In this document: piece after piece, positions 1-64,000 of the stretch | Position numbering within the stretch: position 1 is the first letter of the stretch | How the letters are laid out: each line of letters begins with the position of its first letter | Source of the DNA: Methanoculleus caldifontis | GTDB lineage: Archaea > Halobacteriota > Methanomicrobia > Methanomicrobiales > Methanoculleaceae | Direction of reading: 5' to 3' | Length of the DNA stretch: 64,000 nucleotides | Assembly (NCBI RefSeq): GCF_032842345.1 | Contig: NZ_WBKO01000001.1 | Coordinates: forward strand, 372,001-436,000 | Made by a program: the position numbers and the translations under genes | Notes under the pieces: model-generated | What the model was told of the DNA's origin: nothing | Seen by the model: the letters and a program-made list of their open reading frames with translations, nothing else | The model's database searches: none

Positions 1-293
1 CCGGGACACCTGCTCCGTCCGCACCCGGACCGGCCCTGACGCCCGCCTCGCCCGCCACACCCGGAGCGCCCGGCGCAGTCACCCTGCCGCCGACGGCAAC
101 GCCGACACCGGGAGCAACACCCACGCCGACCGTAATGCCCCCGCCGTATGTAACGGTAACGCCGACACCGGAAACCACGGCGACAACTCCACCGCCGACA
201 TTCACACCAACAAGAACCCTGACACCAACAAGAACCTTCCCGCCGCTGACCTTCGTAACCCTGGAACCAACCGAGACGCCGTTCCTCCTGTAA
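1..293 (+). CDS. C-terminal tail of a Pro/Thr-rich, probably secreted protein (partial)
   Basis: This open frame enters from the left edge (first full codon at base 3) and ends at TAA 291-293. About 96 residues are visible and almost all are Pro, Thr, Ala and Gly, with many TP and TPTP pairs. This composition is typical of extracellular linkers or stalks in methanogen surface proteins. No fold or catalytic motif is visible because only the low-complexity tail lies in the window. Function is unknown; a cell-surface role is inference from composition. Confidence 0.6.
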   Translation, partial: GTPAPSAPGPALTPASPATPGAPGAVTLPPTATPTPGATPTPTVMPPPYVTVTPTPETTATTPPPTFTPTRTLTPTRTFPPLTFVTLEPTETPFLL

Positions 294-422
294 CCGGAAT
301 CGACGCCGAGACCTGGTATGACTACCGGCCCCGATGAAACCGGATGCGAGTTAGCCCGGGAGAGATGTCCGGCAGGCGATATCCGGGGCCGGCGGCCTTC
401 ACCGGGCGCATCCGCTTGCCGC

Positions 423-435
423 AAAAAAACAAAAA
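423..435 (-). terminator. oligo-T terminator after fusA
   Basis: On the minus strand the sequence about 20 bases past the fusA stop has a run of five T, one G, then seven T. Archaeal intrinsic termination works at such T-rich tracts, so this is the likely end of the rps12-rps7-fusA transcript. Confidence 0.5.
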
Positions 436-456
436 GGGAGGGTATCGGGGAGGTGA

Positions 457-2649
457 TTACGCCAGGTAGTCTTCCGGCCGCGGGAGCTGTTCCTTCAGAC
501 CCTTGCGCCGGCGGATACCCTTGACCACTTCTTCGACCAGGCCCGCCGGGACGATCTCGAACCCGGCGAACTCGGTGCTCCACATCGCACGGCCTTCGGT
601 GGCCGACCGGACGTCACCGGCAAACCCGAAGAGCTCGGCGACCGGCGCCTTGCCGACGATCGTCATCGTGTCGCCTTCGCTCTGCATATCGAAGACCTGA
701 CCCCGCCGGCCCTGGATCTGGGAGGTTGCCGCGCCCATCTGCTCGCTCGGCACCGTGATCTGGATCTTCTGGGTCGGCTCGAGGAGCGAGTCGCCTGCCA
801 TCAGCAGACCTGCCTTGACGGCGCTCCGGACTGCCGGGATGACCTGGGCGGGACCGCGGTGGATGGCGTCCTCGTGGAGCTTCACATCCACCAGCCGGAT
901 CTTCAGGTTCTGGACCTGCTCGTCTGCGAGCGGGCCGCCGTGGAGTGCCTCGCGCCAGCCTTCGAGGACCAGTTCCATCGTCTCGTTCAGGTACTGGATA
1001 CCCTTCGTCATGTCGATGAACATGTTGGTCGCTTCGATGGCCTTGACGTTCTTGGCCTCGTCCTTGTCCATGCCTGCAGCCACGAGGGCGTCACGCCGCT
1101 CGATCGCCTGCTGGTTCATCGAGATCTCGCCGTCCAGGATCTTCCTGACGACCGCAGGGTCCATCGGTTCGAGCTCGATGTAGAACCTGTTGTGACGGTT
1201 CGGCGACTTCCCTTCGACCGGGCCGGCACTGCCGGTGACGGTCTCGCGGTAGACGACGATCGGCGGGGAGGTGATGATATCGACACCCTTGTCGCGCCGG
1301 ATACGGCCGGTGATGATCTCGAGGTGGAGCTCGCCCATGCCGCTGATCAGGTGCTCGCCGGTCTCCTCGTTGATCGAGACCTGAACCGTCGGGTCTTCCT
1401 TCGCGACCTGGCGGAGAACCTCGACGAGTTTCGGGAGGTCCTTCATGTTCTTCGCTTCAACCGCGACGGTCATGACCGGCTCGGAGTAGTGCTTCAGCGA
1501 CTCGAAGGGAGTCATCTCGATGAGCGTCGTGACGGTCGAACCGACGATGGCGTCCTTTAAGCCCGTCACGGCGGCGATGTTCCCGGCAGGGAGCGCTTCC
1601 ACCTCGATCCGCTCGGCACCCATGAAGATACCGACCTGAGCAAGGCGGTTTGAGCGCTTCGCGGCACCCATGATGTAGCACTCGGTACCCCGGCGGAGGG
1701 TTCCCGAGAAGAGACGGCCGGTGGCGACCTCGCCCGCGTGCGGGTCAAACGAGATATCGGTGACCATCAGGCAGGCGGGCCCGTTCGGGTCGCAGTTGAC
1801 CATGGACTTGCCCTCGGTGCTCTCGTAGTCGCCGTGCCAGATGATGTGGATACGCCGGTCCTGGGCCTGAAGGGGGTTCGGGAGGTGCGTGACCACCATG
1901 TCGAGGAGGACGGCGTGCAGGGGGCTCTTCTTTGAGAGCCACTTCATGTCGCCGGAGTTGCACTTCTCAAAGACGTCCTTGAACGAGACGTTGCTCCTCT
2001 TCATGAAGGGAACGGAGACGGCCCAGTTGTAGAGCGCGGAGCCGAAGGCGACGGTGCCCTTTACGGGGTCGAGTTTCCAGCCTTCGTTGTACATCTTCTC
2101 GTTCATGCCCTTGATCAGCTTGTTGACCTTGTCGATCACCTTTCCGAGGCGGATCTGCATCTCCTGCTCGTCCACCTTCAGTTCGTTGACCAGCCGGTCG
2201 ACCTTGTTGATGAAGAGGACCGGGCGGACACCCTCCTTCAAGGCCTGCCGGAGCACGGTCTCCGTCTGGGGCATGGTCCCCTCGACCGCGTCCACCACGA
2301 CGACGGCGCCGTCCACCGCACGCATGGCGCGGGTCACGTCACCGCCGAAGTCCACGTGGCCGGGGGTATCGATCATGTTGATCAGGTACTCGGTCCCGTT
2401 GTATTCGTGGACCATCGAGACGTTGCTCGCGTCGATGGTGATGCCGCGTGCCTGCTCCTCCTCGTCGGAGTCCATGAAGAGCTGCTTGCCTGCAAGCTCC
2501 TCGCTGATCATGCCTGCGCCTGAAAGCAGGTTGTCCGAGAGTGTCGTCTTTCCGTGATCAATGTGGGCGACGATACCGATGTTCCGGATACGCTCCGGTT
2601 TGTCCATCAGTTCCGTCACCCGCTCTACCATCTTCTTTCGTCGGGTCAT
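457..2649 (-). CDS. fusA: Translation elongation factor EF-2
   Basis: A 730-residue protein of full archaeal EF-2 length. EF-2 is the cytoplasmic GTPase that moves tRNA and mRNA through the ribosome after peptide transfer. The G1 motif AHIDHGKTT lies near residues 28-36, the G3 region [10 protein letters not shown] follows, and NKVDR is the G4 motif. Near the C-terminus is the diphthamide region, where the modified His is expected in archaea. It is the last gene of a minus-strand operon, 27 bases after rps7, and is followed by an oligo-T terminator. Confidence 0.98.
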
Positions 2650-2676
2650 AATTCACCAAAAATAATGGGGTTGGAA

Positions 2677-3270
2677 TTAGCGGGCAGCCTTTGCAATACG
2701 CTCTTTTTCTTCCTTCTTCGAGACGGCGTAGGAGCGGGTGTCGCCGTTCGCGGCCGAGATCAGCTCGTCGGCAAGCGCCTCGCTGACACTCTTCTTCTTC
2801 TTGTGGCTCGCCTGCAGGACACCGGCGGAGATGAACCGCAGGGCGACGTCGACACGCCTCTGGGGCGCGGTGTCGACAGACTTGGGGACGTTGATACCGC
2901 CGTACTTCAGCCGGACGGTCTCCTCGCGGGGCCCCGTGTTCGCGACCGCGTCGACCAGCACCTGGACCGGGTTCTTCTTCGTCTTCTTGTTGATGATCTC
3001 AAAGGAGTCCCGGACGATGCGGATGGCAAGTTCCTTCTTGCCGGTGTTGTTCTCAGTCTGCATCAGCTTGTTGATCAGGCGCTCGACGATCAGCATGTTG
3101 CTCTTGTTGAACTGCTGGCCGGCAAGCTTGCCGCAGGAGTGCGGCACGATCATCGTGTGCAGGTTGACGTAACGGGCAAGGCTCGGATCGTGGATCTCCA
3201 CCTCGCTCATGTCCCAGCGGTTAAAGAGGAGCTGCTGTGCCCCTGCTTCCGCTTCTGCTGCTTCTACCAT
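2677..3270 (-). CDS. rps7: Small ribosomal subunit protein S7
   Basis: A 197-residue protein matching archaeal S7 (uS7), which binds the 3' major domain of 16S rRNA and contacts the exit site. The segment with [13 protein letters not shown], the [16 protein letters not shown] stretch and the basic C-terminus are characteristic of the archaeal/eukaryal form. It starts 6 bases after the rps12 stop and precedes fusA, the order seen in many archaeal str-type operons. Start ATG is the only one giving the expected N-terminus. Confidence 0.97.
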
Positions 3271-3276
3271 TCCTGC

Positions 3277-3705
3277 TTACCTCCGCGGCTTCTCTTTCCG
3301 CCCGATGACCATTTCATTCAGGCTGACGTTGTTGACCTTGGTCACGACGAACCGGACGCCGGGGATATCACCCATCGACCGGCCCAGCCTGCCGCCGATA
3401 CCCTCGATCTCGACCTCATCGTGCTCGTCGATGAAGTTGATGGCGCCGTCGCCGACGGCGAATGCGGTTACCTGACGGCCGTTCTTGATCAGCTGTACGC
3501 GGACGCACTTTCTGATCGCAGAGTTCGGCTGCTTTGCCTCCACACCCACCTTCTCGAGAACGATCCCGCGGGCCTGCGGCGCTCCCTCAAGGGGGTCGGA
3601 TTTCACGTCGAGTCCGAGCTGACGCCGCGCGTAGTCGGTGTCGTGCCACCGGTCGTTCTTTGCGTCGCGCTTCAGCTTTCGGGCTGCAAATTTACCATTT
3701 CCCAT
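3277..3705 (-). CDS. rps12: Small ribosomal subunit protein S12
   Basis: A 142-residue archaeal S12 (uS12), part of the decoding centre. The conserved [15 protein letters not shown] stretch sits mid-protein, and the C-terminus is rich in Lys and Arg. It is the first gene of the leftward rps12-rps7-fusA operon and faces away from queD across a 173-base promoter region. Confidence 0.97.
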
Positions 3706-3752
3706 CGAATACCCTCGTATAGGTTGAATCTGGAGATAGGACTAACTCCTGG

Positions 3753-3790
3753 TGTGCTATAAAGCAACGCGCGTTACGGATTTATATATT
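3753..3790 (-). promoter_or_regulatory. Candidate TATA elements for the rps12 operon
   Basis: Two AT-rich boxes read as TATA elements on the minus strand: CTTTATAGC (about 3755-3763) and AATATATAAAT (about 3780-3790). They lie 50-85 bases upstream of rps12. Which is used cannot be decided from sequence; either would leave a short leader. Confidence 0.4.
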
Positions 3791-3841
3791 GTGGAACCCG
3801 TCCGCACGTCGATCTTTCGCCTTAGCTATTTGATCGGGAGC

Positions 3842-3857
3842 TGATATAATATTATAT
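3842..3857 (+). promoter_or_regulatory. TATA region for the queDEC operon
   Basis: The stretch GATATAATATTATATC is AT-only apart from its ends and is a near-perfect palindrome. It sits 21-37 bases upstream of the queD ATG. With the usual archaeal TATA-to-start spacing of about 25 bases, transcription would begin only a few bases before the coding region. Confidence 0.5.
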
Positions 3858-3878
3858 CCTGGGGAGCAACCTTCACTG

Positions 3879-4292
3879 ATGACAACCCGGATATACAAGG
3901 AGGTTTTTTTCGAGGCAACCCATCGCCTGATCCACTATCAGGGGAAGTGTTTCCGGTTGCACGGCCACCAGTGGCGCGTCGAAGTATGGATAGACGGGAC
4001 GGCGGACGAGCGCACCGGGATCGTTTTAGACTACAACTGCATCAAAGAGGTCGTCGGGCGGTTCGACCACCAGGTGATCCTGAACGCGGAGGACCCCATG
4101 GCGGCGTGCATCGAGACGTTCCACCCGGTCGTCACCACCGAGGGCGACCCCACGAGCGAACTCCTCGCCGCGGTGATCGCGGGGATGATCGACACCGAAG
4201 CCGCACGCCGGGGACACGACGCCCGCGTCTCGAAGATCCGGGTCTGGGAGTCCACGACCTGTTACGCAGAGCGCATATATGATCGTCAGTGA
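3879..4292 (+). CDS. queD: 6-carboxy-5,6,7,8-tetrahydropterin synthase (QueD family)
   Basis: A 137-residue PTPS-fold enzyme that makes 6-carboxytetrahydropterin from dihydroneopterin triphosphate, an early step to preQ0. The zinc ligands His15, His28 and His30 are visible (ATHR and HGH), with Cys24 as the likely catalytic residue, and a Glu in the C-terminal WEST segment. It overlaps queE by 14 bases and is followed by queC, so the three genes form a preQ0 operon. In archaea preQ0 is inserted into tRNA position 15 and converted to archaeosine. Confidence 0.9.
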   Translation: MTTRIYKEVFFEATHRLIHYQGKCFRLHGHQWRVEVWIDGTADERTGIVLDYNCIKEVVGRFDHQVILNAEDPMAACIETFHPVVTTEGDPTSELLAAVIAGMIDTEAARRGHDARVSKIRVWESTTCYAERIYDRQ

Positions 4293-4887
4293 GATCTTCC
4301 GGAGCCTCCAGGGCGAGGGCAAAAACCAGGGACGGCCCTGCACCTTCATCAGGCTTGCCGGATGCAACCTCCGGTGCGCCTGGTGCGACACCTCCTACGC
4401 CTGGGAAGGCGGGAAGGAGATGAGCGTCACGGAGGTCCTCGACCGGGTCTGGCTCATAAACGGGAAACAGATCTGCATCACCGGCGGGGAACCGCTCCTG
4501 CAGGGCGAGGAACTCCTTGAACTCCTCCAGAAGTTCAACCGGCACGGCTACACCGTCGAGATCGAGACGAACGGCACCCGCGACTTCCGCGAGCTGCAGG
4601 CTTTCGCCTCCATCTGCATGGACGTGAAATGCCCCTCGTCGGGCGAGCGGAGCGATCTCCGGCTTCTCCCCTTCCTCACTCCCCGCGACTGCGTCAAGTT
4701 CGTGGTGGCGGACGAGGACGACTTCCTCTACGCCCGTGCGGTGATGTCCCGCTACGAGATCCGGGCCGAGATCCTGATCTCGCCGGTCGAGGGGTCGGAC
4801 TACCGCGCCATCGCGGACTACATCGTCGAGGAGAACCTCCCGGTGAGGTTCCAGGTACAGCTTCACAAGATCCTGGGGATAAAATGA
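4279..4887 (+). CDS. queE: 7-carboxy-7-deazaguanine synthase (radical SAM)
   Basis: A 202-residue radical SAM enzyme that contracts the pterin ring to 7-carboxy-7-deazaguanine. The 4Fe-4S ligands are Cys29, Cys33 and Cys36 in CNLRCAWC, preceded by the QGEG segment typical of QueE, and followed by ITGGEPLLQ, the SAM-binding GGE motif. The start overlaps the queD end and the stop overlaps the queC start in an ATGA tetranucleotide, indicating translational coupling. Confidence 0.93.
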
Positions 4888-5552
4888 TGAAAGCGGTCTG
4901 TCTTTTATCGGGCGGCATGGACTCCACCACGCTCGCCTACGTCGCAAAGGATATGGGTTACGATATCGTCGCGCTCCACTTCACCTACGGGCAGCGGACC
5001 GAGGCAAAGGAGCGCGAGTGCGCCCGGAAGGTCGCGGACCTGCTCGATGCACGGGAGTTCGTCGAGATCGGCCTCGAGCACTTCAAGAAGATCGGGGCGT
5101 CGAGCCTGACGGATGAGAGTATACCGGTCGAGGAGTATGCCGGCGAGGAGGAGGGGATACCGAGCACCTACGTCCCCTTCCGGAACGGAAACCTCCTCGC
5201 CATCGCGACCAGCCTCGCGGAGGCCCGACGGGCGGAGGCGGTCTTCATCGGCGTCCAGACCGGGGACTACCCGGGCTACCCCGACTGCCGGCCGGAGTTC
5301 ATCGAGGCGTTCCAGCGGGCGGTCGACCTCGGCACGGCCGCCGACCCGCGGATCACCCTGATGACGCCGTTCGTCCGGATGACGAAGGTGGATATCGTCA
5401 GAAAAGGCCTCTCGCTCGGCGTTCCCTACGAGGAGACCTGGTCCTGTTACCAGAAGAACGATAAGGCCTGCGGCGTCTGCTCCTCCTGCCACTACCGGAG
5501 GGAGGCGTTCCGCGAGTTGGGCATCGAAGACCCGATCGCGTACGAGAGGTGA
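4884..5552 (+). CDS. queC: 7-cyano-7-deazaguanine (preQ0) synthase
   Basis: A 222-residue ATP-dependent amidotransferase-like enzyme that turns carboxydeazaguanine into preQ0. The N-terminal PP-loop LLSGGMDST binds ATP. The C-terminal cluster of Cys in [16 protein letters not shown] binds structural zinc. The open frame extends upstream into queE, but the protein family begins at MMKAVCL, so the ATG at 4884 (overlapping the queE stop) is chosen. It completes the queD-queE-queC set. Confidence 0.94.
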
Positions 5553-5554
5553 GC

Positions 5555-6049
5555 ATGGAGATATACCGCGGCAAGAGGCTTACCGTCGAGAAGAAAGAGG
5601 TCACCCTCCCGAACGGGAAGAGAAAGGAGCGGCTGGTCGTCCACCCCGGCGGAGCGGTCGCGATCCTCCCTCTCGAGGGTGAGGACTGCTACCTCCTCCG
5701 GCAGTACCGGTTCGCCGTCGACGACTACATCTACGAAGCGCCGGCAGGCACCATCGACGAGGGCGAAGAGCCGGACGGGACCGCCTACCGCGAGCTGATC
5801 GAGGAGACCGGGATGAAGGCGGAGACCTTCGTCCCGAAAGGCTGGATCTACCCCTCCCCCGGCTACACCGACGAGCGGATCTGGCTCTACCTCGCAACAG
5901 GGCTCTCCCCCTGCTCCGACTACTCGATGGACGACGACGAGGTGATCGAGGTCGTCCGCGTCCCGGTGACGGAGTTACGAGCGATGATCGCGGACGGCAG
6001 GATCGTCGATGCAAAGACGATCTGCCTCGCCTGCCGCTGCCTTCTGTGA
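5555..6049 (+). CDS. Nudix hydrolase, ADP-ribose pyrophosphatase-like
   Basis: A 164-residue Nudix protein. The Nudix box is complete: GTIDEGE followed by RELIEETG at the fixed spacing GX5EX7REXXEEXG. The upstream PAGTID and downstream YPSPGYTDE segments resemble ADP-ribose pyrophosphatases, so the substrate is probably ADP-ribose or a related nucleoside diphosphate. The start is ATG 5555 with GAGGTGA just upstream; a GTG at 5549 overlapping the queC stop is an alternative. It is co-oriented with queC. Confidence 0.85.
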   Translation: MEIYRGKRLTVEKKEVTLPNGKRKERLVVHPGGAVAILPLEGEDCYLLRQYRFAVDDYIYEAPAGTIDEGEEPDGTAYRELIEETGMKAETFVPKGWIYPSPGYTDERIWLYLATGLSPCSDYSMDDDEVIEVVRVPVTELRAMIADGRIVDAKTICLACRCLL

Positions 6050-6091
6050 GGGCGCGCGGAGTGCGCGGGAAGATAGCGCGGCAAATGTGCG

Positions 6092-6100
6092 CATATTTAT
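6092..6100 (+). promoter_or_regulatory. Candidate TATA box for prf1
   Basis: CATATTTAT stands out in a GC-rich 119-base gap, about 70 bases upstream of the prf1 ATG. It would give a leader of about 45 bases. The call rests on composition and position only. Confidence 0.35.
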
Positions 6101-6168
6101 GCCTTCCGCGGAGAAACACATAGTAGCTTCGACATACGAACAACCTTTGGCAAGCCCGGTGAACCCCG

Positions 6169-7446
6169 ATGGAAGAGACACAATCACAAGAGATGGATAC
6201 CCCGCGGAAGCGCTACGAATTTAAAAAGATGCTCGAGCGGCTTGCGGAGAAGGAAGGGAGCGGTACCGAGCTGATCACCCTCTATATACCTCCGGATAAG
6301 CAGATATACGACGTGACCGCCCAGCTCCGCGACGAGTTCGGGCAGTGCGCAAACATCAAGAGCAAACAGACCCGGACGAACGTCCAGAGTGCCATCTCCT
6401 CCATCCTCTCCCGCCTGAAGTACTACAAGCGCCCGCCGGAGCACGGCATGGCGGTCTTCTGCGGCACGATCAATATCGGCGGCGACCGCACCGACCTCGA
6501 CTGCGAGATCATCGAGCCGCCCGAGCCGCTCAATACCTACATGTACCGGTGCAGCTCCACCTTCGAGCTCGAGCCCCTGCAGCAGATGCTCGGCGAGAAA
6601 GAGGTCTACGGCCTGATCGTCCTCGACCGGCGGGAGGCCTACATCGGCTTCCTGCGGGGCAGCCGTATCGAGGCGATTCGCGGCGCCACCTCGACGGTCC
6701 CCGGCAAACAGCGAAAAGGTGGTCAGTCGAGCGTCCGTTTCCAGCGGCTGCGGCTGATCGCCATCAACGAGTTCTACAAGAAGATCGGTGATCTGGCGAG
6801 CGAGATCTTCCTTGCGGAGAAGGACTTCTTCGAGCGGTTCAAGGGCGTGCTGATCGGCGGCCCGACCCCGACGAAGGAGGAGTTCGAAGCAGGCGGCTTC
6901 CTCCACCACGAGCTGCAAAAGCGGATCATCGGGCTCTTCGACGTCTCCTACACGAACGAGTCGGGGCTTGCCGAGCTCGTCGAGAACGCATCGGACGCCT
7001 TGAAGGGCCTCGACATCATCAAGGAGAAGAACGTCATGAACCGGTTCCTCCAGGAACTGGTCAAGGACGACGGGCCGGCAGCCTACGGCGAGGAGAGCGT
7101 CAGGAAGAACCTGGAGCTCGGCGCCGTCGATACCCTCCTCCTCTCCGACAAGCTCCGGAGAGCCCGGCTGAAACTCGCCTGCCCGACCGGCGACTACACC
7201 GAGGAGCGGACGGTCAGCCTCGAACCGGGCAAGCACATCAAGGACCTCGACTTCGGCACCTGTCCGAACGACGGTTCGTCGCTCTACGTGGCCGAAGAGT
7301 CCGACATCATCGACGAACTGACCGCGCTTGCGGACCAGAGCAACACGACGGTCCGGATCATATCGGATGATTTCGAAGAAGGTTCAATGCTTTACAATGC
7401 GTTCGGCGGGATCGCAGCGATCCTGCGTTACAGGACCGGATACTGA
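6169..7446 (+). CDS. prf1: Peptide chain release factor aRF1
   Basis: A 425-residue archaeal/eukaryal class I release factor that reads all three stop codons and triggers peptide release. NIKS, which contacts the stop codon, is at residues 62-65. The GGQ tripeptide that enters the peptidyl transferase centre is at 184-186. Length is slightly above the usual 405-420, explained by about ten extra N-terminal residues; an internal start is possible. The stop shares one base with the argS ATG. Confidence 0.96.
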   Translation: MEETQSQEMDTPRKRYEFKKMLERLAEKEGSGTELITLYIPPDKQIYDVTAQLRDEFGQCANIKSKQTRTNVQSAISSILSRLKYYKRPPEHGMAVFCGTINIGGDRTDLDCEIIEPPEPLNTYMYRCSSTFELEPLQQMLGEKEVYGLIVLDRREAYIGFLRGSRIEAIRGATSTVPGKQRKGGQSSVRFQRLRLIAINEFYKKIGDLASEIFLAEKDFFERFKGVLIGGPTPTKEEFEAGGFLHHELQKRIIGLFDVSYTNESGLAELVENASDALKGLDIIKEKNVMNRFLQELVKDDGPAAYGEESVRKNLELGAVDTLLLSDKLRRARLKLACPTGDYTEERTVSLEPGKHIKDLDFGTCPNDGSSLYVAEESDIIDELTALADQSNTTVRIISDDFEEGSMLYNAFGGIAAILRYRTGY

Positions 7447-9110
7447 TGTTCCAGGAGAAGTACCACCAGATTGAGCGCATGCTCCGCGCATGCACCGGTG
7501 AGGAGGACGTCCTCCTCACGAAAGGCGGGGATCACGCAGATCTCGCCTCGACGATAGCCTTCAAACTTGCGAAAGTTGAGAAGCGGGCTCCCCAGAAGAT
7601 CGCCGCCGATATCGCAGAGAAGATCTCGGCAGACCCCTCGCTCGGCGATATCAGGGTCGAGGCGACCGGCCCCTACGTCAATTTCCGGTTCGGCCCGACG
7701 CTCCTCGCCGAAGCCGTCCGCGAGGCGCTCGAGCCCGGCTACGGGGCCCTCCAGCGGCGTTCGGGACGGGTCATCCTCGAACACACGAGCGCGAACCCGA
7801 ACGGCCCCCTTCACGTCGGCCACATTCGGAACACCGTCATCGGCGACTCCCTCGCCCGGACGTTCCGGAAGGCCGGGCACGCGCTCGAGGTGCAGTACTA
7901 CCTCAACGACATGGGCCGCCAGATCGCCATCGTCTCCTGGGGGTTCGAACACCTCGGCATGGTCCGCAAGGAGGGCGAGAAGGGCGATCATTACGTCGCC
8001 CGGGTCTACATCGCGGCGAACCGGGAGCTCGAGAAGAATCCCGAGATCGTCAAAGAGATCGACCACCTCATGCAGCTCGTGGAGCGCGGCGACGCGGAGA
8101 CCGTCAAGAAGTTCCGCACGGCCGTCTCGCTCTGCGCCGAAGGGATCAGGGATACCCTCGGCGCCCTGAACGCCCACCACGACCGGTTCGTCTGGGAGAG
8201 CGATTTCGTCCGGATCGGCGACGTGGACCGGATCATCGAGCGGATCCGGCGGCTGCCGCAGGCCCACGAGGACGAGACCCTCTGGGTCGACCTCACGGAG
8301 CAGGGGTTCGAGAAGAAGTACATCCTCCGGCGGAGCGACGGCACCTCGGTCTACAGCACCCGCGACCTCGCCTACCACATCTGGAAGGGGCGTAATTACG
8401 ACAGGATGATCGACGTCCTCGGCGCGGACCACAAACTGATCGGCGCCCAGCTCCAGGCCACCCTCAAACTCCTCGGCGAGCAGCCCCCGGAGATCGTCCA
8501 CTTCGAGTTCGTCTCCCTCCCCGAGGGCTCGATGAGCACCCGGGCAGGCAAGTTCGTCTCGGCGGACGAACTGATCGAGGAGGTTGCCGCGAAGGCGTTT
8601 GAGGAGGTGACCGTCCGCCGGCCGGAACTTCCCGAGGCGGAGCGGTATGCGATCGCACGGTCGGTCGCCATCGCCGCCGTCCGCTACGACATCGTGAAGG
8701 TCTCGCCCGAGAAGAGCACGGTATTCGACTGGAAGGAGGCTCTCGACTTCGAGCGGCAGAGCGGCCCCTACATCCAGTACGCCCACGCCCGCGCCTGCAG
8801 CATCCTCGAGAAGGCCGGGGAGTTTGAGCGGGCATACACGCTTGAGACCGATCACGAGATCGCGCTCGCCCGACACCTCGCCCGGTTCCCGGCCGTCATC
8901 GAGCAGACCGTGGAGGAACTCCGCCCGCACCTGATCGCCGCCTACGCCCGCGAGCTCGCCGACCTCTTCAACGCCTTCTATCACTACGACCCGGTGCTGA
9001 AGAGCGAGGGCGAGACCCGGAGCAGCCGGCTCACCCTCGTGGACGCGGTCAGGAACACCCTGCAGGAGTCCCTCGCGACCCTCGGTATCGATGCGCTCAG
9101 AAGCATGTAA
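7446..9110 (+). CDS. argS: Arginyl-tRNA synthetase
   Basis: A 554-residue class I synthetase. An N-terminal additional domain covers roughly residues 1-105. The HIGH motif is HVGH at 123-126, after EHTSANPNGP. The degenerate KMSKS-like segment is MSTRAGK near 362-368. The C-terminal half has the DALR anticodon-binding fold ending in VRNTLQESLATLGI. Start ATG overlaps the prf1 TGA by one base, and the 3' end overlaps taw1 by 20 bases. Confidence 0.97.
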   Translation: MFQEKYHQIERMLRACTGEEDVLLTKGGDHADLASTIAFKLAKVEKRAPQKIAADIAEKISADPSLGDIRVEATGPYVNFRFGPTLLAEAVREALEPGYGALQRRSGRVILEHTSANPNGPLHVGHIRNTVIGDSLARTFRKAGHALEVQYYLNDMGRQIAIVSWGFEHLGMVRKEGEKGDHYVARVYIAANRELEKNPEIVKEIDHLMQLVERGDAETVKKFRTAVSLCAEGIRDTLGALNAHHDRFVWESDFVRIGDVDRIIERIRRLPQAHEDETLWVDLTEQGFEKKYILRRSDGTSVYSTRDLAYHIWKGRNYDRMIDVLGADHKLIGAQLQATLKLLGEQPPEIVHFEFVSLPEGSMSTRAGKFVSADELIEEVAAKAFEEVTVRRPELPEAERYAIARSVAIAAVRYDIVKVSPEKSTVFDWKEALDFERQSGPYIQYAHARACSILEKAGEFERAYTLETDHEIALARHLARFPAVIEQTVEELRPHLIAAYARELADLFNAFYHYDPVLKSEGETRSSRLTLVDAVRNTLQESLATLGIDALRSM

Positions 9111-9984
9111 GGCCCTGCAAAAGCAGGGCTACCAGTTCGTCAGCCCCGCCTCCTCGGCGGCCGTCAAGCCCTGCATGTGGAACAAGCGGGCGCTCAAAGG
9201 CGGGGAGATGTGCTACAAGGCGCAGTTCTACGGCATCGAGAGCCACCGCTGCGTCCAGATGACCCCGACCCTCAAGTGCAACCAGCAGTGCCTCTTCTGC
9301 TGGCGGTCGTTCGAGCACGAGGTCGCGGAGGAGGAGGAGTGCCCGCCGGAGGCGATCATCGCGAATCTCCGTCGCCTCCAGAAGAGGGCGCTCTCCGGCT
9401 ACAAGCCCTCGCCCTACGTCGCGCCGGAACGGTTCGCGGAGGCCCTCGACCCCACGATGGTCGCGATCTCCCTCTCCGGGGAGCCGACCTCCTACTCGCG
9501 CCTCCCGGAACTGATCGACGGCCTCAACGCCGACGGCTACACGACGTTCCTCGTCTCGAACGGCACCCGGCCGGACGTCCTTTCCCGGTGCCGGCCCTAC
9601 CAGGTCTACGTATCCCTCGACGCCCCCGACCGGGAGACCTACCTCCGGCTCTGCCGGCCGCAGGAGGACTACTGGGACCGGATCCACGAGAGCCTCGCCG
9701 GACTTGCCGGACGCCGGTCGGCGATCCGGACCACCGTGGTCCGGGGCTACAACGACTTCTCTCCCGAGGGTTACGCGGCGCTCTACCAGGACTCCGGGGC
9801 CCGGTTCGTGGAGGTAAAGGGTTATATGTATCTGGGATACAGTAGAAACCGGCTGCAGAGGGACCAGATGCCCGAACACTCCGATGTCAGGGCGTTTGCG
9901 GAGAAAATTACGGAACACTGCGACTATATCGTCAAGGACGAGAGCCCGGCGAGCCGGGTCGTCTGTCTGGAGCGGAAGATATGA
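9091..9984 (+). CDS. taw1: tRNA 4-demethylwyosine synthase (radical SAM)
   Basis: A 297-residue Taw1/TYW1 protein that builds the tricyclic 4-demethylwyosine from N1-methylguanosine at tRNA-Phe position 37 using pyruvate. Radical SAM ligands are Cys63, Cys67 and Cys70 in CNQQCLFC. Three further Cys at 28, 41 and 54, spaced 13 apart, match the second iron-sulfur cluster of the family. It begins inside argS with a 20-base overlap in another frame and ends in an ATGA overlap with sepS, so translation is probably coupled. Confidence 0.93.
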
Positions 9985-11576
9985 GATTCGATGTTGAAGC
10001 GTTTAAACGGAAGGCGAGAGAGGACTTCGAGCACGCATGGCACGAAGGGCCGTCGGTCCTGACCCCGCCGGGGGTCTCTGGCCGCTACCCCCGGCTGAAG
10101 TACACCCGTGCGACCCCGCACCCGATCTTCGAGATCGTACAGCGGCTTCGCGAGACCTACCTCTCGATGGGGTTTGACGAGGCTATCAACCCCCTGATCG
10201 TCGAGGAATCGGACATCTACCGGCAGTTCGGCCCCGAAGCGATGGCCGTCCTCGACCGGGTCTTCTACCTCGGCGGCCTGCCCCGCCCGAACGTCGGCAT
10301 CGCGAAGAAGCAGCTTGAGGAGATCGAAGCCATCCTCGGCCGTGCGGTTACGTCTCAGATCGAGGAGAAGCTCCGCGAGACTCTCCACGGCTACAAGAAG
10401 GGGACGATCGACGGCGACGAACTGACGCACGAACTCGCGGCCGTCCTCGAGGCCGACGACGCGACCGTGGTCCACATCCTCGACGCGGTCTTCCCCGAAT
10501 TCCGGGAACTGGCCCCCGAGTCCTCGCGCAACACCCTCCGGAGCCACATGACGAGCGGCTGGTTCATGACGCTCTCTTCCATCTGGGAGAAGCGGCACCT
10601 CCCGATACGGCTCTTCTCGGTCGACCGGTGTTTCCGCCGGGAGCAGGAGGAGGGGCCCACCCGCCTGATGACCTACCACTCGGCCTCCTGCATCGTCGCG
10701 GGGGAGGACGTCACCCTCGAGGAGGGGAAAGCCATCAGCGAGGCCCTCCTCTCGGCCTTCGGCTTCACCGAGTTCCGGTTCCAGCCCGACGAGAAGCGGT
10801 CGAAGTACTACATGCCCGACACCCAGACGGAGGTCTACGCCCGGCACCCGGTCCTCGGCTGGGTGGAGGTCGCCACCTTCGGGATCTACTCGCCCTCGGC
10901 GCTCGCCGAGTACGGGATCGGCGTCCCGGTGATGAACCTCGGCCTCGGCGTGGAGCGGCTCGCGATGATCGCCTACCGCTCGAACGACGTCCGCCAGTTG
11001 ACGCATCCCCAGTTCTTCCCGCAGGACCTCTCCGACCGCGAGATCGCGGGCGCGGTCCACCTTCGGGAGGAGCCGGCGTCTCCGACCGGGAAACGGATGG
11101 CGGAGGCGATCAGGAACACGGCCGCCGAGCACGCCGCAGCCCCCGGGCCCTGCGCATTCACCGCCTGGACCGGCGAGATCGCAGGGAGAGCGGTCGAGGT
11201 GATCGTCGAGGAGCCCGAGTCCAACACGAAACTCTGCGGGCCGGCCTGCTTCAACGAGGTCTACGTCCACAACGGCGCGGTGCTCGGGGTCCCCGACACC
11301 GAGAAGTGGGCGGAGGTCCGGCGGGATGGGATCTCGACCGGGATCACCTACCTCGACGCGGTATCGAGCCTCGCCGCCGCCCGGATCGAGGAGGCCGCGC
11401 GGTGCGGAGAGGGGATCACCGTCCAGGTGAAGATGTCGAAGCTCCCCTCCGACGTCAACCTCAGGGTCGAGGAGTACGCGATGCGCTACATCACCGACCA
11501 CAACAAAAAGGTGGACCTCAGAGGGCCGGTCTTCCTGACGATCCGGTCCGTCATACCGGAGCAATCGTCTCAATAA
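9981..11576 (+). CDS. sepS: O-phosphoserine--tRNA(Cys) ligase
   Basis: A 531-residue class II synthetase that charges tRNA-Cys with phosphoserine, the first step of the indirect cysteine route of methanogens. N-terminal [20 protein letters not shown], central TSGWFMTL and [11 protein letters not shown] (motif 2) and [10 protein letters not shown] (motif 3) are all characteristic. The partner SepCysS is not in this window. The gene overlaps taw1 by 4 bases at its start and the converging otsAB gene by 26 bases at its end. Confidence 0.95.
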
Positions 11577-13809
11577 GTTCCTTCTCCCGTCCCGGCCCCT
11601 CTTTTTTTCCGGTCGTGCCTTCGGTGTCGGACTCGATGCACTTCCTGAGCAGCGGGAGCACCTCGCGCTGCGAGACCAGGTTGAAACGCGCCCGGCTCGG
11701 AGCGAGCCCGACTTTGACCGAGTAGGCCTCGGCGGGCATCGCGGCGAAGAGGTCCTCGTCGGTCCGATCGTCCCCGACGGCGAAGATGAAATCCCAGGCT
11801 TGACGGGTGATCCAGGCCAGCGCCGCCCTCCCTTTGTTGACGACGTTGTTCTTGATCTCGATCACCATGTTCCCCTCCATGACGCCGACGTCGAGGTTGG
11901 AGGTCAGGTGCAGGAGGTCGTCTTTGAGTTCCTTGGCCCGCTGCGCGCCGAGCACCGGTTCGGTCCTCCGGTAGTGCCAGACGAGGGAGAAGTCCTTCTC
12001 CTCGATGAAGGCGCCCGGCGTGCGGTCGGTGTAGAGTTCGAGGAGCGGCTGGATCTCACCTTTCCACTCGTCTGAGAGAGCCTCGGGCATCCGCCACTCC
12101 CCGGAGCGCTCTTTGACCCAGACGCCGTGCTCGGCGATGATCCCGATATCCATCTTCCCGAACCAGGCGTCCAGCGTATGCCGGTCCCGGCCGCTGATCA
12201 CCACCACCTCGTTCCCGGGTGCTCTGGAGAGGCTCTCGAGCACCTCCCGGGTGGCCTCGCCCGGGACCGCCTCCTGCGGTTTCGAGGCGAAGGGCACCAG
12301 GGTGCCGTCGTAGTCGAGGAGGAGGAGCCGCTCCTTGCCGGCCCGGTAGTCCGCGACCAGCCGGTCCCTGATGGCGGGGGTGACGATCTGCTCGGAGCGC
12401 TCGACCTGGACGGTCCGGGCATCGCCCAGGCGGTTGAGGAAGTCGCCGACCCAGTGCTCGATGTCGTAGCGCATCAGCCTCCTCTGCATGATCCGGTTCC
12501 GCTCGACCTGCTCCTTCTCCGGCATGGCGAGCGCCGTCTCGATCGCCTCGATCACGGCGTCCTGATCATTGGGGTTGACGATGATCGCCTCGCCGAGTTC
12601 CTCGGCCGCCCCCGCCATCTCGGAGAGGATGAGCACTCCCGTCCCGTCGGTCCTGCTCGCGACGTACTCCTTCGCCATCAGGTTCATCCCGTCGCGGAGC
12701 GGCGTCACCAGGGCGACGTCGGCGGCGCTGTAGAACGCGACGAGCGTCTCGAACGGGAGGAAGTTGTAGAAGTAGCGGACCGGGATCCAGTCGGTCGTCG
12801 CGTACTTCCCGTTGATGCGGCCGACGAGCTCGTCGAGCCGTTTCTTTAACGCCTTGTAACTGTTGACGCTGGTCCGGGAGGGGACGGCAACGGCGACGAG
12901 GGAGACCTTCCCGCGGTACTCCGGCTTTCTGGCGAGGAGGGCGTCGAATGCTTCGAGCCGGAGCGGGATCCCCTTCGTGTAGTCCAGGCGGTCGAAGGAG
13001 AGGATGATCTTGCGCTTCCCGTAGCGGTTCCGAACCCTGGCGATCTCCTTCTGGACCGGGGTGCTGCCCGCGGCGTCGGCGAACCGGTGGTAATCGATGC
13101 CCATGGGGAAGAGATCGGTCCGCACCACCCGGGTGCCGGTCCTGACCTCGCCGAAGGTGTGCTCGTAGCCGAGGAGCCGCCGGACGCTGGAGAGGAAGTG
13201 GCGGACGTAGCCGTAGGTATGAAAGCCGATGAGGTCGGCGCCGAGGAGGCCGGCGAGGATCTCCTCCCTCCAGGGCAGGTGCCGGAAGACCTCAAACGAC
13301 GGGAAGGGGATGTGGTGGAAGTAGCCGATCTCCGCGTCGGGCAGGCGCTCGCGGAGCATCTGCGGCAGGAGCATCAGGTGGTAGTCGTGGACCCAGATGA
13401 TGTCGTCGGGCTTCGCGACCTCCATGACGGCCTCGCAGAATCGCTCGTTCACGCGCTGGTAGACCTGCCAGGTCTTCGGATCGTAGTCTGCATAGAGATT
13501 GAAGTAGTGGAGGAGCGGCCAGAGGGTGTTGTTGCAGAACCCGTCGTAGTAGTGCTTGATGTCGTACGGGGAGAGGAAGACCGGGTGGCACTGCTCTTTC
13601 CTGAGCGTCTCGGCGATCCGCTCCCTCTCTTCGTCCTGCGACCTCTGGACGTTTATGCCGGGCCAGCCGACCCAGAGGCTCTCGTAGGATTTGTAGAAGG
13701 AGCCGACCCCGGTAGCGAGACCGCCGGCGGTCCGTTGCAGACGGAGGTCGCCGTTCTTCTTGGAGATGCTGACCGGAAGCCTGTTCGATACTATCAGTAA
13801 CCTGTTCAT
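11551..13809 (-). CDS. Bifunctional trehalose-6-phosphate synthase/phosphatase
   Basis: A 752-residue fusion. Residues 1 to about 470 form an OtsA-type GT20 glycosyltransferase (SNRLPVS at the N-terminus, WVHDYHLM, and the [12 protein letters not shown] donor-site segment). From about residue 490 an OtsB-type HAD phosphatase follows, with LLDYDGTLV as the nucleophile motif and GDDRTDED near the end. Together they make trehalose from nucleotide-glucose and glucose-6-phosphate, a compatible solute. It is transcribed alone and converges on sepS with a 26-base overlap. Confidence 0.94.
11602..11608 (+). terminator. T7 tract, likely sepS terminator
   Basis: Seven T in a row lie 25 bases after the sepS stop on the plus strand. 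The tract is inside the antisense of the otsAB 3' coding end, so sepS transcripts would end within the neighbouring gene. Function as a terminator is inference. Confidence 0.4.
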
Positions 13810-13823
13810 GGTTTAACTCGGTT

Positions 13824-13835
13824 TCGCGATCGCGA
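13824..13835. promoter_or_regulatory. 12-base perfect palindrome between TATA and otsAB start
   Basis: TCGCGATCGCGA is a perfect palindrome located 15 bases upstream of the otsAB ATG and downstream of the AT-rich TATA candidate. This is the position where a repressor would block initiation. No binding protein can be named. Confidence 0.3.
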
Positions 13836-14154
13836 GGATTGATCAGCACCACAAAGATTCTCAACTAAAATTAAGTTTTTGGAGAAATCTCAAAAAATTG
13901 CGGATATCGGGCCGCCGGCGAGGGCCTCCCCTCCCCGGCTCTCCCGGCGGGCGGGAGGGCCGGCAAGGCCGCGCATGGCTGATCGTGGCGGTTATGTCGG
14001 GGTGCCCGGGGCGGTGGGATTCTTGCGGGGGCCGGGGGCGGGCAGAGCAAACGGGACCCGGCTATCGTATGCCTGAGGCTGGATGCGGGGAGACTAAAAG
14101 GGGATGTCGAATCTGATCTCCGGGGCCACACCCGGGCCGGACTCTCCGGGACTA

Positions 14155-14188
14155 CGCACCTGACGGTGCTTGAGCTCCGTCAGGTGTG
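14155..14188. repeat. Hairpin repeat with GCACC/GGTGC core (locus 1)
   Basis: CACCTGACGG (14157-14166) and CCGTCAGGTG (14177-14186) are perfect 10-base inverted arms around a 10-base loop. Within it GCACC-TGAC-GGTGC is a smaller hairpin. The same core occurs at 15814-15826, 37959-37972 and 38204-38217, so this is one copy of a dispersed intergenic element. Confidence 0.65.
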
Positions 14189-14309
14189 GTGATACGTATT
14201 TCATTGAGTAATTGCCAATGTAAGTTAAACGGCAACGGGAAGGGCAGATCTTATGGCGCGGTTTGCAAATTCGGTATTGCTGAAAGGGAGATAACACGGA
14301 GCATTGTAT

Positions 14310-15338
14310 ATGAGCGCTACTGACATTCTCCCTGACGGCTATTCGGTCTTTCTCTCCGGCCTGAAGGTGCGGGTCCGTGAAGCTCAGGTTCGGGCTGCCC
14401 TCTCGGTGAACCGCGAGCTTATCCTGCTCTACTGGCAGATCGGGCGGGATATCGTACAACGGCAGCAGGAGGAGGGGTGGGGAGCAAAGGTGATCGGCCG
14501 GCTCTCGGCGGACCTTCGGAGAGAATTCCCGGACATAAAGGGCTTTTCTCCTCGAAATCTCAAGTATATGAGCGCATTCGCACGGGCATACCCGGACGAG
14601 GCAATTGTGCAGGAGGTGCTTGCACAAATTACCTGGTATCACACGGTCACGCTGCTCGACAAGGTGAAGGATCCGGTGCAGCGGGAGTGGTACATCCGCA
14701 AAACCATCACGAACGGCTGGTCACGGAACGTGCTCGTGCATCAGATCGAGAGTAGGCTCTACGAACGCGAAGGACGGGCGGTCACCAACTTCCCGGCGAC
14801 CCTGCCTGCAGAGCAGTCCGATCTCGCCATCCAGACGATCAAAGATCCCTACATCTTCGACTTCCTGGAGATGGGTGAGGCGGTGCGGGAACGCGAACTG
14901 GAGCGGGGCCTGATCGACCATATCCGCGAGTTTCTCCTGGAACTCGGGGTGGGATTCGCGTTCGTGGGAAGCCAGTATCATCTTGCCGTTGGGGGGCAGG
15001 ACTACTATCTGGATCTGCTATTTTACCATCTCAGGCTCCGGTCGTTTGTCGTGATCGACCTGAAGGTGGGCGAGTTTATCCCCGAGTACGCGGGAAAGAT
15101 GAACTTCTACCTCTCGGCGGTCGACGATCTCCTCGCTCACCCGACAGACAATCCGAGCATCGGGATTGTTCTCTGCAAGACGAAGAACCACATCATCGCT
15201 GAGTATGCTTTAAAGGATATGACCAAACCGATCGGCGTTGCCGGATATGCGCTGACCTCCTCTCTTCCGGACGAGCTGATTGGGACACTGCCGACGGTGG
15301 ACGAACTGGAAGGGGAGCTTGGCCAGCGGGAAGAGTAA
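14310..15338 (+). CDS. YhcG/DUF1016 family PD-(D/E)XK nuclease
   Basis: A 342-residue protein with an N-terminal DUF1016 domain (roughly residues 10-150, including LYWQIGRDIV and GFSPRNLKYM) and a C-terminal nuclease domain. The likely catalytic residues are in DYYLDLLFYH (about 231-240) and VIDLKVGEF, with Lys near 251. The family resembles Holliday-junction resolvases and is often linked to mobile or defence DNA. ATG 14310 is preferred over TTG 14304 because GGAG ends 8 bases before it. It stands alone beside repeats and a gene remnant, suggesting an acquired gene. Confidence 0.85.
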   Translation: MSATDILPDGYSVFLSGLKVRVREAQVRAALSVNRELILLYWQIGRDIVQRQQEEGWGAKVIGRLSADLRREFPDIKGFSPRNLKYMSAFARAYPDEAIVQEVLAQITWYHTVTLLDKVKDPVQREWYIRKTITNGWSRNVLVHQIESRLYEREGRAVTNFPATLPAEQSDLAIQTIKDPYIFDFLEMGEAVRERELERGLIDHIREFLLELGVGFAFVGSQYHLAVGGQDYYLDLLFYHLRLRSFVVIDLKVGEFIPEYAGKMNFYLSAVDDLLAHPTDNPSIGIVLCKTKNHIIAEYALKDMTKPIGVAGYALTSSLPDELIGTLPTVDELEGELGQREE

Positions 15339-15478
15339 CCGCGGATGGGCACGGGGGACGCAGGACGCGATCCGCCGCTGCACCGGAACAGGTTTGCCGG
15401 AGTTCGCCGTCAGCTATGGGTTCCAGACAATCATCCGCCGGTCCGGGGTGGGGAGGAACCTTCGGGGAAACCATCGGG

Positions 15479-15815
15479 GTTAACCACAGTAGACTCAAAG
15501 AGGTGACGAAAGAGTACCCGCACGACATCATCGCGGCTATTCATGGTCTGGCCGAAAAAGGGCTTCTGGTGAGTGAGGGGTCGGGCAGGAGCACGTTCTA
15601 CTACCGTCCCGGCCACCACTCGATGGAAAGTGAAGTGTTCGGAGCTCCCGGGATATGTTCGAAGTCGAGCTCCGAACATTTGGATACGTTGCGCGAGATT
15701 GCAAGGCCGGTCGGATCTGTGCGGAAAACGCCGAGGAAGGTAGTTGAGGCAACGATTCTCCGCCTCTGCGAGGGCAGATACCTGACCCTTGATGACATGG
15801 CCGATCTGCCCTCGC
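15479..15815 (+). pseudogene. Remnant of an AlbA_2/COG2865-type regulator or helicase-like gene (C-terminal part)
   Basis: The translated segment from about 15479 has two winged-helix-like stretches: LKEVTKEYPHDIIAAIHGLA followed by GLLVSEGSG, and VVEATILRLCEGRYLTLDDM. These resemble the C-terminal region of archaeal COG2865 proteins (putative transcriptional regulators with an AlbA_2 ATP-binding domain). The N-terminal ATP-binding part is missing upstream. At 15811 the frame runs into a GCACC/GGTGC repeat, after which the translation becomes Ser/Cys-rich and meaningless. The family match is from memory of the pattern and is moderate. Confidence 0.45.
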
Positions 15816-15875
15816 ACCTTCGGTGCTCATGCTCCTGCTCGAAGCCAAGCTGCTTCTCAAGCTCCGAACGTTGTC
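15811..15875. repeat. Dispersed hairpin repeat (locus 2), interrupting the remnant gene
   Basis: The segment begins CTCGCACCTT-CGGTGCTCAT and continues GCTCC, matching 38201-38226 with one base missing and one or two changes. GCACC-TTC-GGTGC (15814-15826) is the hairpin core. Further on, CTCCGAACGTTGTCCATCGC resembles the GGACGTTCCGTCCGTCGC tail of the 38.2 kb copy. The repeat replaces the expected end of the upstream coding frame. Confidence 0.55.
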
Positions 15876-15909
15876 CATCGCACCCTTCTGCCAGTCGCCT
15901 AAACCGGCC

Positions 15910-16211
15910 CGTGGGATAATAACAATCTGATCTATTTCGGAGGGGTTCGTGGAGATCATCGGGCCTCCTCCACTAGCCTACGTTTCCCTCAAACGACCCC
16001 CACCGCCCGGCGCTCCTGATGGAACGTCGTTCCGCCCCCTCAGGGCGCGGGCAGTGCAGGGCGATAGGTCCAAGCCGGAGAGATAGACAAGTATCCCTCC
16101 GGCCTGTTTACGTGGGGTTCTGGTCTCCTGCCGTTGAAGTGCAACTAGTGAGACCGGATGCGGCCGCGGTATCCGGGGCCGGCCCGCCCACCTGCCCCCC
16201 ACCCGCAAAGG
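15910..16211. other. Gene-free stretch
   Basis: No credible gene is seen here. The open frames in this stretch are short and of biased composition. GGAACGTCGTTCC near 16020 is a small palindrome that may be a degenerate piece of the nearby repeats. The region ends in the DUF2178 promoter. Confidence 0.4.
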
Positions 16212-16219
16212 TTATATTT
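16212..16219 (+). promoter_or_regulatory. TATA box of the DUF2178/XRE operon
   Basis: TTATATTT lies 39-46 bases upstream of the DUF2178 ATG in an otherwise GC-rich gap and is immediately followed by the palindrome at 16222-16236. AGGTGA (16248-16253) is the ribosome binding site. Confidence 0.55.
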
Positions 16220-16221
16220 TT

Positions 16222-16236
16222 CTAACACATTGTTAG
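16222..16236. promoter_or_regulatory. Operator-like palindrome CTAACA-CAT-TGTTAG
   Basis: A perfect 6-3-6 inverted repeat starts three bases after the TATA box and covers the expected initiation region. The downstream pair encodes an XRE-family repressor-like protein, so autoregulation at this site is the simplest reading. Confidence 0.5.
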
Positions 16237-16257
16237 ATATACATAACAGGTGACGCG

Positions 16258-16644
16258 ATGAAGCGACGATACGCGATACAGATTGCGGCGGGAGCGGCTC
16301 TCGCGGCCGCCGGGCTCCTCCTCCCGTTTCTTACGAGCGGAACGGAGGTGCTCTCCTCCGTCCTGGTGACGATCGGTGCGGTGATCCTCATGGTGGCCGC
16401 CATGCGGCACCGGAGGTTCGGGGACGAGCGGGAGAGGGACGAGCGGACGCAGAGGATCGGGGCATACGGCCTCTCCTACTCGTGGTTCCTCACCCTCGTC
16501 TTCCTCGCGGTCCTCTTCTGGGTGGACTACCTCGGCGTCCTCGCCCTCACGGTCGAGAGCGTGCTCCTCTCCGCCATCCTGCTGATGGGGCTCTCCGCCC
16601 GGGTCTTCCAGTGGTACTTCTTCCGGCAGGGTGACGTGGCGTGA
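16258..16644 (+). CDS. DUF2178-type membrane protein
   Basis: A 128-residue membrane protein with four predicted helices (about residues 8-27, 32-50, 76-94 and 98-115). The charged loop [18 protein letters not shown] between helices 2 and 3 is typical of the DUF2178 family, whose members commonly sit beside a small XRE regulator. It is followed 52 bases later by that regulator. The function of the family is unknown. Confidence 0.75.
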
Positions 16645-16696
16645 GACCCACGGCGCAGGCCGCGGAACCGTACCTGCTCCGGAAGGGGGGCGTGAG

Positions 16697-16903
16697 TTGA
16701 AGACGAGGATCAGAGAGCTCCGGGCGAAGACGGGGCTGACCCAGGAGGAACTGGCGCAGCAGGTCGGCGTCCGGCGGGAGACGATCGTCTTCCTCGAGAA
16801 GGGGAAGTACAACCCATCCCTGAAGCTCGCCTACAGGGTGGCCCGGGCGCTCGGCTCAACCATCGAGGAGGTCTTCATCTTCGAGGAGGAGGACCTGGCC
16901 TGA
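16697..16903 (+). CDS. Small XRE-family transcriptional regulator
   Basis: A 68-residue single helix-turn-helix protein. The motif [20 protein letters not shown] then [20 protein letters not shown] is classic for the YozG-like subgroup that pairs with small membrane proteins. The start is TTG 16697, which has a strong purine-rich site (GGAAGGGGGG) six bases upstream; the open frame extends further up but without conserved sequence. It probably represses its own operon through the palindrome at 16222-16236. Confidence 0.85.
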
Positions 16904-17263
16904 CCGGATGCACGGGCTCCCACGAGACCCGCACGTGCAGGCCGGACCCTGCTCCGGGTCGGAGCCGGGGCTCCGGAGAGCAAACAAACAGGATGGAGCG
17001 GAAAACATCCGGGGCGGTATCGCAAGAGCGTAGCCGCAAAAAGATATTGGGGGCATTTTTTAAGTTAGAAATTCGAGAATAAAAGGTTTCCCCTTTTTAT
17101 TTCCAGCATTTTAGGACCAAATTTCCATTCAGGCCACAATATCACCGTATTTAGAGGAAATTGATTTTTATCGGCGGACGAAGATATTTTATGGGGATGC
17201 CCCGAACATTCGGGATGAGCGCGGCGCAGAGGAACAATTCTCCGATTTTTCGCGAGATCCGTG
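16904..17263. other. 360-base gene-free region, AT-rich in its middle
   Basis: The part from about 17040 to 17220 is markedly AT-rich (TTTTTTAAGTTAGAAATTC, CCCTTTTTATTTCC, GATTTTTATC) in a genome segment above 60 percent GC. It has several T-runs on both strands that could end the XRE operon and the leftward archaemetzincin transcript. No gene was recognised. Confidence 0.4.
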
Positions 17264-17821
17264 TCAATCCTTTCTACCCTGCCGCTGCCCCGGCCTGGTC
17301 TCCCCGGCAGCGAGGCGGGAGCGGCAGGAGGGGCAGAACCCCGGCCCCTTCCGGTCGGTATCGGCGATGGTGTTTGAGAAGTGCATGACGCACCGCGAAT
17401 CCTCGCAGTGAGCGAGCCCGAAGGTATGGCCGAGTTCGTGGACCGCCTCCACGACGGTCCGGCGCCGGAAGACCTCCGCATCCTCCGGCAGGCCATAGAA
17501 CGACTGCCTGAGGCGGAGGAGGGATATCAGGGCCTTCTTCCGGTCGGCGATGCCGAAGACGAAGTTCATCCCCGGCAGGTAGAGGTCGACACCGGCGACC
17601 TCCAGCGCCCGGTCGGCGCCTGCGGCCTCGCCGGAAGACGGGAGGGACTCGAGCACCACCTCCGCGTCGTACTGGCCGCGGCCGGGGTTCAACGCGGCCG
17701 CAGGGAGCGGGACCCTCCCGGCCACCTTCACGTCCGCGGAGAAGATCCCCCCCAGAAACTCCCGGAGGGGCCGCAACTCCGCCGGATCTACCTTACCGAC
17801 GGGGACGAGGACGATACTCAT
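17264..17821 (-). CDS. amzA: Archaemetzincin family zinc metalloprotease
   Basis: A 185-residue cytoplasmic metalloprotease. The zinc motif HELGHTFGLAH places ligands at His128, His132 and His138 with Glu129 catalytic. The archaemetzincin signature continues with Cys139, Cys144, a following Met, and CPSC at 163-166, which forms a second zinc site. It starts 63 bases after the exonuclease gene on the same strand. The physiological substrate of archaeal members is unknown. Confidence 0.92.
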   Translation of the reverse strand: MSIVLVPVGKVDPAELRPLREFLGGIFSADVKVAGRVPLPAAALNPGRGQYDAEVVLESLPSSGEAAGADRALEVAGVDLYLPGMNFVFGIADRKKALISLLRLRQSFYGLPEDAEVFRRRTVVEAVHELGHTFGLAHCEDSRCVMHFSNTIADTDRKGPGFCPSCRSRLAAGETRPGQRQGRKD

Positions 17822-17884
17822 GCGGGCACCGGGCGCCGGGTATCGATCGGGGGGTACTTGAGAGTATCGGTCGGGACCGCAAGC

Positions 17885-18862
17885 TCACGCCCCGCAGTCG
17901 CCGTCCCCCCGCAGAATGCCGAAGAGCCGGACGAGCGAGACGAGGTCCTGCCGGTTGTGCTCCACCACCGGGACGAGCGGGCCTGGGTTGCCGGTCCGCC
18001 GGTAGGTCTCGTAGAACGCCGGCACCATCCCGCTCGGGATATCGTTCTCCCGGCCGATGCCGAGGACGCCGGCCTCGAGCGCACCGAGCCGGCAGGTGCC
18101 GAGCGAGTCCTTCCAGCGCCGGCGGGCGGGGGGGAGGATATCGAAGTGAGGCAGGGTGAGGTCCGCCGGGATGCCGTGGCGGGCGAGCCGGTCCCGGACG
18201 TAGGGGAGGTCGAACGCCCTGCCGTTGAAGGTGACGAGGGCCGCGTCGTCTGCCTCCAGGTCCGGAAGGACGGCGGCGAGCGCGGCCTTCTCCTCCGCGA
18301 CCGATCGGAGGAGATACTGGCGGACGACGATCGAGCCCCCCTCGATCCGGGCGAGGCCAATGAGGATGATCGGCCGACCGGAGAGGCCCAGCGTCTCGAT
18401 ATCGAAGAAGAGAAGGTCCCCGGCGTCGTGGAACCGGCTGACCTCGAGGACGAGCGGGTCGGAGCAGCGGTGCCGCCGCCCGATCCAGTCCGCAAGGCCG
18501 CGGGTGTCTCCCCGCCCCACCGCGAAGAGGAGCCGGGCGGCCTCCCGGCCGTAGCGGGGGTGGCCCACGAGGTCCTCGACCGTCCGGTAGCCCTCCCGGT
18601 TCAGCCGCCGCCCGGTCGCCTCCCCGATCCCGCGGACCAGGGTAAGGTCGGCGAGGACGGCCGAGGCCGCCCGGTCCGGGTCCCGACCGTCGAGGTCCGC
18701 GGCAGACCGGGACTCGAGAACGTAGCACGTCCCGGAGGAGGTGTCGACCTCCCTCCCGCAGAAGACGTCCTCGATTCTCCGACCCCGGTAACCCGCGACG
18801 AGGTCGTCGTGGAGTTGCCGGGCCTGCCACAGCCCTCCTGCCGGATCGAACGGATGAATCAT
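17885..18862 (-). CDS. RNase H-fold 3'-5' exonuclease (YprB-like) with helix-hairpin-helix
   Basis: A 325-residue protein. Residues around 75-140 hold a helix-hairpin-helix-like segment (LVRGIGEATGRRLNREGY). The exonuclease domain follows: DLLFFDIETLGL has the first two acidic ligands, VTFNGRAFDLPYVRDRL the third motif, and EHNRQDLVSLVRL the last Asp. This matches the YprB ribonuclease H-like family. The start ATG 18862 gives the sequence MIHPFDPAGG; the open frame continues far upstream antisense to other genes and is not coding there. Confidence 0.8.
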   Translation of the reverse strand: MIHPFDPAGGLWQARQLHDDLVAGYRGRRIEDVFCGREVDTSSGTCYVLESRSAADLDGRDPDRAASAVLADLTLVRGIGEATGRRLNREGYRTVEDLVGHPRYGREAARLLFAVGRGDTRGLADWIGRRHRCSDPLVLEVSRFHDAGDLLFFDIETLGLSGRPIILIGLARIEGGSIVVRQYLLRSVAEEKAALAAVLPDLEADDAALVTFNGRAFDLPYVRDRLARHGIPADLTLPHFDILPPARRRWKDSLGTCRLGALEAGVLGIGRENDIPSGMVPAFYETYRRTGNPGPLVPVVEHNRQDLVSLVRLFGILRGDGDCGA

Positions 18863-18986
18863 CTGCCGACAGAGGGTTAGATCCTGCCTGCATTCAAAGG
18901 TGATCGCCGCGCCGTGAAAGTGAGGGGGACGGGCCCGCCTTGCAGCCCGAAAGCCGGTTGTCCCGGGGCAGGGGCCGTCGCGACCG

Positions 18987-18994
18987 TATAAATA
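18987..18994 (+). promoter_or_regulatory. TATA box for the HAD phosphatase operon
   Basis: TATAAATA is an exact consensus TATA box 67-74 bases upstream of the ATG at 19061. A strong GAGGAGGGGGG ribosome binding site lies between. Confidence 0.6.
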
Positions 18995-19060
18995 CATTTG
19001 CGGGCAACAGAAGAGAGAGATGACCGCCTCCGGCAGCCCGCCGCGAGGAGGGGGGACACG

Positions 19061-19828
19061 ATGAAGGTAACAGCGCTCCTGATCGATATCGACGGCGTCC
19101 TCTACGTCGGCGACCGCCCGGTCGCCGGGGCCGACCGGGCACTCCGGGAACTCGACCGGCGGGGGATACCCTACCGGTTCGTCTCGAACACCACCCGCCG
19201 CTCCCGCCGTTCGGTCGCCCGCCGCCTGGAAAGCCTCGGCTACGCCATCCCGGAGGCCTGGATCGTCACTGCCCCGGTCGCGGCCGCCGCACACCTGCGA
19301 GAGGGAGGCCGGACCCGCTGCTTCCTCCTCACCACCCCCGACGCCCGGACCGACTTTGAGGAAGCGGGCATCCGGGCGGTGGAAGAGGACGCCGACGCCG
19401 TCGTGGTCGCCGACGCCGCCGAAGGGTTCACCTACGAGAGCCTGAATACGGCGTTCCGCCTCCTCATGGAGGGCGCGGACCTCATCGCGCTCGAGAAGGA
19501 CCGCTACTGGATGGGGGCGGACGGGTTGATGCTCTCGGCCGGGCCCTTCGCGGCCGCCCTCGAGTACGCCGGCGGGAAGACGGCGGAGGTGATCGGAAAA
19601 CCCTCCGCGGAGTTCTTCCTCGGCGCGCTCCGCGGGATCGGGGCGGCCCCCGGCGAGGCCGCGATGGTCGGCGACGACATCCGCACCGACATCGGCGGCG
19701 CTCAGGCCTGCGGGATGAAGGGGGTCCAGGTCCGGACCGGGAAGTACCGGGAGGAGATCGTCCGCCAATCGGGGATCGTCCCCGACCTCGTCATCGACTC
19801 GCTCGCCGACCTCCCGGAGTACCTCTAG
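19061..19828 (+). CDS. HAD superfamily IIA phosphatase (NagD/LHPP type)
   Basis: A 255-residue hydrolase with LIDIDGVLY as the nucleophile motif (Asp9/Asp11), SNTT as motif II, a NagD-type cap in the middle, GKPS containing the conserved Lys, and MVGDDIRTDIGGAQ as motif IV. It most resembles the LHPP/phospholysine-phosphohistidine subgroup; the true substrate cannot be told from sequence. The ATG at 19061 has a strong Shine-Dalgarno. The stop abuts the next gene directly. Confidence 0.88.
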   Translation: MKVTALLIDIDGVLYVGDRPVAGADRALRELDRRGIPYRFVSNTTRRSRRSVARRLESLGYAIPEAWIVTAPVAAAAHLREGGRTRCFLLTTPDARTDFEEAGIRAVEEDADAVVVADAAEGFTYESLNTAFRLLMEGADLIALEKDRYWMGADGLMLSAGPFAAALEYAGGKTAEVIGKPSAEFFLGALRGIGAAPGEAAMVGDDIRTDIGGAQACGMKGVQVRTGKYREEIVRQSGIVPDLVIDSLADLPEYL

Positions 19829-20935
19829 ATGATGCGGCAACGGGCTCTCGTCCTGCTCCTCCTCGTCGCCGCGGTCCTCGGCGCCGGCTGCCTGGACGGG
19901 CTCCTGCAGCCGTCGGTCGTCGCCCCGGCGATCGTCCCGGTCGAGGGGGCGGCCCTCGACCGGACGCCGGTCCACGCCTTCCCCTTCGAGGACGGGTCGG
20001 GGACGATCCGGATCGACCCCGACCCGGCGGTCTATGCCGGTGCTAAAGGGGCGGATCGGCAACTCTACCTCAGGAAAGACCTCGGCCGGGAGGAGTGGAT
20101 CCCGATCTATTATCTGGCGTTCGTCAACGACTCCTACCAGGAGCCCTTCTACGCGGACCTGCTCGCGGCCCTCCGCGAGATCCGCGACCGGGAGGGGCTC
20201 GACGACGACCGGTACCTCGAACTGATCGCCGCGTTCGTGCAGGCCGTCCCCTACAGGACCGACGCCTCGATCATCGAGCCGAAGTTCCCGATCGAGACCT
20301 ACGTCGACGTCGAGGGGGACTGCGACGACAAGAGCCTCCTTCTCGCCGGGCTTCTGGCCCGGGAGGGCTATGGGGTCGCACTCTTCTACTTCGAGGACGA
20401 GGCGCACATGGCGGTCGGCGTGAGGAGCAGCGGGTGCTCCTACCGTGATACGGCGTATGCCTACATCGAGGCCACGAACGCGAGTTACGTGGGCATCGCG
20501 CCGGAGACGCTCTCGAACGGGGCGGCCCTCGCTACCGATCCCCTGGTGATCCCGGTCGGGGACGGTCCCCTCCTCTACGCGGCGTGCGGCGAGGTCCGGA
20601 CGATCGAGCACGCCCTCTCCGCGTCGCGCGAGCGGGTCGGGGAACTCGAGCCCGAACTCGCGGTGCACGCCCGGGACCTCGAGAGCCGGAAGGAGGCTAT
20701 CGAGGCGTTCGGCGCACGGTTGGCGGCCCTCTCCCGGTCCGGAGAGATCCGGGAGTACAACCGCCTCGTCCCTGAGCATAACGGGATGGTCCGGGAGTAC
20801 AACGACGCGGCAGCGTCCTACAACGTCCTGCTCGAAGAGTCGCGGGCCGCGGTCGAGATCCACAACTACCTCGTCACCCATGCCCATGACCGGCCCGGCT
20901 CCTACCTCCGCGCCCGGGCATACCTCACGGCGTGA
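19829..20935 (+). CDS. Transglutaminase-like lipoprotein
   Basis: A 368-residue protein with a hydrophobic N-terminus ending in GAGC, a lipobox-like site near residue 21. The central domain has GDCDDKSLLLAGLLAREG, where the Cys is the expected nucleophile, and EDEAHMAVGV with the His, as in transglutaminase-like cysteine protease folds. The C-terminal third is rich in Glu, Arg and Leu with heptad character, probably a coiled coil. It starts right after the HAD stop. The extracellular location is inference from the lipobox. Confidence 0.75.
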   Translation: MMRQRALVLLLLVAAVLGAGCLDGLLQPSVVAPAIVPVEGAALDRTPVHAFPFEDGSGTIRIDPDPAVYAGAKGADRQLYLRKDLGREEWIPIYYLAFVNDSYQEPFYADLLAALREIRDREGLDDDRYLELIAAFVQAVPYRTDASIIEPKFPIETYVDVEGDCDDKSLLLAGLLAREGYGVALFYFEDEAHMAVGVRSSGCSYRDTAYAYIEATNASYVGIAPETLSNGAALATDPLVIPVGDGPLLYAACGEVRTIEHALSASRERVGELEPELAVHARDLESRKEAIEAFGARLAALSRSGEIREYNRLVPEHNGMVREYNDAAASYNVLLEESRAAVEIHNYLVTHAHDRPGSYLRARAYLTA

Positions 20936-20947
20936 ACCCGGCCGCGC

Positions 20948-21844
20948 TCACTCCCGGACGATGTAGCGGACCGAGGCAGGGGTTCCGGCCTCCTCCGCCT
21001 CGCCGCGGAGCCGGGCTACGGCGGTCTCGCAGTAGCCGGGGGAGATATCGATCCCGATGAACCGGCGGCCCAGCCGGCGGGCGGCAAGGGTGGTCGTCCC
21101 GGCGCCGTTGAAGGGGTCGAGGACCAGATCGCCCCGGTAGGAGAAGAGTTTGATCACCCGCCGCGGGAGTTCCTCGGGAAACATCGCCGGGTGCCGGAAC
21201 TCCCGCATCCGGACCTCCGCCGGGAAGACCCACCGGGCAAAGACCCACTCCTTGAACTCGTCGCCGGTGATGTCGGCGTCCTCCTTCGCCCCGGTCTTCC
21301 GGTGGGTCTCCTTATCGAAGACCTCGATGAACTCCCAGGTATACTTCAGGTAGGGCATCGAGGGCGACTTCCAGCTCCCCCAGGCGGTGTACCGGGCGTT
21401 GTAGTTGTTCTTCTCCCAGAGGATCTCGGCCTTCCAGAGAAACCCGATAGCCAGGAGCTGGGACGAGATGATGTGGTGGGTGGGGACGTAGTCGGAGAAG
21501 AGCGGCTGGACGTTGACCGCCATCCGCCCGCCGGGCTTGAGGATACGGTAGCACTCCCGCCAGACCGCATCGAGCTTCTGGAAGTAGTCGCTCCACTCGC
21601 AGGCGTCGCTCGTGCCGCTGCCGGCGTAATGGTGCCCGAAGTTGTAAGGCGGGGACGTGAGAACCAGGTCGATGCTCTTATCAGGGATCTCCGGGAGGAC
21701 CGTGATAGCGTCGCCGCAGATGATACTGTCCACGAACCGCCGGACGGCGCGGGGCTCGGGGGTCCGGGCGGCGCGTTTCGTGTCGCCCGTGTCCCGCCGG
21801 ACCTTCTCCTTCCCTCCCGGGTTCGGTAAGCCTTCCCGCCGCAT
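20948..21844 (-). CDS. Site-specific DNA methyltransferase (N4-cytosine/N6-adenine, beta class)
   Basis: A 298-residue methyltransferase. The catalytic motif TSPPY is at residues 63-67 and the SAM-binding DPFNGAGTT lies near residue 245, the order of the beta class. The TSPPY form fits N4-cytosine or N6-adenine methylation. The first 35 residues are basic and not conserved, so translation may start later, for example at the GTG near 21733. No restriction endonuclease gene is adjacent, so it looks like an orphan enzyme. Confidence 0.87.
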   Translation of the reverse strand: MRREGLPNPGGKEKVRRDTGDTKRAARTPEPRAVRRFVDSIICGDAITVLPEIPDKSIDLVLTSPPYNFGHHYAGSGTSDACEWSDYFQKLDAVWRECYRILKPGGRMAVNVQPLFSDYVPTHHIISSQLLAIGFLWKAEILWEKNNYNARYTAWGSWKSPSMPYLKYTWEFIEVFDKETHRKTGAKEDADITGDEFKEWVFARWVFPAEVRMREFRHPAMFPEELPRRVIKLFSYRGDLVLDPFNGAGTTTLAARRLGRRFIGIDISPGYCETAVARLRGEAEEAGTPASVRYIVRE

Positions 21845-21885
21845 CCCGGCCGGACCCTCCGGGGTGCCAGTATGCCCCGGAGATG

Positions 21886-22041
21886 TTAAACGTAGCCCCC
21901 TGCCTCGCGGGGAATGCGGGGTGCCGGGGTGGTGGCGACGACGTAGATCGCCTTACGCATCTGGCTCCGCCGGACAACGGTCGGGTACCCGGCGGCCCGC
22001 TCGGCGAGGCAGGCGAACGTAGTGAATGCAGATCTCTCCAT
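21886..22041 (-). CDS. Possible 51-residue leaderless small protein
   Basis: An ATG at 22041 opens a 51-residue frame with the segment MRKAIYVVATTPAPR. A TATA-like box, TTAAATA on the minus strand (22064-22070), is centred 26 bases before the ATG, exactly where a leaderless archaeal transcript would need it. A related string (RKCIYTVATAPAPG) can be translated from the minus strand near 18960-19005. No family is recognised, and it could be a non-coding transcript or repeat. Confidence 0.3.
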   Translation of the reverse strand: MERSAFTTFACLAERAAGYPTVVRRSQMRKAIYVVATTPAPRIPREAGGYV

Positions 22042-22258
22042 ACAAGAAACAGGGCGAGAGCGGTATTTAACCGCGGGCCGTGCGCGGGGTGAAAGTGAAG
22101 GGACGCGGGAGCCTCCTGTCGGGTTTCGCCGACACAAAAGGCAATTCTCCCCCATAGCACCCTTTAAAGGCCCCAAATCCCTCGCCGGCCGAAACGGCAG
22201 GTGTTCTGGTGGCAAGGGTTAATGTATCCTCTGACAAATACATGAAACGGAGTGCCGT
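22042..22258. other. Intergenic region upstream of sufC
   Basis: This stretch holds the minus-strand TATA candidate at 22064-22070, then no recognisable gene, and a plus-strand AT-rich box (GGTTAATGTATCC, about 22217-22229) that is the likely sufC promoter. GGAG at 22249-22252 is the sufC ribosome binding site. Confidence 0.4.
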
Positions 22259-22990
22259 ATGCTGGATATCAGTGATTTGCACGTGAGCGTGGATAGCACC
22301 GAAGTGCTCCACGATATCAACCTCCACATCGGACAGGGGGAGACTCATGTCCTGATGGGACCGAACGGCTCGGGAAAGAGCACGCTGCTCAAAGCCGTCA
22401 TGGGGTTCGGCGGCTACGCGATCACGGCGGGATCAATCGTCTTCAAGGGGAAGGATATCACCGACGCGCCCATCCACGAGCGGGCCCACCTCGGGATCGG
22501 CCTGATGTTTCAGCACCCCCCGGCAATATCCGGGCTGAAGCTCGGGAAACTGCTCACCGCGACGTCAACCCTCGGAGGAGGCGCGATAGAGGCGCTCGCC
22601 CAGTCGGTCAATATGGAGCACTTCCTCGACCGCGACATCAACGTCGGGTTCTCCGGCGGCGAGATAAAGAGGAGCGAGGTCCTGCAGCTGAAGGTCCAGC
22701 AGCCCGATTTCATCATGCTGGACGAGCCGGAGAGCGGCGTCGATCTCGAGAACATGAACCTGATGGGCAAGGAGATCGCCGGCCTGCTCGAGAAGGACGT
22801 CCACATCGTCAACCGCCACAGGAGCGGCCTCATCATCACCCACACCGGCTACATCCTCGACTACCTCGAGGCCGACCAGGGGCACGTTTTGATCAACGGC
22901 GAGATCCGGTGCCACGGAAACCCCCGCGAGATCCTGCGGGTCGTCAAGGAGAAAGGATACGGAGAGTGTCTGCGTTGCAAACAGATGTAA
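22259..22990 (+). CDS. sufC: Fe-S cluster assembly ATPase SufC
   Basis: A 243-residue ABC-type ATPase of the SUF scaffold complex. Walker A is MGPNGSGKSTLL near residues 34-45, the signature is FSGGEIKRSEV, Walker B is FIMLDEPESGVD, and the H-loop is IITHTGYILDY. The FSGGEIKR form with Lys-Arg is characteristic of SufC. It overlaps the sufB start and is the first gene of a five-gene operon. Confidence 0.94.
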   Translation: MLDISDLHVSVDSTEVLHDINLHIGQGETHVLMGPNGSGKSTLLKAVMGFGGYAITAGSIVFKGKDITDAPIHERAHLGIGLMFQHPPAISGLKLGKLLTATSTLGGGAIEALAQSVNMEHFLDRDINVGFSGGEIKRSEVLQLKVQQPDFIMLDEPESGVDLENMNLMGKEIAGLLEKDVHIVNRHRSGLIITHTGYILDYLEADQGHVLINGEIRCHGNPREILRVVKEKGYGECLRCKQM

Positions 22991-24087
22991 CCGATATGGA
23001 GCACCTCTCGGAGAAGGACCAACAACGCCTCGCCCTGACCGGCCTTGAGGTCGGGATGCAGAACCGGTGCGGAAGCTTCTTCCAGATCGACCAGAAGGTG
23101 GTCCAGACCACCTGCGGGGCCGAAGGGATCGAGATGCTCCCGATCAAGGTCGCCCTCGAGAAGTACGAATGGGTGAAGGACTACTACTGGAACGCCGTCC
23201 CGAAGGATAAGGACAAGTACACGCAGTTCATCGCGAAGCAGGAGAACCCCCAGGGCCTCGTCGTCATCGCCCACGAAGGCGCAAAGGTCGAGATGCCCCT
23301 CCAGGCCTGCCTCTTCCTCCGCGAGGAGCCGGTGCAGCATGTCCACAACATCTTCATCGCGAAGGAAGGCTCGGAGATCAACATCATCTCCGGCTGCGCG
23401 AGTTCTTCGCAGAAGGAGCACGGTGCGCATGTCGGGGTGACGGAGATCTACGTCGGCAAGGGCGCGAAGGTCACGTCCACGATGATCCACAACTGGAACC
23501 CGGGCATCAGCGTCTTCCCGCGGAGCGCCACGATCGTCGAAGAGGACGGCACCTTCCTCTCGAACTACGTCTGCATGCAGCCTGTCAAGCAGATCAACAT
23601 GTACCCGACGGCCCGCCTGATCGGGAAGAACGCCGTCGCCCGGTTCTCGAGCATCATCGTCGCGACGCCGGGTTCACTCCTCGACCTCGGTTCCCGGACC
23701 ATCCTCGCCGCGGAGAACACGAGCACCGAACTCATCACCCGGGCGATCACCACCGGCGGCAAGGTCATCTCTCGAGGCCACGTCCTCGGCGAGAAGGACA
23801 ACACCCGGGGCCACATCGAGTGCAAAGGCCTGATCTTAAAAGACGGGATCATCCACGCCATCCCCGAGATCGAAGGGACCCTGACCGGCACCGAACTCTC
23901 TCACGAGGCCGCCGTCGGAAAGATCGCCCGCCAGGAGATCGAGTACCTCATGACCCGTGGGCTCTCGGAGGAAGAGGCCACCGCAACCATTATACGCGGG
24001 TTCCTGGATGTTAAGATCAGCGGCCTGCCTGCAGTCCTGCAGGCGCAGATCGACGCCGCTATCGACAAAGCGGAATCAGGCTTCTGA
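22966..24087 (+). CDS. sufB: Fe-S cluster scaffold protein SufB/SufD family
   Basis: A 373-residue SufBD protein, partner of SufC in building iron-sulfur clusters. A beta-helix core is evident in repeated hydrophobic strands, with LDLGSRTILAA and GEKDNTRGHIECKGLIL. The C-terminal part has the conserved HEAAVGKI and LMTRGLSEEEA stretches. The archaeal single-copy SufB is shorter than the bacterial protein. GTG 22966, preceded by AAGGAT and GGAG, is the chosen start; ATG 22996 is the alternative. Confidence 0.92.
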   Translation: MSALQTDVTDMEHLSEKDQQRLALTGLEVGMQNRCGSFFQIDQKVVQTTCGAEGIEMLPIKVALEKYEWVKDYYWNAVPKDKDKYTQFIAKQENPQGLVVIAHEGAKVEMPLQACLFLREEPVQHVHNIFIAKEGSEINIISGCASSSQKEHGAHVGVTEIYVGKGAKVTSTMIHNWNPGISVFPRSATIVEEDGTFLSNYVCMQPVKQINMYPTARLIGKNAVARFSSIIVATPGSLLDLGSRTILAAENTSTELITRAITTGGKVISRGHVLGEKDNTRGHIECKGLILKDGIIHAIPEIEGTLTGTELSHEAAVGKIARQEIEYLMTRGLSEEEATATIIRGFLDVKISGLPAVLQAQIDAAIDKAESGF

Positions 24088-24100
24088 CGCGCGAGGCACT

Positions 24101-24766
24101 ATGGCGGAGACCGACCCCTACCGGAACGGACGCGAGGAGATGGTGGAGTTCCAGATCCGGGCCCGGGGGGTCAGGGACAAACGGGTCCTTGCCGCGATGC
24201 GGAAGGTCCCGCGCCACCTCTTCGTGCCGAAGGACTGGGAACGGGCAGCCTACGAGGACCGGCCGCTCCCGATCGGCGAGGGGCAGACCATCTCCCAGCC
24301 CTACATCGTCGCCGTCATGACCGAGCAGCTCGACCTCTCGCCGGAGGACCGGGTCCTCGAGATCGGGACCGGCAGCGGCTACCAGGCCGCAATCCTCGCG
24401 GAACTCGCCGGCACGGTCATCTCCATCGAACGTCTCCCGGATATCGCCGACCGGGCACGGCAGAACTTCGCCCGGGCGGGGGTCACCGGCGTTAAGGTCG
24501 TCGTCGGCGACGGCACGGAGGGCTACCCTCCGGAAGCGCCGTACGACGCCATCATCGTCACGGCGGCATCCCCCACGATCCCCGAACCCCTGGTCGAGCA
24601 GCTCGCCGAGGGCGGGCGGTTGATCGCCCCGGTCGGGCCGCGGGAGTGCCAGGACCTCGTCAAACTCGTCAAGCACGAGAGCAGGGTGGAGACGATCCCG
24701 CTCGGCGGGGTCTGTTTCGTCCCGCTGATCGGGCAGTTCGGGTGGAGAGGAGAGGAAGGCCCGTGA
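24101..24766 (+). CDS. pcm: Protein-L-isoaspartate O-methyltransferase
   Basis: A 221-residue repair methyltransferase that acts on isoaspartyl residues in aged proteins. GQTISQPYIVA is the substrate-side signature, VLEIGTGSGYQAAILAEL is the SAM-binding motif I, and the C-terminal GGRLIAPVG is motif III. It follows sufB by 13 bases and its stop overlaps the GTG of the next gene. Confidence 0.95.
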   Translation: MAETDPYRNGREEMVEFQIRARGVRDKRVLAAMRKVPRHLFVPKDWERAAYEDRPLPIGEGQTISQPYIVAVMTEQLDLSPEDRVLEIGTGSGYQAAILAELAGTVISIERLPDIADRARQNFARAGVTGVKVVVGDGTEGYPPEAPYDAIIVTAASPTIPEPLVEQLAEGGRLIAPVGPRECQDLVKLVKHESRVETIPLGGVCFVPLIGQFGWRGEEGP

Positions 24767-25377
24767 CGGTCTACGAGATCACCCGGGACCTCTCCGCAGA
24801 CGCGGTCCTCTACCCCGGAGACGTCCGGCCCCGGTTCCAGGAGATCGATACCGGCCAGTACCGGGTGACGGAGATGACCCTCGGGACTCACACGGGGACG
24901 CACATCGACGCCCCGTCCCATTACGTCGGGGGGGGCATGACGGTCGACGCTATCCCCCCCGGCGTCCTCGTAGGGCCGGCACGGGTGCTCGACTGCACCG
25001 ACGCGGAACGGCTCATCGGTCCGGACCACCTCGCCGGGCGCCTCGCCGGAACCCGGACGCTCCTCCTCAAAACCTGGTTCTCGGGGCGGCGGGAGTTCGA
25101 TCCCGGCTACCCGTCGCTCTCCTCTGAAGCGGCGAAGATGGTCGTCGAGGCCGGGATCACCTGCCTCGGCACCGACGCCCCCTCGATCGAGGAGTTCGAT
25201 TGCGACGGCTCGGTCCACCGGCTCCTGCTCGGGAGCGGGACGGTCGTCCTCGAACTCCTCGATCTTGCGGCCGTGCCGGAGGGGGAGTACTTCATGGCGG
25301 CGCTGCCGCTGCGGATCAGGGGTGCCGACGGGTCGCCCGTGCGGGCGATTCTCTGGGATAAGGAGGAATTTGCGTGA
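24763..25377 (+). CDS. Cyclase/kynurenine formamidase-like hydrolase
   Basis: A 204-residue protein of the cyclase family (PF04199). The metal motif HTGTHIDAPSHY matches HXGTHXDXPXH. The N-terminal EITRDLSADAVLYPGD is also typical. Family members include arylformamidase and polyketide-cyclase-like hydrolases; the substrate here is unknown. GTG 24763 overlaps the pcm TGA. Tryptophan catabolism genes are not nearby, so a formamidase role is only one possibility. Confidence 0.83.
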   Translation: MTVYEITRDLSADAVLYPGDVRPRFQEIDTGQYRVTEMTLGTHTGTHIDAPSHYVGGGMTVDAIPPGVLVGPARVLDCTDAERLIGPDHLAGRLAGTRTLLLKTWFSGRREFDPGYPSLSSEAAKMVVEAGITCLGTDAPSIEEFDCDGSVHRLLLGSGTVVLELLDLAAVPEGEYFMAALPLRIRGADGSPVRAILWDKEEFA

Positions 25378-25979
25378 GTTTCTGGCACGAGGCAATCGGA
25401 AAGATCGAGGAAGTGATCAAGGAGAGCGGGGTCGAAGACGGGGTCGTGACGCTCGAAGTGACCTACGGCGGGGACGTCTGCCAGTATCCCAGGGGTGTCC
25501 GCATGGAAGGGCACTTCGGGGGGAAGACCGGGCAGTTCGTCACGAGCGACCCGGTCCGGGCCAACACCCGGATCTCGTTCATGTTCGGCTCGGCGCTTGC
25601 GAACCCCAAACAGCGGGCGGCGGCAGGCGCGATCGTCAACACCGTCTCGGCGTTCTTCCTCCTGGCACGCAGGCTCCGCCCCTGCACCCCCGACTGCTAC
25701 GGCCCCTGCCTCGCGGAACTCTCCCGCGAGGTCGCCGGGAAACAGGTCTACCTGGTCGGCCCGATGCCGGTGCTTGAGAAGGCCCTCGCGGGCCAGACGG
25801 TCGACTCGCCCGAAGCGGCCGATCTCCTCCTGGTCGCCGGGGACGGCCTGGCGACCGACGCAGGGGTCGCCTGCATCGACGAGTACCGGGGGAAAAAGAG
25901 GATGATCTTCCTCGGCCCCTCGACCGCCGGGGTCAGTGGCCTCTTAACTATCGAGCACTGGTGTCCTTACGGCCGATGA
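25374..25979 (+). CDS. Conserved archaeal-type protein of unknown function, Cys-rich
   Basis: A 201-residue protein that I do not recognise with confidence. Residues 100-120 contain a Cys cluster (RPCTPDCYGPC), with another Cys near residue 36 and near 197, which could bind a metal or cluster. The C-terminal half (VYLVGPMPVLEKALAG, LLLVAGDGLATDAGV, MIFLGPSTAGVSGLL) has Rossmann-like alternation and some resemblance to the DUF364 putative metal-chelation fold. GTG 25374 overlaps the cyclase stop, so it is the last gene of the suf operon, followed by a T7 tract. Confidence 0.7.
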   Translation: MSFWHEAIGKIEEVIKESGVEDGVVTLEVTYGGDVCQYPRGVRMEGHFGGKTGQFVTSDPVRANTRISFMFGSALANPKQRAAAGAIVNTVSAFFLLARRLRPCTPDCYGPCLAELSREVAGKQVYLVGPMPVLEKALAGQTVDSPEAADLLLVAGDGLATDAGVACIDEYRGKKRMIFLGPSTAGVSGLLTIEHWCPYGR

Positions 25980-25984
25980 ATACC

Positions 25985-25991
25985 TTTTTTT
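25985..25991 (+). terminator. T7 tract ending the suf operon
   Basis: Seven consecutive T lie six bases after the stop of the unknown gene and 25 bases before glmM. The tract separates the suf operon from the sugar-nucleotide operon. Confidence 0.5.
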
Positions 25992-26016
25992 AGGGAAACA
26001 AGGATTATACAGGAGT

Positions 26017-27273
26017 ATGCTTTTCGGCTCTTCCGGAATCCGGCAGGAGTTCAGCTCCGGCCTCGTCGACCTCGCGCTTCGTATCGGGGCTGCCGTCGCG
26101 GGCGGCGCCTCAAACATCGCCGTGGGCAGGGATACCCGCACGACGAGCGAACTTCTTGAACACTGCGTCGTCACCGGGATGCTCTCGGCCGGTGCAACCG
26201 TCCATACCTGCGGCGTCGCGCCCACCCCGACCGTCGCCCACGCGACGGGATGCGTCGACGCGGGATGCATGATCACCGCCTCGCATAACCCCGAGTCCTA
26301 CAACGGGGTGAAACTCTTCAACCCCGACGGGTCCTCGTTCACCCTCCGGCAGCAGGCGGCGATCGAGGAAGCGCTCGAAGCGACCCACTGGAAGAGCTGG
26401 GCCGAGCAGGGGCGCGTCGTCTCCATCGATGCGGTGGAAGCCCACCGCGAGGCGATTCTCGAGAAAATCAGCCTCTCGCGGCCGATCGACGTCGTGCTCG
26501 ACTGCGGCAACGGCGCCGCGAGCGTCATCAGCCCCGACCTCCTCGCAGCGGCGGGAGCGACCGTCACCGGCCTGAACTGCAACGTCTTCGGCCGGTTTGC
26601 CCGGCCCTCTGAACCGCTCGAGGCGAACCTCCCCTACGCCGGAGAACTCGTCAGGAAGCGGGAGGCCGCGTGCGCGATCATCCACGACGGCGACGCTGAT
26701 CGGATGATGGCCTTTGACGAGCGGGGCCGCTACATCGACGGGGACCACCTCCTGATGCTCTTTGCGAAGTATCTCGACCGGAAGCGCGTCGTCACGACCG
26801 TCGACGCCTCGATGGCGATCGAGGAGATCGCCGAGGTCCACCGCACCCCCGTCGGGGACAGTTTCGTCTCTGAGGAGCTCCTCTCCTGGGGAGACTTCGG
26901 CGGCGAGGCCTCGGGGAGCTGGATCTTCCCCGAACATTCCTACTGTCCGGACGGGATCTACGCCGCGGCCCTGCTCTGCGAGATCGCGTCCGAGTGGTCG
27001 ATCGCAGAAGAACTCGACCGGATGCCCCGCTACACCCTTCTCCGGGAGTCCTACCGCATCCCCTCGCCCCGCCAGGTCATGACGGCGATGGGGGCCGACG
27101 AACCGACCCACGGGGTCCGGTTCGAGGACGAGGACGGCTGGTATCTGGTCCGGGCGAGCGGCACCGAGCCGAAGGTCCGGATCACGGCCGAGGGCAGAAC
27201 CCCGGCAAAAGCGAAGGAGATGCTTGAACTGGGCCACGCCGCCCTTGAGAAGGCGAAGCGCAGTCAGGAGTGA
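26017..27273 (+). CDS. glmM: Phosphoglucosamine mutase / phosphomannomutase family
   Basis: A 418-residue alpha-D-phosphohexomutase. The phosphoserine is Ser89 in TASHNPE, the metal loop is DGDADRMM, the sugar-binding loop is the GEASGSW segment, and the phosphate-binding loop is RASGTEPKVRI near the C-terminus. Position at the head of a glmU-glmS operon supports conversion of glucosamine-6-phosphate to glucosamine-1-phosphate, though archaeal enzymes of this family can also act on mannose or glucose phosphates. Confidence 0.9.
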   Translation: MLFGSSGIRQEFSSGLVDLALRIGAAVAGGASNIAVGRDTRTTSELLEHCVVTGMLSAGATVHTCGVAPTPTVAHATGCVDAGCMITASHNPESYNGVKLFNPDGSSFTLRQQAAIEEALEATHWKSWAEQGRVVSIDAVEAHREAILEKISLSRPIDVVLDCGNGAASVISPDLLAAAGATVTGLNCNVFGRFARPSEPLEANLPYAGELVRKREAACAIIHDGDADRMMAFDERGRYIDGDHLLMLFAKYLDRKRVVTTVDASMAIEEIAEVHRTPVGDSFVSEELLSWGDFGGEASGSWIFPEHSYCPDGIYAAALLCEIASEWSIAEELDRMPRYTLLRESYRIPSPRQVMTAMGADEPTHGVRFEDEDGWYLVRASGTEPKVRITAEGRTPAKAKEMLELGHAALEKAKRSQE

Positions 27274-27277
27274 GTCT

Positions 27278-28477
27278 ATGCAGTGTGTCGTACTTGCAGC
27301 AGGAGAAGGGAAACGGATGCGCCCCCTGACCGCCCGGCGCCCGAAGGTGATGCTCCCCATAGCGAACCGCCCGATGATGGAACACCTGGTCCTCGCGGCC
27401 CGCGATGCCGGGATCACCGAGTTCATCTTCGTCGTCGGCTACTTCGAACGCGAGATCCGGAACCACTTCGGGGACGGGAGCACGCTCGGCGTGAAGATCG
27501 CCTACGTGACCCAGCGGCACCAGCTCGGCACCGCCGACGCCCTGCGTGCGACGGCGGGGATGGTCACCGACAGGTTCCTCCTCTTGAACGGCGATATGGT
27601 CTTAAAGACTGACGATATCCGGGAGTTCTGCACGAGGAACGCACCGTGCGTCGGGATCCACGGGACCGACCACCCGCAGGACTACGGCGTCGTGACGGTG
27701 GAGGAAGACCGGATCACCGGCCTCGAGGAGAAGTCGGAGCACCCCAAAAGCAACCTGATCAACGCGGGCGCCTACCTCTTCAACCCCGATATCTTCGACC
27801 TCATCACCAGGATCGGGATATCCGGCCGCGGAGAGTTCGAACTGACCGACGCCCTCGAGTCTTATATCAGAGAAGGGAAGCTCACCGCATACCCGCTGGA
27901 CTACTGGCTCGACGTCGGGCAGCCCTGGGACCTCCTCGACGCGAACGGAGCGCTCCTCGGTGCGATGCAGCACGAGCAGCACGGCACCGTCGAGAACGGG
28001 TGTACCCTTCCCGAGACGGTCAGCATCGGGAAAGGGACGGTGATCCGGGCCGGGACCTACATCGAGGGGGCCTGCGTCATCGGCGAGAACTGCGTCATCG
28101 GCCCCCACGCCTACATCCGTGGTTCGACCGCCATCGGTGATAACTGCCATATCGGGCACGCGACCGAGATCAAGAACTCCATCGTCATGCCGGGAACAAA
28201 GATCCCGCACTTCAACTACATCGGCGACAGCGTCATCGGGAGCGGGTGCAACTTCGGCGCCGGCACCAAGGTTGCGAACCTCCGGCACGACAACGGGGCG
28301 GTGAAGGTCTGCGGGAAGTCGACCGGCCGGAGGAAGTTCGGCGCCATCATCGGCGACGATGTCCTCTTCGGGATCAACTGCTCGGTCAACGTCGGGAGCC
28401 TCATCGGCAGCAACACCCGGGTAGCCCCCCACTCGCTCGTGGAAGGGTGCATCGAGGAAGGATCGATCATCAGGTGA
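27278..28477 (+). CDS. glmU: Bifunctional sugar-1-phosphate nucleotidylyltransferase/acetyltransferase (GlmU type)
   Basis: A 399-residue protein with an N-terminal nucleotidyltransferase (LAAGEGKRMRPLTARRPKVM, residues 6-25) and a C-terminal left-handed beta-helix of hexapeptide repeats. The segment IPHFNYIGDSVIGSG followed by GAGTKVANLRHDNG matches the acetyltransferase site of archaeal GlmU. It probably makes UDP-GlcNAc from glucosamine-1-phosphate. The start is ATG 27278, four bases after glmM. A paralogue follows immediately. Confidence 0.9.
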   Translation: MQCVVLAAGEGKRMRPLTARRPKVMLPIANRPMMEHLVLAARDAGITEFIFVVGYFEREIRNHFGDGSTLGVKIAYVTQRHQLGTADALRATAGMVTDRFLLLNGDMVLKTDDIREFCTRNAPCVGIHGTDHPQDYGVVTVEEDRITGLEEKSEHPKSNLINAGAYLFNPDIFDLITRIGISGRGEFELTDALESYIREGKLTAYPLDYWLDVGQPWDLLDANGALLGAMQHEQHGTVENGCTLPETVSIGKGTVIRAGTYIEGACVIGENCVIGPHAYIRGSTAIGDNCHIGHATEIKNSIVMPGTKIPHFNYIGDSVIGSGCNFGAGTKVANLRHDNGAVKVCGKSTGRRKFGAIIGDDVLFGINCSVNVGSLIGSNTRVAPHSLVEGCIEEGSIIR

Positions 28478-28485
28478 GGGAGAAG

Positions 28486-29637
28486 ATGCAGGCAGTCATT
28501 CTAGCAGCAGGAGAAGGGAGCCGCCTCCGGCCGCTGACCCGGAGCAAGCCCAAAGCCATGCTCCCGGTCGCGAACCGGCCGATCATCGAGTACGTCATCG
28601 ATGCCCTCCTCGAGAACGGGATCCGCGATATTGTGGTAGTCGTCGGCTACAGGAAGGAGGACGTCATCCGGCACCTCAACCGGCTCGACGCCCCGATCGA
28701 GGTCGTCGTGCAGGAACGGCAGCTCGGGACCGCCGACGCCCTCCGGGCGGCCGAGTCGGAGATCACGGAGGACTTCCTCGTCCTCCCCGGCGACAACTAC
28801 ATCAACGCGGAGTCGGTCGCCCGGATCAAACAGGAGCGTAACGCGATGCTCGTCGCCGAACACCCGAACCCCTCGAACTTCGGGGTCGTGGTGATCAGAA
28901 ACGGCCTCGTCCGCGAGATCATCGAGAAGCCCGAGGACGCCCCGACGTTCACCGTCTCGACCGGGGTCTACTCGTTTACGCCCGACGTCTTCTCCTTCCT
29001 CCGGACGACCGAGATCCCCGACGCCCTCGCTGCCATGATCGCGGCGGGCCGGCGGATCCGGGCGATCCCGGCGGACGACTGGCAGGACGCCATCTACTCC
29101 TGGGACCTCCTGAAACTGAACAGCCGGATGCTCAAAAGCGTCCGCCCGAAGATCGGCGGGCAGATCGATGCGTCCGTCATCCGGAGGGGGGTGGTCCGCA
29201 TCGGGACCGGAACGACGATCGGGCCGAACACCGTCATCTACGGCCCCGTCACGATCGGGGACAACTGCAACATCGGCCCGAACTGCGTCATCATGCCCGA
29301 CGTAAGCATCGGCGATAGGGTGGTGCTCGAACCCTTCACCTACACCGCCGACTCGCTCATCATGAACGACGTCAATATCGGGTCTCATTCACGTATCGTC
29401 TCGGCCGTCTTCGGCCAGGGGTGCATCCTCGCGGACCATACCACCACCTACCCGTCTGCGAGTTACATCGAGGTCGGAGGGCGGCCCCAGAAGGAGGAAT
29501 TCGGCGCAGTCCTCGGTGAAGGCGTCCGAGCGGGACCCTTCACAACATTTAAAAACTGTATAGCAGGTAACAGTGTCACCATCGAGGGGGGGAAGACGGT
29601 AGTCGGCCTCCTCGAGGATGGCACCCGGGTGATGTAG
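28486..29637 (+). CDS. Second bifunctional nucleotidylyltransferase with beta-helix domain
   Basis: A 383-residue paralogue of the preceding gene, 8 bases downstream. The N-terminal LAAGEGSRLRPLTRSKPKAM nucleotidyltransferase domain is intact. The C-terminal hexapeptide domain differs: it lacks the GAGT-NLRHD acetyltransferase segment and instead reads GCILADHTTTYPSASYIEVG and EEFGAVLGEGV. It may handle glucose-1-phosphate, galactosamine-1-phosphate or another sugar. The stop is directly followed by the glmS ATG. Confidence 0.86.
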   Translation: MQAVILAAGEGSRLRPLTRSKPKAMLPVANRPIIEYVIDALLENGIRDIVVVVGYRKEDVIRHLNRLDAPIEVVVQERQLGTADALRAAESEITEDFLVLPGDNYINAESVARIKQERNAMLVAEHPNPSNFGVVVIRNGLVREIIEKPEDAPTFTVSTGVYSFTPDVFSFLRTTEIPDALAAMIAAGRRIRAIPADDWQDAIYSWDLLKLNSRMLKSVRPKIGGQIDASVIRRGVVRIGTGTTIGPNTVIYGPVTIGDNCNIGPNCVIMPDVSIGDRVVLEPFTYTADSLIMNDVNIGSHSRIVSAVFGQGCILADHTTTYPSASYIEVGGRPQKEEFGAVLGEGVRAGPFTTFKNCIAGNSVTIEGGKTVVGLLEDGTRVM

Positions 29638-31377
29638 ATGTGTGGTATTGTCGGCTACATCGGAAGACGGGACGCAACGCCGGTCCTGATCCAGGGATTG
29701 AAACGGCTTGAGTACCGGGGCTACGATTCGTTCGGGATCGCAACGGTCGGGAGCGCGATCGAGGTATACAAGAAGATGGGGAGGATCTCGGACGGCGAGG
29801 CCGGGGCAGCCCATCTCCACGGGTGCACCGGGATCGGGCACACCCGGTGGGCAACGCATGGCGAGCCCAACGACGTCAACGCCCACCCCCACACGGACTG
29901 CACGGGGAAGATCGCCGTGGTCCACAACGGGGTCATCGAGAACTACAGCGAGCTCAAACGGCAGCTCCTGGCACGCGGCCACATCTTCCGGTCGGAGACC
30001 GACACCGAGGTGATCGCCCATCTCATCGAGGAGCATTACGACGGCGATCTCCTCGCGGCGGTCAACGCGATCCTCCCCGAACTCCATGGCTCGTATGCGG
30101 TCCTCGCGATCGCAGAGGACACCGAGCAGATCGTCGCCGCACGGAACGCGAGCCCCCTCGTCCTCGGGGTCGGGGATGCTGAGGTCTTCGCCGCCTCGGA
30201 CATGACGCCGCTCCTCGAGTACACCGAGCGCGTGATCTACCTCGAGGACGGCGACGTCGCCGATCTCACCCCCGACCGTTACACCGTCTACCACGACGGC
30301 CGGACCGTGGACCGCCCGGTGGAACTGATCAGCTGGTGCGTCGAGGATACCCGGAAGGGCGGGTTCGACCACTACATGTTAAAGGAGATCTTCGAGCAGC
30401 CCCAGTCCTTCTACGAGACCATCCGGGCCGGCATCGACGATCGTATCAGGCAGATGGTGTTGGAGGCCGAGGAGATCACCCTGGTTGCCTGCGGGACATC
30501 CTACCACACCGCCCTGATCTTCAAGTATCTCGCAGAAGCGCTCTGCAACATCCCCGTGCGGGTCGAACTCGGGTCGGAGTTCAAGTACTTCACCCCCCCT
30601 CTCCACGGCCTCGTGATCGCGGTCTCGCAGTCGGGTGAGACCGCGGACACGATCGCCGCCCTGAAGATGGCGAAAGCACGCAACTGCCCCACGCTCGCCA
30701 TCACCAACATGCAGGGGAGCACGGTCACCCGCGTCGCCGACCAGACCCTCCTGATGCGGGCGGGCCCGGAGATCGGCGTCGCCGCGACCAAGTCCTATAC
30801 GGCGCAGCTTGCGGCGCTGATGGAGATCGTCAACGTGCGGTGCGACGGGGCGTTCGACGACGTCCTCTCGCACGCCCATCTCGCCATCGGCGACGTCCTC
30901 CTCCATGAGATCAAAGAGGCGGTCGCCCTCTGCGCGGGTGCCGAGCACGTCTTCTTCGTCGGAAGGGGAGCGTTTTACCCGGTCTCCCTCGAGGGCGCCT
31001 TAAAGATGAAGGAGATCAGCTACGTCCACGCCGAAGGGTATGCGGCGGGCGAACTCAAGCACGGGCCGTTCGCCCTCCTCACCGCGGAGACGCCGGTGGT
31101 CGCCGTCTGCACCCCCGGCCCGACCTACGGCGTGATGGCCTCGAACATCAAGGAGATGAAGGCGAGGAAAGCCCCGGTCATCGCCCTCGGCGTCGTCGGG
31201 GATACGGAACTCGCCGAGATCACGGACATCTTCATCCCCATCCCGAACACACACCTTCTCGTGCAGGTGCTGACCGCGTCGGTCGTCCTCCAGCTGCTCG
31301 CGTACCACACCGCCTGTGCCCTGCAGTGCGACGTCGACAAACCCCGTAATCTGGCAAAGAGCGTGACTGTTGAATGA
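29638..31377 (+). CDS. glmS: Glutamine--fructose-6-phosphate aminotransferase (isomerizing)
   Basis: A 579-residue enzyme that makes glucosamine-6-phosphate from fructose-6-phosphate and glutamine. Cys2 after the initiator Met is the glutaminase nucleophile (MCGIVGYIG). RWATHG and the HNGVIENY segment complete the Ntn-type amidotransferase. Two SIS domains follow (CGTSYHTALI and SQSGETADT; VGRGAFYPVSLEGALKMKEIS), and the protein ends PRNLAKSVTVE as the family does. It lies between the GlmU pair and the hexapeptide acetyltransferase. Confidence 0.97.
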   Translation: MCGIVGYIGRRDATPVLIQGLKRLEYRGYDSFGIATVGSAIEVYKKMGRISDGEAGAAHLHGCTGIGHTRWATHGEPNDVNAHPHTDCTGKIAVVHNGVIENYSELKRQLLARGHIFRSETDTEVIAHLIEEHYDGDLLAAVNAILPELHGSYAVLAIAEDTEQIVAARNASPLVLGVGDAEVFAASDMTPLLEYTERVIYLEDGDVADLTPDRYTVYHDGRTVDRPVELISWCVEDTRKGGFDHYMLKEIFEQPQSFYETIRAGIDDRIRQMVLEAEEITLVACGTSYHTALIFKYLAEALCNIPVRVELGSEFKYFTPPLHGLVIAVSQSGETADTIAALKMAKARNCPTLAITNMQGSTVTRVADQTLLMRAGPEIGVAATKSYTAQLAALMEIVNVRCDGAFDDVLSHAHLAIGDVLLHEIKEAVALCAGAEHVFFVGRGAFYPVSLEGALKMKEISYVHAEGYAAGELKHGPFALLTAETPVVAVCTPGPTYGVMASNIKEMKARKAPVIALGVVGDTELAEITDIFIPIPNTHLLVQVLTASVVLQLLAYHTACALQCDVDKPRNLAKSVTVE

Positions 31378-31967
31378 TTGAGTATGGACGTAACGCCCTC
31401 GGCGAGGGGGCGACGATATTCGAGCCGGTGACCGTCGGGTTTCCCTCCCGCGACCGGATGGGAGAGAGCGACTACCAGGGCACCAGCATCGGGAGGAACG
31501 CGACTCTCCGGTCGGGCACCGTCATCTACTGCGACGTCGTGATCGGCGAGAACTTCCAGTCCGGCCACAACGTGCTGATCCGCGAAAAGACCGTCATCGG
31601 GAACCGCGTCGCGATCGGGACGGCGGCGGTGATCGAGGGCGACTGCACGATCGGCGACGACGTCCGGCTGCAGAGCATGGTCTACGTACCCACCGGCGCC
31701 CGGATCGGCAACCGGGTCTTTGTCGGCCCGAACGCCGTCCTGACGAACGATCGCTACCCGCCGGGGCCCCACGAGGGCCTCCGCGGCCCGGTGATCGGCG
31801 ATGATGCGGTCATCGGCGCGAACGCGACGATCCTCCCCGGCGTCGTCGTCGGGGAGGGGGCGTTCGTCGCGGCCGGAGCGGTCGTCACAAAGGACGTCCC
31901 GCCGAGGATGCTCGCGGTCGGCGCACCGGCACGGTTCCGGCCGCTTCCCCCGGAGGCGAAACGGTGA
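31374..31967 (+). CDS. Hexapeptide-repeat acetyltransferase (WbpD/sugar N-acetyltransferase type)
   Basis: A 197-residue left-handed beta-helix acyltransferase. Repeating hexapeptides such as GTVIYC, IGENFQ, IGDDVR and IGNRVF run through most of its length, and the C-terminal PRMLAVGAPARF is the usual end of sugar acetyltransferases. It overlaps glmS by 4 bases and the aminotransferase by 4 bases. The pair resembles WbpD and WbpE of UDP-2,3-diacetamido sugar synthesis, which supplies N-glycan sugars in some methanogens. Confidence 0.84.
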   Translation: MIEYGRNALGEGATIFEPVTVGFPSRDRMGESDYQGTSIGRNATLRSGTVIYCDVVIGENFQSGHNVLIREKTVIGNRVAIGTAAVIEGDCTIGDDVRLQSMVYVPTGARIGNRVFVGPNAVLTNDRYPPGPHEGLRGPVIGDDAVIGANATILPGVVVGEGAFVAAGAVVTKDVPPRMLAVGAPARFRPLPPEAKR

Positions 31968-33064
31968 AGCGGGAGATCCCGGTCGCCCGGCCGCTCGTCG
32001 GTGAGGAGGAGGTCGAGGCCGTCAGCCGCGTGCTCCGGTCGGGGATGCTCGCCCAGGGCTCGGTCGTCACGGAGTTCGAGTCACGATTCGCGGAGTACTG
32101 CGGCGCCGCCCACGCCGTCGGCGTCAACTCGGGGACGGCCGCCCTCCACGCGGCCCTCCTCGCCGCCGGGGTCGGGCCGGGGGACTCGGTGATCGTCCCG
32201 GCGTTCACGTTCTTCGCGACGGCTTCAAGCGTCTCGATGTGCGGTGCGACGCCGATCTTTGCCGACGTCGATTCCGCGACGTTCAATATCGACCCCGAAT
32301 CGGTCGCAGACCTCATCCGCGACGACACCCGGGCGGTCATCGGAGTCCACCTCTTCGGGCAGCCCTTCGACGTCGCCGCCGTCCGCGAGGTCTGCGACGA
32401 CCGCGACCTCGTCCTCATCGAGGACGCGGCCCAGGCGCACGGCGCGGAGTACGGCGGGAAACGGGCCGGGAGCCTTGCCGATCTCGCCTGCTTCTCGTTC
32501 TACCCCACGAAGAACATGACCACCGGCGAAGGGGGGATCGTCACGACCGATGACGACACCCTCGCGGAGAGGGTCCGGCTCCTGATCAATCACGGCCAGA
32601 GCCGGAAGTACCTGCACTCGGCCGTCGGCTACAACTACCGGATGACGAACATCGCCGCCGCCATCGGGCTCGTGCAGCTCGGCCGGGTGGAGGGGTTCAA
32701 CGAGCGCCGGATCCATAACGCCCGCTACCTCGACCGCCACCTTGCAGGGACGGGGCTCGTCACGCCCCATGTCTCGCCGGGCGTCCGGCACGTCTACCAC
32801 CAGTACGTGGTGAAGGTCCCCGCCGGCTACCCGCTCACGCGGGACGGGTTCATGAGCGCCCTCGCGGAACGGGGGATCGGCACCGCCGTCCACTATCCCA
32901 TCCCCGTCAACCGGCAGCCGGTCTATGAAAACGGCAAAAGCGCTTCCTGCCCGGTATCGGACGACCTCGCGGCCTCGGTCGTGAGCCTCCCCGTCCATCC
33001 TGCGGTGACCGACGAAGAACTCTCGTACATCTGCGACGCGGTCCGGGACCTCCGGGCCGCCTGA
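31964..33064 (+). CDS. DegT/DnrJ/EryC1 sugar aminotransferase (WbpE-like)
   Basis: A 366-residue PLP-dependent aminotransferase that aminates a nucleotide-linked keto-sugar. Conserved points include NSGTAALHAAL (phosphate binding), IEDAAQAHGA (the Asp that contacts the cofactor), and the PLP Lys183 in FYPTKNMTTGEGG. NYRMTNIAAAIGLVQL is also typical. GTG 31964 overlaps the acetyltransferase stop. The dehydrogenase needed to provide its keto-sugar substrate is not in the window. Confidence 0.92.
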   Translation: MKREIPVARPLVGEEEVEAVSRVLRSGMLAQGSVVTEFESRFAEYCGAAHAVGVNSGTAALHAALLAAGVGPGDSVIVPAFTFFATASSVSMCGATPIFADVDSATFNIDPESVADLIRDDTRAVIGVHLFGQPFDVAAVREVCDDRDLVLIEDAAQAHGAEYGGKRAGSLADLACFSFYPTKNMTTGEGGIVTTDDDTLAERVRLLINHGQSRKYLHSAVGYNYRMTNIAAAIGLVQLGRVEGFNERRIHNARYLDRHLAGTGLVTPHVSPGVRHVYHQYVVKVPAGYPLTRDGFMSALAERGIGTAVHYPIPVNRQPVYENGKSASCPVSDDLAASVVSLPVHPAVTDEELSYICDAVRDLRAA

Positions 33065-33074
33065 ACCGATAGCC

Positions 33075-34220
33075 ATGCGAATCCTGCTCGTCTCCACCCA
33101 GGACTACATCCACCACCCGATCCCCTCGAGGCACCACAACATCTTCGAGGAGCTCGCGAAGCGGCACGAGGTCCACGTCCCCCACTTCCACGTCAGCAGG
33201 GGCAAGGAGCGCGAGACCCTCCTTCACGTCCACGAGGCGACGCAATTCGCCGTCGAGAGTCCGTTCCTCCACTACACATTCAACGCGCCCTGCCACTACC
33301 GCGTCATCCGCGATATCATCCGCGACCACGATATCGATATCGTCGTCGGCGCCCACGTCCTCGCGGGGACGGCGATGGTCCGTGCGGCGAAGAAGGCCGG
33401 CGTCCCGGTGGTCTTCGACCTCAAGGACTGGTTCCCCGACTCCGCGGCCGCCTACTACAAGAACCCGGGGATTAAGTGGCTGCTCCGGGAGGGCGTCCTC
33501 GCCATCACCCGCTACAACCTCGACCACAGCGACGTCGTCACGACGGTCTCGCCGGGGCTCGTCGAGAAACTCAGGAGTTACGGCTACGAGGCGGAACTGA
33601 TCACGAACGGGGTCAACACCGATCTCTTCCACCCGATGGACGGCGGGACGATGCGGTCCGCCCTCGGGATCGCCCCCGACGCCTTCGTGCTCGGCTTTGC
33701 GGGAGCGGTCGAGCGGTGGTACGCCCTCGACGAGGTGATCCGGGCGTTCCCGGCGATCCGGAAGGAGCACCCGAACGCGGAACTCCTGATCGTGGGAGGC
33801 TCGCTCTTCACCGGCTACCTCGAAGAGCTCCGGGCCCTCGCGGCAGACCTCGGCGTCGGCCGCGAGGTGCACTTCACCGGGGCCGTTGACTACCGCGACC
33901 TCCCCGGCTACGTCGCCCCGATGGACCTCTGCCTCATCCCGCTCTCCCCCCCCCAGTGGGTCGATATCGCCCTGCCGAACAAGTACTTCGAGTATTCGGC
34001 CTGCGGGAAACCGATCCTCTCCACCCCCATCCCCGATATGCTCCGGATGAGCGGCGGCCGGATCGCCGTCTACCGGGACGCGCAGGAGTTCATGGAGAGG
34101 GTCGACGAGGCGGCCCTCGGTCCGGGGCGGGCACCTGCCGGGGTGGAGGAGCACAGCTGGAAGAAGAAGGCGGAAGCCTTCGAAACGATTTTTGCCCGGC
34201 TCACAGGAAAACTCCGTTAA
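33075..34220 (+). CDS. Glycosyltransferase family 4
   Basis: A 381-residue GT-B glycosyltransferase. The C-terminal donor domain shows GFAGAVERWYALDEVI, LLIVGGSLF, VHFTGAVDY and PNKYFEYSACGKPIL, where the Glu contacts the nucleotide sugar. The N-terminal half carries the acceptor domain. It follows the aminotransferase and precedes aglB, so it probably adds a sugar to a lipid-linked oligosaccharide for protein N-glycosylation. Confidence 0.88.
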   Translation: MRILLVSTQDYIHHPIPSRHHNIFEELAKRHEVHVPHFHVSRGKERETLLHVHEATQFAVESPFLHYTFNAPCHYRVIRDIIRDHDIDIVVGAHVLAGTAMVRAAKKAGVPVVFDLKDWFPDSAAAYYKNPGIKWLLREGVLAITRYNLDHSDVVTTVSPGLVEKLRSYGYEAELITNGVNTDLFHPMDGGTMRSALGIAPDAFVLGFAGAVERWYALDEVIRAFPAIRKEHPNAELLIVGGSLFTGYLEELRALAADLGVGREVHFTGAVDYRDLPGYVAPMDLCLIPLSPPQWVDIALPNKYFEYSACGKPILSTPIPDMLRMSGGRIAVYRDAQEFMERVDEAALGPGRAPAGVEEHSWKKKAEAFETIFARLTGKLR

Positions 34221-34302
34221 ACACTCCCCCGTTTTGCCTCCCCGGATACGCCAAGGTTATTAATGGTTCGAAGGGAAACAGATGCATAACAAGGAGGGTC
34301 CA

Positions 34303-36957
34303 ATGGCTCACGTGGATCTCGAAAAGTACCGACCATACCTCATCATTGGTTTTATCGTCCTCTTCACCGTGCTCGCGTTCTGGACGCGGGGTCTCCCGGC
34401 GGAGGGACTGGTGACCGCCGACGGCGTCAATCTCCTGGGCAACGACCCCTGGTATAACCTCCGTCAGGTCGAGCAGACCGTCGCGAACTTCCCCGGCTAC
34501 GCCTGGTTCGATCCGATGACGCTCTACCCGAGCGGCGACGTCGTCTACTGGGGGCCGCTCTTCATCCAGATCATGGCGGCGCTCTGCGTCATCGTCGGCG
34601 CGACGACGCGGCCGGAGATCATGGTGGTGGCATCGTGGGTCCCGCCGCTGATGGCCGCGGCGATGGTACCGGTCACCTACCTGCTCGCGAGAAAGATCGC
34701 CGACTGGAAGACCGGGATCCTCGCTGCCGGCCTGATCGCCGTTGTCAGCGGGAACTACGCCTACCGCTCCCTCTTCGGGTTCGTCGACCACCACATCGCG
34801 GAGACGCTCTTCTCGACGATCTTCGCCCTCGCCTACGTCGTCGCGCTGCTGGCCACCCGCGACCGTCCGTTCTCCCTCGCGGACCGGAGCAGCCTCACGG
34901 TCGAGAACCTGAAGGCCCCGGTGCTCGCCTCGGCGCTCGCGGGCGTCGGGTACCTCCTCGGCTTCTTCAACATGCCGACGATGATCCTCTTCGCGCTGAT
35001 CGTGGCGGGGTTCACCCTGGTCCAGTTCTTCATCGACTTCTTCCAGGACCAGAGAAGCGACTACCTGGTCCTCGTAAACGCCGTCACCTTCGGCGTCGTG
35101 ATCCTCGGGACCGTGGCGTTCGGCTTCCCGCACCCCGGCATCGACCTCTCCCGCTACACGGTCGGGCACGTCATCGCCTCCGCCGCCCTCATCGCAGGGA
35201 CGCTCGCGCTTTACGGCCTTGCGACCTACCTCCGCGGGCGCCCGAAGTACTACTTCCCGGCCGCGCTCGCAGGGGTTGGGCTCGCCGCCGTCGTGGTGCT
35301 CTTCGTGGCCCTGCCGGAGATCTATGCCCTCCTGGTCTCGAGCCTCTTCGCCTTCTTCGGCGAGCAGCCGATCACCACGACCGTCCAGGAGGCCCGGGCC
35401 TGGTCGTTTGATTCGGCATGGATGACGTTCCACTGGGGTCTCCTTCTTGCAGCCGGCGGGATCGCCGCCCTGCTCTGGTGGAGCCGCGAGAAGGCGAACC
35501 CCGCTCACATCTTCGTCGTTGTCTGGTCGCTGGTCATCCTCGCCTCGACGATGGCGCACGTCCGCTACGAGTACTACCTCGCCGCAAACATCGCCCTGCT
35601 CGCCGCGGTCTTTGCAGGAGCGGTCCTGAACGTGACCTGGAAAGAGGTTACGCGCCTCTTCGGGTCCGTCAGTTCTGCCGCCGCCTCAAACCCCGGAACC
35701 ACGGAGAAGCAGGAAGAGCCGGCAAAGAAGGGGAAGAAGGGAGGAAAGGCTCCCGAGGCTAAAAAGCCGAAGGCCTCCGCGAAAGGCCAGCCGGACTACC
35801 TGAAGGTCGGGGCCTTCGCGGCGGTCGTCGCCATGACGCTCCTCTTCGCGGTGAGCTCCCTCCAGGCGAACATCGCTCTCGGCTCCAACTCCCGCTACGG
35901 CGGGATCGACTCGCAGTGGACTGAAGCGCTCGAGTGGATGGGTGCAAACACCCCCGACCCCGGCGTCGACTACCTGGCCATCCTCGACCAGAAGACCTTC
36001 ACCTACCCCGAGACCTCTTACGGTGTCATGTCCTGGTGGGACTACGGCCACTGGATCACCTTCCTCTCGAAGCGGATCCCGAACAACAACCCCTTCCAGC
36101 ACGGGGTCGCCGGCCCGAACGGGTCCGCGGTCTACTTCGTCTCGACCGATGAGGCGGCCGCGAACCGGGTCCTCGACAACATCGGCACCCGTTACATCGT
36201 CACCGACATCCAGCTCGCCACCGGGAAGTTCCACGCCCCGGCGACCTGGGCCGACCCCGCCGTCGGGAACACCCGGTTCGAACCCCGGTTCTTCGTCCCC
36301 GCGAGCGCGGGCTCGACGAGCCACCAGGTGATCCCGTTCTATAACCGGGAGTTCTACCTGACGATGATCTCCCGCCTCCACAACTTCGACGGGTCCATGA
36401 CCGACCCGACGGTGCCGGTGATCTACGCCGAGTACCGCGACGCAAGCACCGCAAACACCTCGCTCCCCGTCATCACGCGCACCGAGCAGGTGAACGCCAC
36501 CGAGGGCGCCGCCGCGGTCGAGGCCTACAACAGGAACGCACCTCCCGGTTCCCACGCCGTGCTCTTAAACCTCTACTACCAGTACCGCGGCGACTCGATC
36601 CTCCAGCCGGTCGAGCGGGTGCCGGCGCTCCAGCACTACCGGCTCGTCCACGAGACGCCCCAGAACATCTACGGCAACGTCGGCGCGAATGGTCCCGACC
36701 TGAAGGCGGTCAAGATATTCGAGTACGTCCCGGGCGCCGTGATCAAGGGCGACGGCATCATCGAGGTGCCGGTCACGACGAACACCGGCCGGACGTTCAC
36801 CTACCGGCAGGAGAGCGTGAACGGCACCTTCGTCGTCCCCTACGCGACCGACGGCGCCGGTGAGGTGAAGACGACGGGATCGTACCGGATCGCGGGCACG
36901 GGCCAGACGTTCGACGTCTCCGAAGAGGATATCCTGCAGGGACGCACCATCAACTAG
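34303..36957 (+). CDS. aglB: Dolichyl-phosphooligosaccharide-protein glycotransferase AglB (STT3)
   Basis: An 884-residue membrane enzyme that moves a lipid-linked glycan to Asn in secreted proteins. The N-terminal half has 12 or 13 predicted helices with the first-loop acidic motif GNDPWYNLRQVE. The WWDYG catalytic-site motif is at about residues 578-582 at the start of the extracellular domain. A Lys-rich segment (about 467-496) interrupts the last two helices. ATG 34303 has AAGGAGG just upstream and is preferred over the earlier ATG at 34282. Confidence 0.95.
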   Translation: MAHVDLEKYRPYLIIGFIVLFTVLAFWTRGLPAEGLVTADGVNLLGNDPWYNLRQVEQTVANFPGYAWFDPMTLYPSGDVVYWGPLFIQIMAALCVIVGATTRPEIMVVASWVPPLMAAAMVPVTYLLARKIADWKTGILAAGLIAVVSGNYAYRSLFGFVDHHIAETLFSTIFALAYVVALLATRDRPFSLADRSSLTVENLKAPVLASALAGVGYLLGFFNMPTMILFALIVAGFTLVQFFIDFFQDQRSDYLVLVNAVTFGVVILGTVAFGFPHPGIDLSRYTVGHVIASAALIAGTLALYGLATYLRGRPKYYFPAALAGVGLAAVVVLFVALPEIYALLVSSLFAFFGEQPITTTVQEARAWSFDSAWMTFHWGLLLAAGGIAALLWWSREKANPAHIFVVVWSLVILASTMAHVRYEYYLAANIALLAAVFAGAVLNVTWKEVTRLFGSVSSAAASNPGTTEKQEEPAKKGKKGGKAPEAKKPKASAKGQPDYLKVGAFAAVVAMTLLFAVSSLQANIALGSNSRYGGIDSQWTEALEWMGANTPDPGVDYLAILDQKTFTYPETSYGVMSWWDYGHWITFLSKRIPNNNPFQHGVAGPNGSAVYFVSTDEAAANRVLDNIGTRYIVTDIQLATGKFHAPATWADPAVGNTRFEPRFFVPASAGSTSHQVIPFYNREFYLTMISRLHNFDGSMTDPTVPVIYAEYRDASTANTSLPVITRTEQVNATEGAAAVEAYNRNAPPGSHAVLLNLYYQYRGDSILQPVERVPALQHYRLVHETPQNIYGNVGANGPDLKAVKIFEYVPGAVIKGDGIIEVPVTTNTGRTFTYRQESVNGTFVVPYATDGAGEVKTTGSYRIAGTGQTFDVSEEDILQGRTIN

Positions 36958-36961
36958 AAGG

Positions 36962-37930
36962 ATGCGGACTTCGGTCATCTACGGTGACATCTTCACCAGA
37001 CACGATATGGAGGCTCATCCCGAGTCGGGCGCCCGGTTGCGGGTAGCCCTCTCGGGTGTCCCCGATAATGTGCGGTGGCGCGCCCCGGTCCGGGCCACCG
37101 AAGAGGACCTGGAACGGGTCCATCTTCCCCGCTACGTCCGCTGGGTCAGAGAGATGGCGACCGGGACCTGTTTTTTGGATCTGAACACCTACGTCACCTG
37201 CCACTCCTTCGAGGCAGCCTCCTACGCCGCCGGGTCGACCTATGCCGCCGTCGAGCGGGCGCTTGAGGGCGAGCACCTCTTCGCCCTGGTCCGTCCGCCG
37301 GGGCACCACGCGGAGCCCGACCGGGCGATGGGATTCTGCCTCTTCAACAACGCCGCCGTCGCGGCGGCGAAAGCATTGCAATCGGTCGACCGGGTGGCGA
37401 TCCTCGACTGGGACCTCCACCACGGCAACGGGACGCAGAAGGCGTTTTACGGGAGCGACCGGGTGCTCTACTGCTCGGTGCACGAGGAGAACAGTTTCCC
37501 CAAGACCGGGTGGATCGACGAGATCGGGACCGGGGCGGGCCGGGGCTACACCCTCAACGCCCCGCTCGCGGCAGGATGCACCATCGCCGATTACCGGTAT
37601 CTCTTCGCCGAGGTCTTCGTCCCGGCGATCGTCCGGTTCCGCCCCGACGTCCTGATCGTCTCCGCCGGCCAGGACGCCCTCGCCGACGACGAGCACGGGC
37701 GGATGAACCTCGTGCCCGACGACTACGGCACGCTCACCGGGATGCTGGTCGACGGCACGGACCTCCCCCTCGCGCTGACGCTCGAGGGGGGTTACGGCCC
37801 GTCGCTCGGCGAGGGGATCGCCGCTATCTTCCGGGCCCTCCGGGGGGAGCGGCCGGTCCCCGCGGAGAGGCCGCTCCACCGGGGGACGGAGCGGGTCGTC
37901 GAGATCCTGAAGAAGGTTCGGTTTTACTAA
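36962..37930 (+). CDS. Histone deacetylase/acetoin utilization family deacetylase
   Basis: A 322-residue member of the arginase-deacetylase fold. RPPGHHAEP (His115, His116) provides the charge-relay His pair, GFCLFNNAAVA follows, and DWDLHHGNGTQ holds zinc ligands; a third ligand Asp lies in SAGQDALADD, and LEGGYGP closes the site. Substrates may be acetylated proteins, acetylpolyamines or similar. It begins four bases after aglB and ends the long operon, next to the repeat block. Confidence 0.9.
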   Translation: MRTSVIYGDIFTRHDMEAHPESGARLRVALSGVPDNVRWRAPVRATEEDLERVHLPRYVRWVREMATGTCFLDLNTYVTCHSFEAASYAAGSTYAAVERALEGEHLFALVRPPGHHAEPDRAMGFCLFNNAAVAAAKALQSVDRVAILDWDLHHGNGTQKAFYGSDRVLYCSVHEENSFPKTGWIDEIGTGAGRGYTLNAPLAAGCTIADYRYLFAEVFVPAIVRFRPDVLIVSAGQDALADDEHGRMNLVPDDYGTLTGMLVDGTDLPLALTLEGGYGPSLGEGIAAIFRALRGERPVPAERPLHRGTERVVEILKKVRFY

Positions 37931-37931
37931 A

Positions 37932-37975
37932 CGACGTTCCCTCAGGAACGGAGTTCGAGCACCGTTAGGTGCGAG
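37932..37975. repeat. Direct repeat copy 1 with hairpin core
   Basis: Bases 37932-37965 are identical to 38021-38054 over 34 positions. The unit contains GTTCC-CTCA-GGAAC, a small hairpin, followed by GAGTTCGAGCACCGT. In this copy it continues so that GCACC-GTTA-GGTGC (37959-37972) forms a second hairpin. Confidence 0.8.
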
Positions 37976-38020
37976 GTGCGAGCAGCCGGAACTTGAGATA
38001 ACGCGAAGCGTTTTCGAGCG

Positions 38021-38054
38021 CGACGTTCCCTCAGGAACGGAGTTCGAGCACCGT
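38021..38054. repeat. Direct repeat copy 2
   Basis: An exact 34-base copy of 37932-37965. After it the sequence diverges (CAAATGCGAG instead of TAGGTGCGAG), so the second hairpin is weakened in this copy. Confidence 0.8.
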
Positions 38055-38132
38055 CAAATGCGAGCGGCGATGGGCCGAAGGAGCGGGACAGGTGCAACTG
38101 CGGTGCCGGTGCGGAGTTAGGGGTTACCAGAG

Positions 38133-38257
38133 TCTCACGCGAAGCCGCGAAGAACGCGAAGTAGGTCAGCTGTTGACAGCCCCCTTCGCGGCTTCGCGCT
38201 CTCGCACCTAACGGTGCTCATGCTCCGGACGTTCCGTCCGTCGCACTTCGCGTGAGA
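38133..38257. repeat. Long imperfect inverted repeat with inverted GCACC/GGTGC copy
   Basis: The outer arms TCTCACGCGAAG and CTTCGCGTGAGA are perfect complements, as are the inner CGAAGCCGCGAAG and CTTCGCGGCTTCG. Inside the right half, 38201-38219 is the reverse complement of 37957-37975. The element could fold into a long stem in RNA or DNA. Confidence 0.7.
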
Positions 38258-38300
38258 TTATGTCATCCCTCTTGCGCTGTCGACTCACGCAAAGAGAGCC

Positions 38301-39476
38301 TCACCCCTGCGCGGACCGCTTCCGGTCGGGGTCCATGTAGGATACCTCGAATCCGGGCATGACGACCCGCACCACCGGCACCGCCGTCCGCGAGAGGTCG
38401 CAGACGCAGACCCGGTCCGTGTGGGGCCCGACCTCCTCGAGCACCCGCCGGATGTCGAGGTCGAACCGGGGCGTGCTCGCGTCGGGCACCCCGGCGATAT
38501 CGAGGGTCTCCGCGTCGGCAAACCACATCCGGTTGATCCGCTTCAGCCGGTCGTAGCCTGCCTTCCGGAGGACCAGTTCCCGGCCGGGGTCGGTGCGGCC
38601 GCCCTGGAGGTAACTCCCCCGGCTCTGGGCGACCTCGGTCAGCGCCCGGAGCGCCGCGATCTCCGGGGATAGGTGGGTCCCCGATCCGATGACGAGCATC
38701 GCCGGATCCTTCGTGACGGTGTCGTCCGCGGCGGCCGCGACGGTGGGGATGCCGGTCTTTCCGTCGAGCAGCCAGAGGTGGATCGCGATCCCGTTCTCCT
38801 CGAACCGATCGAGGACTTCGCGGGCGGGCGAGGCGCGCTCTATCGTGAGACGGCGGCCGAGATTGCGGTTCCGCTCGGCGATGCTGAGCGCGTCCCGCTC
38901 GATAACCTCAAAGAGGGCGTGCAGGATCGCCTCCTCGACGACGTTGCCGGATGCAAGCCCGTTCGTGTCGCTCCGGAAGAACGGCACGGCCATACCGAGC
39001 GAGTCGTAGGGGTGGAAGACGGCGTTGCTCGGGAGGTAGACCTCCTCGTCGTTTAAGATGTCCCACCCCGGCGTCCAGTGGAGTTTCTCCCCCTGCACGA
39101 GTTCCCGCGGGACGATCAGGTCCTCCGGGTGGACCGCCCGCCCGGGCCCGATCTCCTCGTAGGTCGCGTACTCCATCCGGTCGCCCCGGTACTCGGCGCA
39201 GTAACGCTCGAGCGCCTCCATCATCGCCGAGACCCGGGCATGGATCGGCTCCCTGCCCTTCCCGGCGTGGGCACGGACTCCTCCCCGGGCGGCCCCCGGC
39301 CGGAGTGCCGTATAGACCGGGATCCCGAGACGGTCCAGAGGCGTGACGTCCACGATCTCCGTAACCCCGATCTCCCCCATCAGCGGCTCCACTGCGGCGC
39401 GGGTCTCTTCAGGGGACCGGGAACGGTGCGTTCCATCAAAGTACAACTTCTCTACGGGGCGAATCGTGATTGCCAT
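38301..39476 (-). CDS. ycaO: YcaO-type protein, methanogenesis marker protein 1
   Basis: A 391-residue YcaO-domain ATP-dependent cyclodehydratase-like protein. Segments AHAGKGREPIHARVSAMMEA, ALERYCAEYRG, FEVIERDALSIAERNR and LTEVAQSRGSY hold the conserved Glu and Arg residues of the ATP site. In methanogens this protein is needed for thioglycine formation in the methyl-coenzyme M reductase alpha subunit. Its usual partner TfuA is not adjacent here. It diverges from the DUF2098 gene across a 57-base shared promoter and ends at the repeat block. Confidence 0.9.
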   Translation of the reverse strand: MAITIRPVEKLYFDGTHRSRSPEETRAAVEPLMGEIGVTEIVDVTPLDRLGIPVYTALRPGAARGGVRAHAGKGREPIHARVSAMMEALERYCAEYRGDRMEYATYEEIGPGRAVHPEDLIVPRELVQGEKLHWTPGWDILNDEEVYLPSNAVFHPYDSLGMAVPFFRSDTNGLASGNVVEEAILHALFEVIERDALSIAERNRNLGRRLTIERASPAREVLDRFEENGIAIHLWLLDGKTGIPTVAAAADDTVTKDPAMLVIGSGTHLSPEIAALRALTEVAQSRGSYLQGGRTDPGRELVLRKAGYDRLKRINRMWFADAETLDIAGVPDASTPRFDLDIRRVLEEVGPHTDRVCVCDLSRTAVPVVRVVMPGFEVSYMDPDRKRSAQG

Positions 39477-39500
39477 TCAAGATCCCTTTGGAGGTGATAC

Positions 39501-39511
39501 CTTAATAGTAT
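39501..39511. promoter_or_regulatory. Shared TATA-like box between ycaO and DUF2098
   Basis: CTTAATAGTAT lies 23-33 bases before the DUF2098 ATG and 25-35 bases before the ycaO ATG on the other strand. It can serve as a TATA element for either direction, and would give DUF2098 a leaderless or nearly leaderless transcript. Confidence 0.4.
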
Positions 39512-39533
39512 GGCAGATGTACTCTAACTTCGT

Positions 39534-39824
39534 ATGAGCACGGATGACGTGAGCGTGGGCGCACTCGTCCGGTATCCCCGCACCGGCACGACCGGGAAGG
39601 TCGTGCGGGTCGAGGAGATCGAAGGCCGGCAGTATGCCGAGATCGATACCACCGGGCTCTACTACCAGGTGGACGAGCTCATCAGCGCCGACCGCACGGC
39701 CGCGCCCACGGAGAGAAGAGAGCGCTCCCTCGAAGATTACATCGAGGAGCACAGGGAACTGCAGGAGCAGCTCGAGAAGGTCTGGGAGAAGGGGACCGAC
39801 CAGAGCTGCGACGGCGGCGGCTAA
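39534..39824 (+). CDS. DUF2098 family protein
   Basis: A 96-residue acidic protein. The N-terminal 50 residues (VGALVRYPRTGTTGKVVRVE, then YAEIDTTGLYYQVDELI) match DUF2098, a small beta-rich domain found mainly in methanogens. The C-terminal part is charged and probably helical. No function is established. It is divergent from ycaO and overlaps the converging nikR by 4 bases. Confidence 0.78.
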   Translation: MSTDDVSVGALVRYPRTGTTGKVVRVEEIEGRQYAEIDTTGLYYQVDELISADRTAAPTERRERSLEDYIEEHRELQEQLEKVWEKGTDQSCDGGG

Positions 39825-40243
39825 CCCTCGATCGGTATGGTGGTGAGTTTCACCGCCTCGACACCTTTTTGTGCCATCAGCCGTTCCGTGATATCCTTGA
39901 GTATGGTCCCGTCCCCCCGGACCAGAATAACCTCAAGACACCTGTTGTGAGTCACGTGCGAGTGGAGGGATGCCTGAATGTTGCCGGCATACTGGTGCTG
40001 GATCTCGGTGAGCGTCTGGAGCAGACCCCGCTGGTCGTGGTCGTAGACCAGGGTGATGACGCCCTGGCGCTCCCCTTTGACGTCGGATATCCACTGGTAA
40101 TGAGTGATGTAACTCCGTATTGAGTCCCGTATCCCTTCCGAACGGGAGGAGTATCCCCGGAGGTTCAGGATCTCGTCGAATTTATCGAGAAGATTCTTGG
40201 GTAGAGAGATCCCGATACGTGAAAGTTCGGTATCACCTGACAT
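39821..40243 (-). CDS. nikR: Nickel-responsive transcriptional regulator NikR
   Basis: A 140-residue ribbon-helix-helix repressor. The N-terminal SRIGISLPKNLLDKFDEIL binds DNA. The C-terminal ACT-like domain has HSHVTHNRCLEVILVRG, whose His and Cys match the square-planar nickel site, with another His upstream in EIQHQY. It likely represses nickel uptake when nickel is sufficient, which matters for hydrogenases and coenzyme F430. Its gene faces away from the aIF2-gamma operon across 209 bases. Confidence 0.95.
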   Translation of the reverse strand: MSGDTELSRIGISLPKNLLDKFDEILNLRGYSSRSEGIRDSIRSYITHYQWISDVKGERQGVITLVYDHDQRGLLQTLTEIQHQYAGNIQASLHSHVTHNRCLEVILVRGDGTILKDITERLMAQKGVEAVKLTTIPIEG

Positions 40244-40274
40244 ACTATACTCAGCTTCTTATCTCACTTCATGG

Positions 40275-40322
40275 AGTATAAATTTTCGCTAACAATCGGG
40301 GGCGTTTTTCATACTTCGTATG
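40275..40322. promoter_or_regulatory. nikR promoter region with CATAC-TTC-GTATG palindrome
   Basis: AGTATAAATTTT (about 40275-40286) can act as a TATA box; read on the minus strand it is 32-43 bases from nikR. The perfect 5-3-5 palindrome CATACTTCGTATG is at 40310-40322. The half-site TCATAC also occurs in the known Escherichia coli NikR operator, but the spacing differs, so identity as a NikR site is speculative. Confidence 0.35.
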
Positions 40323-40402
40323 TTGCCAAGAGGGCCACAGGCAGGAAAGCACCCGGAGATACCGTAAGAGTGGAGGAGAGGCAGACGCGCAACCCCTACC
40401 GA

Positions 40403-40430
40403 TTATGTATAAGTAGTGTCACTATATATT
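40403..40430 (+). promoter_or_regulatory. Promoter of the aIF2-gamma operon
   Basis: Two AT-rich boxes are present: TTATGTATAA (40403-40412) and TATATATT (40423-40430). AGGAGG at 40436-40441 follows. If the first box is used, transcription begins around 40432, so the TTG at 40429 would be upstream of the RNA. This supports the downstream TTG at 40453 as the start. Confidence 0.45.
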
Positions 40431-40452
40431 GGATAAGGAGGTTCGAAAACTT

Positions 40453-41688
40453 TTGCGAGATGCATTCATTCCCGGCGTCAATATTGGACTCGTGGGTCAT
40501 GTCGATCACGGCAAGACCACGCTGGTCAGCGCGCTAACCGGCACCTGGACCGACCGGCACAGCGAGGAGATCAAGCGTGGCATCTCCATCCGGCTCGGCT
40601 ACGCAGACGCGACTTTTTACAAATGCGAGAACTGCGAGGGGGCCGAGGCATACACCACGCAGGCCAAATGCCCGGCATGCGAAGGAGAAGCCGTCCCGTT
40701 CCGGACGGTCTCGTTCGTCGACGCTCCCGGCCACGAGACGCTGATGGCGACGATGCTCTCCGGTTCGGCGCTGATGGACGGGGCGATGCTCGTCATCGCC
40801 GCAAACGAGGTCTGCCCCCAGCCCCAGACCAAGGAGCATCTGATGGCGCTCGAACTCATCGGCATCAAGAAGATCGTCATCGTCCAGAACAAGATCGATG
40901 TGATCACCCAGGCCGAGGCTATCGAGCACTACAAGCAGATCAAGAAGTTCATCAAGGGCACCATCGCCGAGAACGCACCCATCATCCCGGTCTCGGCACA
41001 GAAAGGAGTCAATATCGGCGTCCTGATCCAGACCCTCGACGAGGTCATTCCGGAGCCCGAACGCAACCCGGACGTGGATCCACTGCTCCTCGTCGCACGG
41101 TCGTTCGACATCAACAAACCCGGCTGCAGCTGGCGTGACGTGAAGGGCGGCGTCGTCGGGGGCTCGCTCATCAGGGGCGTCCTGCACGAGGGCGACGACA
41201 TCGAGATCCGGCCCGGCCGGCAGGTCCAGATCGAGAACCGGACGAAATGGGAGCCGATCGAGACGAAGATCACCTCCATCAACGCCGGCCACATCAGGGT
41301 GGCCGAGGCCGCTCCCGGAGGCCTCCTCGGCGTCGGGACGAAACTCGATCCCGCGCTGACGAAGAGCGACGCTCTTGCCGGGCAGGTTGCCGGACTCGTC
41401 GGGAAGCTCCCGCCGGTCTGGGACCGGCTGAAGTTCGACGTCACGCTCATGGACCGGGTGGTCGGTGCGGACAGCGAGCAGATCATCGAGCCCTTGAAGC
41501 ACAAGGAGCCGCTGATGCTCTCGGTCGGCACCGCCGTCACCGTCGGCGTGATCACGAACACCAAGAAGAACCAGGTGGAGGTCCTGCTGAAGCGAGCCGT
41601 CTGCGCGGAGGTCGGGGCCCGGATAGCCATCAGCAGGCAGGTCGGCGGACGATGGCGGCTGATCGGCATGGGTGTTCTGGTCGAGTGA
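40453..41688 (+). CDS. eif2g: Translation initiation factor 2 subunit gamma
   Basis: A 411-residue GTPase that carries initiator Met-tRNA to the small subunit. G1 is [14 protein letters not shown]3 is [10 protein letters not shown]4 is QNKIDV. Between them is a four-Cys zinc knuckle (CENC and CPAC) typical of archaeal aIF2-gamma. TTG 40453 is preferred because AGGAGG lies 11 bases upstream and the length fits the family; TTG 40429 would add eight residues. The stop overlaps the GTG of the next gene. Confidence 0.95.
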
Positions 41689-42065
41689 GGGTACTCCTCG
41701 ACACGAACGCCCTCCTGATGCCGGCCCAGTTCGGGATCGACCTGTACGACGAGTTGATGGCTCTCTTCGGGGATTTCGAGCCGATCACGCTCGAAGAGGT
41801 GATCGGAGAACTCCAGGGGCTGGCCCGGGGTCGCGGACGCGACGCGGCTGCCGCCCGGGTGGGCCTCGCGATGGCCCGGCGCGCGACGGTCGTGCCGAGC
41901 GAGAGTGGCGCGGAGCGCGTGGACGACCGGGTGGTCGATTACGCCCGGCGGGAGGGCTGCGTCGTGGTGACGAACGATCGCGGACTCCGGAACGCTCTCC
42001 TTCACGAGGGTATCGATGTCGTCTCGATGCGAAGAGCACGGACACTGGAACTGCTGAGGGGATAG
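41685..42065 (+). CDS. PIN-domain nuclease (archaeal Fcf1/Utp24-like)
   Basis: A 126-residue PIN-domain protein. The acidic residues lie in [10 protein letters not shown] (first Asp), the EEVIGEL segment (Glu), DDRVVDYA and [12 protein letters not shown] (later Asp residues). Archaeal genes of this type next to aIF2-gamma are related to eukaryotic Fcf1/Utp24, which cut pre-rRNA, so a role in RNA processing is plausible. GTG 41685 overlaps the aIF2-gamma stop by four bases. Confidence 0.85.
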
Positions 42066-42076
42066 GTGAGGAAAAA

Positions 42077-42646
42077 ATGTATTATAAAATGACACTGGAG
42101 GACAAGGTGCGGGTTCCGCCCCACCGCCTCGGGGAAGACCTGGAGAAGGTCATCCTCAACGTACTGCAGGAGCAACTGGAAGGGAGCATCGCAAAGGAGA
42201 TCGGGATCTTCATCGCGGTGACCAAGATCCTGAACGTCGGCGAGGGAGAGTTGATCCCCGGCGACGGGGCCGTCTACTACGACGTCCGGTTCGAGGCGGC
42301 GGTGCTCCGGCTGGCGCTCCAGGAGGTCATCGAGGGCGAGGTCGTCGAGACGACGAGTTTCGGTGCGTTCATCAGCCTCGGTCCCATCGACGCCATGCTC
42401 CACGTGAGCCAGATCTCCGACGAGTACATCAACTACGACGAGAAGAACGGCAGGCTGATCTGCCAGGACTCGAAGCGCCACATCGCCGTCGGCGACGGCG
42501 TCCGTGCGAGAGTCGTCGCGCTCTCTTTGAACGAGCGCGAGCCCCGGGAGAGCAAGATCGGTCTCACGATGCGGCAGTCGGGTCTCGGCACCTCGATCTG
42601 GCTGGAAGAGGAACTCGAGCGCGAGAAGAGCAAGGGAGCGACGTAA
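42077..42646 (+). CDS. rpo7: DNA-directed RNA polymerase subunit Rpo7 (E')
   Basis: A 189-residue homologue of eukaryotic Rpb7. It has the N-terminal RNP-like tip domain (MYYKMTLEDKVRVPPHRLG) and a C-terminal S1 domain (GEVVETTSFGAFISLGPIDAMLHVSQI). With Rpo4 it forms the stalk of RNA polymerase that aids initiation and binds nascent RNA. The start is ATG 42077 after GGTGAGG. It is followed by spt4 after one base. Confidence 0.95.
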   Translation: MYYKMTLEDKVRVPPHRLGEDLEKVILNVLQEQLEGSIAKEIGIFIAVTKILNVGEGELIPGDGAVYYDVRFEAAVLRLALQEVIEGEVVETTSFGAFISLGPIDAMLHVSQISDEYINYDEKNGRLICQDSKRHIAVGDGVRARVVALSLNEREPRESKIGLTMRQSGLGTSIWLEEELEREKSKGAT

Positions 42647-42647
42647 G

Positions 42648-42857
42648 ATGGTCGTGCGGGCGAAGAAAACGAAAGCGGTCAAGGTCTGCCGCGAATGCCA
42701 CCGCGTCGTCGAGGGGGAAGCCTGCGTCATCTGCGGCACCTCGAACCTGAGCGAGGACTGGGCCGGTTACCTGGTCATCATCGATCCCGAGCACTCGGAG
42801 ATCGCGAAGAAGATGAAGATCACCCTTCCCGGCCGGTACGCGCTGAAGGTCCGCTGA
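42648..42857 (+). CDS. spt4: Transcription elongation factor Spt4 (RpoE'')
   Basis: A 69-residue zinc-ribbon protein with [17 protein letters not shown] (two Cys pairs) and the [19 protein letters not shown] segment that pairs with the Spt5 NGN domain. Spt4-Spt5 is a processivity factor for RNA polymerase. It is in its usual archaeal position after rpo7 and overlaps the next gene by one base. Confidence 0.93.
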
Positions 42858-43342
42858 TGCTCCGGCTCCCCGAAGCGCACCGGGACCTCTTCAAGAAACC
42901 GTTCGGCACCCTGTATGGGTCTATCGGCGAACTCCTCCCCCGGCTGGAAGGCCGGGCGGTCTACGCCGTCGGCGACGTGGTGACCCACAACCTTCTCGAG
43001 GCGGGGGTCGTCCCGGATATCGCCATCATCGACGGTTACACGATGCGCTCACCCTGCACCCGCTCACCCCTCCTCCAGGCGAGAAGGCTGACGGCGAAGA
43101 ACCCTCCCGGCACGATCACCGACGCGCTCGCGGAAGCGATCGGCGACCTCGTCCGGAACCCTCCCGGCGCCATCTTCGTCGACGGCGAGGAGGATCTCGC
43201 GGTCATCCCGCTCGTCCTCGCCGCGCCCCCCGGCGCCGCCATCCTCTACGGCCAGCCGGGAGAGGGGGTCGTCCTCCGCATCGTCGACGAAGCGGCGAAG
43301 CGGGAGGCCGTATCCATGCTCGAAGTCTTCGTGCGCGAGTGA
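42857..43342 (+). CDS. GTP-dependent dephospho-CoA kinase (DUF359)
   Basis: A 161-residue DUF359 protein. Archaeal members have been shown to phosphorylate dephospho-CoA with GTP, the last step of CoA synthesis. Conserved segments are [41 protein letters not shown], and [30 protein letters not shown]. It begins one base inside the spt4 stop codon and lies between spt4 and rps24e, the conserved archaeal arrangement. Confidence 0.9.
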
Positions 43343-43369
43343 GGCTCATCTCCGCTTCACAACCCAGGG

Positions 43370-43377
43370 TTTAAATA
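43370..43377 (+). promoter_or_regulatory. TATA box for rps24e
   Basis: TTTAAATA is located 30-37 bases upstream of the rps24e ATG in the short gap after the DUF359 gene, suggesting a separate internal promoter with a very short leader. Confidence 0.5.
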
Positions 43378-43406
43378 AATCTGTCAACAACATTTTAGGG
43401 ATATTG

Positions 43407-43700
43407 ATGGACTTCGAAATTACCCGTGACGTGAGGAACGAGCTGCTCAACCGGAGGGAACTCTCATTTACCCTGACCTTTGACGGCCCGACGCCCTCGC
43501 GGAAGAGCATCCAGGAAAAACTCGCCGCGATGCAGAATAAGAACGAAAATCTTCTCGTGCTGGACCTGGAGAGGACCCGGTACGGTGCGATGGAACTCGT
43601 CGGCCGTGCTCGCATTTACGATGACGAGGAGAGCAAGAAGTCGACCGAGAAGGCATACCTGCTCAAGCGCGGCGAGCCGAAGGCCGAGACCGAGGCGTAA
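43407..43700 (+). CDS. rps24e: Small ribosomal subunit protein S24e
   Basis: A 97-residue ribosomal protein (eS24). It begins MDFEITRDVRNELLNRREL and contains the family stretch FDGPTPSRKSIQEKLAAM. ATG 43407 is chosen over the adjacent TTG because it has AGGGA at good spacing. It is followed two bases later by rps27ae. Confidence 0.94.
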   Translation: MDFEITRDVRNELLNRRELSFTLTFDGPTPSRKSIQEKLAAMQNKNENLLVLDLERTRYGAMELVGRARIYDDEESKKSTEKAYLLKRGEPKAETEA

Positions 43701-43702
43701 CC

Positions 43703-43885
43703 ATGGCGGCCAAGAAGCAGCAGGAGTCGACCAAGGTCAAGAGACACGAGTGCTACGAGGTCAAGGGCGAGAAGGCAGTCCTGCAGAAGCGGCACTGCCC
43801 CCGGTGCGGCCCCGGCATCCTGATGGCCGAGCACGAGGATCGGGCAGCCTGCGGCAAGTGCGGCTACACCGAGTTCCGGAAGTAG
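43703..43885 (+). CDS. rps27ae: Small ribosomal subunit protein S27ae
   Basis: A 60-residue zinc-binding ribosomal protein (eS31). The C4 zinc finger is HCPRCGPG then CGKCGYTEF, and the N-terminus is Lys-rich. Archaea encode it without the ubiquitin fusion seen in eukaryotes. It sits between rps24e and the KEOPS fusion. Confidence 0.94.
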   Translation: MAAKKQQESTKVKRHECYEVKGEKAVLQKRHCPRCGPGILMAEHEDRAACGKCGYTEFRK

Positions 43886-43990
43886 GTCCTCACCTTACCG
43901 ATACCAGAATACCGCCGCGGCCTCAAGCCAGCCTGCCCCCGCCTGCAGGCCCGCCGCGGCAATCTTTTCGTGGCGGAGCGAACCCGTTTT

Positions 43991-45577
43991 ATGCCTGACA
44001 TAGATTCTCACGAAGGGCTGGTGCTGGGGCTTGAAGGGACGGCGTGGAACCTCAGTGCCGCTCTCTTCGGAGAAGACCTGGTCGCCCTCCATTCTTCGCC
44101 CTACGTTCCGCCGAAAGGAGGGATCCACCCCAGAGAAGCCGCGCAGCACCACGCCTCGGTGATGAAGGAGGTCATCGGCCAGGTGCTGACGGAGCCGGAC
44201 CGGATCCGGGCGATCGCCTTCTCCCAGGGGCCCGGCCTCGGCCCGTCCCTCCGGACGGTGGCGACCGCCGCCCGCGCCCTCTCGATCGCGCTCGGCGTGC
44301 CGCTCGTCGGCGTCAACCACTGCGTGGCGCACGTCGAGATCGGGAGATGGGCGACCGGGTTTACCGACCCCATCGTCCTGTATGCGAGCGGCGCGAACAC
44401 GCAGGTGTTCGGCTACTTAAACGGCCGCTACCGGATCTTTGGGGAGACGCTCGACATCGGGGTCGGGAACGCTCTCGACAAGTTCGCCCGGGGTCACGAC
44501 CTCCCGCATCCGGGCGGCCCGATGATCGAGAAACTCGCCCGCGAGGGGAGCTACATCGAACTCCCCTACACGGTGAAGGGGATGGACCTCGCCTTCTCCG
44601 GGCTCGTGAGCGCCGCCCAGGAGAGCAAGGCGCCGCTCGAGGACGTCTGCGCCGGCCTCCAGGAGACGGCGTTCGCGATGTGCGTCGAGGTGACCGAGCG
44701 GGCGCTCGCCCATGCCGGGAAAGACGAAGTGCTCCTCGTCGGCGGCGTCGGGGCGAACGCGCGGCTCCAGGAGATGCTCCGGATCATGTGCGAGGAGAGG
44801 GGGGCGTCGTTCGCCGTCCCGGAGCGGACCTACCTCGGCGACAACGGGGCGATGATCGCCTACACGGGCAAGATCATGCTGGAGCACGGCACCACCATCA
44901 CCCTTGACGAGTCGCAGATCCGGCCCGGCTACCGGGCCGACGAGGTGACGGTCACCTGGCGCGAGGACGAACCCGGCGAGGTCTTCACTGCGCGGCAGGA
45001 CGACGAGGCGGTCGCCCGCGGCGCGGAGGCGGCCGTGGAGTTTCGGGCGGACGAGGTCGTCAAGCGGAGGACGAGCAAGCGCTACCGGAGCCCGGGCCTC
45101 GATAAGCGGCTGATCGCGGAGCGGACCCGGGCCGAGGCCCGCCTGATCGCGACGGCCCGGCGGGCGGGGGTCCCGACCCCGGTGATCCGGGACGTCAGCA
45201 CGGACTCGATCGTGATGGAACGCATCGAAGGGGAGGTGCTGAAGTACGTCACCACTCCCGGGAACGTCGCCCTCGCGGGCGAGGCGGTCGGGAGGCTGCA
45301 CGGGGCGGGGATCGTCCACGGCGACCTGACGACGAGCAACATGATCGTCCGTGGCGGTCAGTGCGTCTTGATCGACTTCGGGCTCGCATCCACGTCCGCC
45401 GAGGTCGAGAGTCGGGGGGTCGACCTCCACGTCTTCTTCCAGACGCTCGAGAGCACCACGGAGAACTTCGCCGAACTGAAGCAGGCCTTCGTCGACGGCT
45501 ACGCGGCCGCGTTTGCCGCGGCGGACGAGGCCCTCGCGCGGGAGCACGAGGTCGAGCTGCGGGGGCGCTACCTGTGA
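43991..45577 (+). CDS. Fused KEOPS protein Kae1-Bud32
   Basis: A 528-residue fusion for tRNA t6A37 synthesis. Residues 1 to about 325 are Kae1, which transfers threonylcarbamoyl to adenosine; His110 and His114 in NHCVAHVEIG bind the metal, and GGVGANARLQEML is present. From about residue 345 a Bud32 kinase/ATPase begins: HGDLTTSNMIV near 443-453 is the catalytic loop and IDFGLAS near 461 the metal-binding motif. The same fusion is known in Methanocaldococcus. ATG 43991 is used; a GTG at 43970 would add seven residues. Confidence 0.95.
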   Translation: MPDIDSHEGLVLGLEGTAWNLSAALFGEDLVALHSSPYVPPKGGIHPREAAQHHASVMKEVIGQVLTEPDRIRAIAFSQGPGLGPSLRTVATAARALSIALGVPLVGVNHCVAHVEIGRWATGFTDPIVLYASGANTQVFGYLNGRYRIFGETLDIGVGNALDKFARGHDLPHPGGPMIEKLAREGSYIELPYTVKGMDLAFSGLVSAAQESKAPLEDVCAGLQETAFAMCVEVTERALAHAGKDEVLLVGGVGANARLQEMLRIMCEERGASFAVPERTYLGDNGAMIAYTGKIMLEHGTTITLDESQIRPGYRADEVTVTWREDEPGEVFTARQDDEAVARGAEAAVEFRADEVVKRRTSKRYRSPGLDKRLIAERTRAEARLIATARRAGVPTPVIRDVSTDSIVMERIEGEVLKYVTTPGNVALAGEAVGRLHGAGIVHGDLTTSNMIVRGGQCVLIDFGLASTSAEVESRGVDLHVFFQTLESTTENFAELKQAFVDGYAAAFAAADEALAREHEVELRGRYL

Positions 45578-46164
45578 AACTCGCGGTGGTGACCGGCAAC
45601 CCGAACAAGGCGCGAGAGGTGGCCGCCTGCTTTGCGGGGGTGCTGGAGGTCGAGCATGTCGCGCTCGACTGCCCGGAGCTCCGCGACGACGACGTCGGGG
45701 AGATCGCGCGGGGGAAGGCGGAGTTCGCCTACCGCACGCTCTCCCGCCCGCTGATCGTTGACGACACCGGCCTTTTTGTCGACGCGCTCCGGGGGTTCCC
45801 CGGCTCGTATGCTGCCTACGTCCAGAAGACGATCGGGAACGCCGGGATCTTGAAACTCATGGAGGGCGTCACGGACCGGAGCGCCCGCTTCGAGACGGCG
45901 ATCGCGTTCGCCGACGAGCGGGGCATCCGGGTCTTCCGCGGCATCCTGCCCGGGACGATCGTCACCCCCCGGGGGGAGGAGGGGTTCGGCTACGACCCGA
46001 TCTTCGCCTACGAGGGGCGGACGCTCGCCGAGATGCCGCTATCCGAGAAGAGCCGGGTCTCCCACCGGGCGCGGGCGCTCGAGGCCTTCCGCGCCTGGGT
46101 GGAGCAGGATTCAGGGCACGGTCTCCCCGGCGACAGAACTGTTAATAGGACCAAGAACGAATAG
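45574..46164 (+). CDS. rdgB: XTP/dITP pyrophosphatase (RdgB/HAM1)
   Basis: A 196-residue house-cleaning enzyme that hydrolyses deaminated purine nucleoside triphosphates. [12 protein letters not shown] at the N-terminus binds the phosphates, [11 protein letters not shown] and FPGSYAAYV follow, and [18 protein letters not shown] and [10 protein letters not shown] complete the active site. GTG 45574 overlaps the KEOPS stop by four bases. Confidence 0.93.
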
Positions 46165-46192
46165 TACCCATCTGACAAGTGGTGTTTTCGAC

Positions 46193-46339
46193 ATGGCAAG
46201 ATTTCCCGAAGCTGAAGCACGTCTGCTCAACGTAAAGATCTGCATGAAATGCAACGCCCGGAACGCAATCCGCGCGACCCGCTGCCGCAAGTGCGGCTCG
46301 GACGAACTCCGGCCCAAGTCCAAGGAAAGAAAGGCGTAA
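46193..46339 (+). CDS. rpl40e: Large ribosomal subunit protein L40e
   Basis: A short 48-residue gene starting [12 protein letters not shown]. It has the zinc-finger CMKC and CRKC pairs (Cys at 17, 20, 31 and 34) and a basic C-terminus, matching archaeal eL40. It lies 28 bases after rdgB and ends the information-processing operon, followed by a T5 tract at 46396-46400. Confidence 0.92.
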
Positions 46340-46395
46340 CGCCGCTGTAAACTACGGGCTCCCGGTCATGGCGGGGCCGGGGGTCCGGTATACTC

Positions 46396-46400
46396 TTTTT
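46396..46400 (+). terminator. T5 tract after rpl40e
   Basis: Five T lie 57 bases after rpl40e in the gap before the converging DUF1917 gene. This is a weak but plausible transcription end for the long rightward operon. Confidence 0.3.
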
Positions 46401-46441
46401 GTGCGTCTCAAAAGCAGGGAGCGGAGGGGATCTTTTGCCCG

Positions 46442-47092
46442 TCACGCGCTGTAATAAGTGACCTTCCGGCCCTCTTCGCTGTACTCGCCCTTGTAGGTCT
46501 CGATGTTGCGCTTGTAGCCGATCCGGTCTACAAATCCAAGGCCGCGGAGCCGCTCGCGGACCCGCATCACGTCCGCCTCGTCGGCCCAGTCCCGGGTGTA
46601 GACGTAGATGACGGCCCGCTCGTCGCGCGAGTCGGGGTTCGGTTTCGCGGTGCTGATCTTGGCGGAGATCCCGAGCAGCCCCTTCACCGTCTCGTCGCGG
46701 ACCTTCCTCCACGCCTCGTCCGCTTCGGCCGGGGGGACGAAGATGAGCCATTTGCCCACCTGCTCGTCATCGAGGCCCCGTTCAAGGGGTCCCGGCGCGT
46801 CCTGCACAATCCAGTACATCCGGGTGGTCTTTGAGGGCAGGACGCCCTCGCCCTCCCTGAGCGGTGCGTAGAGAGCCTCGATCCCGCCGAACCGCCGGAG
46901 GAGGGGACGGGCGAGGTCAGGGTAGTCCTCGGAGAACCGCTCGAAGATCGCGGTGACGTCCGCCTCGAAGTCTGCCCCCTGCTCGACGAGTTCGAAGAGG
47001 TACGAGCCCCGGACGCGGAGCTCGCGGTTGAGGTAGACCTCAAAGATCCCGTACGCGACTTCTGCCAGGGACTCCGGATCGATCTCTTCCAT
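46442..47092 (-). CDS. DUF1917 (Bles03-like) protein
   Basis: A 216-residue protein. Conserved stretches YWIVQDAPG, GKWLIFVPPAEADEAWRKVR and GISAKISTA match the DUF1917/Bles03 family, which has a translation-factor-like alpha/beta fold in eukaryotic structures and no settled function. The start ATG 47092 gives MEEIDPESLAE; the longer frame upstream is not conserved. It lies 43 bases after thi4 on the same strand. Confidence 0.8.
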   Translation of the reverse strand: MEEIDPESLAEVAYGIFEVYLNRELRVRGSYLFELVEQGADFEADVTAIFERFSEDYPDLARPLLRRFGGIEALYAPLREGEGVLPSKTTRMYWIVQDAPGPLERGLDDEQVGKWLIFVPPAEADEAWRKVRDETVKGLLGISAKISTAKPNPDSRDERAVIYVYTRDWADEADVMRVRERLRGLGFVDRIGYKRNIETYKGEYSEEGRKVTYYSA

Positions 47093-47135
47093 ACCTATTG
47101 GTAACTGCAGGGACCCTAAAAAGAGTTCTGAAGTA

Positions 47136-47900
47136 TTACCGGCCAAGCCGCTCCGCGACCAGGTCCGCGGCCCGTTCTCCGGAGAGGAACATCCCCCCGA
47201 AGATCGGCCCCATGCGGCACTCCCCGGCAACGGCGTTTGCCGCCATCCCGGCGACGAAGAGGCCGGGGAAGACCTCTCGCGTGTGGTCGAGGATCCGGGT
47301 TTCGGCACGCTCGGCCCACATGAAACTCTCTCCCTTCACCGGGAGCCCGCCGCCCTTGCGCTCGATCATCCGGGCGATCATGGCGTCGTGACCGGTCGCG
47401 TCGACGGTGCAGGTGCAGGCCACGGTGAGCGGGTCGACGTGCAGCCCGGCCATATCGACCGGCGTCCAGTTGATGACGAGGCCGCCGACCCTGCCGTCGC
47501 CGCGGACCATGACGTCCTCGACGGTGGTGAGGTTGAAGAACTCGACGCCGGCGTCGCAGGCCGCTGCAGTGAGTTTCGAGACCGCTTCGACGGACTTCGC
47601 GACGTAGTAGCCCGGCTCGAACTCCCGGTAGGCGATATCGAACCGGTCGAGGAGCCGCCGGGCCCCCTCCTGGACGACGATCCGGGGGAACATCATCCCG
47701 CCGCCCCACATGCCGCCGCCGATGCTGAGTTTCTTCTCGATGAGTGCGCACCTGACACCCTTCTCGCCGAGTAGGGCGGCACAGACGAGCCCCGACGGTC
47801 CGCCGCCGATGACGGCGGCATCCATCTCGAGGTAATCGATGAACGTGCGGTGCTGCTCCTCAAGGATTGCCCTGCTGATGGTCACTTCGTTGAGCGTCAT
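47136..47900 (-). CDS. thi4: Thiazole synthase Thi4, archaeal sulfide-dependent type
   Basis: A 254-residue flavin/NAD-binding-fold enzyme that makes ADP-thiazole from NAD and glycine. The dinucleotide motif is VIGGGPSGL near residues 32-40, followed by IEKKLSIGGGMWGGG. In the segment MAGLHVDPLT a His stands where yeast Thi4 has the Cys that donates sulfur, as in the methanococcal enzyme that uses free sulfide catalytically. The C-terminal FVAGMAANAVAG and GPIFGGMFLSG are typical. It diverges from htpX. Confidence 0.94.
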   Translation of the reverse strand: MTLNEVTISRAILEEQHRTFIDYLEMDAAVIGGGPSGLVCAALLGEKGVRCALIEKKLSIGGGMWGGGMMFPRIVVQEGARRLLDRFDIAYREFEPGYYVAKSVEAVSKLTAAACDAGVEFFNLTTVEDVMVRGDGRVGGLVINWTPVDMAGLHVDPLTVACTCTVDATGHDAMIARMIERKGGGLPVKGESFMWAERAETRILDHTREVFPGLFVAGMAANAVAGECRMGPIFGGMFLSGERAADLVAERLGR

Positions 47901-48039
47901 TCTATCCTTAACTCTGGTGCCGGAACCTGATAAGGGCACTGGCGACGCGCGAGGGGGGTGCAGGGCTCCGCTTTTGGTGAAGCGCCCGGAAAATTCCGGC
48001 GCATACCTTAAGACCTCACCGGTCCAATAGATCACTGTC

Positions 48040-48924
48040 ATGAAGTGGACGCGCGACTTCGGTCTCACCATGAGGATGGTTCTAACTTCGTTCCTGCTCC
48101 TCATAGTCTACCTAATCTTCCTTGGGGTCCTCGCCGCGCTTGGATTCCCCTTCGAGTTCCTCCTGCTGGTCGCCGCCGGGATGGCGTTTCTCCAGTTCTT
48201 CTTCTCGGATAAGCTGGTGCTCTGGAGCACCGGCACGCGTCTCATCGAAGAAGACGAGTATCCGGAGTTGCACCGGATGGTCGAGAGCCTGGCAGCCCGG
48301 GCCGACCTCCCGAAGCCAAAGATCGGGATCATGGCCTCCCCGGTGCCGAACGCGTTCGCGACCGGGCGGAGCCCGAGCAACGCGGTCGTGGCGGTCACCG
48401 ACTCCATCATGCGTGTGCTCAACCGCGAGGAGCTCGAGGCGGTGCTCGCCCACGAGCTGGCGCATGTGAAGAACCGGGACATGCTGACGCTGACGATGGC
48501 GAGTTTCATCTCGATGCTTGCCTACCTGATCATGCAGAACTGGATCTTCATGGGCCTCTTCGGCAACCGCGACAGCCAGAACAACGGCATGGGTGCACTG
48601 GTCCTGGTCTACATCGTATCGATCGTCGTCTGGATTGTAAGCACCCTGCTGACCCGTGCACTCTCCCGCTACCGGGAGTTCTCCGCCGACCGGGGCAGCG
48701 CCGAGATGACGGACAACCCCCGGGCGCTGATATCGGCGCTTCAGAAGATCAGCGGGCGGATGGACTACATCCCCGCCGAGAAGAAGCGGGAAGTGGAAGG
48801 CGCAAACGCCTTCTTCATCATCCCCGCGCTCTCGGGAAACACCCTGATGGAGCTCTTCTCGACGCACCCGCCGCTCGAGAAGCGTGTGGCGGCTCTCGAA
48901 GAACTGGCCGCCGGAACACGCTGA
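48040..48924 (+). CDS. htpX: HtpX-type membrane zinc metalloprotease
   Basis: A 294-residue M48B protease for membrane protein quality control. Two N-terminal helices (about 12-33 and 37-56) precede the cytoplasmic active site HELAH at residues 139-143, followed by two further helices (about 160-180 and 187-206) and the ligand Glu in FSADRGSAEMT. The C-terminus STHPPLEKRVAALEEL is also diagnostic. Confidence 0.95.
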   Translation: MKWTRDFGLTMRMVLTSFLLLIVYLIFLGVLAALGFPFEFLLLVAAGMAFLQFFFSDKLVLWSTGTRLIEEDEYPELHRMVESLAARADLPKPKIGIMASPVPNAFATGRSPSNAVVAVTDSIMRVLNREELEAVLAHELAHVKNRDMLTLTMASFISMLAYLIMQNWIFMGLFGNRDSQNNGMGALVLVYIVSIVVWIVSTLLTRALSRYREFSADRGSAEMTDNPRALISALQKISGRMDYIPAEKKREVEGANAFFIIPALSGNTLMELFSTHPPLEKRVAALEELAAGTR

Positions 48925-49328
48925 TCCGGGACCGCTCCCGGAACACCACCATTTTTTCAAGCGTTTTATCACTGCGTATCGCAGCGGTCCGTCAGGGATG
49001 CGGCCGACTGCACCCGCAGAGCGCCCCTTACCGGGATCTGCCCTTTCCTGGAATTCACCCGCCCGCTGCCCGGACCAGTTTTATCCACCAGGCAATTATT
49101 TAAAAAGATATATATATTCAGATTGCCTCCAGATACCCGCTCTGTCAGCCATACAGCCTCAAACAGCATCCCCCGGCAAACCACCCCGGCGCTCCAGCCC
49201 CGGTGCTGCATCGGCGCCACGCAGAAGCCGCCAGTCCATGACGCCGGTTGAACCCGTCTCCACCATACCGCCTACCGGAATCCATCTCCAGTTATGAGCA
49301 CCGGATGCAGCAGATAAAGGTGATAAAA
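48925..49328. other. 404-base intergenic region with terminator and AT-rich promoter
   Basis: A T6 tract (48952-48957) follows htpX. From about 49091 to 49120 the sequence is strongly AT-rich (TTATTTAAAAAGATATATAT), a very good TATA region. If used by the fasciclin gene, its transcript would have a leader of about 190 bases, long for this genome. No gene or known riboswitch is recognised in the leader. Confidence 0.45.
48952..48957 (+). terminator. T6 tract after htpX
   Basis: Six T lie 28 bases downstream of the htpX stop, the probable end of its transcript. Confidence 0.4.
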
Positions 49329-50636
49329 ATGACTTTGAGAAAGATCTCAGGAATTCTTATGATTCTCTGTCTCCTGACCCTGACCGGGGCCGTCGCCGCG
49401 GTCTCGGCACAGGAGACGCCGCAACAGATCGGCGCCGAGCTCGAGTACGAGCTGCCGATGGATACCATGAAGGTCATCGGCAGGTATAACGTCACCATCG
49501 ATCCGGCGGAGAACGTCTCGATCGAGCCGGTCAACCTCGACACCCCCATCGACGTGAGGAGGGATACCCCGATAGGTGCGCTGGATGCGGTCGCCCAATC
49601 GGAGGGGCTGAACTTCACGACCTACTACTACACGGTCAGCGGCCGGCTGGCCGTCGACAGCATCAACGACTACGTGTACGAGGAGGATCAGATCTGGTAC
49701 GTCCTCAACTACCTCAACGAGACGTTCCATGAGACGAGCATGGATGCCGGGGCGCACAACCTCACCGACAACGAGACGTTCTGGCTCATCTACTGCGACC
49801 TCTCCGACTACGATCCCCGTTATGAGTCCCGCGTCGATCGGGCCGTTGCAGGGCTCTCGATCACCGTTACGTTCAGCGATGAGAACGTGACCCCGACCCC
49901 GACCCCGGATGAGAACGTCACGCCCGGACCGACGGAGAACGTGACCCCGACCCCGACACCGGCCGGGAACGTCACGCCCGGACCGGGCGAGAACGTGACG
50001 CCGATGCCGACGATACCCGGGATCCTGGTCCCCATACCGACGGCCACTCCGGGGAACGTGACCCCGGATCCGAACGAGAACGTGATCCCGGCCAACGAGA
50101 CGAACATCTACGAAGCGATCGGCGAGGAGGAGAACCTCTCCATCCTGGCGAGCCTGCTCAACGTGACGGATCTCGCGGCCACGCTCCGGGGCGAGGGGCC
50201 GTATACTATCTTCGCGCCGGACAACGATGCGTTCGGCAACCTCTCGTCCGAGGTTCTCGCCATGATCCTGGTCGACGAGGAGGAACTCACGAGGGTCCTC
50301 TCGAACCACGTGGTGAACGGGAGTTACACGGCCGCCGAACTCCTGAACATGACGGAGGACGGCAACGAGACGACCCTCACGACGCTCGCCGGGCTGAACC
50401 TGACGGTCTCGGAGAGCGACGGCGTGCTGATGATCGGTAATGCCACCGTCGGCACGGAGGAGATCAACGCGACGAACGGCGTCGTCCACGTCATCGACAC
50501 GGTGCTGATCCCGACGGAGAATGTGACCGAGACCGCAACTCCGGTCGAGAACATGACCCCTGCGGAGAATGCAACCCCGGTGGCGACGACGGCCCCGCTG
50601 ACGAACATGACTGGACCGCCAATGGGGGCCATCTAG
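49329..50636 (+). CDS. Secreted DUF4430 and fasciclin (FAS1) domain surface protein
   Basis: A 435-residue exported protein. A signal peptide covers about residues 1-27 (ISGILMILCLLTLTGAVAA). A DUF4430-like domain spans roughly 60-170. A linker (about 180-255) carries repeated ENVTPTPTP units with many N-glycosylation sequons. A FAS1 domain follows at about 258-395 (YTIFAPDNDAFGNL, and NGVVHVIDTVLIP at its end), and then a Pro/Thr tail. The many sequons fit the AglB pathway in this window. ATG 49329 has AGGTGAT upstream. Confidence 0.85.
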   Translation: MTLRKISGILMILCLLTLTGAVAAVSAQETPQQIGAELEYELPMDTMKVIGRYNVTIDPAENVSIEPVNLDTPIDVRRDTPIGALDAVAQSEGLNFTTYYYTVSGRLAVDSINDYVYEEDQIWYVLNYLNETFHETSMDAGAHNLTDNETFWLIYCDLSDYDPRYESRVDRAVAGLSITVTFSDENVTPTPTPDENVTPGPTENVTPTPTPAGNVTPGPGENVTPMPTIPGILVPIPTATPGNVTPDPNENVIPANETNIYEAIGEEENLSILASLLNVTDLAATLRGEGPYTIFAPDNDAFGNLSSEVLAMILVDEEELTRVLSNHVVNGSYTAAELLNMTEDGNETTLTTLAGLNLTVSESDGVLMIGNATVGTEEINATNGVVHVIDTVLIPTENVTETATPVENMTPAENATPVATTAPLTNMTGPPMGAI

Positions 50637-50728
50637 CCGGAGCCCGCACACGCATCCCCCCGGACCCGGCTCCCGGGCTCCGGGGAGGTTGTCCGTGACA
50701 GCGAGAGTCTTACGGGTGGGATGAACGG

Positions 50729-52072
50729 ATGATCGGCGCGAGAAACCTCGCACTTGCGATCTGTATACTGGTATTGTGCGCCATCGGAACCGTATCCGGG
50801 AGCGGACCGGCACCTGCGGACGCCGAGCCGGACGGTCGCGTGTGGATCGACGGAACCCCCCTTATCCGTGCGATCCACGAGGACCGGGGAGACCTCTACC
50901 GGCACATAGACAGCGACACGGGCGGTAAGGAGCATGTCGCAGACACCTACATGCCGGGGGATGCGAGGACGTTCATCGCCACCGACTTCGTGACCGAGGA
51001 GGACTACACCGTCAACGCCACCTGCAGGGCGACGGGAGACTACTGCTACGTCTTTGTGGATGAGAACGAGACGGTGGCGGAGGGCGAGATCCGGGACCTC
51101 GTGGAGACCTTCGACCGGGTGATCTACCCCACGGTGACCGGGACGTTCGGGACCGAGATCGGTGTCGACAGGGACCGCCGGATCTTCATCCTGCTCTTCG
51201 ATATCCGTGACAGTCTCCACGATAGCGCCACAGAGCTCTCCATCGCAGGATATTTCGACGGCAGCACGTCAAACAAGATCGATATGATCTTCCTCGACGC
51301 CGATGCGCGGGGGAGCGAGGTGCGCTCGACGCTCGCCCACGAGCTCCAGCACCTCGTCCACCACTCGCGCGACCCCCATGAGAAGACCTGGGTCAACGAG
51401 GGGTGCAGCGGGTACGCGGAGTTCCTCTGCTTTTCGACCGAGAACCGGGCGAAGGTCCGGGCTTTCAACCGCCACCCCGACACCCCCCTCGCAGTGGCCG
51501 ACGGCCGGTGGGCCCGCTCGGAGGGCGAGATCAACCAGGCCCATTACGGGGCAAGTCTCCTCTGGACGCTCTACCTCGCGGAGAACTACGGCGACCGATC
51601 GGGCGATGCACAGCGGCAGGGGTTCCTCGCGGATCTCGTCGCGGAGAACCGGACGGGTCTGGCCGGGGTCGACGCGACGCTCGCCCTGCACGGGTTCAAC
51701 GAGTCGTCCGAGGACGTATTCAAGCGCTGGGTGGTCGCGAACTACCTCGACGCCGAGGGAGGCAAGCCGCCGCTGGGGTATGACGGGATCGAGATCACCC
51801 GATACCCGGAGGTCACCGGCCGGGTCGACCTCACCAGAGGGACCGGGGCGGTGCATTCCTTCCCGGCGGCGGAGCTCCCGCCCTGGTCCGCGGCCTACTA
51901 CGAGGTGAAGGCGGATGACCCCGCCGCGGTCTCGTTCGCAAACGACCAAGGCTTCTGGATGGAGAGGGTCGTAAACCGGAACGGCAAGGCGGTCATCGTC
52001 GTCTCGCCTCTCGCCGACCGGGGGGCGTTCGTCCTGACGGTCGCGGAGGGCAACGGGACCCCCGCGGATTGA
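50729..52072 (+). CDS. Secreted zinc metallopeptidase (M30-like gluzincin)
   Basis: A 447-residue exported protein with a signal peptide (about residues 1-24). HELQH at 204-208 provides two zinc ligands and the catalytic Glu. WVNEGCSGYAEF about 15 residues later supplies the third ligand Glu, the arrangement of gluzincins such as the M30 family. A C-terminal beta-rich domain follows from about residue 350. It is co-oriented with the fasciclin gene 92 bases upstream. The substrate is unknown. Confidence 0.8.
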   Translation: MIGARNLALAICILVLCAIGTVSGSGPAPADAEPDGRVWIDGTPLIRAIHEDRGDLYRHIDSDTGGKEHVADTYMPGDARTFIATDFVTEEDYTVNATCRATGDYCYVFVDENETVAEGEIRDLVETFDRVIYPTVTGTFGTEIGVDRDRRIFILLFDIRDSLHDSATELSIAGYFDGSTSNKIDMIFLDADARGSEVRSTLAHELQHLVHHSRDPHEKTWVNEGCSGYAEFLCFSTENRAKVRAFNRHPDTPLAVADGRWARSEGEINQAHYGASLLWTLYLAENYGDRSGDAQRQGFLADLVAENRTGLAGVDATLALHGFNESSEDVFKRWVVANYLDAEGGKPPLGYDGIEITRYPEVTGRVDLTRGTGAVHSFPAAELPPWSAAYYEVKADDPAAVSFANDQGFWMERVVNRNGKAVIVVSPLADRGAFVLTVAEGNGTPAD

Positions 52073-52216
52073 CGGAGGCGGTCGCCGGAGCAGCGCCGGC
52101 CGGGCATGGGCCGCGGTCGCGGGAGGGGGCGGGGCCGGCGGGCGCCCCGCTCCGTTCCGGCCCCGGGGGATACGTTCATATCTCATAACGCCAGACTTGT
52201 ATAGACGTACCAGTAC

Positions 52217-52287
52217 GCATCGATGGTCTAGTGGTATGACTTTGGCCTTCCAAGCCAATAGCCCGGGTTCAATTCCCGGTCGATGCA
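52217..52287 (+). tRNA. tRNA-Gly (anticodon TCC)
   Basis: The acceptor arms GCATCGA (52217-52223) and TCGATGC (52280-52286) pair perfectly with discriminator A. The anticodon stem-loop TTGGC-CTTCCAA-GCCAA gives anticodon TCC, and the T arm is CCGGG-TTCAATT-CCCGG. The CCA end is not encoded. A second tRNA follows after two bases. Confidence 0.96.
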
Positions 52288-52289
52288 TG

Positions 52290-52363
52290 GGGCTCGTGGT
52301 CTAGCTGGTCATGACGTCGCCTTCACACGGCGAAGATCCTGAGTTCGAATCTCAGCGAGCCCA
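52290..52363 (+). tRNA. tRNA-Val (anticodon CAC)
   Basis: The acceptor GGGCTCG pairs with CGAGCCC (52356-52362), discriminator A. The anticodon stem TCGCC/GGCGA closes a TTCACAC loop, giving CAC. The T arm CTGAG-TTCGAAT-CTCAG is perfect. It is probably cotranscribed with tRNA-Gly; a T5 tract at 52379-52383 follows. Confidence 0.96.
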
Positions 52364-52378
52364 TCAGAATCACCGTCC

Positions 52379-52383
52379 TTTTT
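52379..52383 (+). terminator. T-rich terminator after the tRNA pair
   Basis: Five T, three G, four T begin 16 bases after tRNA-Val, a plausible termination tract for the two-tRNA transcript. Confidence 0.4.
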
Positions 52384-52455
52384 GGGTTTTGACTCAAATT
52401 TATCGCCATCCCCCCGATAACTCCGAATATCTCATCCATCTTCGATTCTAAGCGA

Positions 52456-53295
52456 TTAGCGCGAGTTTTTTGATTCAGGTGTTAACTCAATTCCAGGGCG
52501 AAATGTCAAATAATATCCGATCGTTACAAGCAGGGTGTCTATAACGATCCTGGACAACACATCGATTAAATAGCCGGAAAACAATAAGGGCATAAAAAGA
52601 AGGAACGTAGCCCAGTTAACTCCAAAAATCAGGAATCCAAATTTCGCTGCTCTACGCTCCAACGACAACGTATCTCCGATATTCCCAAGCAAAATACATA
52701 CTACCCCGATACAGGCACCCATAAGGAGCGTCCAGAAAAATGTATAAACCAGGCTAGTCTGGTATCCTGATTGGATCACTCCTGTGAAATACGCAACATA
52801 TCGTCCAATCAAGAATATCCCCGTGAATATGGATACGGCCGTCATCTTCTGTCGAAGAGTAAACGGCTTTGCCGCAGCATTCTCTCCTTTCCCAGCAGTT
52901 AGCAGACCCAATAGAACCGCCATCAAAAAAACAGGTACTGCATCACTGAGGCCGACCACAAATTCGTTGATGATTGGATTGCCGAACAGGGATACCCCCT
53001 CCAGCATGGCAAAAAGCCAGATCAGCGCTATTGCAGACCCGTACCGCACCCCTTGTTTTACTCCCTCTCCCGGAATCACATTTCGGATGCGGCAATAAAC
53101 ATAAGCAGCACCGGAAAAAGAGAGTAGCGCCCAGAGAAAGACGGTAATCTCCGCCCCGAGCAACTCTGCCACTATGCTATAGTTCGGATTCTCAGGCATG
53201 GTACTGTATGCGTTTGTAACAAGATGAAGAACGATATCGAGTAGTACGCAAACCACGACAACGGCTGCAATCTTTACCCGTTTGCCTGTTTTCAT
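52456..53295 (-). CDS. Integral membrane protein of unknown function
   Basis: A 279-residue protein with about seven predicted transmembrane helices, starting with AAVVVVCVLLDIVLHLV and ending with a helix near residues 245-265 followed by a short polar tail. Loops are short and no motif is recognised. Its base composition is noticeably more AT-rich than the neighbouring operons, as is that of the next genes, suggesting an acquired segment. Confidence 0.65.
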   Translation of the reverse strand: MKTGKRVKIAAVVVVCVLLDIVLHLVTNAYSTMPENPNYSIVAELLGAEITVFLWALLSFSGAAYVYCRIRNVIPGEGVKQGVRYGSAIALIWLFAMLEGVSLFGNPIINEFVVGLSDAVPVFLMAVLLGLLTAGKGENAAAKPFTLRQKMTAVSIFTGIFLIGRYVAYFTGVIQSGYQTSLVYTFFWTLLMGACIGVVCILLGNIGDTLSLERRAAKFGFLIFGVNWATFLLFMPLLFSGYLIDVLSRIVIDTLLVTIGYYLTFRPGIELTPESKNSR

Positions 53296-53313
53296 ACTAT
53301 CAATACTCCCTTT

Positions 53314-53435
53314 CTAAGCCAGCTGCATCTGTTCAAAAAACTCCCGTTGCGTTCCGGCAGCACCGAACATCCGCATAACGTCAATCTGCGGCGGTGCGTG
53401 TATTCCCTGTATGAGGCAAGAAGTCGCCACCGTGC
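53314..53435 (-). pseudogene. C-terminal remnant of a transglutaminase-like gene
   Basis: Read on the minus strand, the sequence ending at TAG 53314-53316 gives QGIHAPPQIDVMRMFGAA, then TQREFFEQMQLA. This aligns with the C-terminus KGIYASPQMGVMRMLDAS of the intact transglutaminase-like gene at 59110-59718. The rest of that protein is absent; upstream sequence is replaced by the DUF3795 gene end. Confidence 0.55.
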
Positions 53436-53990
53436 CTACCTCCGCAATGTTAAGCGATATTGTTTCCTTGCAGCGATCTCATCGAGAATCCGGTGAAGAG
53501 CCTTTGACTTTGCCCTGACATCAAGCCCCCCGGATTCTTCCCTTGCCCGGGAGAGCGCTCCCTCAAGATCTTCGAGTTCCAGAACAGTTGCAGCAATACA
53601 GTAATAACTCTTTGAGCGACCTTCGTTGAAGTCTCTCAACATCTCCCTGAGTACAGACTCCCGCTGCTCCTGTATCTTTTGGAATTCGGATGCTCCATGC
53701 CGGGATATAAACGAGAGATCTTTCTCAAGGGTCTGGTAGCACTTAAAAGAGTCGCGTTCTCTACCGGCATCTCTGTGTTTCTTCCATTTTTCGCACGTAG
53801 CGCTTTCTTCGCACTCCCAGCAGAACTCGATTCCCTTTCTCTTAACAGCACACGTGATAAACGGGCAGCCGACAGCCATTCTGCTTGAGCTCTTGCATCC
53901 CGAGCATCTGCTCTCTGCTTCGGTATTGTACGTGGGGCAGAGTCGACAGGAGAGTCCGCAGATTCCGATATCGGGATACTCGATATGCAT
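53436..53990 (-). CDS. DUF3795-type Cys-rich protein
   Basis: A 184-residue protein. The N-terminal 75 residues carry about twelve Cys (CGLSCRLCPTY, CSGCKS, CPFITC, CWECEESATCEKW), the pattern of DUF3795, which probably binds zinc or iron-sulfur. The C-terminal half is helical and charged. A palindrome AGAGATATCTCT (54016-54027) lies where its TATA box is expected, close to the ATG. The function is unknown. Confidence 0.78.
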   Translation of the reverse strand: MHIEYPDIGICGLSCRLCPTYNTEAESRCSGCKSSSRMAVGCPFITCAVKRKGIEFCWECEESATCEKWKKHRDAGRERDSFKCYQTLEKDLSFISRHGASEFQKIQEQRESVLREMLRDFNEGRSKSYYCIAATVLELEDLEGALSRAREESGGLDVRAKSKALHRILDEIAARKQYRLTLRR

Positions 53991-54112
53991 GACGATTGTA
54001 GTGTGCGATATCCGGAGAGATATCTCTTATGATAGCGTCGCGAGCCCTCTGGAAATTTCAATCGGGTCCGTGTTCGACCTGAAATTCCGGAGGCGGCCGG
54101 CGTCCCTGCGTG

Positions 54113-54643
54113 TTATCCGGGGCGGGTCGGGTCCCGGACCCTTCGCAACGCTTCGATCACGTTCCCGACCACGGATTCGAGATCCTCACCCGAGCACGCG
54201 ACGGTGAGATCGGCATACCTCTCGTACAGCGGGACCCGCCGGTCGTACATTCCGCGGAGGCTCTGGCCAGGAAGGAGGAGTATCCCCCGGGTCGTGATGT
54301 TTCTGAGCCTCTTTTCCATCTCCCCGTACGCGATCTCCAGGTACACGACCGCTCCGGCCGACTTCAGGTGCGCCATCGCGGCCTCGCTGCAGACCACGCT
54401 CCCGCCCGTCGCGATCACCGCATTGCGGGGATGCAGGGAGAGGATCGTCTCTTCCTCGACCCGCTTGAACGCATCGGGCCCGTCCAGATCGAGGATCTCC
54501 TGGAGCATCTTCCCGGCCCGCTCCTGGATCAGGATATCCGTGTCGATGAACTGCATGCCGAGCGATTTTGCAAGGATGACGCCCACGGTGCTCTTCCCTG
54601 CGCCGGGCATGCCGATGAGGACGATGTTCTTGTGGTGATGCAT
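54113..54643 (-). CDS. AroK-type shikimate kinase-like P-loop kinase
   Basis: A 176-residue protein of the bacterial AroK fold. Walker A is GMPGAGKST at residues 11-19, substrate Asp residues are in IDTDILIQ (34, 36), ATGGSVV replaces the usual GGG-VV, and LRGMYDRRVPLYERYADLTV matches the C-terminal lid and nucleotide-binding region. Most archaea use an unrelated GHMP-type shikimate kinase, so this may be a transferred gene. Gluconate-kinase-like activity cannot be excluded. It stands alone, followed by DUF3795. Confidence 0.82.
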   Translation of the reverse strand: MHHHKNIVLIGMPGAGKSTVGVILAKSLGMQFIDTDILIQERAGKMLQEILDLDGPDAFKRVEEETILSLHPRNAVIATGGSVVCSEAAMAHLKSAGAVVYLEIAYGEMEKRLRNITTRGILLLPGQSLRGMYDRRVPLYERYADLTVACSGEDLESVVGNVIEALRRVRDPTRPG

Positions 54644-54814
54644 ACTGCTCGCGGGTTTCTCTGTTGGTAACTGGTGGGATCTCGGGGGAGATGAAGGTTG
54701 TCCGGCAACTAGTATACTCGCCCGGCGTTATCCCGGTCCGCTCATAGCCCGGAAGAGATATCAGGCAGCATCGCATCGCTGCGAAGATGAAAATTATTTT
54801 ACCTGATACAGAAG

Positions 54815-55045
54815 ATGGTCGATCGTATGAGGATAAGAAAGATAGCGGGAACATTTGCCGGCGCGTTCATGCCCTTTCCCTGGCTGTTATGGCTTCTACG
54901 AGGCACGGGAGTCCTCCGGATGCGTCCGACCTCCTGCACCGCAAAATTCGAGGGGATTGTCGGAAGAGCCCCGCTCTGGGCGGCGGCGGGAGTGGTTGCG
55001 TTCATCGCCGGGATTGCTGTTGCCGTCGTCGGCATGAGGCTTGGC
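54815..55045 (+). pseudogene. Truncated small membrane protein gene
   Basis: The frame from ATG 54815 (or 54827) encodes two hydrophobic segments (AFMPFPWLLWLL and APLWAAAGVVAFIAGIAVAVVG), after which the translation turns into Arg/Cys-rich sequence with no likeness to a protein. The likely coding signal then continues in another frame from about 55038. It may be a frameshifted gene or two fused fragments. No family is recognised. Confidence 0.35.
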
Positions 55046-55660
55046 GGATGTCGTCGGGGTATTGAAGGAGCGCGCCGACGGAGAAATCTTCTGCAACGAT
55101 CATATCGCAGATTCGGATGCCGCTGTTGCGCTCCTCCCCGTGGAGGCAGCGGAGACGGAAGCCAGGACCGGATCAGCGAGGGAGACGTTGCCGACCGGAG
55201 AGCGCCGTTGTAGTCGAGAGTTGTATCCCCATGACCCAGGCGGGGCGGCGCACCCTCAACCCCGTTCTATGTCCGGAGCCCGGCGGCGGAGATACCTGTA
55301 AAAGAGAGGGGAAGGCGCTCCGGCCTGCTACTTCAGAAAGGATCCGTGCCCTGGGAGGTTCAATGAGAGGTTCGCGCAGCACCTTGATCCGCGGGGCGAA
55401 GTTCGGGCTCAACCTGGACCCGGCGACCGCAAGCGCTCCGCTCGTGACGTCGATCGCCTCCCACGCGACGATGGGCCCGCTCTTTGCCTACCTGGCTGGG
55501 GAGAACGAACGGAAGTTGCAGGCGGCCGCAAAGGGCTTTCTCGTCGCACTCCGGAGGGGGATACGCTCAAAGCCGGGATCGTTCGACGTGATGGCGTTTC
55601 CTATTGGGAGGGCGCCCTGCGACGAGCTCGGCGAGCGGAGTCCCGCGGATCATGCCTACT
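55038..55660 (+). pseudogene. Decayed coding region, partly MgtE-like
   Basis: Two protein-like stretches occur in different frames. One is LADVVGVLKERADGEIFCND with HIADSDAAVALLPVEAA (from about 55038), of no recognised family. The other, near 55400-55460, is GLNLDPATASAPLVTSIA, which resembles the conserved helix region of MgtE-type magnesium transporters. Stops and frame changes separate them, so no intact gene exists here. The MgtE likeness is from one short segment only. Confidence 0.35.
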
Positions 55661-55801
55661 GAGCCGGGGAAGGGGTGGCTCGAGAAGGGGCGGCGGTATT
55701 ACGTGGACGTGCCGGTCAACCCGGTCTACCATGCGTTAGGCACGGCGGTGGAGTGGTACCAGCGGCGGCGGGTGCGGAGGGATCTGCGGGAGGTAGGTTG
55801 A
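55652..55801 (+). CDS. Possible 49-residue basic peptide
   Basis: The frame from ATG 55652 gives MPTEPGKGWLEKGRRYYVDV and then PVNPVYHALGTAVEWYQRRR, ending in basic residues. It reads like protein but has no clear ribosome binding site and follows a decayed region, so it may be the tail of a broken gene. No family is recognised. Confidence 0.25.
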   Translation: MPTEPGKGWLEKGRRYYVDVPVNPVYHALGTAVEWYQRRRVRRDLREVG

Positions 55802-55872
55802 TGAACCGCGGCAATGCTTTCCAGGTTTTTGCTGACGCGCACTTTAAATGACTTTAACTCGAAAGGAACATT

Positions 55873-56217
55873 ATGAAGCGGAACAGCGGGATCGCTATCA
55901 TTGTTACGGTCGCCCTCGGGATACTGGCTGTCTATGTCAGTGGCTGGACACCTTGTCCGGCTGATGTTAATGAGATGGCGATCATCAGCGAGGATAACGT
56001 CGTAGCGGGGGCGATAACTAAGTACCGGGCGGTGATTGAGAACCAGGGTCCGGTAATGTATGACAGGGTGAACGTCACGGTCTATATCGCCGACGAGTCC
56101 GGCGAGGTCAAGGAGATCAAACAGTATGAGTTTGAGAATATTAAGCCCGGGGACAGCAGGATAATCTATCTTGACCTGCAGGGAACTCACGCATATATCA
56201 ACTCGATCTGGAAATAA
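55873..56217 (+). CDS. Small secreted protein with CARDB-like domain
   Basis: A 114-residue protein with an N-terminal hydrophobic segment (GIAIIVTVALGILAVYVSG) that is a signal peptide or anchor. The remainder (ITKYRAVIENQGPVMYDRVN, VTVYIADESG, IKPGDSRIIYLDL) resembles a single CARDB/Ig-like adhesion fold with one N-glycosylation sequon. The last codons lie inside a 20-base tandem duplication. Confidence 0.6.
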   Translation: MKRNSGIAIIVTVALGILAVYVSGWTPCPADVNEMAIISEDNVVAGAITKYRAVIENQGPVMYDRVNVTVYIADESGEVKEIKQYEFENIKPGDSRIIYLDLQGTHAYINSIWK

Positions 56218-56236
56218 TCAACTCGATCTGGAAATA
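56197..56236. repeat. 20-base tandem duplication across a stop codon
   Basis: ATCAACTCGATCTGGAAATA occurs twice without spacing (56197-56216, 56217-56236). The first copy provides the stop of the upstream gene; the second copy would have supplied TAG in the same frame, so the protein end is unchanged. It looks like a recent slippage event. Confidence 0.85.
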
Positions 56237-56425
56237 GGTGAAGGATAACTTTTCTGCGGCTCTATCCTATGAGAACCATAAAAGCACAGAGAGAGATATT
56301 TTCGGATTCTGTGAGAGATTTAGGGCGAATAGGCATCAAACACTTCAAGAACACAGAATTATGCGGTAATGTAACGTTCTACCAGGCGAGAACAATGGCC
56401 TCCGTTCAAAACAAACCCAGAACCA

Positions 56426-56917
56426 TCAAAAACCCTCCCCTTTCCGCAGCCTGACAACAACCCCGCCCCCGCGCTCCTGAATAACAATCCTGCCCATGAT
56501 CTCCTCCCTCAGCCCCTCCGGCAGCCTCTGCGACTGCCACTCCCGCTCCGCAGCAACAGTAACTCCGGCACCGGCAGGGTCAGCCGCCGCGACAGCCTTG
56601 AGGGCATAATACGCCGCCCCATAGGCGTGCTGCGGGACGTGCGCGGTCGCCACCGCCTGGCCCGCGGCCCGGGCGGCAAAGTGAGCCGCGTCGTTCTCCT
56701 TCGCGTCGCGGGCGGCGGCATGGGCGGCAAGAGAGGCTCCCCGTATCCCGGCCATCGTGAAGACACCCGTCCTGACCCACGCCCGGCATGCTTCGATGGC
56801 GCTCCGTGGCCGGCTGTCCTCCGGGTATGCCCTCTCGAAGAGCGGGAGGACCCGCTCGGCGCAGTCCGCGGCCCAGGCCGCCATCAGCACCTGGTCCTGC
56901 TTGCTGTATTTCTTCAC
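56426..56917 (-). CDS. Putative immunity protein (Imm5-like)
   Basis: A 163-residue Ala-rich helical protein starting at GTG. AAWAADCAERVLPLFERAYP, RPRSAIEACRAWVRTG, AGIRGASLAAHAAARDA and AAHFAARAAGQAVATAHVPQ with HAYGAAYYALKAV match the pattern of the putative immunity (Imm-5-like) domain seen in bacteria and archaea. No toxin gene is adjacent. It faces away from the membrane protein at 57143 across a region with two palindromes. Confidence 0.7.
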   Translation of the reverse strand: MKKYSKQDQVLMAAWAADCAERVLPLFERAYPEDSRPRSAIEACRAWVRTGVFTMAGIRGASLAAHAAARDAKENDAAHFAARAAGQAVATAHVPQHAYGAAYYALKAVAAADPAGAGVTVAAEREWQSQRLPEGLREEIMGRIVIQERGGGVVVRLRKGEGF

Positions 56918-56975
56918 GAACGAGTAGTATGAACTTCTAATATGTTGGTTCTTGAGGTCACGCAGGGAAGGCTAC

Positions 56976-56991
56976 GTCAACTTATGTTGAC
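56976..56991. promoter_or_regulatory. Operator-like palindrome GTCAAC-TTAT-GTTGAC
   Basis: A perfect 6-4-6 inverted repeat in the divergent region between the immunity-like gene and the membrane protein gene. The same arms recur exactly 40 bases downstream. Confidence 0.55.
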
Positions 56992-57015
56992 ATAGCACCG
57001 ACACCCCTCTTCTAA

Positions 57016-57031
57016 GTCAACACAGGTTGAC
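57016..57031. promoter_or_regulatory. Operator-like palindrome GTCAAC-ACAG-GTTGAC
   Basis: The second perfect 6-4-6 inverted repeat, with one more pair outside (A/T). The centre-to-centre distance of 40 bases is close to four helical turns, favouring cooperative binding by one regulator. Confidence 0.55.
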
Positions 57032-57142
57032 TTACACGGACCCGACTCACTCATGAGCACCGCAACGTAGAACAGGCTGGTCCTCCTACAGGGCGACCGA
57101 TCCCCCGACCGGCACCACAGCCACGAAAGGAGTTGAATAACG

Positions 57143-57811
57143 GTGCACGAACATTTCACCCGACATCACCGCCGGCTCGGAAGAACCGCAGCCTGGGCCG
57201 TCTTCTTCCTCCTGATCGCCTACGCGGTTACGCTGGTCCTCGGACTTCTCTCGCTAGAGTCGCCAGCGGATCCGATCGGCGATCCGTACTTCTCCCTGCT
57301 GGAACTGCTCATCGTCGTGATGGCGCCGCCGATGGTCGCCGTCATGGTTGCGGTCCATGCGTATGCCTCTCCTGAAACCAGGGCGTATAGCCTTACAGCG
57401 CTTGCATTCATGACGATCCTCGCGGGCATCACCTGCAGCGTCCACTTCGTTATCCTTACGGTAAGCCGCCAGATCGCGGCTGCGGGATTCCCGTGGGCAC
57501 CGCTCTTCTTCTCCTTTGAGTGGCCGTCTGTAGTATATGCGCTGGACATCCTCGCGTGGGACGTCTTCTTCGCCCTCTCGATGCTCTTTGCCGCACCCGT
57601 ATTCAGGACCGGCCGGCTGGAGAAGACGGTCCGGGTCCTGATGGTCGCGAGTGGCGTCCTGAGCCTCGCGGGGCTGGCCGGCGTGGCGCTTGCCGACATG
57701 GGTATCCGGAACATCGGCATCCTGGGCTACGTCGGGGTCAGTCTGATCGTATTTCCCCTGCTCGGGATCGTCTTCGGGCGTGCCCGGCAGGCATCGGAAG
57801 AGGCCGGGTGA
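57143..57811 (+). CDS. Integral membrane protein of unknown function
   Basis: A 222-residue protein starting at GTG with AAGGAG upstream. About six transmembrane helices are predicted (for example AAWAVFFLLIAYAVTLVLGL, LLIVVMAPPMVAVMVAV and NIGILGYVGVSLIVFPLLG). The N-terminus is His-rich (MHEHFTRHHRR), possibly metal-binding. A roughly 50-base remnant of this gene lies at 59059-59109. No family is recognised with confidence. Confidence 0.65.
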   Translation: MHEHFTRHHRRLGRTAAWAVFFLLIAYAVTLVLGLLSLESPADPIGDPYFSLLELLIVVMAPPMVAVMVAVHAYASPETRAYSLTALAFMTILAGITCSVHFVILTVSRQIAAAGFPWAPLFFSFEWPSVVYALDILAWDVFFALSMLFAAPVFRTGRLEKTVRVLMVASGVLSLAGLAGVALADMGIRNIGILGYVGVSLIVFPLLGIVFGRARQASEEAG

Positions 57812-57860
57812 AGCCCGGTTCGGAATCTGCAATGGAGATGATTGCAGATCTGCTGTCGCC

Positions 57861-57969
57861 TCACCCGGTTTCGAAGCTCGTGACGCCGTAGCACTCATCG
57901 AGCGGGAGGTCGGGGATCTCCTTCGTGCACATCCGTGCCGTACCGAAGACCGGGATCATCCCGTGCCGC
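57861..57969 (-). pseudogene. 3'-end remnant of a GNAT acetyltransferase gene
   Basis: About 109 bases match the 3' end of the intact GNAT gene (59898 to about 60007) at close to 90 percent, including the stop codon. The remnant would encode the last ~36 residues. The upstream part of the gene is missing, as the sequence changes right after GTGCCGCT. Confidence 0.75.
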
Positions 57970-58013
57970 TATACAAGCATCTCTAATAAAAACAAGATCA
58001 CATCCTACCGATA

Positions 58014-58496
58014 ATGATCTTCCTTCGTCACATCACTCAGGACGACATTGCTGCCATTAAAGGATGGCCTCCCTACCCTGCCGAATTCAACGATCTCGAT
58101 TACGCGCTCAGAGACAGGGGCTGGCTGGATGAATACTCGCAAAAACCCGACGCGGATATTCTCATCGCCGACGATGAAGGAACAATTGCCGGATTTTCGA
58201 TCATTGCACGCGAGCCAGGCGGCATTGCCGAGTTCCGGATCGCACTCCACCCGGAGAGATGCGGGCGGGGGTTGGGGAGAACCGTCACATATCTCTCGCT
58301 TATGCATGGATTTTCCGATACAACAACCGGCACCATCCGGCTTATTGTAAGGAAGAATAATCCGCGTGCAAAAGGACTGTATGAGGAGATGCACTTCCGA
58401 AATACCGGCGAGTGCATAGAGGAGATTCAGGGAAACCCTGTGGAGTTCCATCGGATGGAGATCACCAGGGTTGCATTTTACGGGGCGGATGCATGA
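58014..58496 (+). CDS. GNAT family N-acetyltransferase (RimJ/RimL-like)
   Basis: A 160-residue acetyltransferase. The acetyl-CoA loop is [18 protein letters not shown] near residues 79-96, and [19 protein letters not shown] is the usual motif B. An AT-rich box (CTAATAAAAAC, about 57985-57995) is placed for a leaderless transcript. It overlaps the next gene by four bases. The substrate is unknown. Confidence 0.83.
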
Positions 58497-59056
58497 TGAA
58501 GGAAGCATTACTGGTCATCGATGTCCAGAACGAATATTTCTCCGGCAATCTGCCGATAACATACCCGAAGGCGAGCTTAATCAACATCCTTCAGGCGATG
58601 GATGCCGCATGTGCTGCAGAGATCCCGGTCATAGTGATCCGGCACACCAGCACTGCTCCGGATGCCCCGTCATTCCGGTCTGGAACCCCGGCATGGGAGC
58701 TTCATCCCGAAGTAAAGAGGCGGCCGTATGATCTGCTCGTCGAGAAGGCCCTGCCCGGGAGTTTCACCGATACCGGCCTTGATGCCTGGCTTCGAGCCCG
58801 GTCCGTCTGTTCGGTGACCATTTCCGGCTACATGAGCCAGATGTGCTGCGATTCGACCGCCCGGCAGGCATTCCATAACGGGTACGGCGTGAAGTTCCTT
58901 TCGGATGCCACCGGGACGCTCTCCGTTACCAACCGGGCCGGGACGATCTCCGATGCCGACCTTCACCGGGCGGTCCTCGTGACCCAGCAGATGCGGTTCT
59001 CGCAGGTGATGACGACCGCAGACTGGGTCCAGTCGCTGGAATTAGCGTATCGATAG
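58493..59056 (+). CDS. Isochorismatase-like cysteine hydrolase
   Basis: A 187-residue hydrolase. The catalytic triad is visible as Asp10 in [11 protein letters not shown], Lys in VEKALPGSF, and Cys in [16 protein letters not shown]. The family includes nicotinamidases and isochorismatases; the residues shown do not fix the substrate. ATG 58493 overlaps the GNAT stop (ATGA), so the two genes are probably cotranscribed. Confidence 0.83.
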
Positions 59057-59058
59057 CG

Positions 59059-59109
59059 GTATTCCGCCTGATCGCGTCCGTGGGGTTCCCATGGACATCG
59101 CTCTTCTCA
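59059..59109 (+). pseudogene. Short remnant of the 57143 membrane protein gene
   Basis: These ~50 bases align with 57461-57512 at about 75-80 percent. The shared translation is GFPWTSLFS here against GFPWAPLFF in the intact gene. Only this internal piece survives, directly before the transglutaminase gene. Confidence 0.5.
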
Positions 59110-59718
59110 TCACCAATCGGGGATATCAGGCTCACCCTCGAGGTAGTCCTGCAGGTTATCGATGATGTCCTGCCGGCTTCTCGATGCATCGAGCATCCGC
59201 ATGACGCCCATCTGCGGCGACGCGTAGATCCCCTTCCAGAAGTACTCGTCATACTCGCTCCGGTTGCGGTACGCGAGGACCGGCTTCTCCGGCGAGAACC
59301 GTGCGCACCTGCCGTTTGTGTTCCCCCGTGCATCGAGGAATATCCACCGGTTGTCCAGATAGACCGCGTTGTAGCAGTGAACGCAGTAGCCGAGCGAGTC
59401 GTCGTCCGCGAGGGTAATGTGCTGGTAGCAGAACCCGGCAGGAATGCCGATCCTGCGGAGCAGTGCGGCGAGCAGGTTTGCCTTCGCATGGCAGATCCCC
59501 GTCTTTTCGGCGAGGACGTCGGAGGCTTTCGCGGTTATGGTATCCGATTCGATATCGAAACTGTGCGGGATCTCGTCGCGGACAAACTCGTATGCGAGTC
59601 TCACCTTCTCAAGAGAACTCTCATCCCCTGAAAAGAGCTCTTCGACCTTCGCCCGGATCAACGGGGACGAATGATCGATGTAGGGGTGTTCTTCCAGAAA
59701 AATGCTTAAATCGGTCAT
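59110..59718 (-). CDS. Transglutaminase-like domain protein
   Basis: A 202-residue cytoplasmic protein with a transglutaminase-like catalytic core: the nucleophile Cys in TGICHAKANLLAALLRRIGI, the His in GYCVHCYNAVYLDN, and the Asp in RWIFLDARGN. Such archaeal proteins may act as proteases or peptide-bond-modifying enzymes. No signal peptide is seen. A C-terminal fragment of a homologue lies at 53314-53435. Confidence 0.82.
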   Translation of the reverse strand: MTDLSIFLEEHPYIDHSSPLIRAKVEELFSGDESSLEKVRLAYEFVRDEIPHSFDIESDTITAKASDVLAEKTGICHAKANLLAALLRRIGIPAGFCYQHITLADDDSLGYCVHCYNAVYLDNRWIFLDARGNTNGRCARFSPEKPVLAYRNRSEYDEYFWKGIYASPQMGVMRMLDASRSRQDIIDNLQDYLEGEPDIPDW

Positions 59719-59897
59719 GCGTGCGGGAACGGTCAGGGTTACTCAGATACTATACCGTATCGATGCTGGGGCTCTTTAAGCCTCCTTCCAATCGCGCTAT
59801 GCCGGAGACCTTGCGAGTACCAGGAGAGTATGCCCTCCCGCCTGCACAGACAAAAGAGTGAGGGGCGGGGTCAGGGGGAGCCGCAAGCCCGGCCCCC

Positions 59898-60743
59898 TCA
59901 CCCGGTCTCGAAGCTCGTGACGCCGTAGCACCGGTCGAGCGGGAGGTCGGGGATCTCCTTCGTATACATCCGTGCCGTCCCAAAGACCGGGACCATCCCG
60001 TGCCGCTCGGCGAGGGCGACGCCGGCGGCGTTCGGTTCAGGGACGTCGAGAAAGAGCGGCTGGCCGGGGACCGCCGCCGAGAGGCCGGAGTAGATCCTCT
60101 CGGCGATCTCCGGCGTATCGGCAAAGAGCGGGCCGATCTTCGCGCCCCGGCGGCAGGGCCGCACCTGCCCGTAGCCGCGGACCTCCCCGTCCTCGAGGAC
60201 GGCCAGCGCCGTCGCGCCCGGCTGCGCCAGCCAGTGGCGGAGGAATCCCGGCCGCTCTGCCGGGAAGTGACGTGCGTCGTAACGGACGATAGCGTCGAAG
60301 GGAACGCCGCGAGCGTCCGTGAGGCCCGGAGGGCGGGTGCCCCCGCCGAGACCTTCGTACCGAATGTTCCGGTGCGAGAAGATGAATCCGTGGGCGGCGT
60401 AGCGGTCCTGCATCTCGAAGACCCCGTCGATCCCGAAGTTGTAGGGGGCGGCGAGCCGGTCGGCCTGCTCCTGGATCGCAAGACCGATGCCCCGGCCCCG
60501 GTATTCGGGGTCGAGGATGTAGAACCCGCCGAAGGCGAACCCGTCCCGGTAGACCATGACCGAGAACGACCCGATCAGGCGCCCGTCGTGAAGCACCGCG
60601 AAGAACGCCTGCGGGTCGACTGCGTAGTAGCAGTCGCCGTCGGAGAGGCCGGGGTTCCAGCCTTCCCGCTCTGCCCAGTCGATCGCGATCCCGACCTCGA
60701 TCTTCGTCATCGGGCGAACCGTGATCTCACCTGATGCTGCCAT
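59898..60743 (-). CDS. Two-domain GNAT N-acetyltransferase
   Basis: A 281-residue protein. The N-terminal GNAT domain (about 1-140) has DPEYRGRGIGLAIQEQAD, the acetyl-CoA site. The C-terminal half (about 145-281) has a second GNAT-like fold (LAVLEDGEVRGYGQVRP and FLDVPEPNAAGVALAERHG), an arrangement seen in DUF1248-type acetyltransferases. Its 3' end is duplicated at 57861-57969. The substrate is unknown. Confidence 0.82.
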   Translation of the reverse strand: MAASGEITVRPMTKIEVGIAIDWAEREGWNPGLSDGDCYYAVDPQAFFAVLHDGRLIGSFSVMVYRDGFAFGGFYILDPEYRGRGIGLAIQEQADRLAAPYNFGIDGVFEMQDRYAAHGFIFSHRNIRYEGLGGGTRPPGLTDARGVPFDAIVRYDARHFPAERPGFLRHWLAQPGATALAVLEDGEVRGYGQVRPCRRGAKIGPLFADTPEIAERIYSGLSAAVPGQPLFLDVPEPNAAGVALAERHGMVPVFGTARMYTKEIPDLPLDRCYGVTSFETG

Positions 60744-60911
60744 ACTACTATGCGTACTCCCCGGCGAGGGATGAAGGTTTGGAACCGATCGCGCTCCGGC
60801 CGTACCGCAAGATCGCGGACATGCCGCACACAGGGCTCCTCCCGCGGGGGGCCGTGGCAGGCATGCAGAGTCAGGTTTTTGGAGAGGTATTGCGGCAAGT
60901 TGTATCGGGGG

Positions 60912-61511
60912 TTACCCCAGGAGGTTCGTCCCTATGGCGTATGCCTCCTCCATCAATTCAGGCCGCTCTGAAACCGGCGGCTTTACCCCGCTCTCACAGT
61001 CCGTGGCAATCATGATCTCCCCAACAGACATTCCGGTCTTTGCCACCCAGCCTGCAAATGATTGGAGTGCCGGTTCAAAGAGCGTCGGATCGGGCATGTT
61101 CTGGACAAAGATAAAGGATACCGGACAGTGCACGGGAAACCGGGGTGACAGATCCGTTCCGAGATACGGCACGAGCCTGTCCAGCCAGGCTTTTGTCATC
61201 GCCGGGACATACCCGAAATAAACAGGTGCGGCAATGATAAGGCCGCCGGATGACTCCATCATCCGGTACACCTGCTGCATATCATCCTGGACAGTACAGC
61301 GGCTGTTGTTCTCCGTTTTGCATTGATGACAACCCCTGCAGTCATGGATTGTTAATTCATCCAGAAAGATTCCCTGCGTTGAAATCCCCTTATCATGGAG
61401 TGCCCTTTCTGCCTCATTTAAGAGAAGGCGGGTGCTGCCGTTCCGTCTCGGACTGCCCATGAGAAGCGTGACCATCTTCTGGTTACCGGTGTTGAAGTTC
61501 TGTCGCTCCAT
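60912..61511 (-). CDS. Iron-sulfur flavoprotein, NADPH-dependent FMN reductase family
   Basis: A 199-residue flavodoxin-like protein. The phosphate loop for FMN is LLMGSPRRNGSTRLLLNEAE. CRGCHQCKTENNSRC provides four Cys in the compact pattern of iron-sulfur flavoproteins, which in methanogens reduce oxygen or peroxide. AAPVYFGYVPAMTKAWLDR is the second FMN segment. It diverges from an HxlR regulator that likely controls it. Confidence 0.86.
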   Translation of the reverse strand: MERQNFNTGNQKMVTLLMGSPRRNGSTRLLLNEAERALHDKGISTQGIFLDELTIHDCRGCHQCKTENNSRCTVQDDMQQVYRMMESSGGLIIAAPVYFGYVPAMTKAWLDRLVPYLGTDLSPRFPVHCPVSFIFVQNMPDPTLFEPALQSFAGWVAKTGMSVGEIMIATDCESGVKPPVSERPELMEEAYAIGTNLLG

Positions 61512-61552
61512 CGCTGCAGGAGATCTTGCGCTTCCACGGTGAAAAAGAGGGC

Positions 61553-61589
61553 AGTACTTAAAAACTTTTATAGGAATATAAAATGTACT
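61553..61589. promoter_or_regulatory. Divergent promoter with AGTACT/TGTACT half-sites
   Basis: AGTACT (61553-61558) and TGTACT (61584-61589) flank an AT-rich segment, TATAGGAATATAAAA, which can be a TATA box in either direction. The 31-base spacing is three helical turns. This is the whole control region between the flavoprotein and the HxlR regulator. Confidence 0.4.
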
Positions 61590-61598
61590 AATGGATGA

Positions 61599-61940
61599 AT
61601 GGCCCTTAATGGTGAATCAGACGTCCTGCCGGTCCATATATACATCCGGGTGATCGGCGGCAAATGGAAGCCTGAGATACTCTGGTTCCTGCGTGAAGGG
61701 CCGGTCCGGTTCGGCGGACTGATGAAACTGATCCCCGGCATTACCCAGGTCACGCTGACAAAGAATCTCCGTGAACTCGAGGAGGACGGTATAATAATCC
61801 GAACGGTCTACCCGGAAATTCCGCCCCGCGTAGAGTACGGCCTCACGGAGTTCGGTGAGTCGGTCTTCCCGGTGCTGGATGCGATCAGTGCATGGGGACG
61901 GAGGTTTGCCCGATATAAAAAAGAGATTGTGGAACGGTGA
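61599..61940 (+). CDS. HxlR-family winged-helix transcriptional regulator
   Basis: A 113-residue regulator with the HxlR signature VIGGKWKPEILWFLREGPVR, then FGGLMKLIPGITQVTLTKNL with RELEEDGII as the recognition helix and wing. The Cys that usually precedes Pro-Val near residue 11 and senses oxidants or electrophiles is replaced by Leu (LPVHIYIR). It is divergent from the flavoprotein gene and probably regulates it. ATG 61599 is used; two earlier ATGs are in other frames. Confidence 0.88.
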   Translation: MALNGESDVLPVHIYIRVIGGKWKPEILWFLREGPVRFGGLMKLIPGITQVTLTKNLRELEEDGIIIRTVYPEIPPRVEYGLTEFGESVFPVLDAISAWGRRFARYKKEIVER

Positions 61941-62094
61941 TTCCAGGTGCCTTTGCCGCTCGGGAGTAATATTATAGGTGAAAGTCACTGTACATCTCTG
62001 AAACATCTGCGTGTATTCTATACGCACGTGACGCGGCGCAAAACCGGATTAATACCGGATGAGCGCCAAAAATAATTCAGGGATGAAACGAAAC

Positions 62095-62367
62095 ATGGAA
62101 AAAACCATTATCACCGTCGTCGGAAAGGATGCCGTGGGGATCATCGCGAAGGTCTGCACGTATCTTGCCGATAACCAGGTCAATGTCGAAGATATCTCGC
62201 AGACGATCGTGCAGGGATATTTCAATATGATGATGATCGTCGATACCAGCGGATCTCCAAAGCCGTACGCCGGAATGGTGACCGAACTCGATGAACTCGG
62301 CGACGCGATCGGTGTTCGGATCCGGTGCCAGCGGGAAGACATCTTCACGAAGATGCACCGGATCTGA
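62095..62367 (+). CDS. ACT-domain protein (UPF0237)
   Basis: A 90-residue protein that is essentially one ACT domain (TIITVVGKDAVGIIAKVCTY, LADNQVNVEDISQTI), a small ligand-binding regulatory fold. ATG 62095 gives the usual family length; ATGs at 62083 and 62059 would add 4 or 12 residues. It precedes the UPF0210 gene by nine bases, a pairing conserved in bacteria and archaea, so the two products probably work together. Confidence 0.88.
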   Translation: MEKTIITVVGKDAVGIIAKVCTYLADNQVNVEDISQTIVQGYFNMMMIVDTSGSPKPYAGMVTELDELGDAIGVRIRCQREDIFTKMHRI

Positions 62368-62376
62368 GAGGTTTTT

Positions 62377-63741
62377 ATGATCAATATTCTCGAGGTGAAC
62401 GAGACCAACAAGATGATCGAGCAGGAGAAACTCGATGTCCGGACCATCACGCTCGGCATCAGCCTGCTCGACTGCTGCGACTCCGATCTCGACGCTTTAA
62501 ACCGGAATATATACGACAAGATCACCCGGCTCGCTAAAGACCTCGTCTCGACGGGGAGGGAGATCGAGCTCGAGTACGGAATCCCGATCGTCAACAAGAG
62601 AATATCCGTAACCCCCATCGCACTGGTCGGCGGGCGGGCCTGCAGGTCCCCGGAAGACTTTGTCGAGGTTGCAAAGACGCTTGATAAAGCCGCACGGGAC
62701 ACGGGGGTCAACTTCCTCGGCGGATACTCGGCCATCGTCTCGAAGGGAATGACTCCGACCGACGAAGCGCTCATCCGGTCGATCCCGGCGGCGCTCTCCG
62801 CGACAGAGAGGGTCTGCAGCTCGGTGAATATCGGCTCGACGAAGACCGGGATCAACATGGACGCCGTGAAACTGATGGGAGAGATTGTGCGGGAGACGGC
62901 CGAGGCGACGAAGGAGAATAACTCTCTCGGCTGCGCGAAACTGGTCGTCCTCTGCAACGCCCCCGACGACAACCCGTTCATGGCCGGGGCGTTTCACGGC
63001 GTCTCCGAGGCCGATGCGGTCATCAACGTGGGCGTAAGCGGCCCGGGCGTCATCAAGCACGCACTCGAGGGGGTCCGGGGCGAGAACTTCGAGGTTCTCT
63101 GCGAGACGGTCAAGAGGACGGCCTTCAAGGTCACCCGCGCCGGGCAGCTTGTCGCCCAGGAGGCGTCGGAGCGGCTCGGGATCCCGTTCGGGATCGTGGA
63201 TCTCTCTCTCGCCCCCACGCCCTCCGTCGGGGACAGCGTCGCCGAGATCCTCGAGGAGATGGGGCTCGAGTCGGTCGGCGCGCCGGGGACGACGGCCGCT
63301 CTTGCCCTCTTAAACGACCAGGTGAAGAAAGGCGGGATCATGGCAAGTTCCTTTGTCGGCGGGCTCTCGGGTGCATTCATCCCGGTCAGCGAGGACCAGG
63401 GGATGATCGACGCGGTGAACCGCGGCGCCCTCACGATTGAGAAGCTCGAGGCGATGACCTGCGTATGCTCGGTCGGCCTCGATATGATCGCGATCCCGGG
63501 CGACACGCCCGCTTCGACGATATCCGGCATCATCGCGGACGAGGCCGCGATCGGGATGATCAACAACAAGACGACCGCCGTCCGGCTGATCCCGGTGATC
63601 GGAAAGGGTGTCGGCGAGAGCGTCGAGTTCGGCGGATTGCTCGGCCATGCGCCGGTTCAGCAGGTCAACAGGTTTTGCTGCGCCGACTTCATCAACCGCG
63701 GCGGACGGATCCCTGCGCCGATTCACAGTTTTAAGAACTGA
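62377..63741 (+). CDS. UPF0210/PFL family protein (DUF711)
   Basis: A 454-residue protein of the UPF0210 family, related in fold to the anaerobic ribonucleotide reductase/pyruvate formate-lyase barrel but without known activity. Typical segments are [63 protein letters not shown] and [13 protein letters not shown] at the end. The operon partner is the ACT-domain protein upstream. A T5 tract follows at 63763-63767. Confidence 0.92.
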
Positions 63742-63762
63742 TTGACGGAAGGTCCGGCCCCC

Positions 63763-63767
63763 TTTTT
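63763..63767 (+). terminator. T5 tract after the UPF0210 gene
   Basis: Five T after a C-rich run lie 22 bases past the UPF0210 stop and 57 bases before the next start. Confidence 0.35.
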
Positions 63768-63823
63768 CTGATATCGGCGGCGGACTGATAGGCTTATTAC
63801 CGCCGCCGGAAAGAGACCACTGT

Positions 63824-64000
63824 ATGACCGCACCCGAAGATTCGGCCCGGTTCTTCGCCGCGGATACCTTTGCCCGGCACAACGGAATGGAGTGCGTTGA
63901 GGTCGCACCCGGCAGGGCGGTGGTGAAGATGGAGGTCATGGATTATCACCTCAACAGCCACGGAACCGTCCACGGCGGAGCGCTTTTCACCCTCGCCGAT
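63824..64000 (+). CDS. PaaI-type hotdog thioesterase (partial, cut by window end)
   Basis: The first 59 residues of a gene that runs off the right edge. It starts MTAPEDSARFFAADTFARHN. HLNSHGTVHGGALFTLAD is the hotdog thioesterase signature, with the HGG turn and the Asp expected in the active site. PaaI-like enzymes cleave acyl-CoA thioesters; the substrate is not determinable here. Confidence 0.85.
   Translation, partial: MTAPEDSARFFAADTFARHNGMECVEVAPGRAVVKMEVMDYHLNSHGTVHGGALFTLAD

Follow-up and report, generated by a model that had tools for sequence, protein, structure and literature searches.

Dispersed palindromes and hairpin modules with covarying stems in intergenic regions of Methanoculleus

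The DNA analyzed here, hereafter the window, is a 64-kb stretch of the Methanoculleus caldifontis genome. Within it, a block of 370 bases fills the gap between the stops of two convergent genes, an HDAC-like gene on the forward strand that ends at 37930 and ycaO on the reverse strand that ends at 38301 (a simple codon model, with the window as its training sequence, was used to call ORFs and genes). Corroborating the original prediction, which was made from the sequence alone, the block contains two exact 34-base direct repeats (37932–37965 and 38021–38054, start-to-start distance 89 bases), whose similarity beyond the exact core reaches 57 nt at 86% identity; a 19-base inverted copy (37957–37975 vs 38201–38219), which lies within a pair of 27-nt stretches with 89% complementarity; and six small hairpins, at 37935–37950, 37959–37972, 37999–38014, 38024–38039, 38204–38217, and 38226–38240. 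The nested long inverted repeat is likewise present, its right arm split by an inserted module (Table 1). The feature extends further than that description: from the HDAC stop onward, an array of HC modules (defined below) is followed by the inverted repeat (IR) to its end, an outer spacer, and a truncated arm from the following IR unit. Compared with shuffled sequence, the block has folding z-scores of −5.2 (DNA, + strand), −6.2 (DNA, − strand), and −4.6 (RNA, + strand). Moreover, the window holds two instances of GAACGGAGTTCGAGCACC at ≤3 mismatches, a count that no shuffle reached, and a sequence search with the block finds 197 matching places in its own genome. With the sum of this evidence, the block is a non-chance structure.

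Table 1. Features of the repeat block and a further HC chain, in window coordinates
Feature	Position	Strand	Remarks
HC array with both 34-bp direct repeats, directly after the HDAC stop	37931..38061	+	Several relatives have like arrays after the stop of the orthologous HDAC gene
X hairpin CGTTCC(CTCA)GGAACG	37935..37950	+	Exact second copy at 38024–38039
Conserved linker GGAGTTCGAG (family consensus GGAGYWYGAG)	37950..37959	+	Second copy at 38039–38048
Y hairpin GCACC(GTTA)GGTGC	37959..37972	+	Diverged second copy GCACC(GTCA)AATGC at 38048–38061
Y-type hairpin ATAACGC(GAA)GCGTTTT (family stem AAAACGC/GCGTTTT)	37998..38015	+	
Remnant of decayed HC module (GCGATGGGCCGAAGGAGCGGG...)	38066..38100	+	Resembles intact module CGGGCCGAAGGGCCG
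IR left arm CTCACGCGAAGCCGCGAAGAACGCGAAG	38134..38161	+	
IR inner loop, ~22 nt	38162..38183	.	
IR right arm (38184–38198 + 38246–38256), split by one HC module	38184..38256	-	IR without insert in relative G015
HC module inside IR right arm: X CGGACG(GAA)CGTCCG, linker GGAGCATGAG, Y GCACC(GTTA)GGTGC	38199..38245	-	Similar modules in IR arms of other copies
Outer spacer, 27 nt	38257..38283	.	Typically 24–28 nt across copies (mode 26), common decayed consensus
Truncated arm (CTCACGCAAAG) of next IR unit	38284..38294	+	
Additional HC chain with two linkers	15801..15895	-	

Repeats of two separable kinds make up a dispersed intergenic system, and the block is one of its loci. The IR is palindromic, with arms CTCACGCGAAG-CCGCGAAG-AACGCGAAG, built of CGCGAAG units around an inner loop of ~22 nt, and neighbouring IR units are separated by outer spacers of 24–28 nt that hold decayed sequence common to the copies. 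This shared, ancestral spacer sequence, where unrelated spacers would be expected, rejects a CRISPR array, in agreement with the spacing argument made originally. The HC module has the form GCGA-[hairpin X]-GGAGYWYGAG-[hairpin Y]-CGA and occurs singly, in tandem with a period of ~46 nt, or within IR arms. Tandem arrays of that period at own-genome loci L013 and L038 alternate GCACC and GCACT units.

The own genome contains 223 occurrences of the arm motif CTCACGCGAAG and one of its reversed control (own-genome counts here and above derive from searches and retrieved stretches); among 35 Methanoculleus genomes, the motif count per genome lies between 0 and 323. A longer version of the motif is found in only 3 of 136 genera in a phylum-wide sample, and records matched by a scan with the HC module are named Methanoculleus, Methanomicrobiales, or Euryarchaeota MAGs. 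Copies thus exist well beyond the block, in its own and in related genomes, and, with the conserved structure described next, this clearly contradicts the possibility that only these copies exist and that no structure is conserved. The two parts multiply independently, since one genome (G001) has 323 arm motifs and 6 HC sites and another (G006) has 48 arm motifs and 108 HC sites.

The stems of the HC hairpins change sequence freely yet stay self-complementary. X hairpins with ≤2 mismatches are formed at 229 of 331 candidate sites, compared to a mean of 94 (maximum 111) after arms are shuffled between modules; the copies are related, and such counts of structures and loops overstate the number of independent events. 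In the commonest length class (15 nt, 122 distinct hairpins), pairs 2–6 exceed all 500 shuffles and several Watson-Crick types are found at each pair. The Y hairpins show a smaller excess (347/522 vs 278 shuffled) and few stem types. X stem sequences vary widely, and the constant parts are the loops, the GGAGYWYGAG linker, and GCGA. Loops are mostly GNA or GNNA closed by a C-G pair, on one strand: over distinct hairpins, GNA accounts for 63/87 X and 36/50 Y loops, and GNNA for 26/32 and 21/39, respectively, vs ~15% and ~12% for GNA and GNNA in a coding-region hairpin control with both strands pooled. GNYA loops outnumber GNRA loops 124 to 12. DNA minihairpins that combine G-C pairs with GNA or GNNA loops are extraordinarily stable (PMC4686876), and because the loops here match this type, they point to folded single-stranded DNA as the probable form. 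Single mismatches in Y stems are G.T in 27 cases and A.C in 5, an excess that is more in keeping with selection on the folded strand than with pure neutrality.

The evidence supports some copies being passengers of MITEs. Eight full MITE copies of 207–293 bp in the own genome (TIR GGCTCTGTTGAAA, also given as GGCTYTGTTGAA) all carry an IR at the same internal site, seven of them have an exact 8-bp TSD, and they hold 0, 1, or 2 HC modules; MITE loci in this genome are labelled L016, L047, L051, and L227–L234. Five near-identical copies (L229, L233, and L230–232) differ mainly by whole modules of 38 or 40 bp, which are flanked by GCGAAG repeats: three have no module, one has the 38-bp module, and one has both. 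Because the 40-bp module also sits at this position in a second subfamily of MITEs, loss through deletion between repeats is a simpler reading than gain. GCGAAG also stands immediately before 35 of 100 modules that begin with TGCGA. MITEs of the same type with HC arrays are found in other Methanoculleus species, and two larger MITEs with this TIR type and HC arrays, from other Methanoculleus records, measure 573 bp (L174:5884–6456, with an 8-bp TSD) and 663 bp (L162:6922–7584). A possible second MITE (L147:2367–2633), with TIR GTACTTCGCTAA...TTAGCGAAGTAC, contains both HC and IR, and ends like its TIR are visible at own-genome loci L008, L042, L051, and L062.

No MITE ends are recognisable at most of the IR and HC copies examined, and the window locus, where neither TIR nor TSD is seen, is among them. 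The original suggestion of a non-autonomous mobile element is supported for copies that lie in MITEs with TIRs and 8-bp TSDs, but not visibly for the block itself. An autonomous partner of the MITEs was not found in the own genome among PF13610 (IS6), PF12762 (IS1595), and PF13737 (IS903-like IS5). IS5-type transposases of relatives were rejected as partner on their differing TIR, which is GCTGTGTTGCATAA in one promising group.

Presence of the element differs between species at the same site. The orthologous gap between the HDAC-like gene and ycaO ranges among relatives from 13 bp, which is empty, to 676 bp; it is 13 bp long in two relatives, several others lack the element, and differing combinations of HC and IR are found in relatives. 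In G015, whose ycaO is the most similar among the relatives, the IR and spacer are present and both HC insertions of the window locus are missing. When the repeats are mapped relative to gene ends, as originally proposed, convergent gaps are favored. The distinct HC-bearing regions comprise 57 convergent, 44 co-directional, and 10 divergent gaps, against a background of 42, 182, and 102, so that convergent gaps are enriched (57/111 vs 42/326, OR 7.1, p 2e-15) and divergent gaps depleted (p 1e-6). Among 40 own-genome IR regions, picked in list order and hence a non-random sample, 26 are convergent, 14 co-directional, and none divergent. This context fits elements that are tolerated at 3′ ends, where a terminator role is possible yet unneeded.

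A functional bidirectional 3′-end element, whose hairpins stop or protect the transcripts of both convergent genes, was among the original suggestions. The strong convergent enrichment of both parts speaks for such a role, as do the orientation of the chains in the window, each of which runs sense to its nearer gene, and the weak excess of sense over antisense orientation in convergent gaps (44 vs 23, p 0.014). Harmless insertion would also yield the enrichment, however, and no clear sense-strand bias emerges overall: co-directional gaps hold 27 sense and 28 antisense elements. Oligo-T tracts are not rarer where elements are present, and no extra oligo-T signature accompanies the elements. Given also the two 13-bp gaps and the relatives without the element, we regard this function as unlikely. 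A structured RNA, also suggested originally, is disfavored: the block folds well as RNA and the stems covary, which speaks for a non-coding RNA gene, but DNA folding is at least as good, on both strands, the best Rfam match scores 19.9 bits vs a gathering score of 168, synteny is not conserved, and the loops are of the DNA type, GNYA rather than GNRA. We consider such a gene very unlikely.

Of the readings that make the repeats mobile in themselves, one holds the HC module to be a single-strand element, similar to IS200/IS605 or attC, with a putative structure-recognising enzyme that would cut at GCGAAG. The precise presence or absence of whole modules at GCGAAG in near-identical MITEs, the strand-specific stable DNA loops, and the independent expansion in copy number would suit this reading; it appears improbable all the same, as Y1 transposase is absent from the own genome and from every high-copy genome, the 40-bp module common to two MITE subfamilies fits loss better than fresh insertion, and strand partition along the G002 chromosome is not significant (p 0.12). 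The same absence bears on genuine REP/BIME/REPIN elements that a RAYT transposase would disperse, which the repeats resemble in being palindromic, intergenic, high in copy number, arranged in linker mosaics, and present in both orientations. PF01797 (Y1_Tnp) is missing from the own genome and scores above cut-off only in low-copy members of the genus (G010, G017, G019, G022, G030, and G033), X stem sequence is unconserved, and no GTAG/CGTC-type tag was identified. A RAYT/IS200 mobiliser is accordingly rejected, RAYT-driven REPs are very improbable, and the original comparison with REP/BIME elements holds for the dispersed, intergenic, palindromic mosaic and not in the strict sense, since Y1_Tnp is absent from the own and every high-copy genome. 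As vehicles, viruses were rejected because viral contigs lack the HC module and no phage match was found, and plasmids because their matches, which were to the IR, were all weak.

The explanation that we favor, and think probable, is a selfish or near-neutral, BIME-like mosaic of DNA hairpins that owes part of its spread to MITEs and is remodelled at short repeats. Counting against it are the lack of an autonomous MITE partner among the families searched, the lack of recognisable MITE ends at most copies examined, the G.T excess, and the weak sense excess in convergent gaps. Copies would spread in part as MITE passengers, and modules would be lost or multiplied locally through slippage or recombination between short GCGAAG and GCGA repeats, presumably when one strand becomes single-stranded and adopts minihairpin folds. 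The elements may then persist chiefly where they are least harmful, at gene 3′ ends and in convergent gaps, and the complementarity of stems could be kept through weak selection that acts on the folded strand or through arm-to-arm copying during replication. As a tentative further possibility, about which we are doubtful, such copying might be self-templating: a 3′ end would fold back at a minihairpin of the C-GNA-G or C-GNNA-G type and be extended with its own 5′ arm as template. Were this so, stem changes would be copied to the partner arm, stems would drift and stay palindromic without functional selection, and the repeat family would be conserved in its folding nucleus rather than in its sequence.

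With hundreds of covarying minihairpins that have DNA-type loops, the system is a natural data set within one archaeal genus. With it one can test how intergenic palindromes endure and evolve where no RAYT transposase is present, and whether stable DNA minihairpins shape genome evolution. Moreover, convergent gaps in Methanoculleus often hold such repeats, which affects the annotation of terminators and small RNAs.

Like the REP, BIME, and REPIN elements of enterobacteria and Pseudomonas, the repeats are short, high-copy intergenic palindromes in mosaics with fixed linkers; here, however, they are archaeal and without a Y1_Tnp/RAYT gene, and X stems vary where loops and linkers are constant. 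Prokaryotic MITEs are matched in TIR, 8-bp TSD, and short non-coding body by at least eight own-genome IR-carrying copies, but many IR and HC copies lack recognisable ends, and modules vary inside the MITE. The loop classes are the same as those of the stable DNA minihairpins d(GCGAAGC) (PMC4686876), and both the IR arm and Y stems contain GCGAAGC itself, although these minihairpins are known as a biophysical motif and tool and not as a genomic repeat family. No earlier description of the repeats was found in the literature searched, save for a possible overlap with prokaryotic satellites of Methanoculleus marisnigri: the parts of that survey considered here (PMC6749651) give 45- and 51-nt families, which may be the same sequences as the ~46-nt HC arrays, and those parts describe tandem arrays only, with no hairpins, dispersal, or MITEs. 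Finally, palindrome arms of CGC(A/G)AAG units occur in diverse metagenomic viral contigs (L283–L297), with no HC modules found and no description in the literature searched; an arm of the form CTCACGCRAAG-CGCRAAG-CGCRAAG is shared with them, sometimes with an opposing inverted arm, and these arms hint at a class of repeats that crosses phyla.
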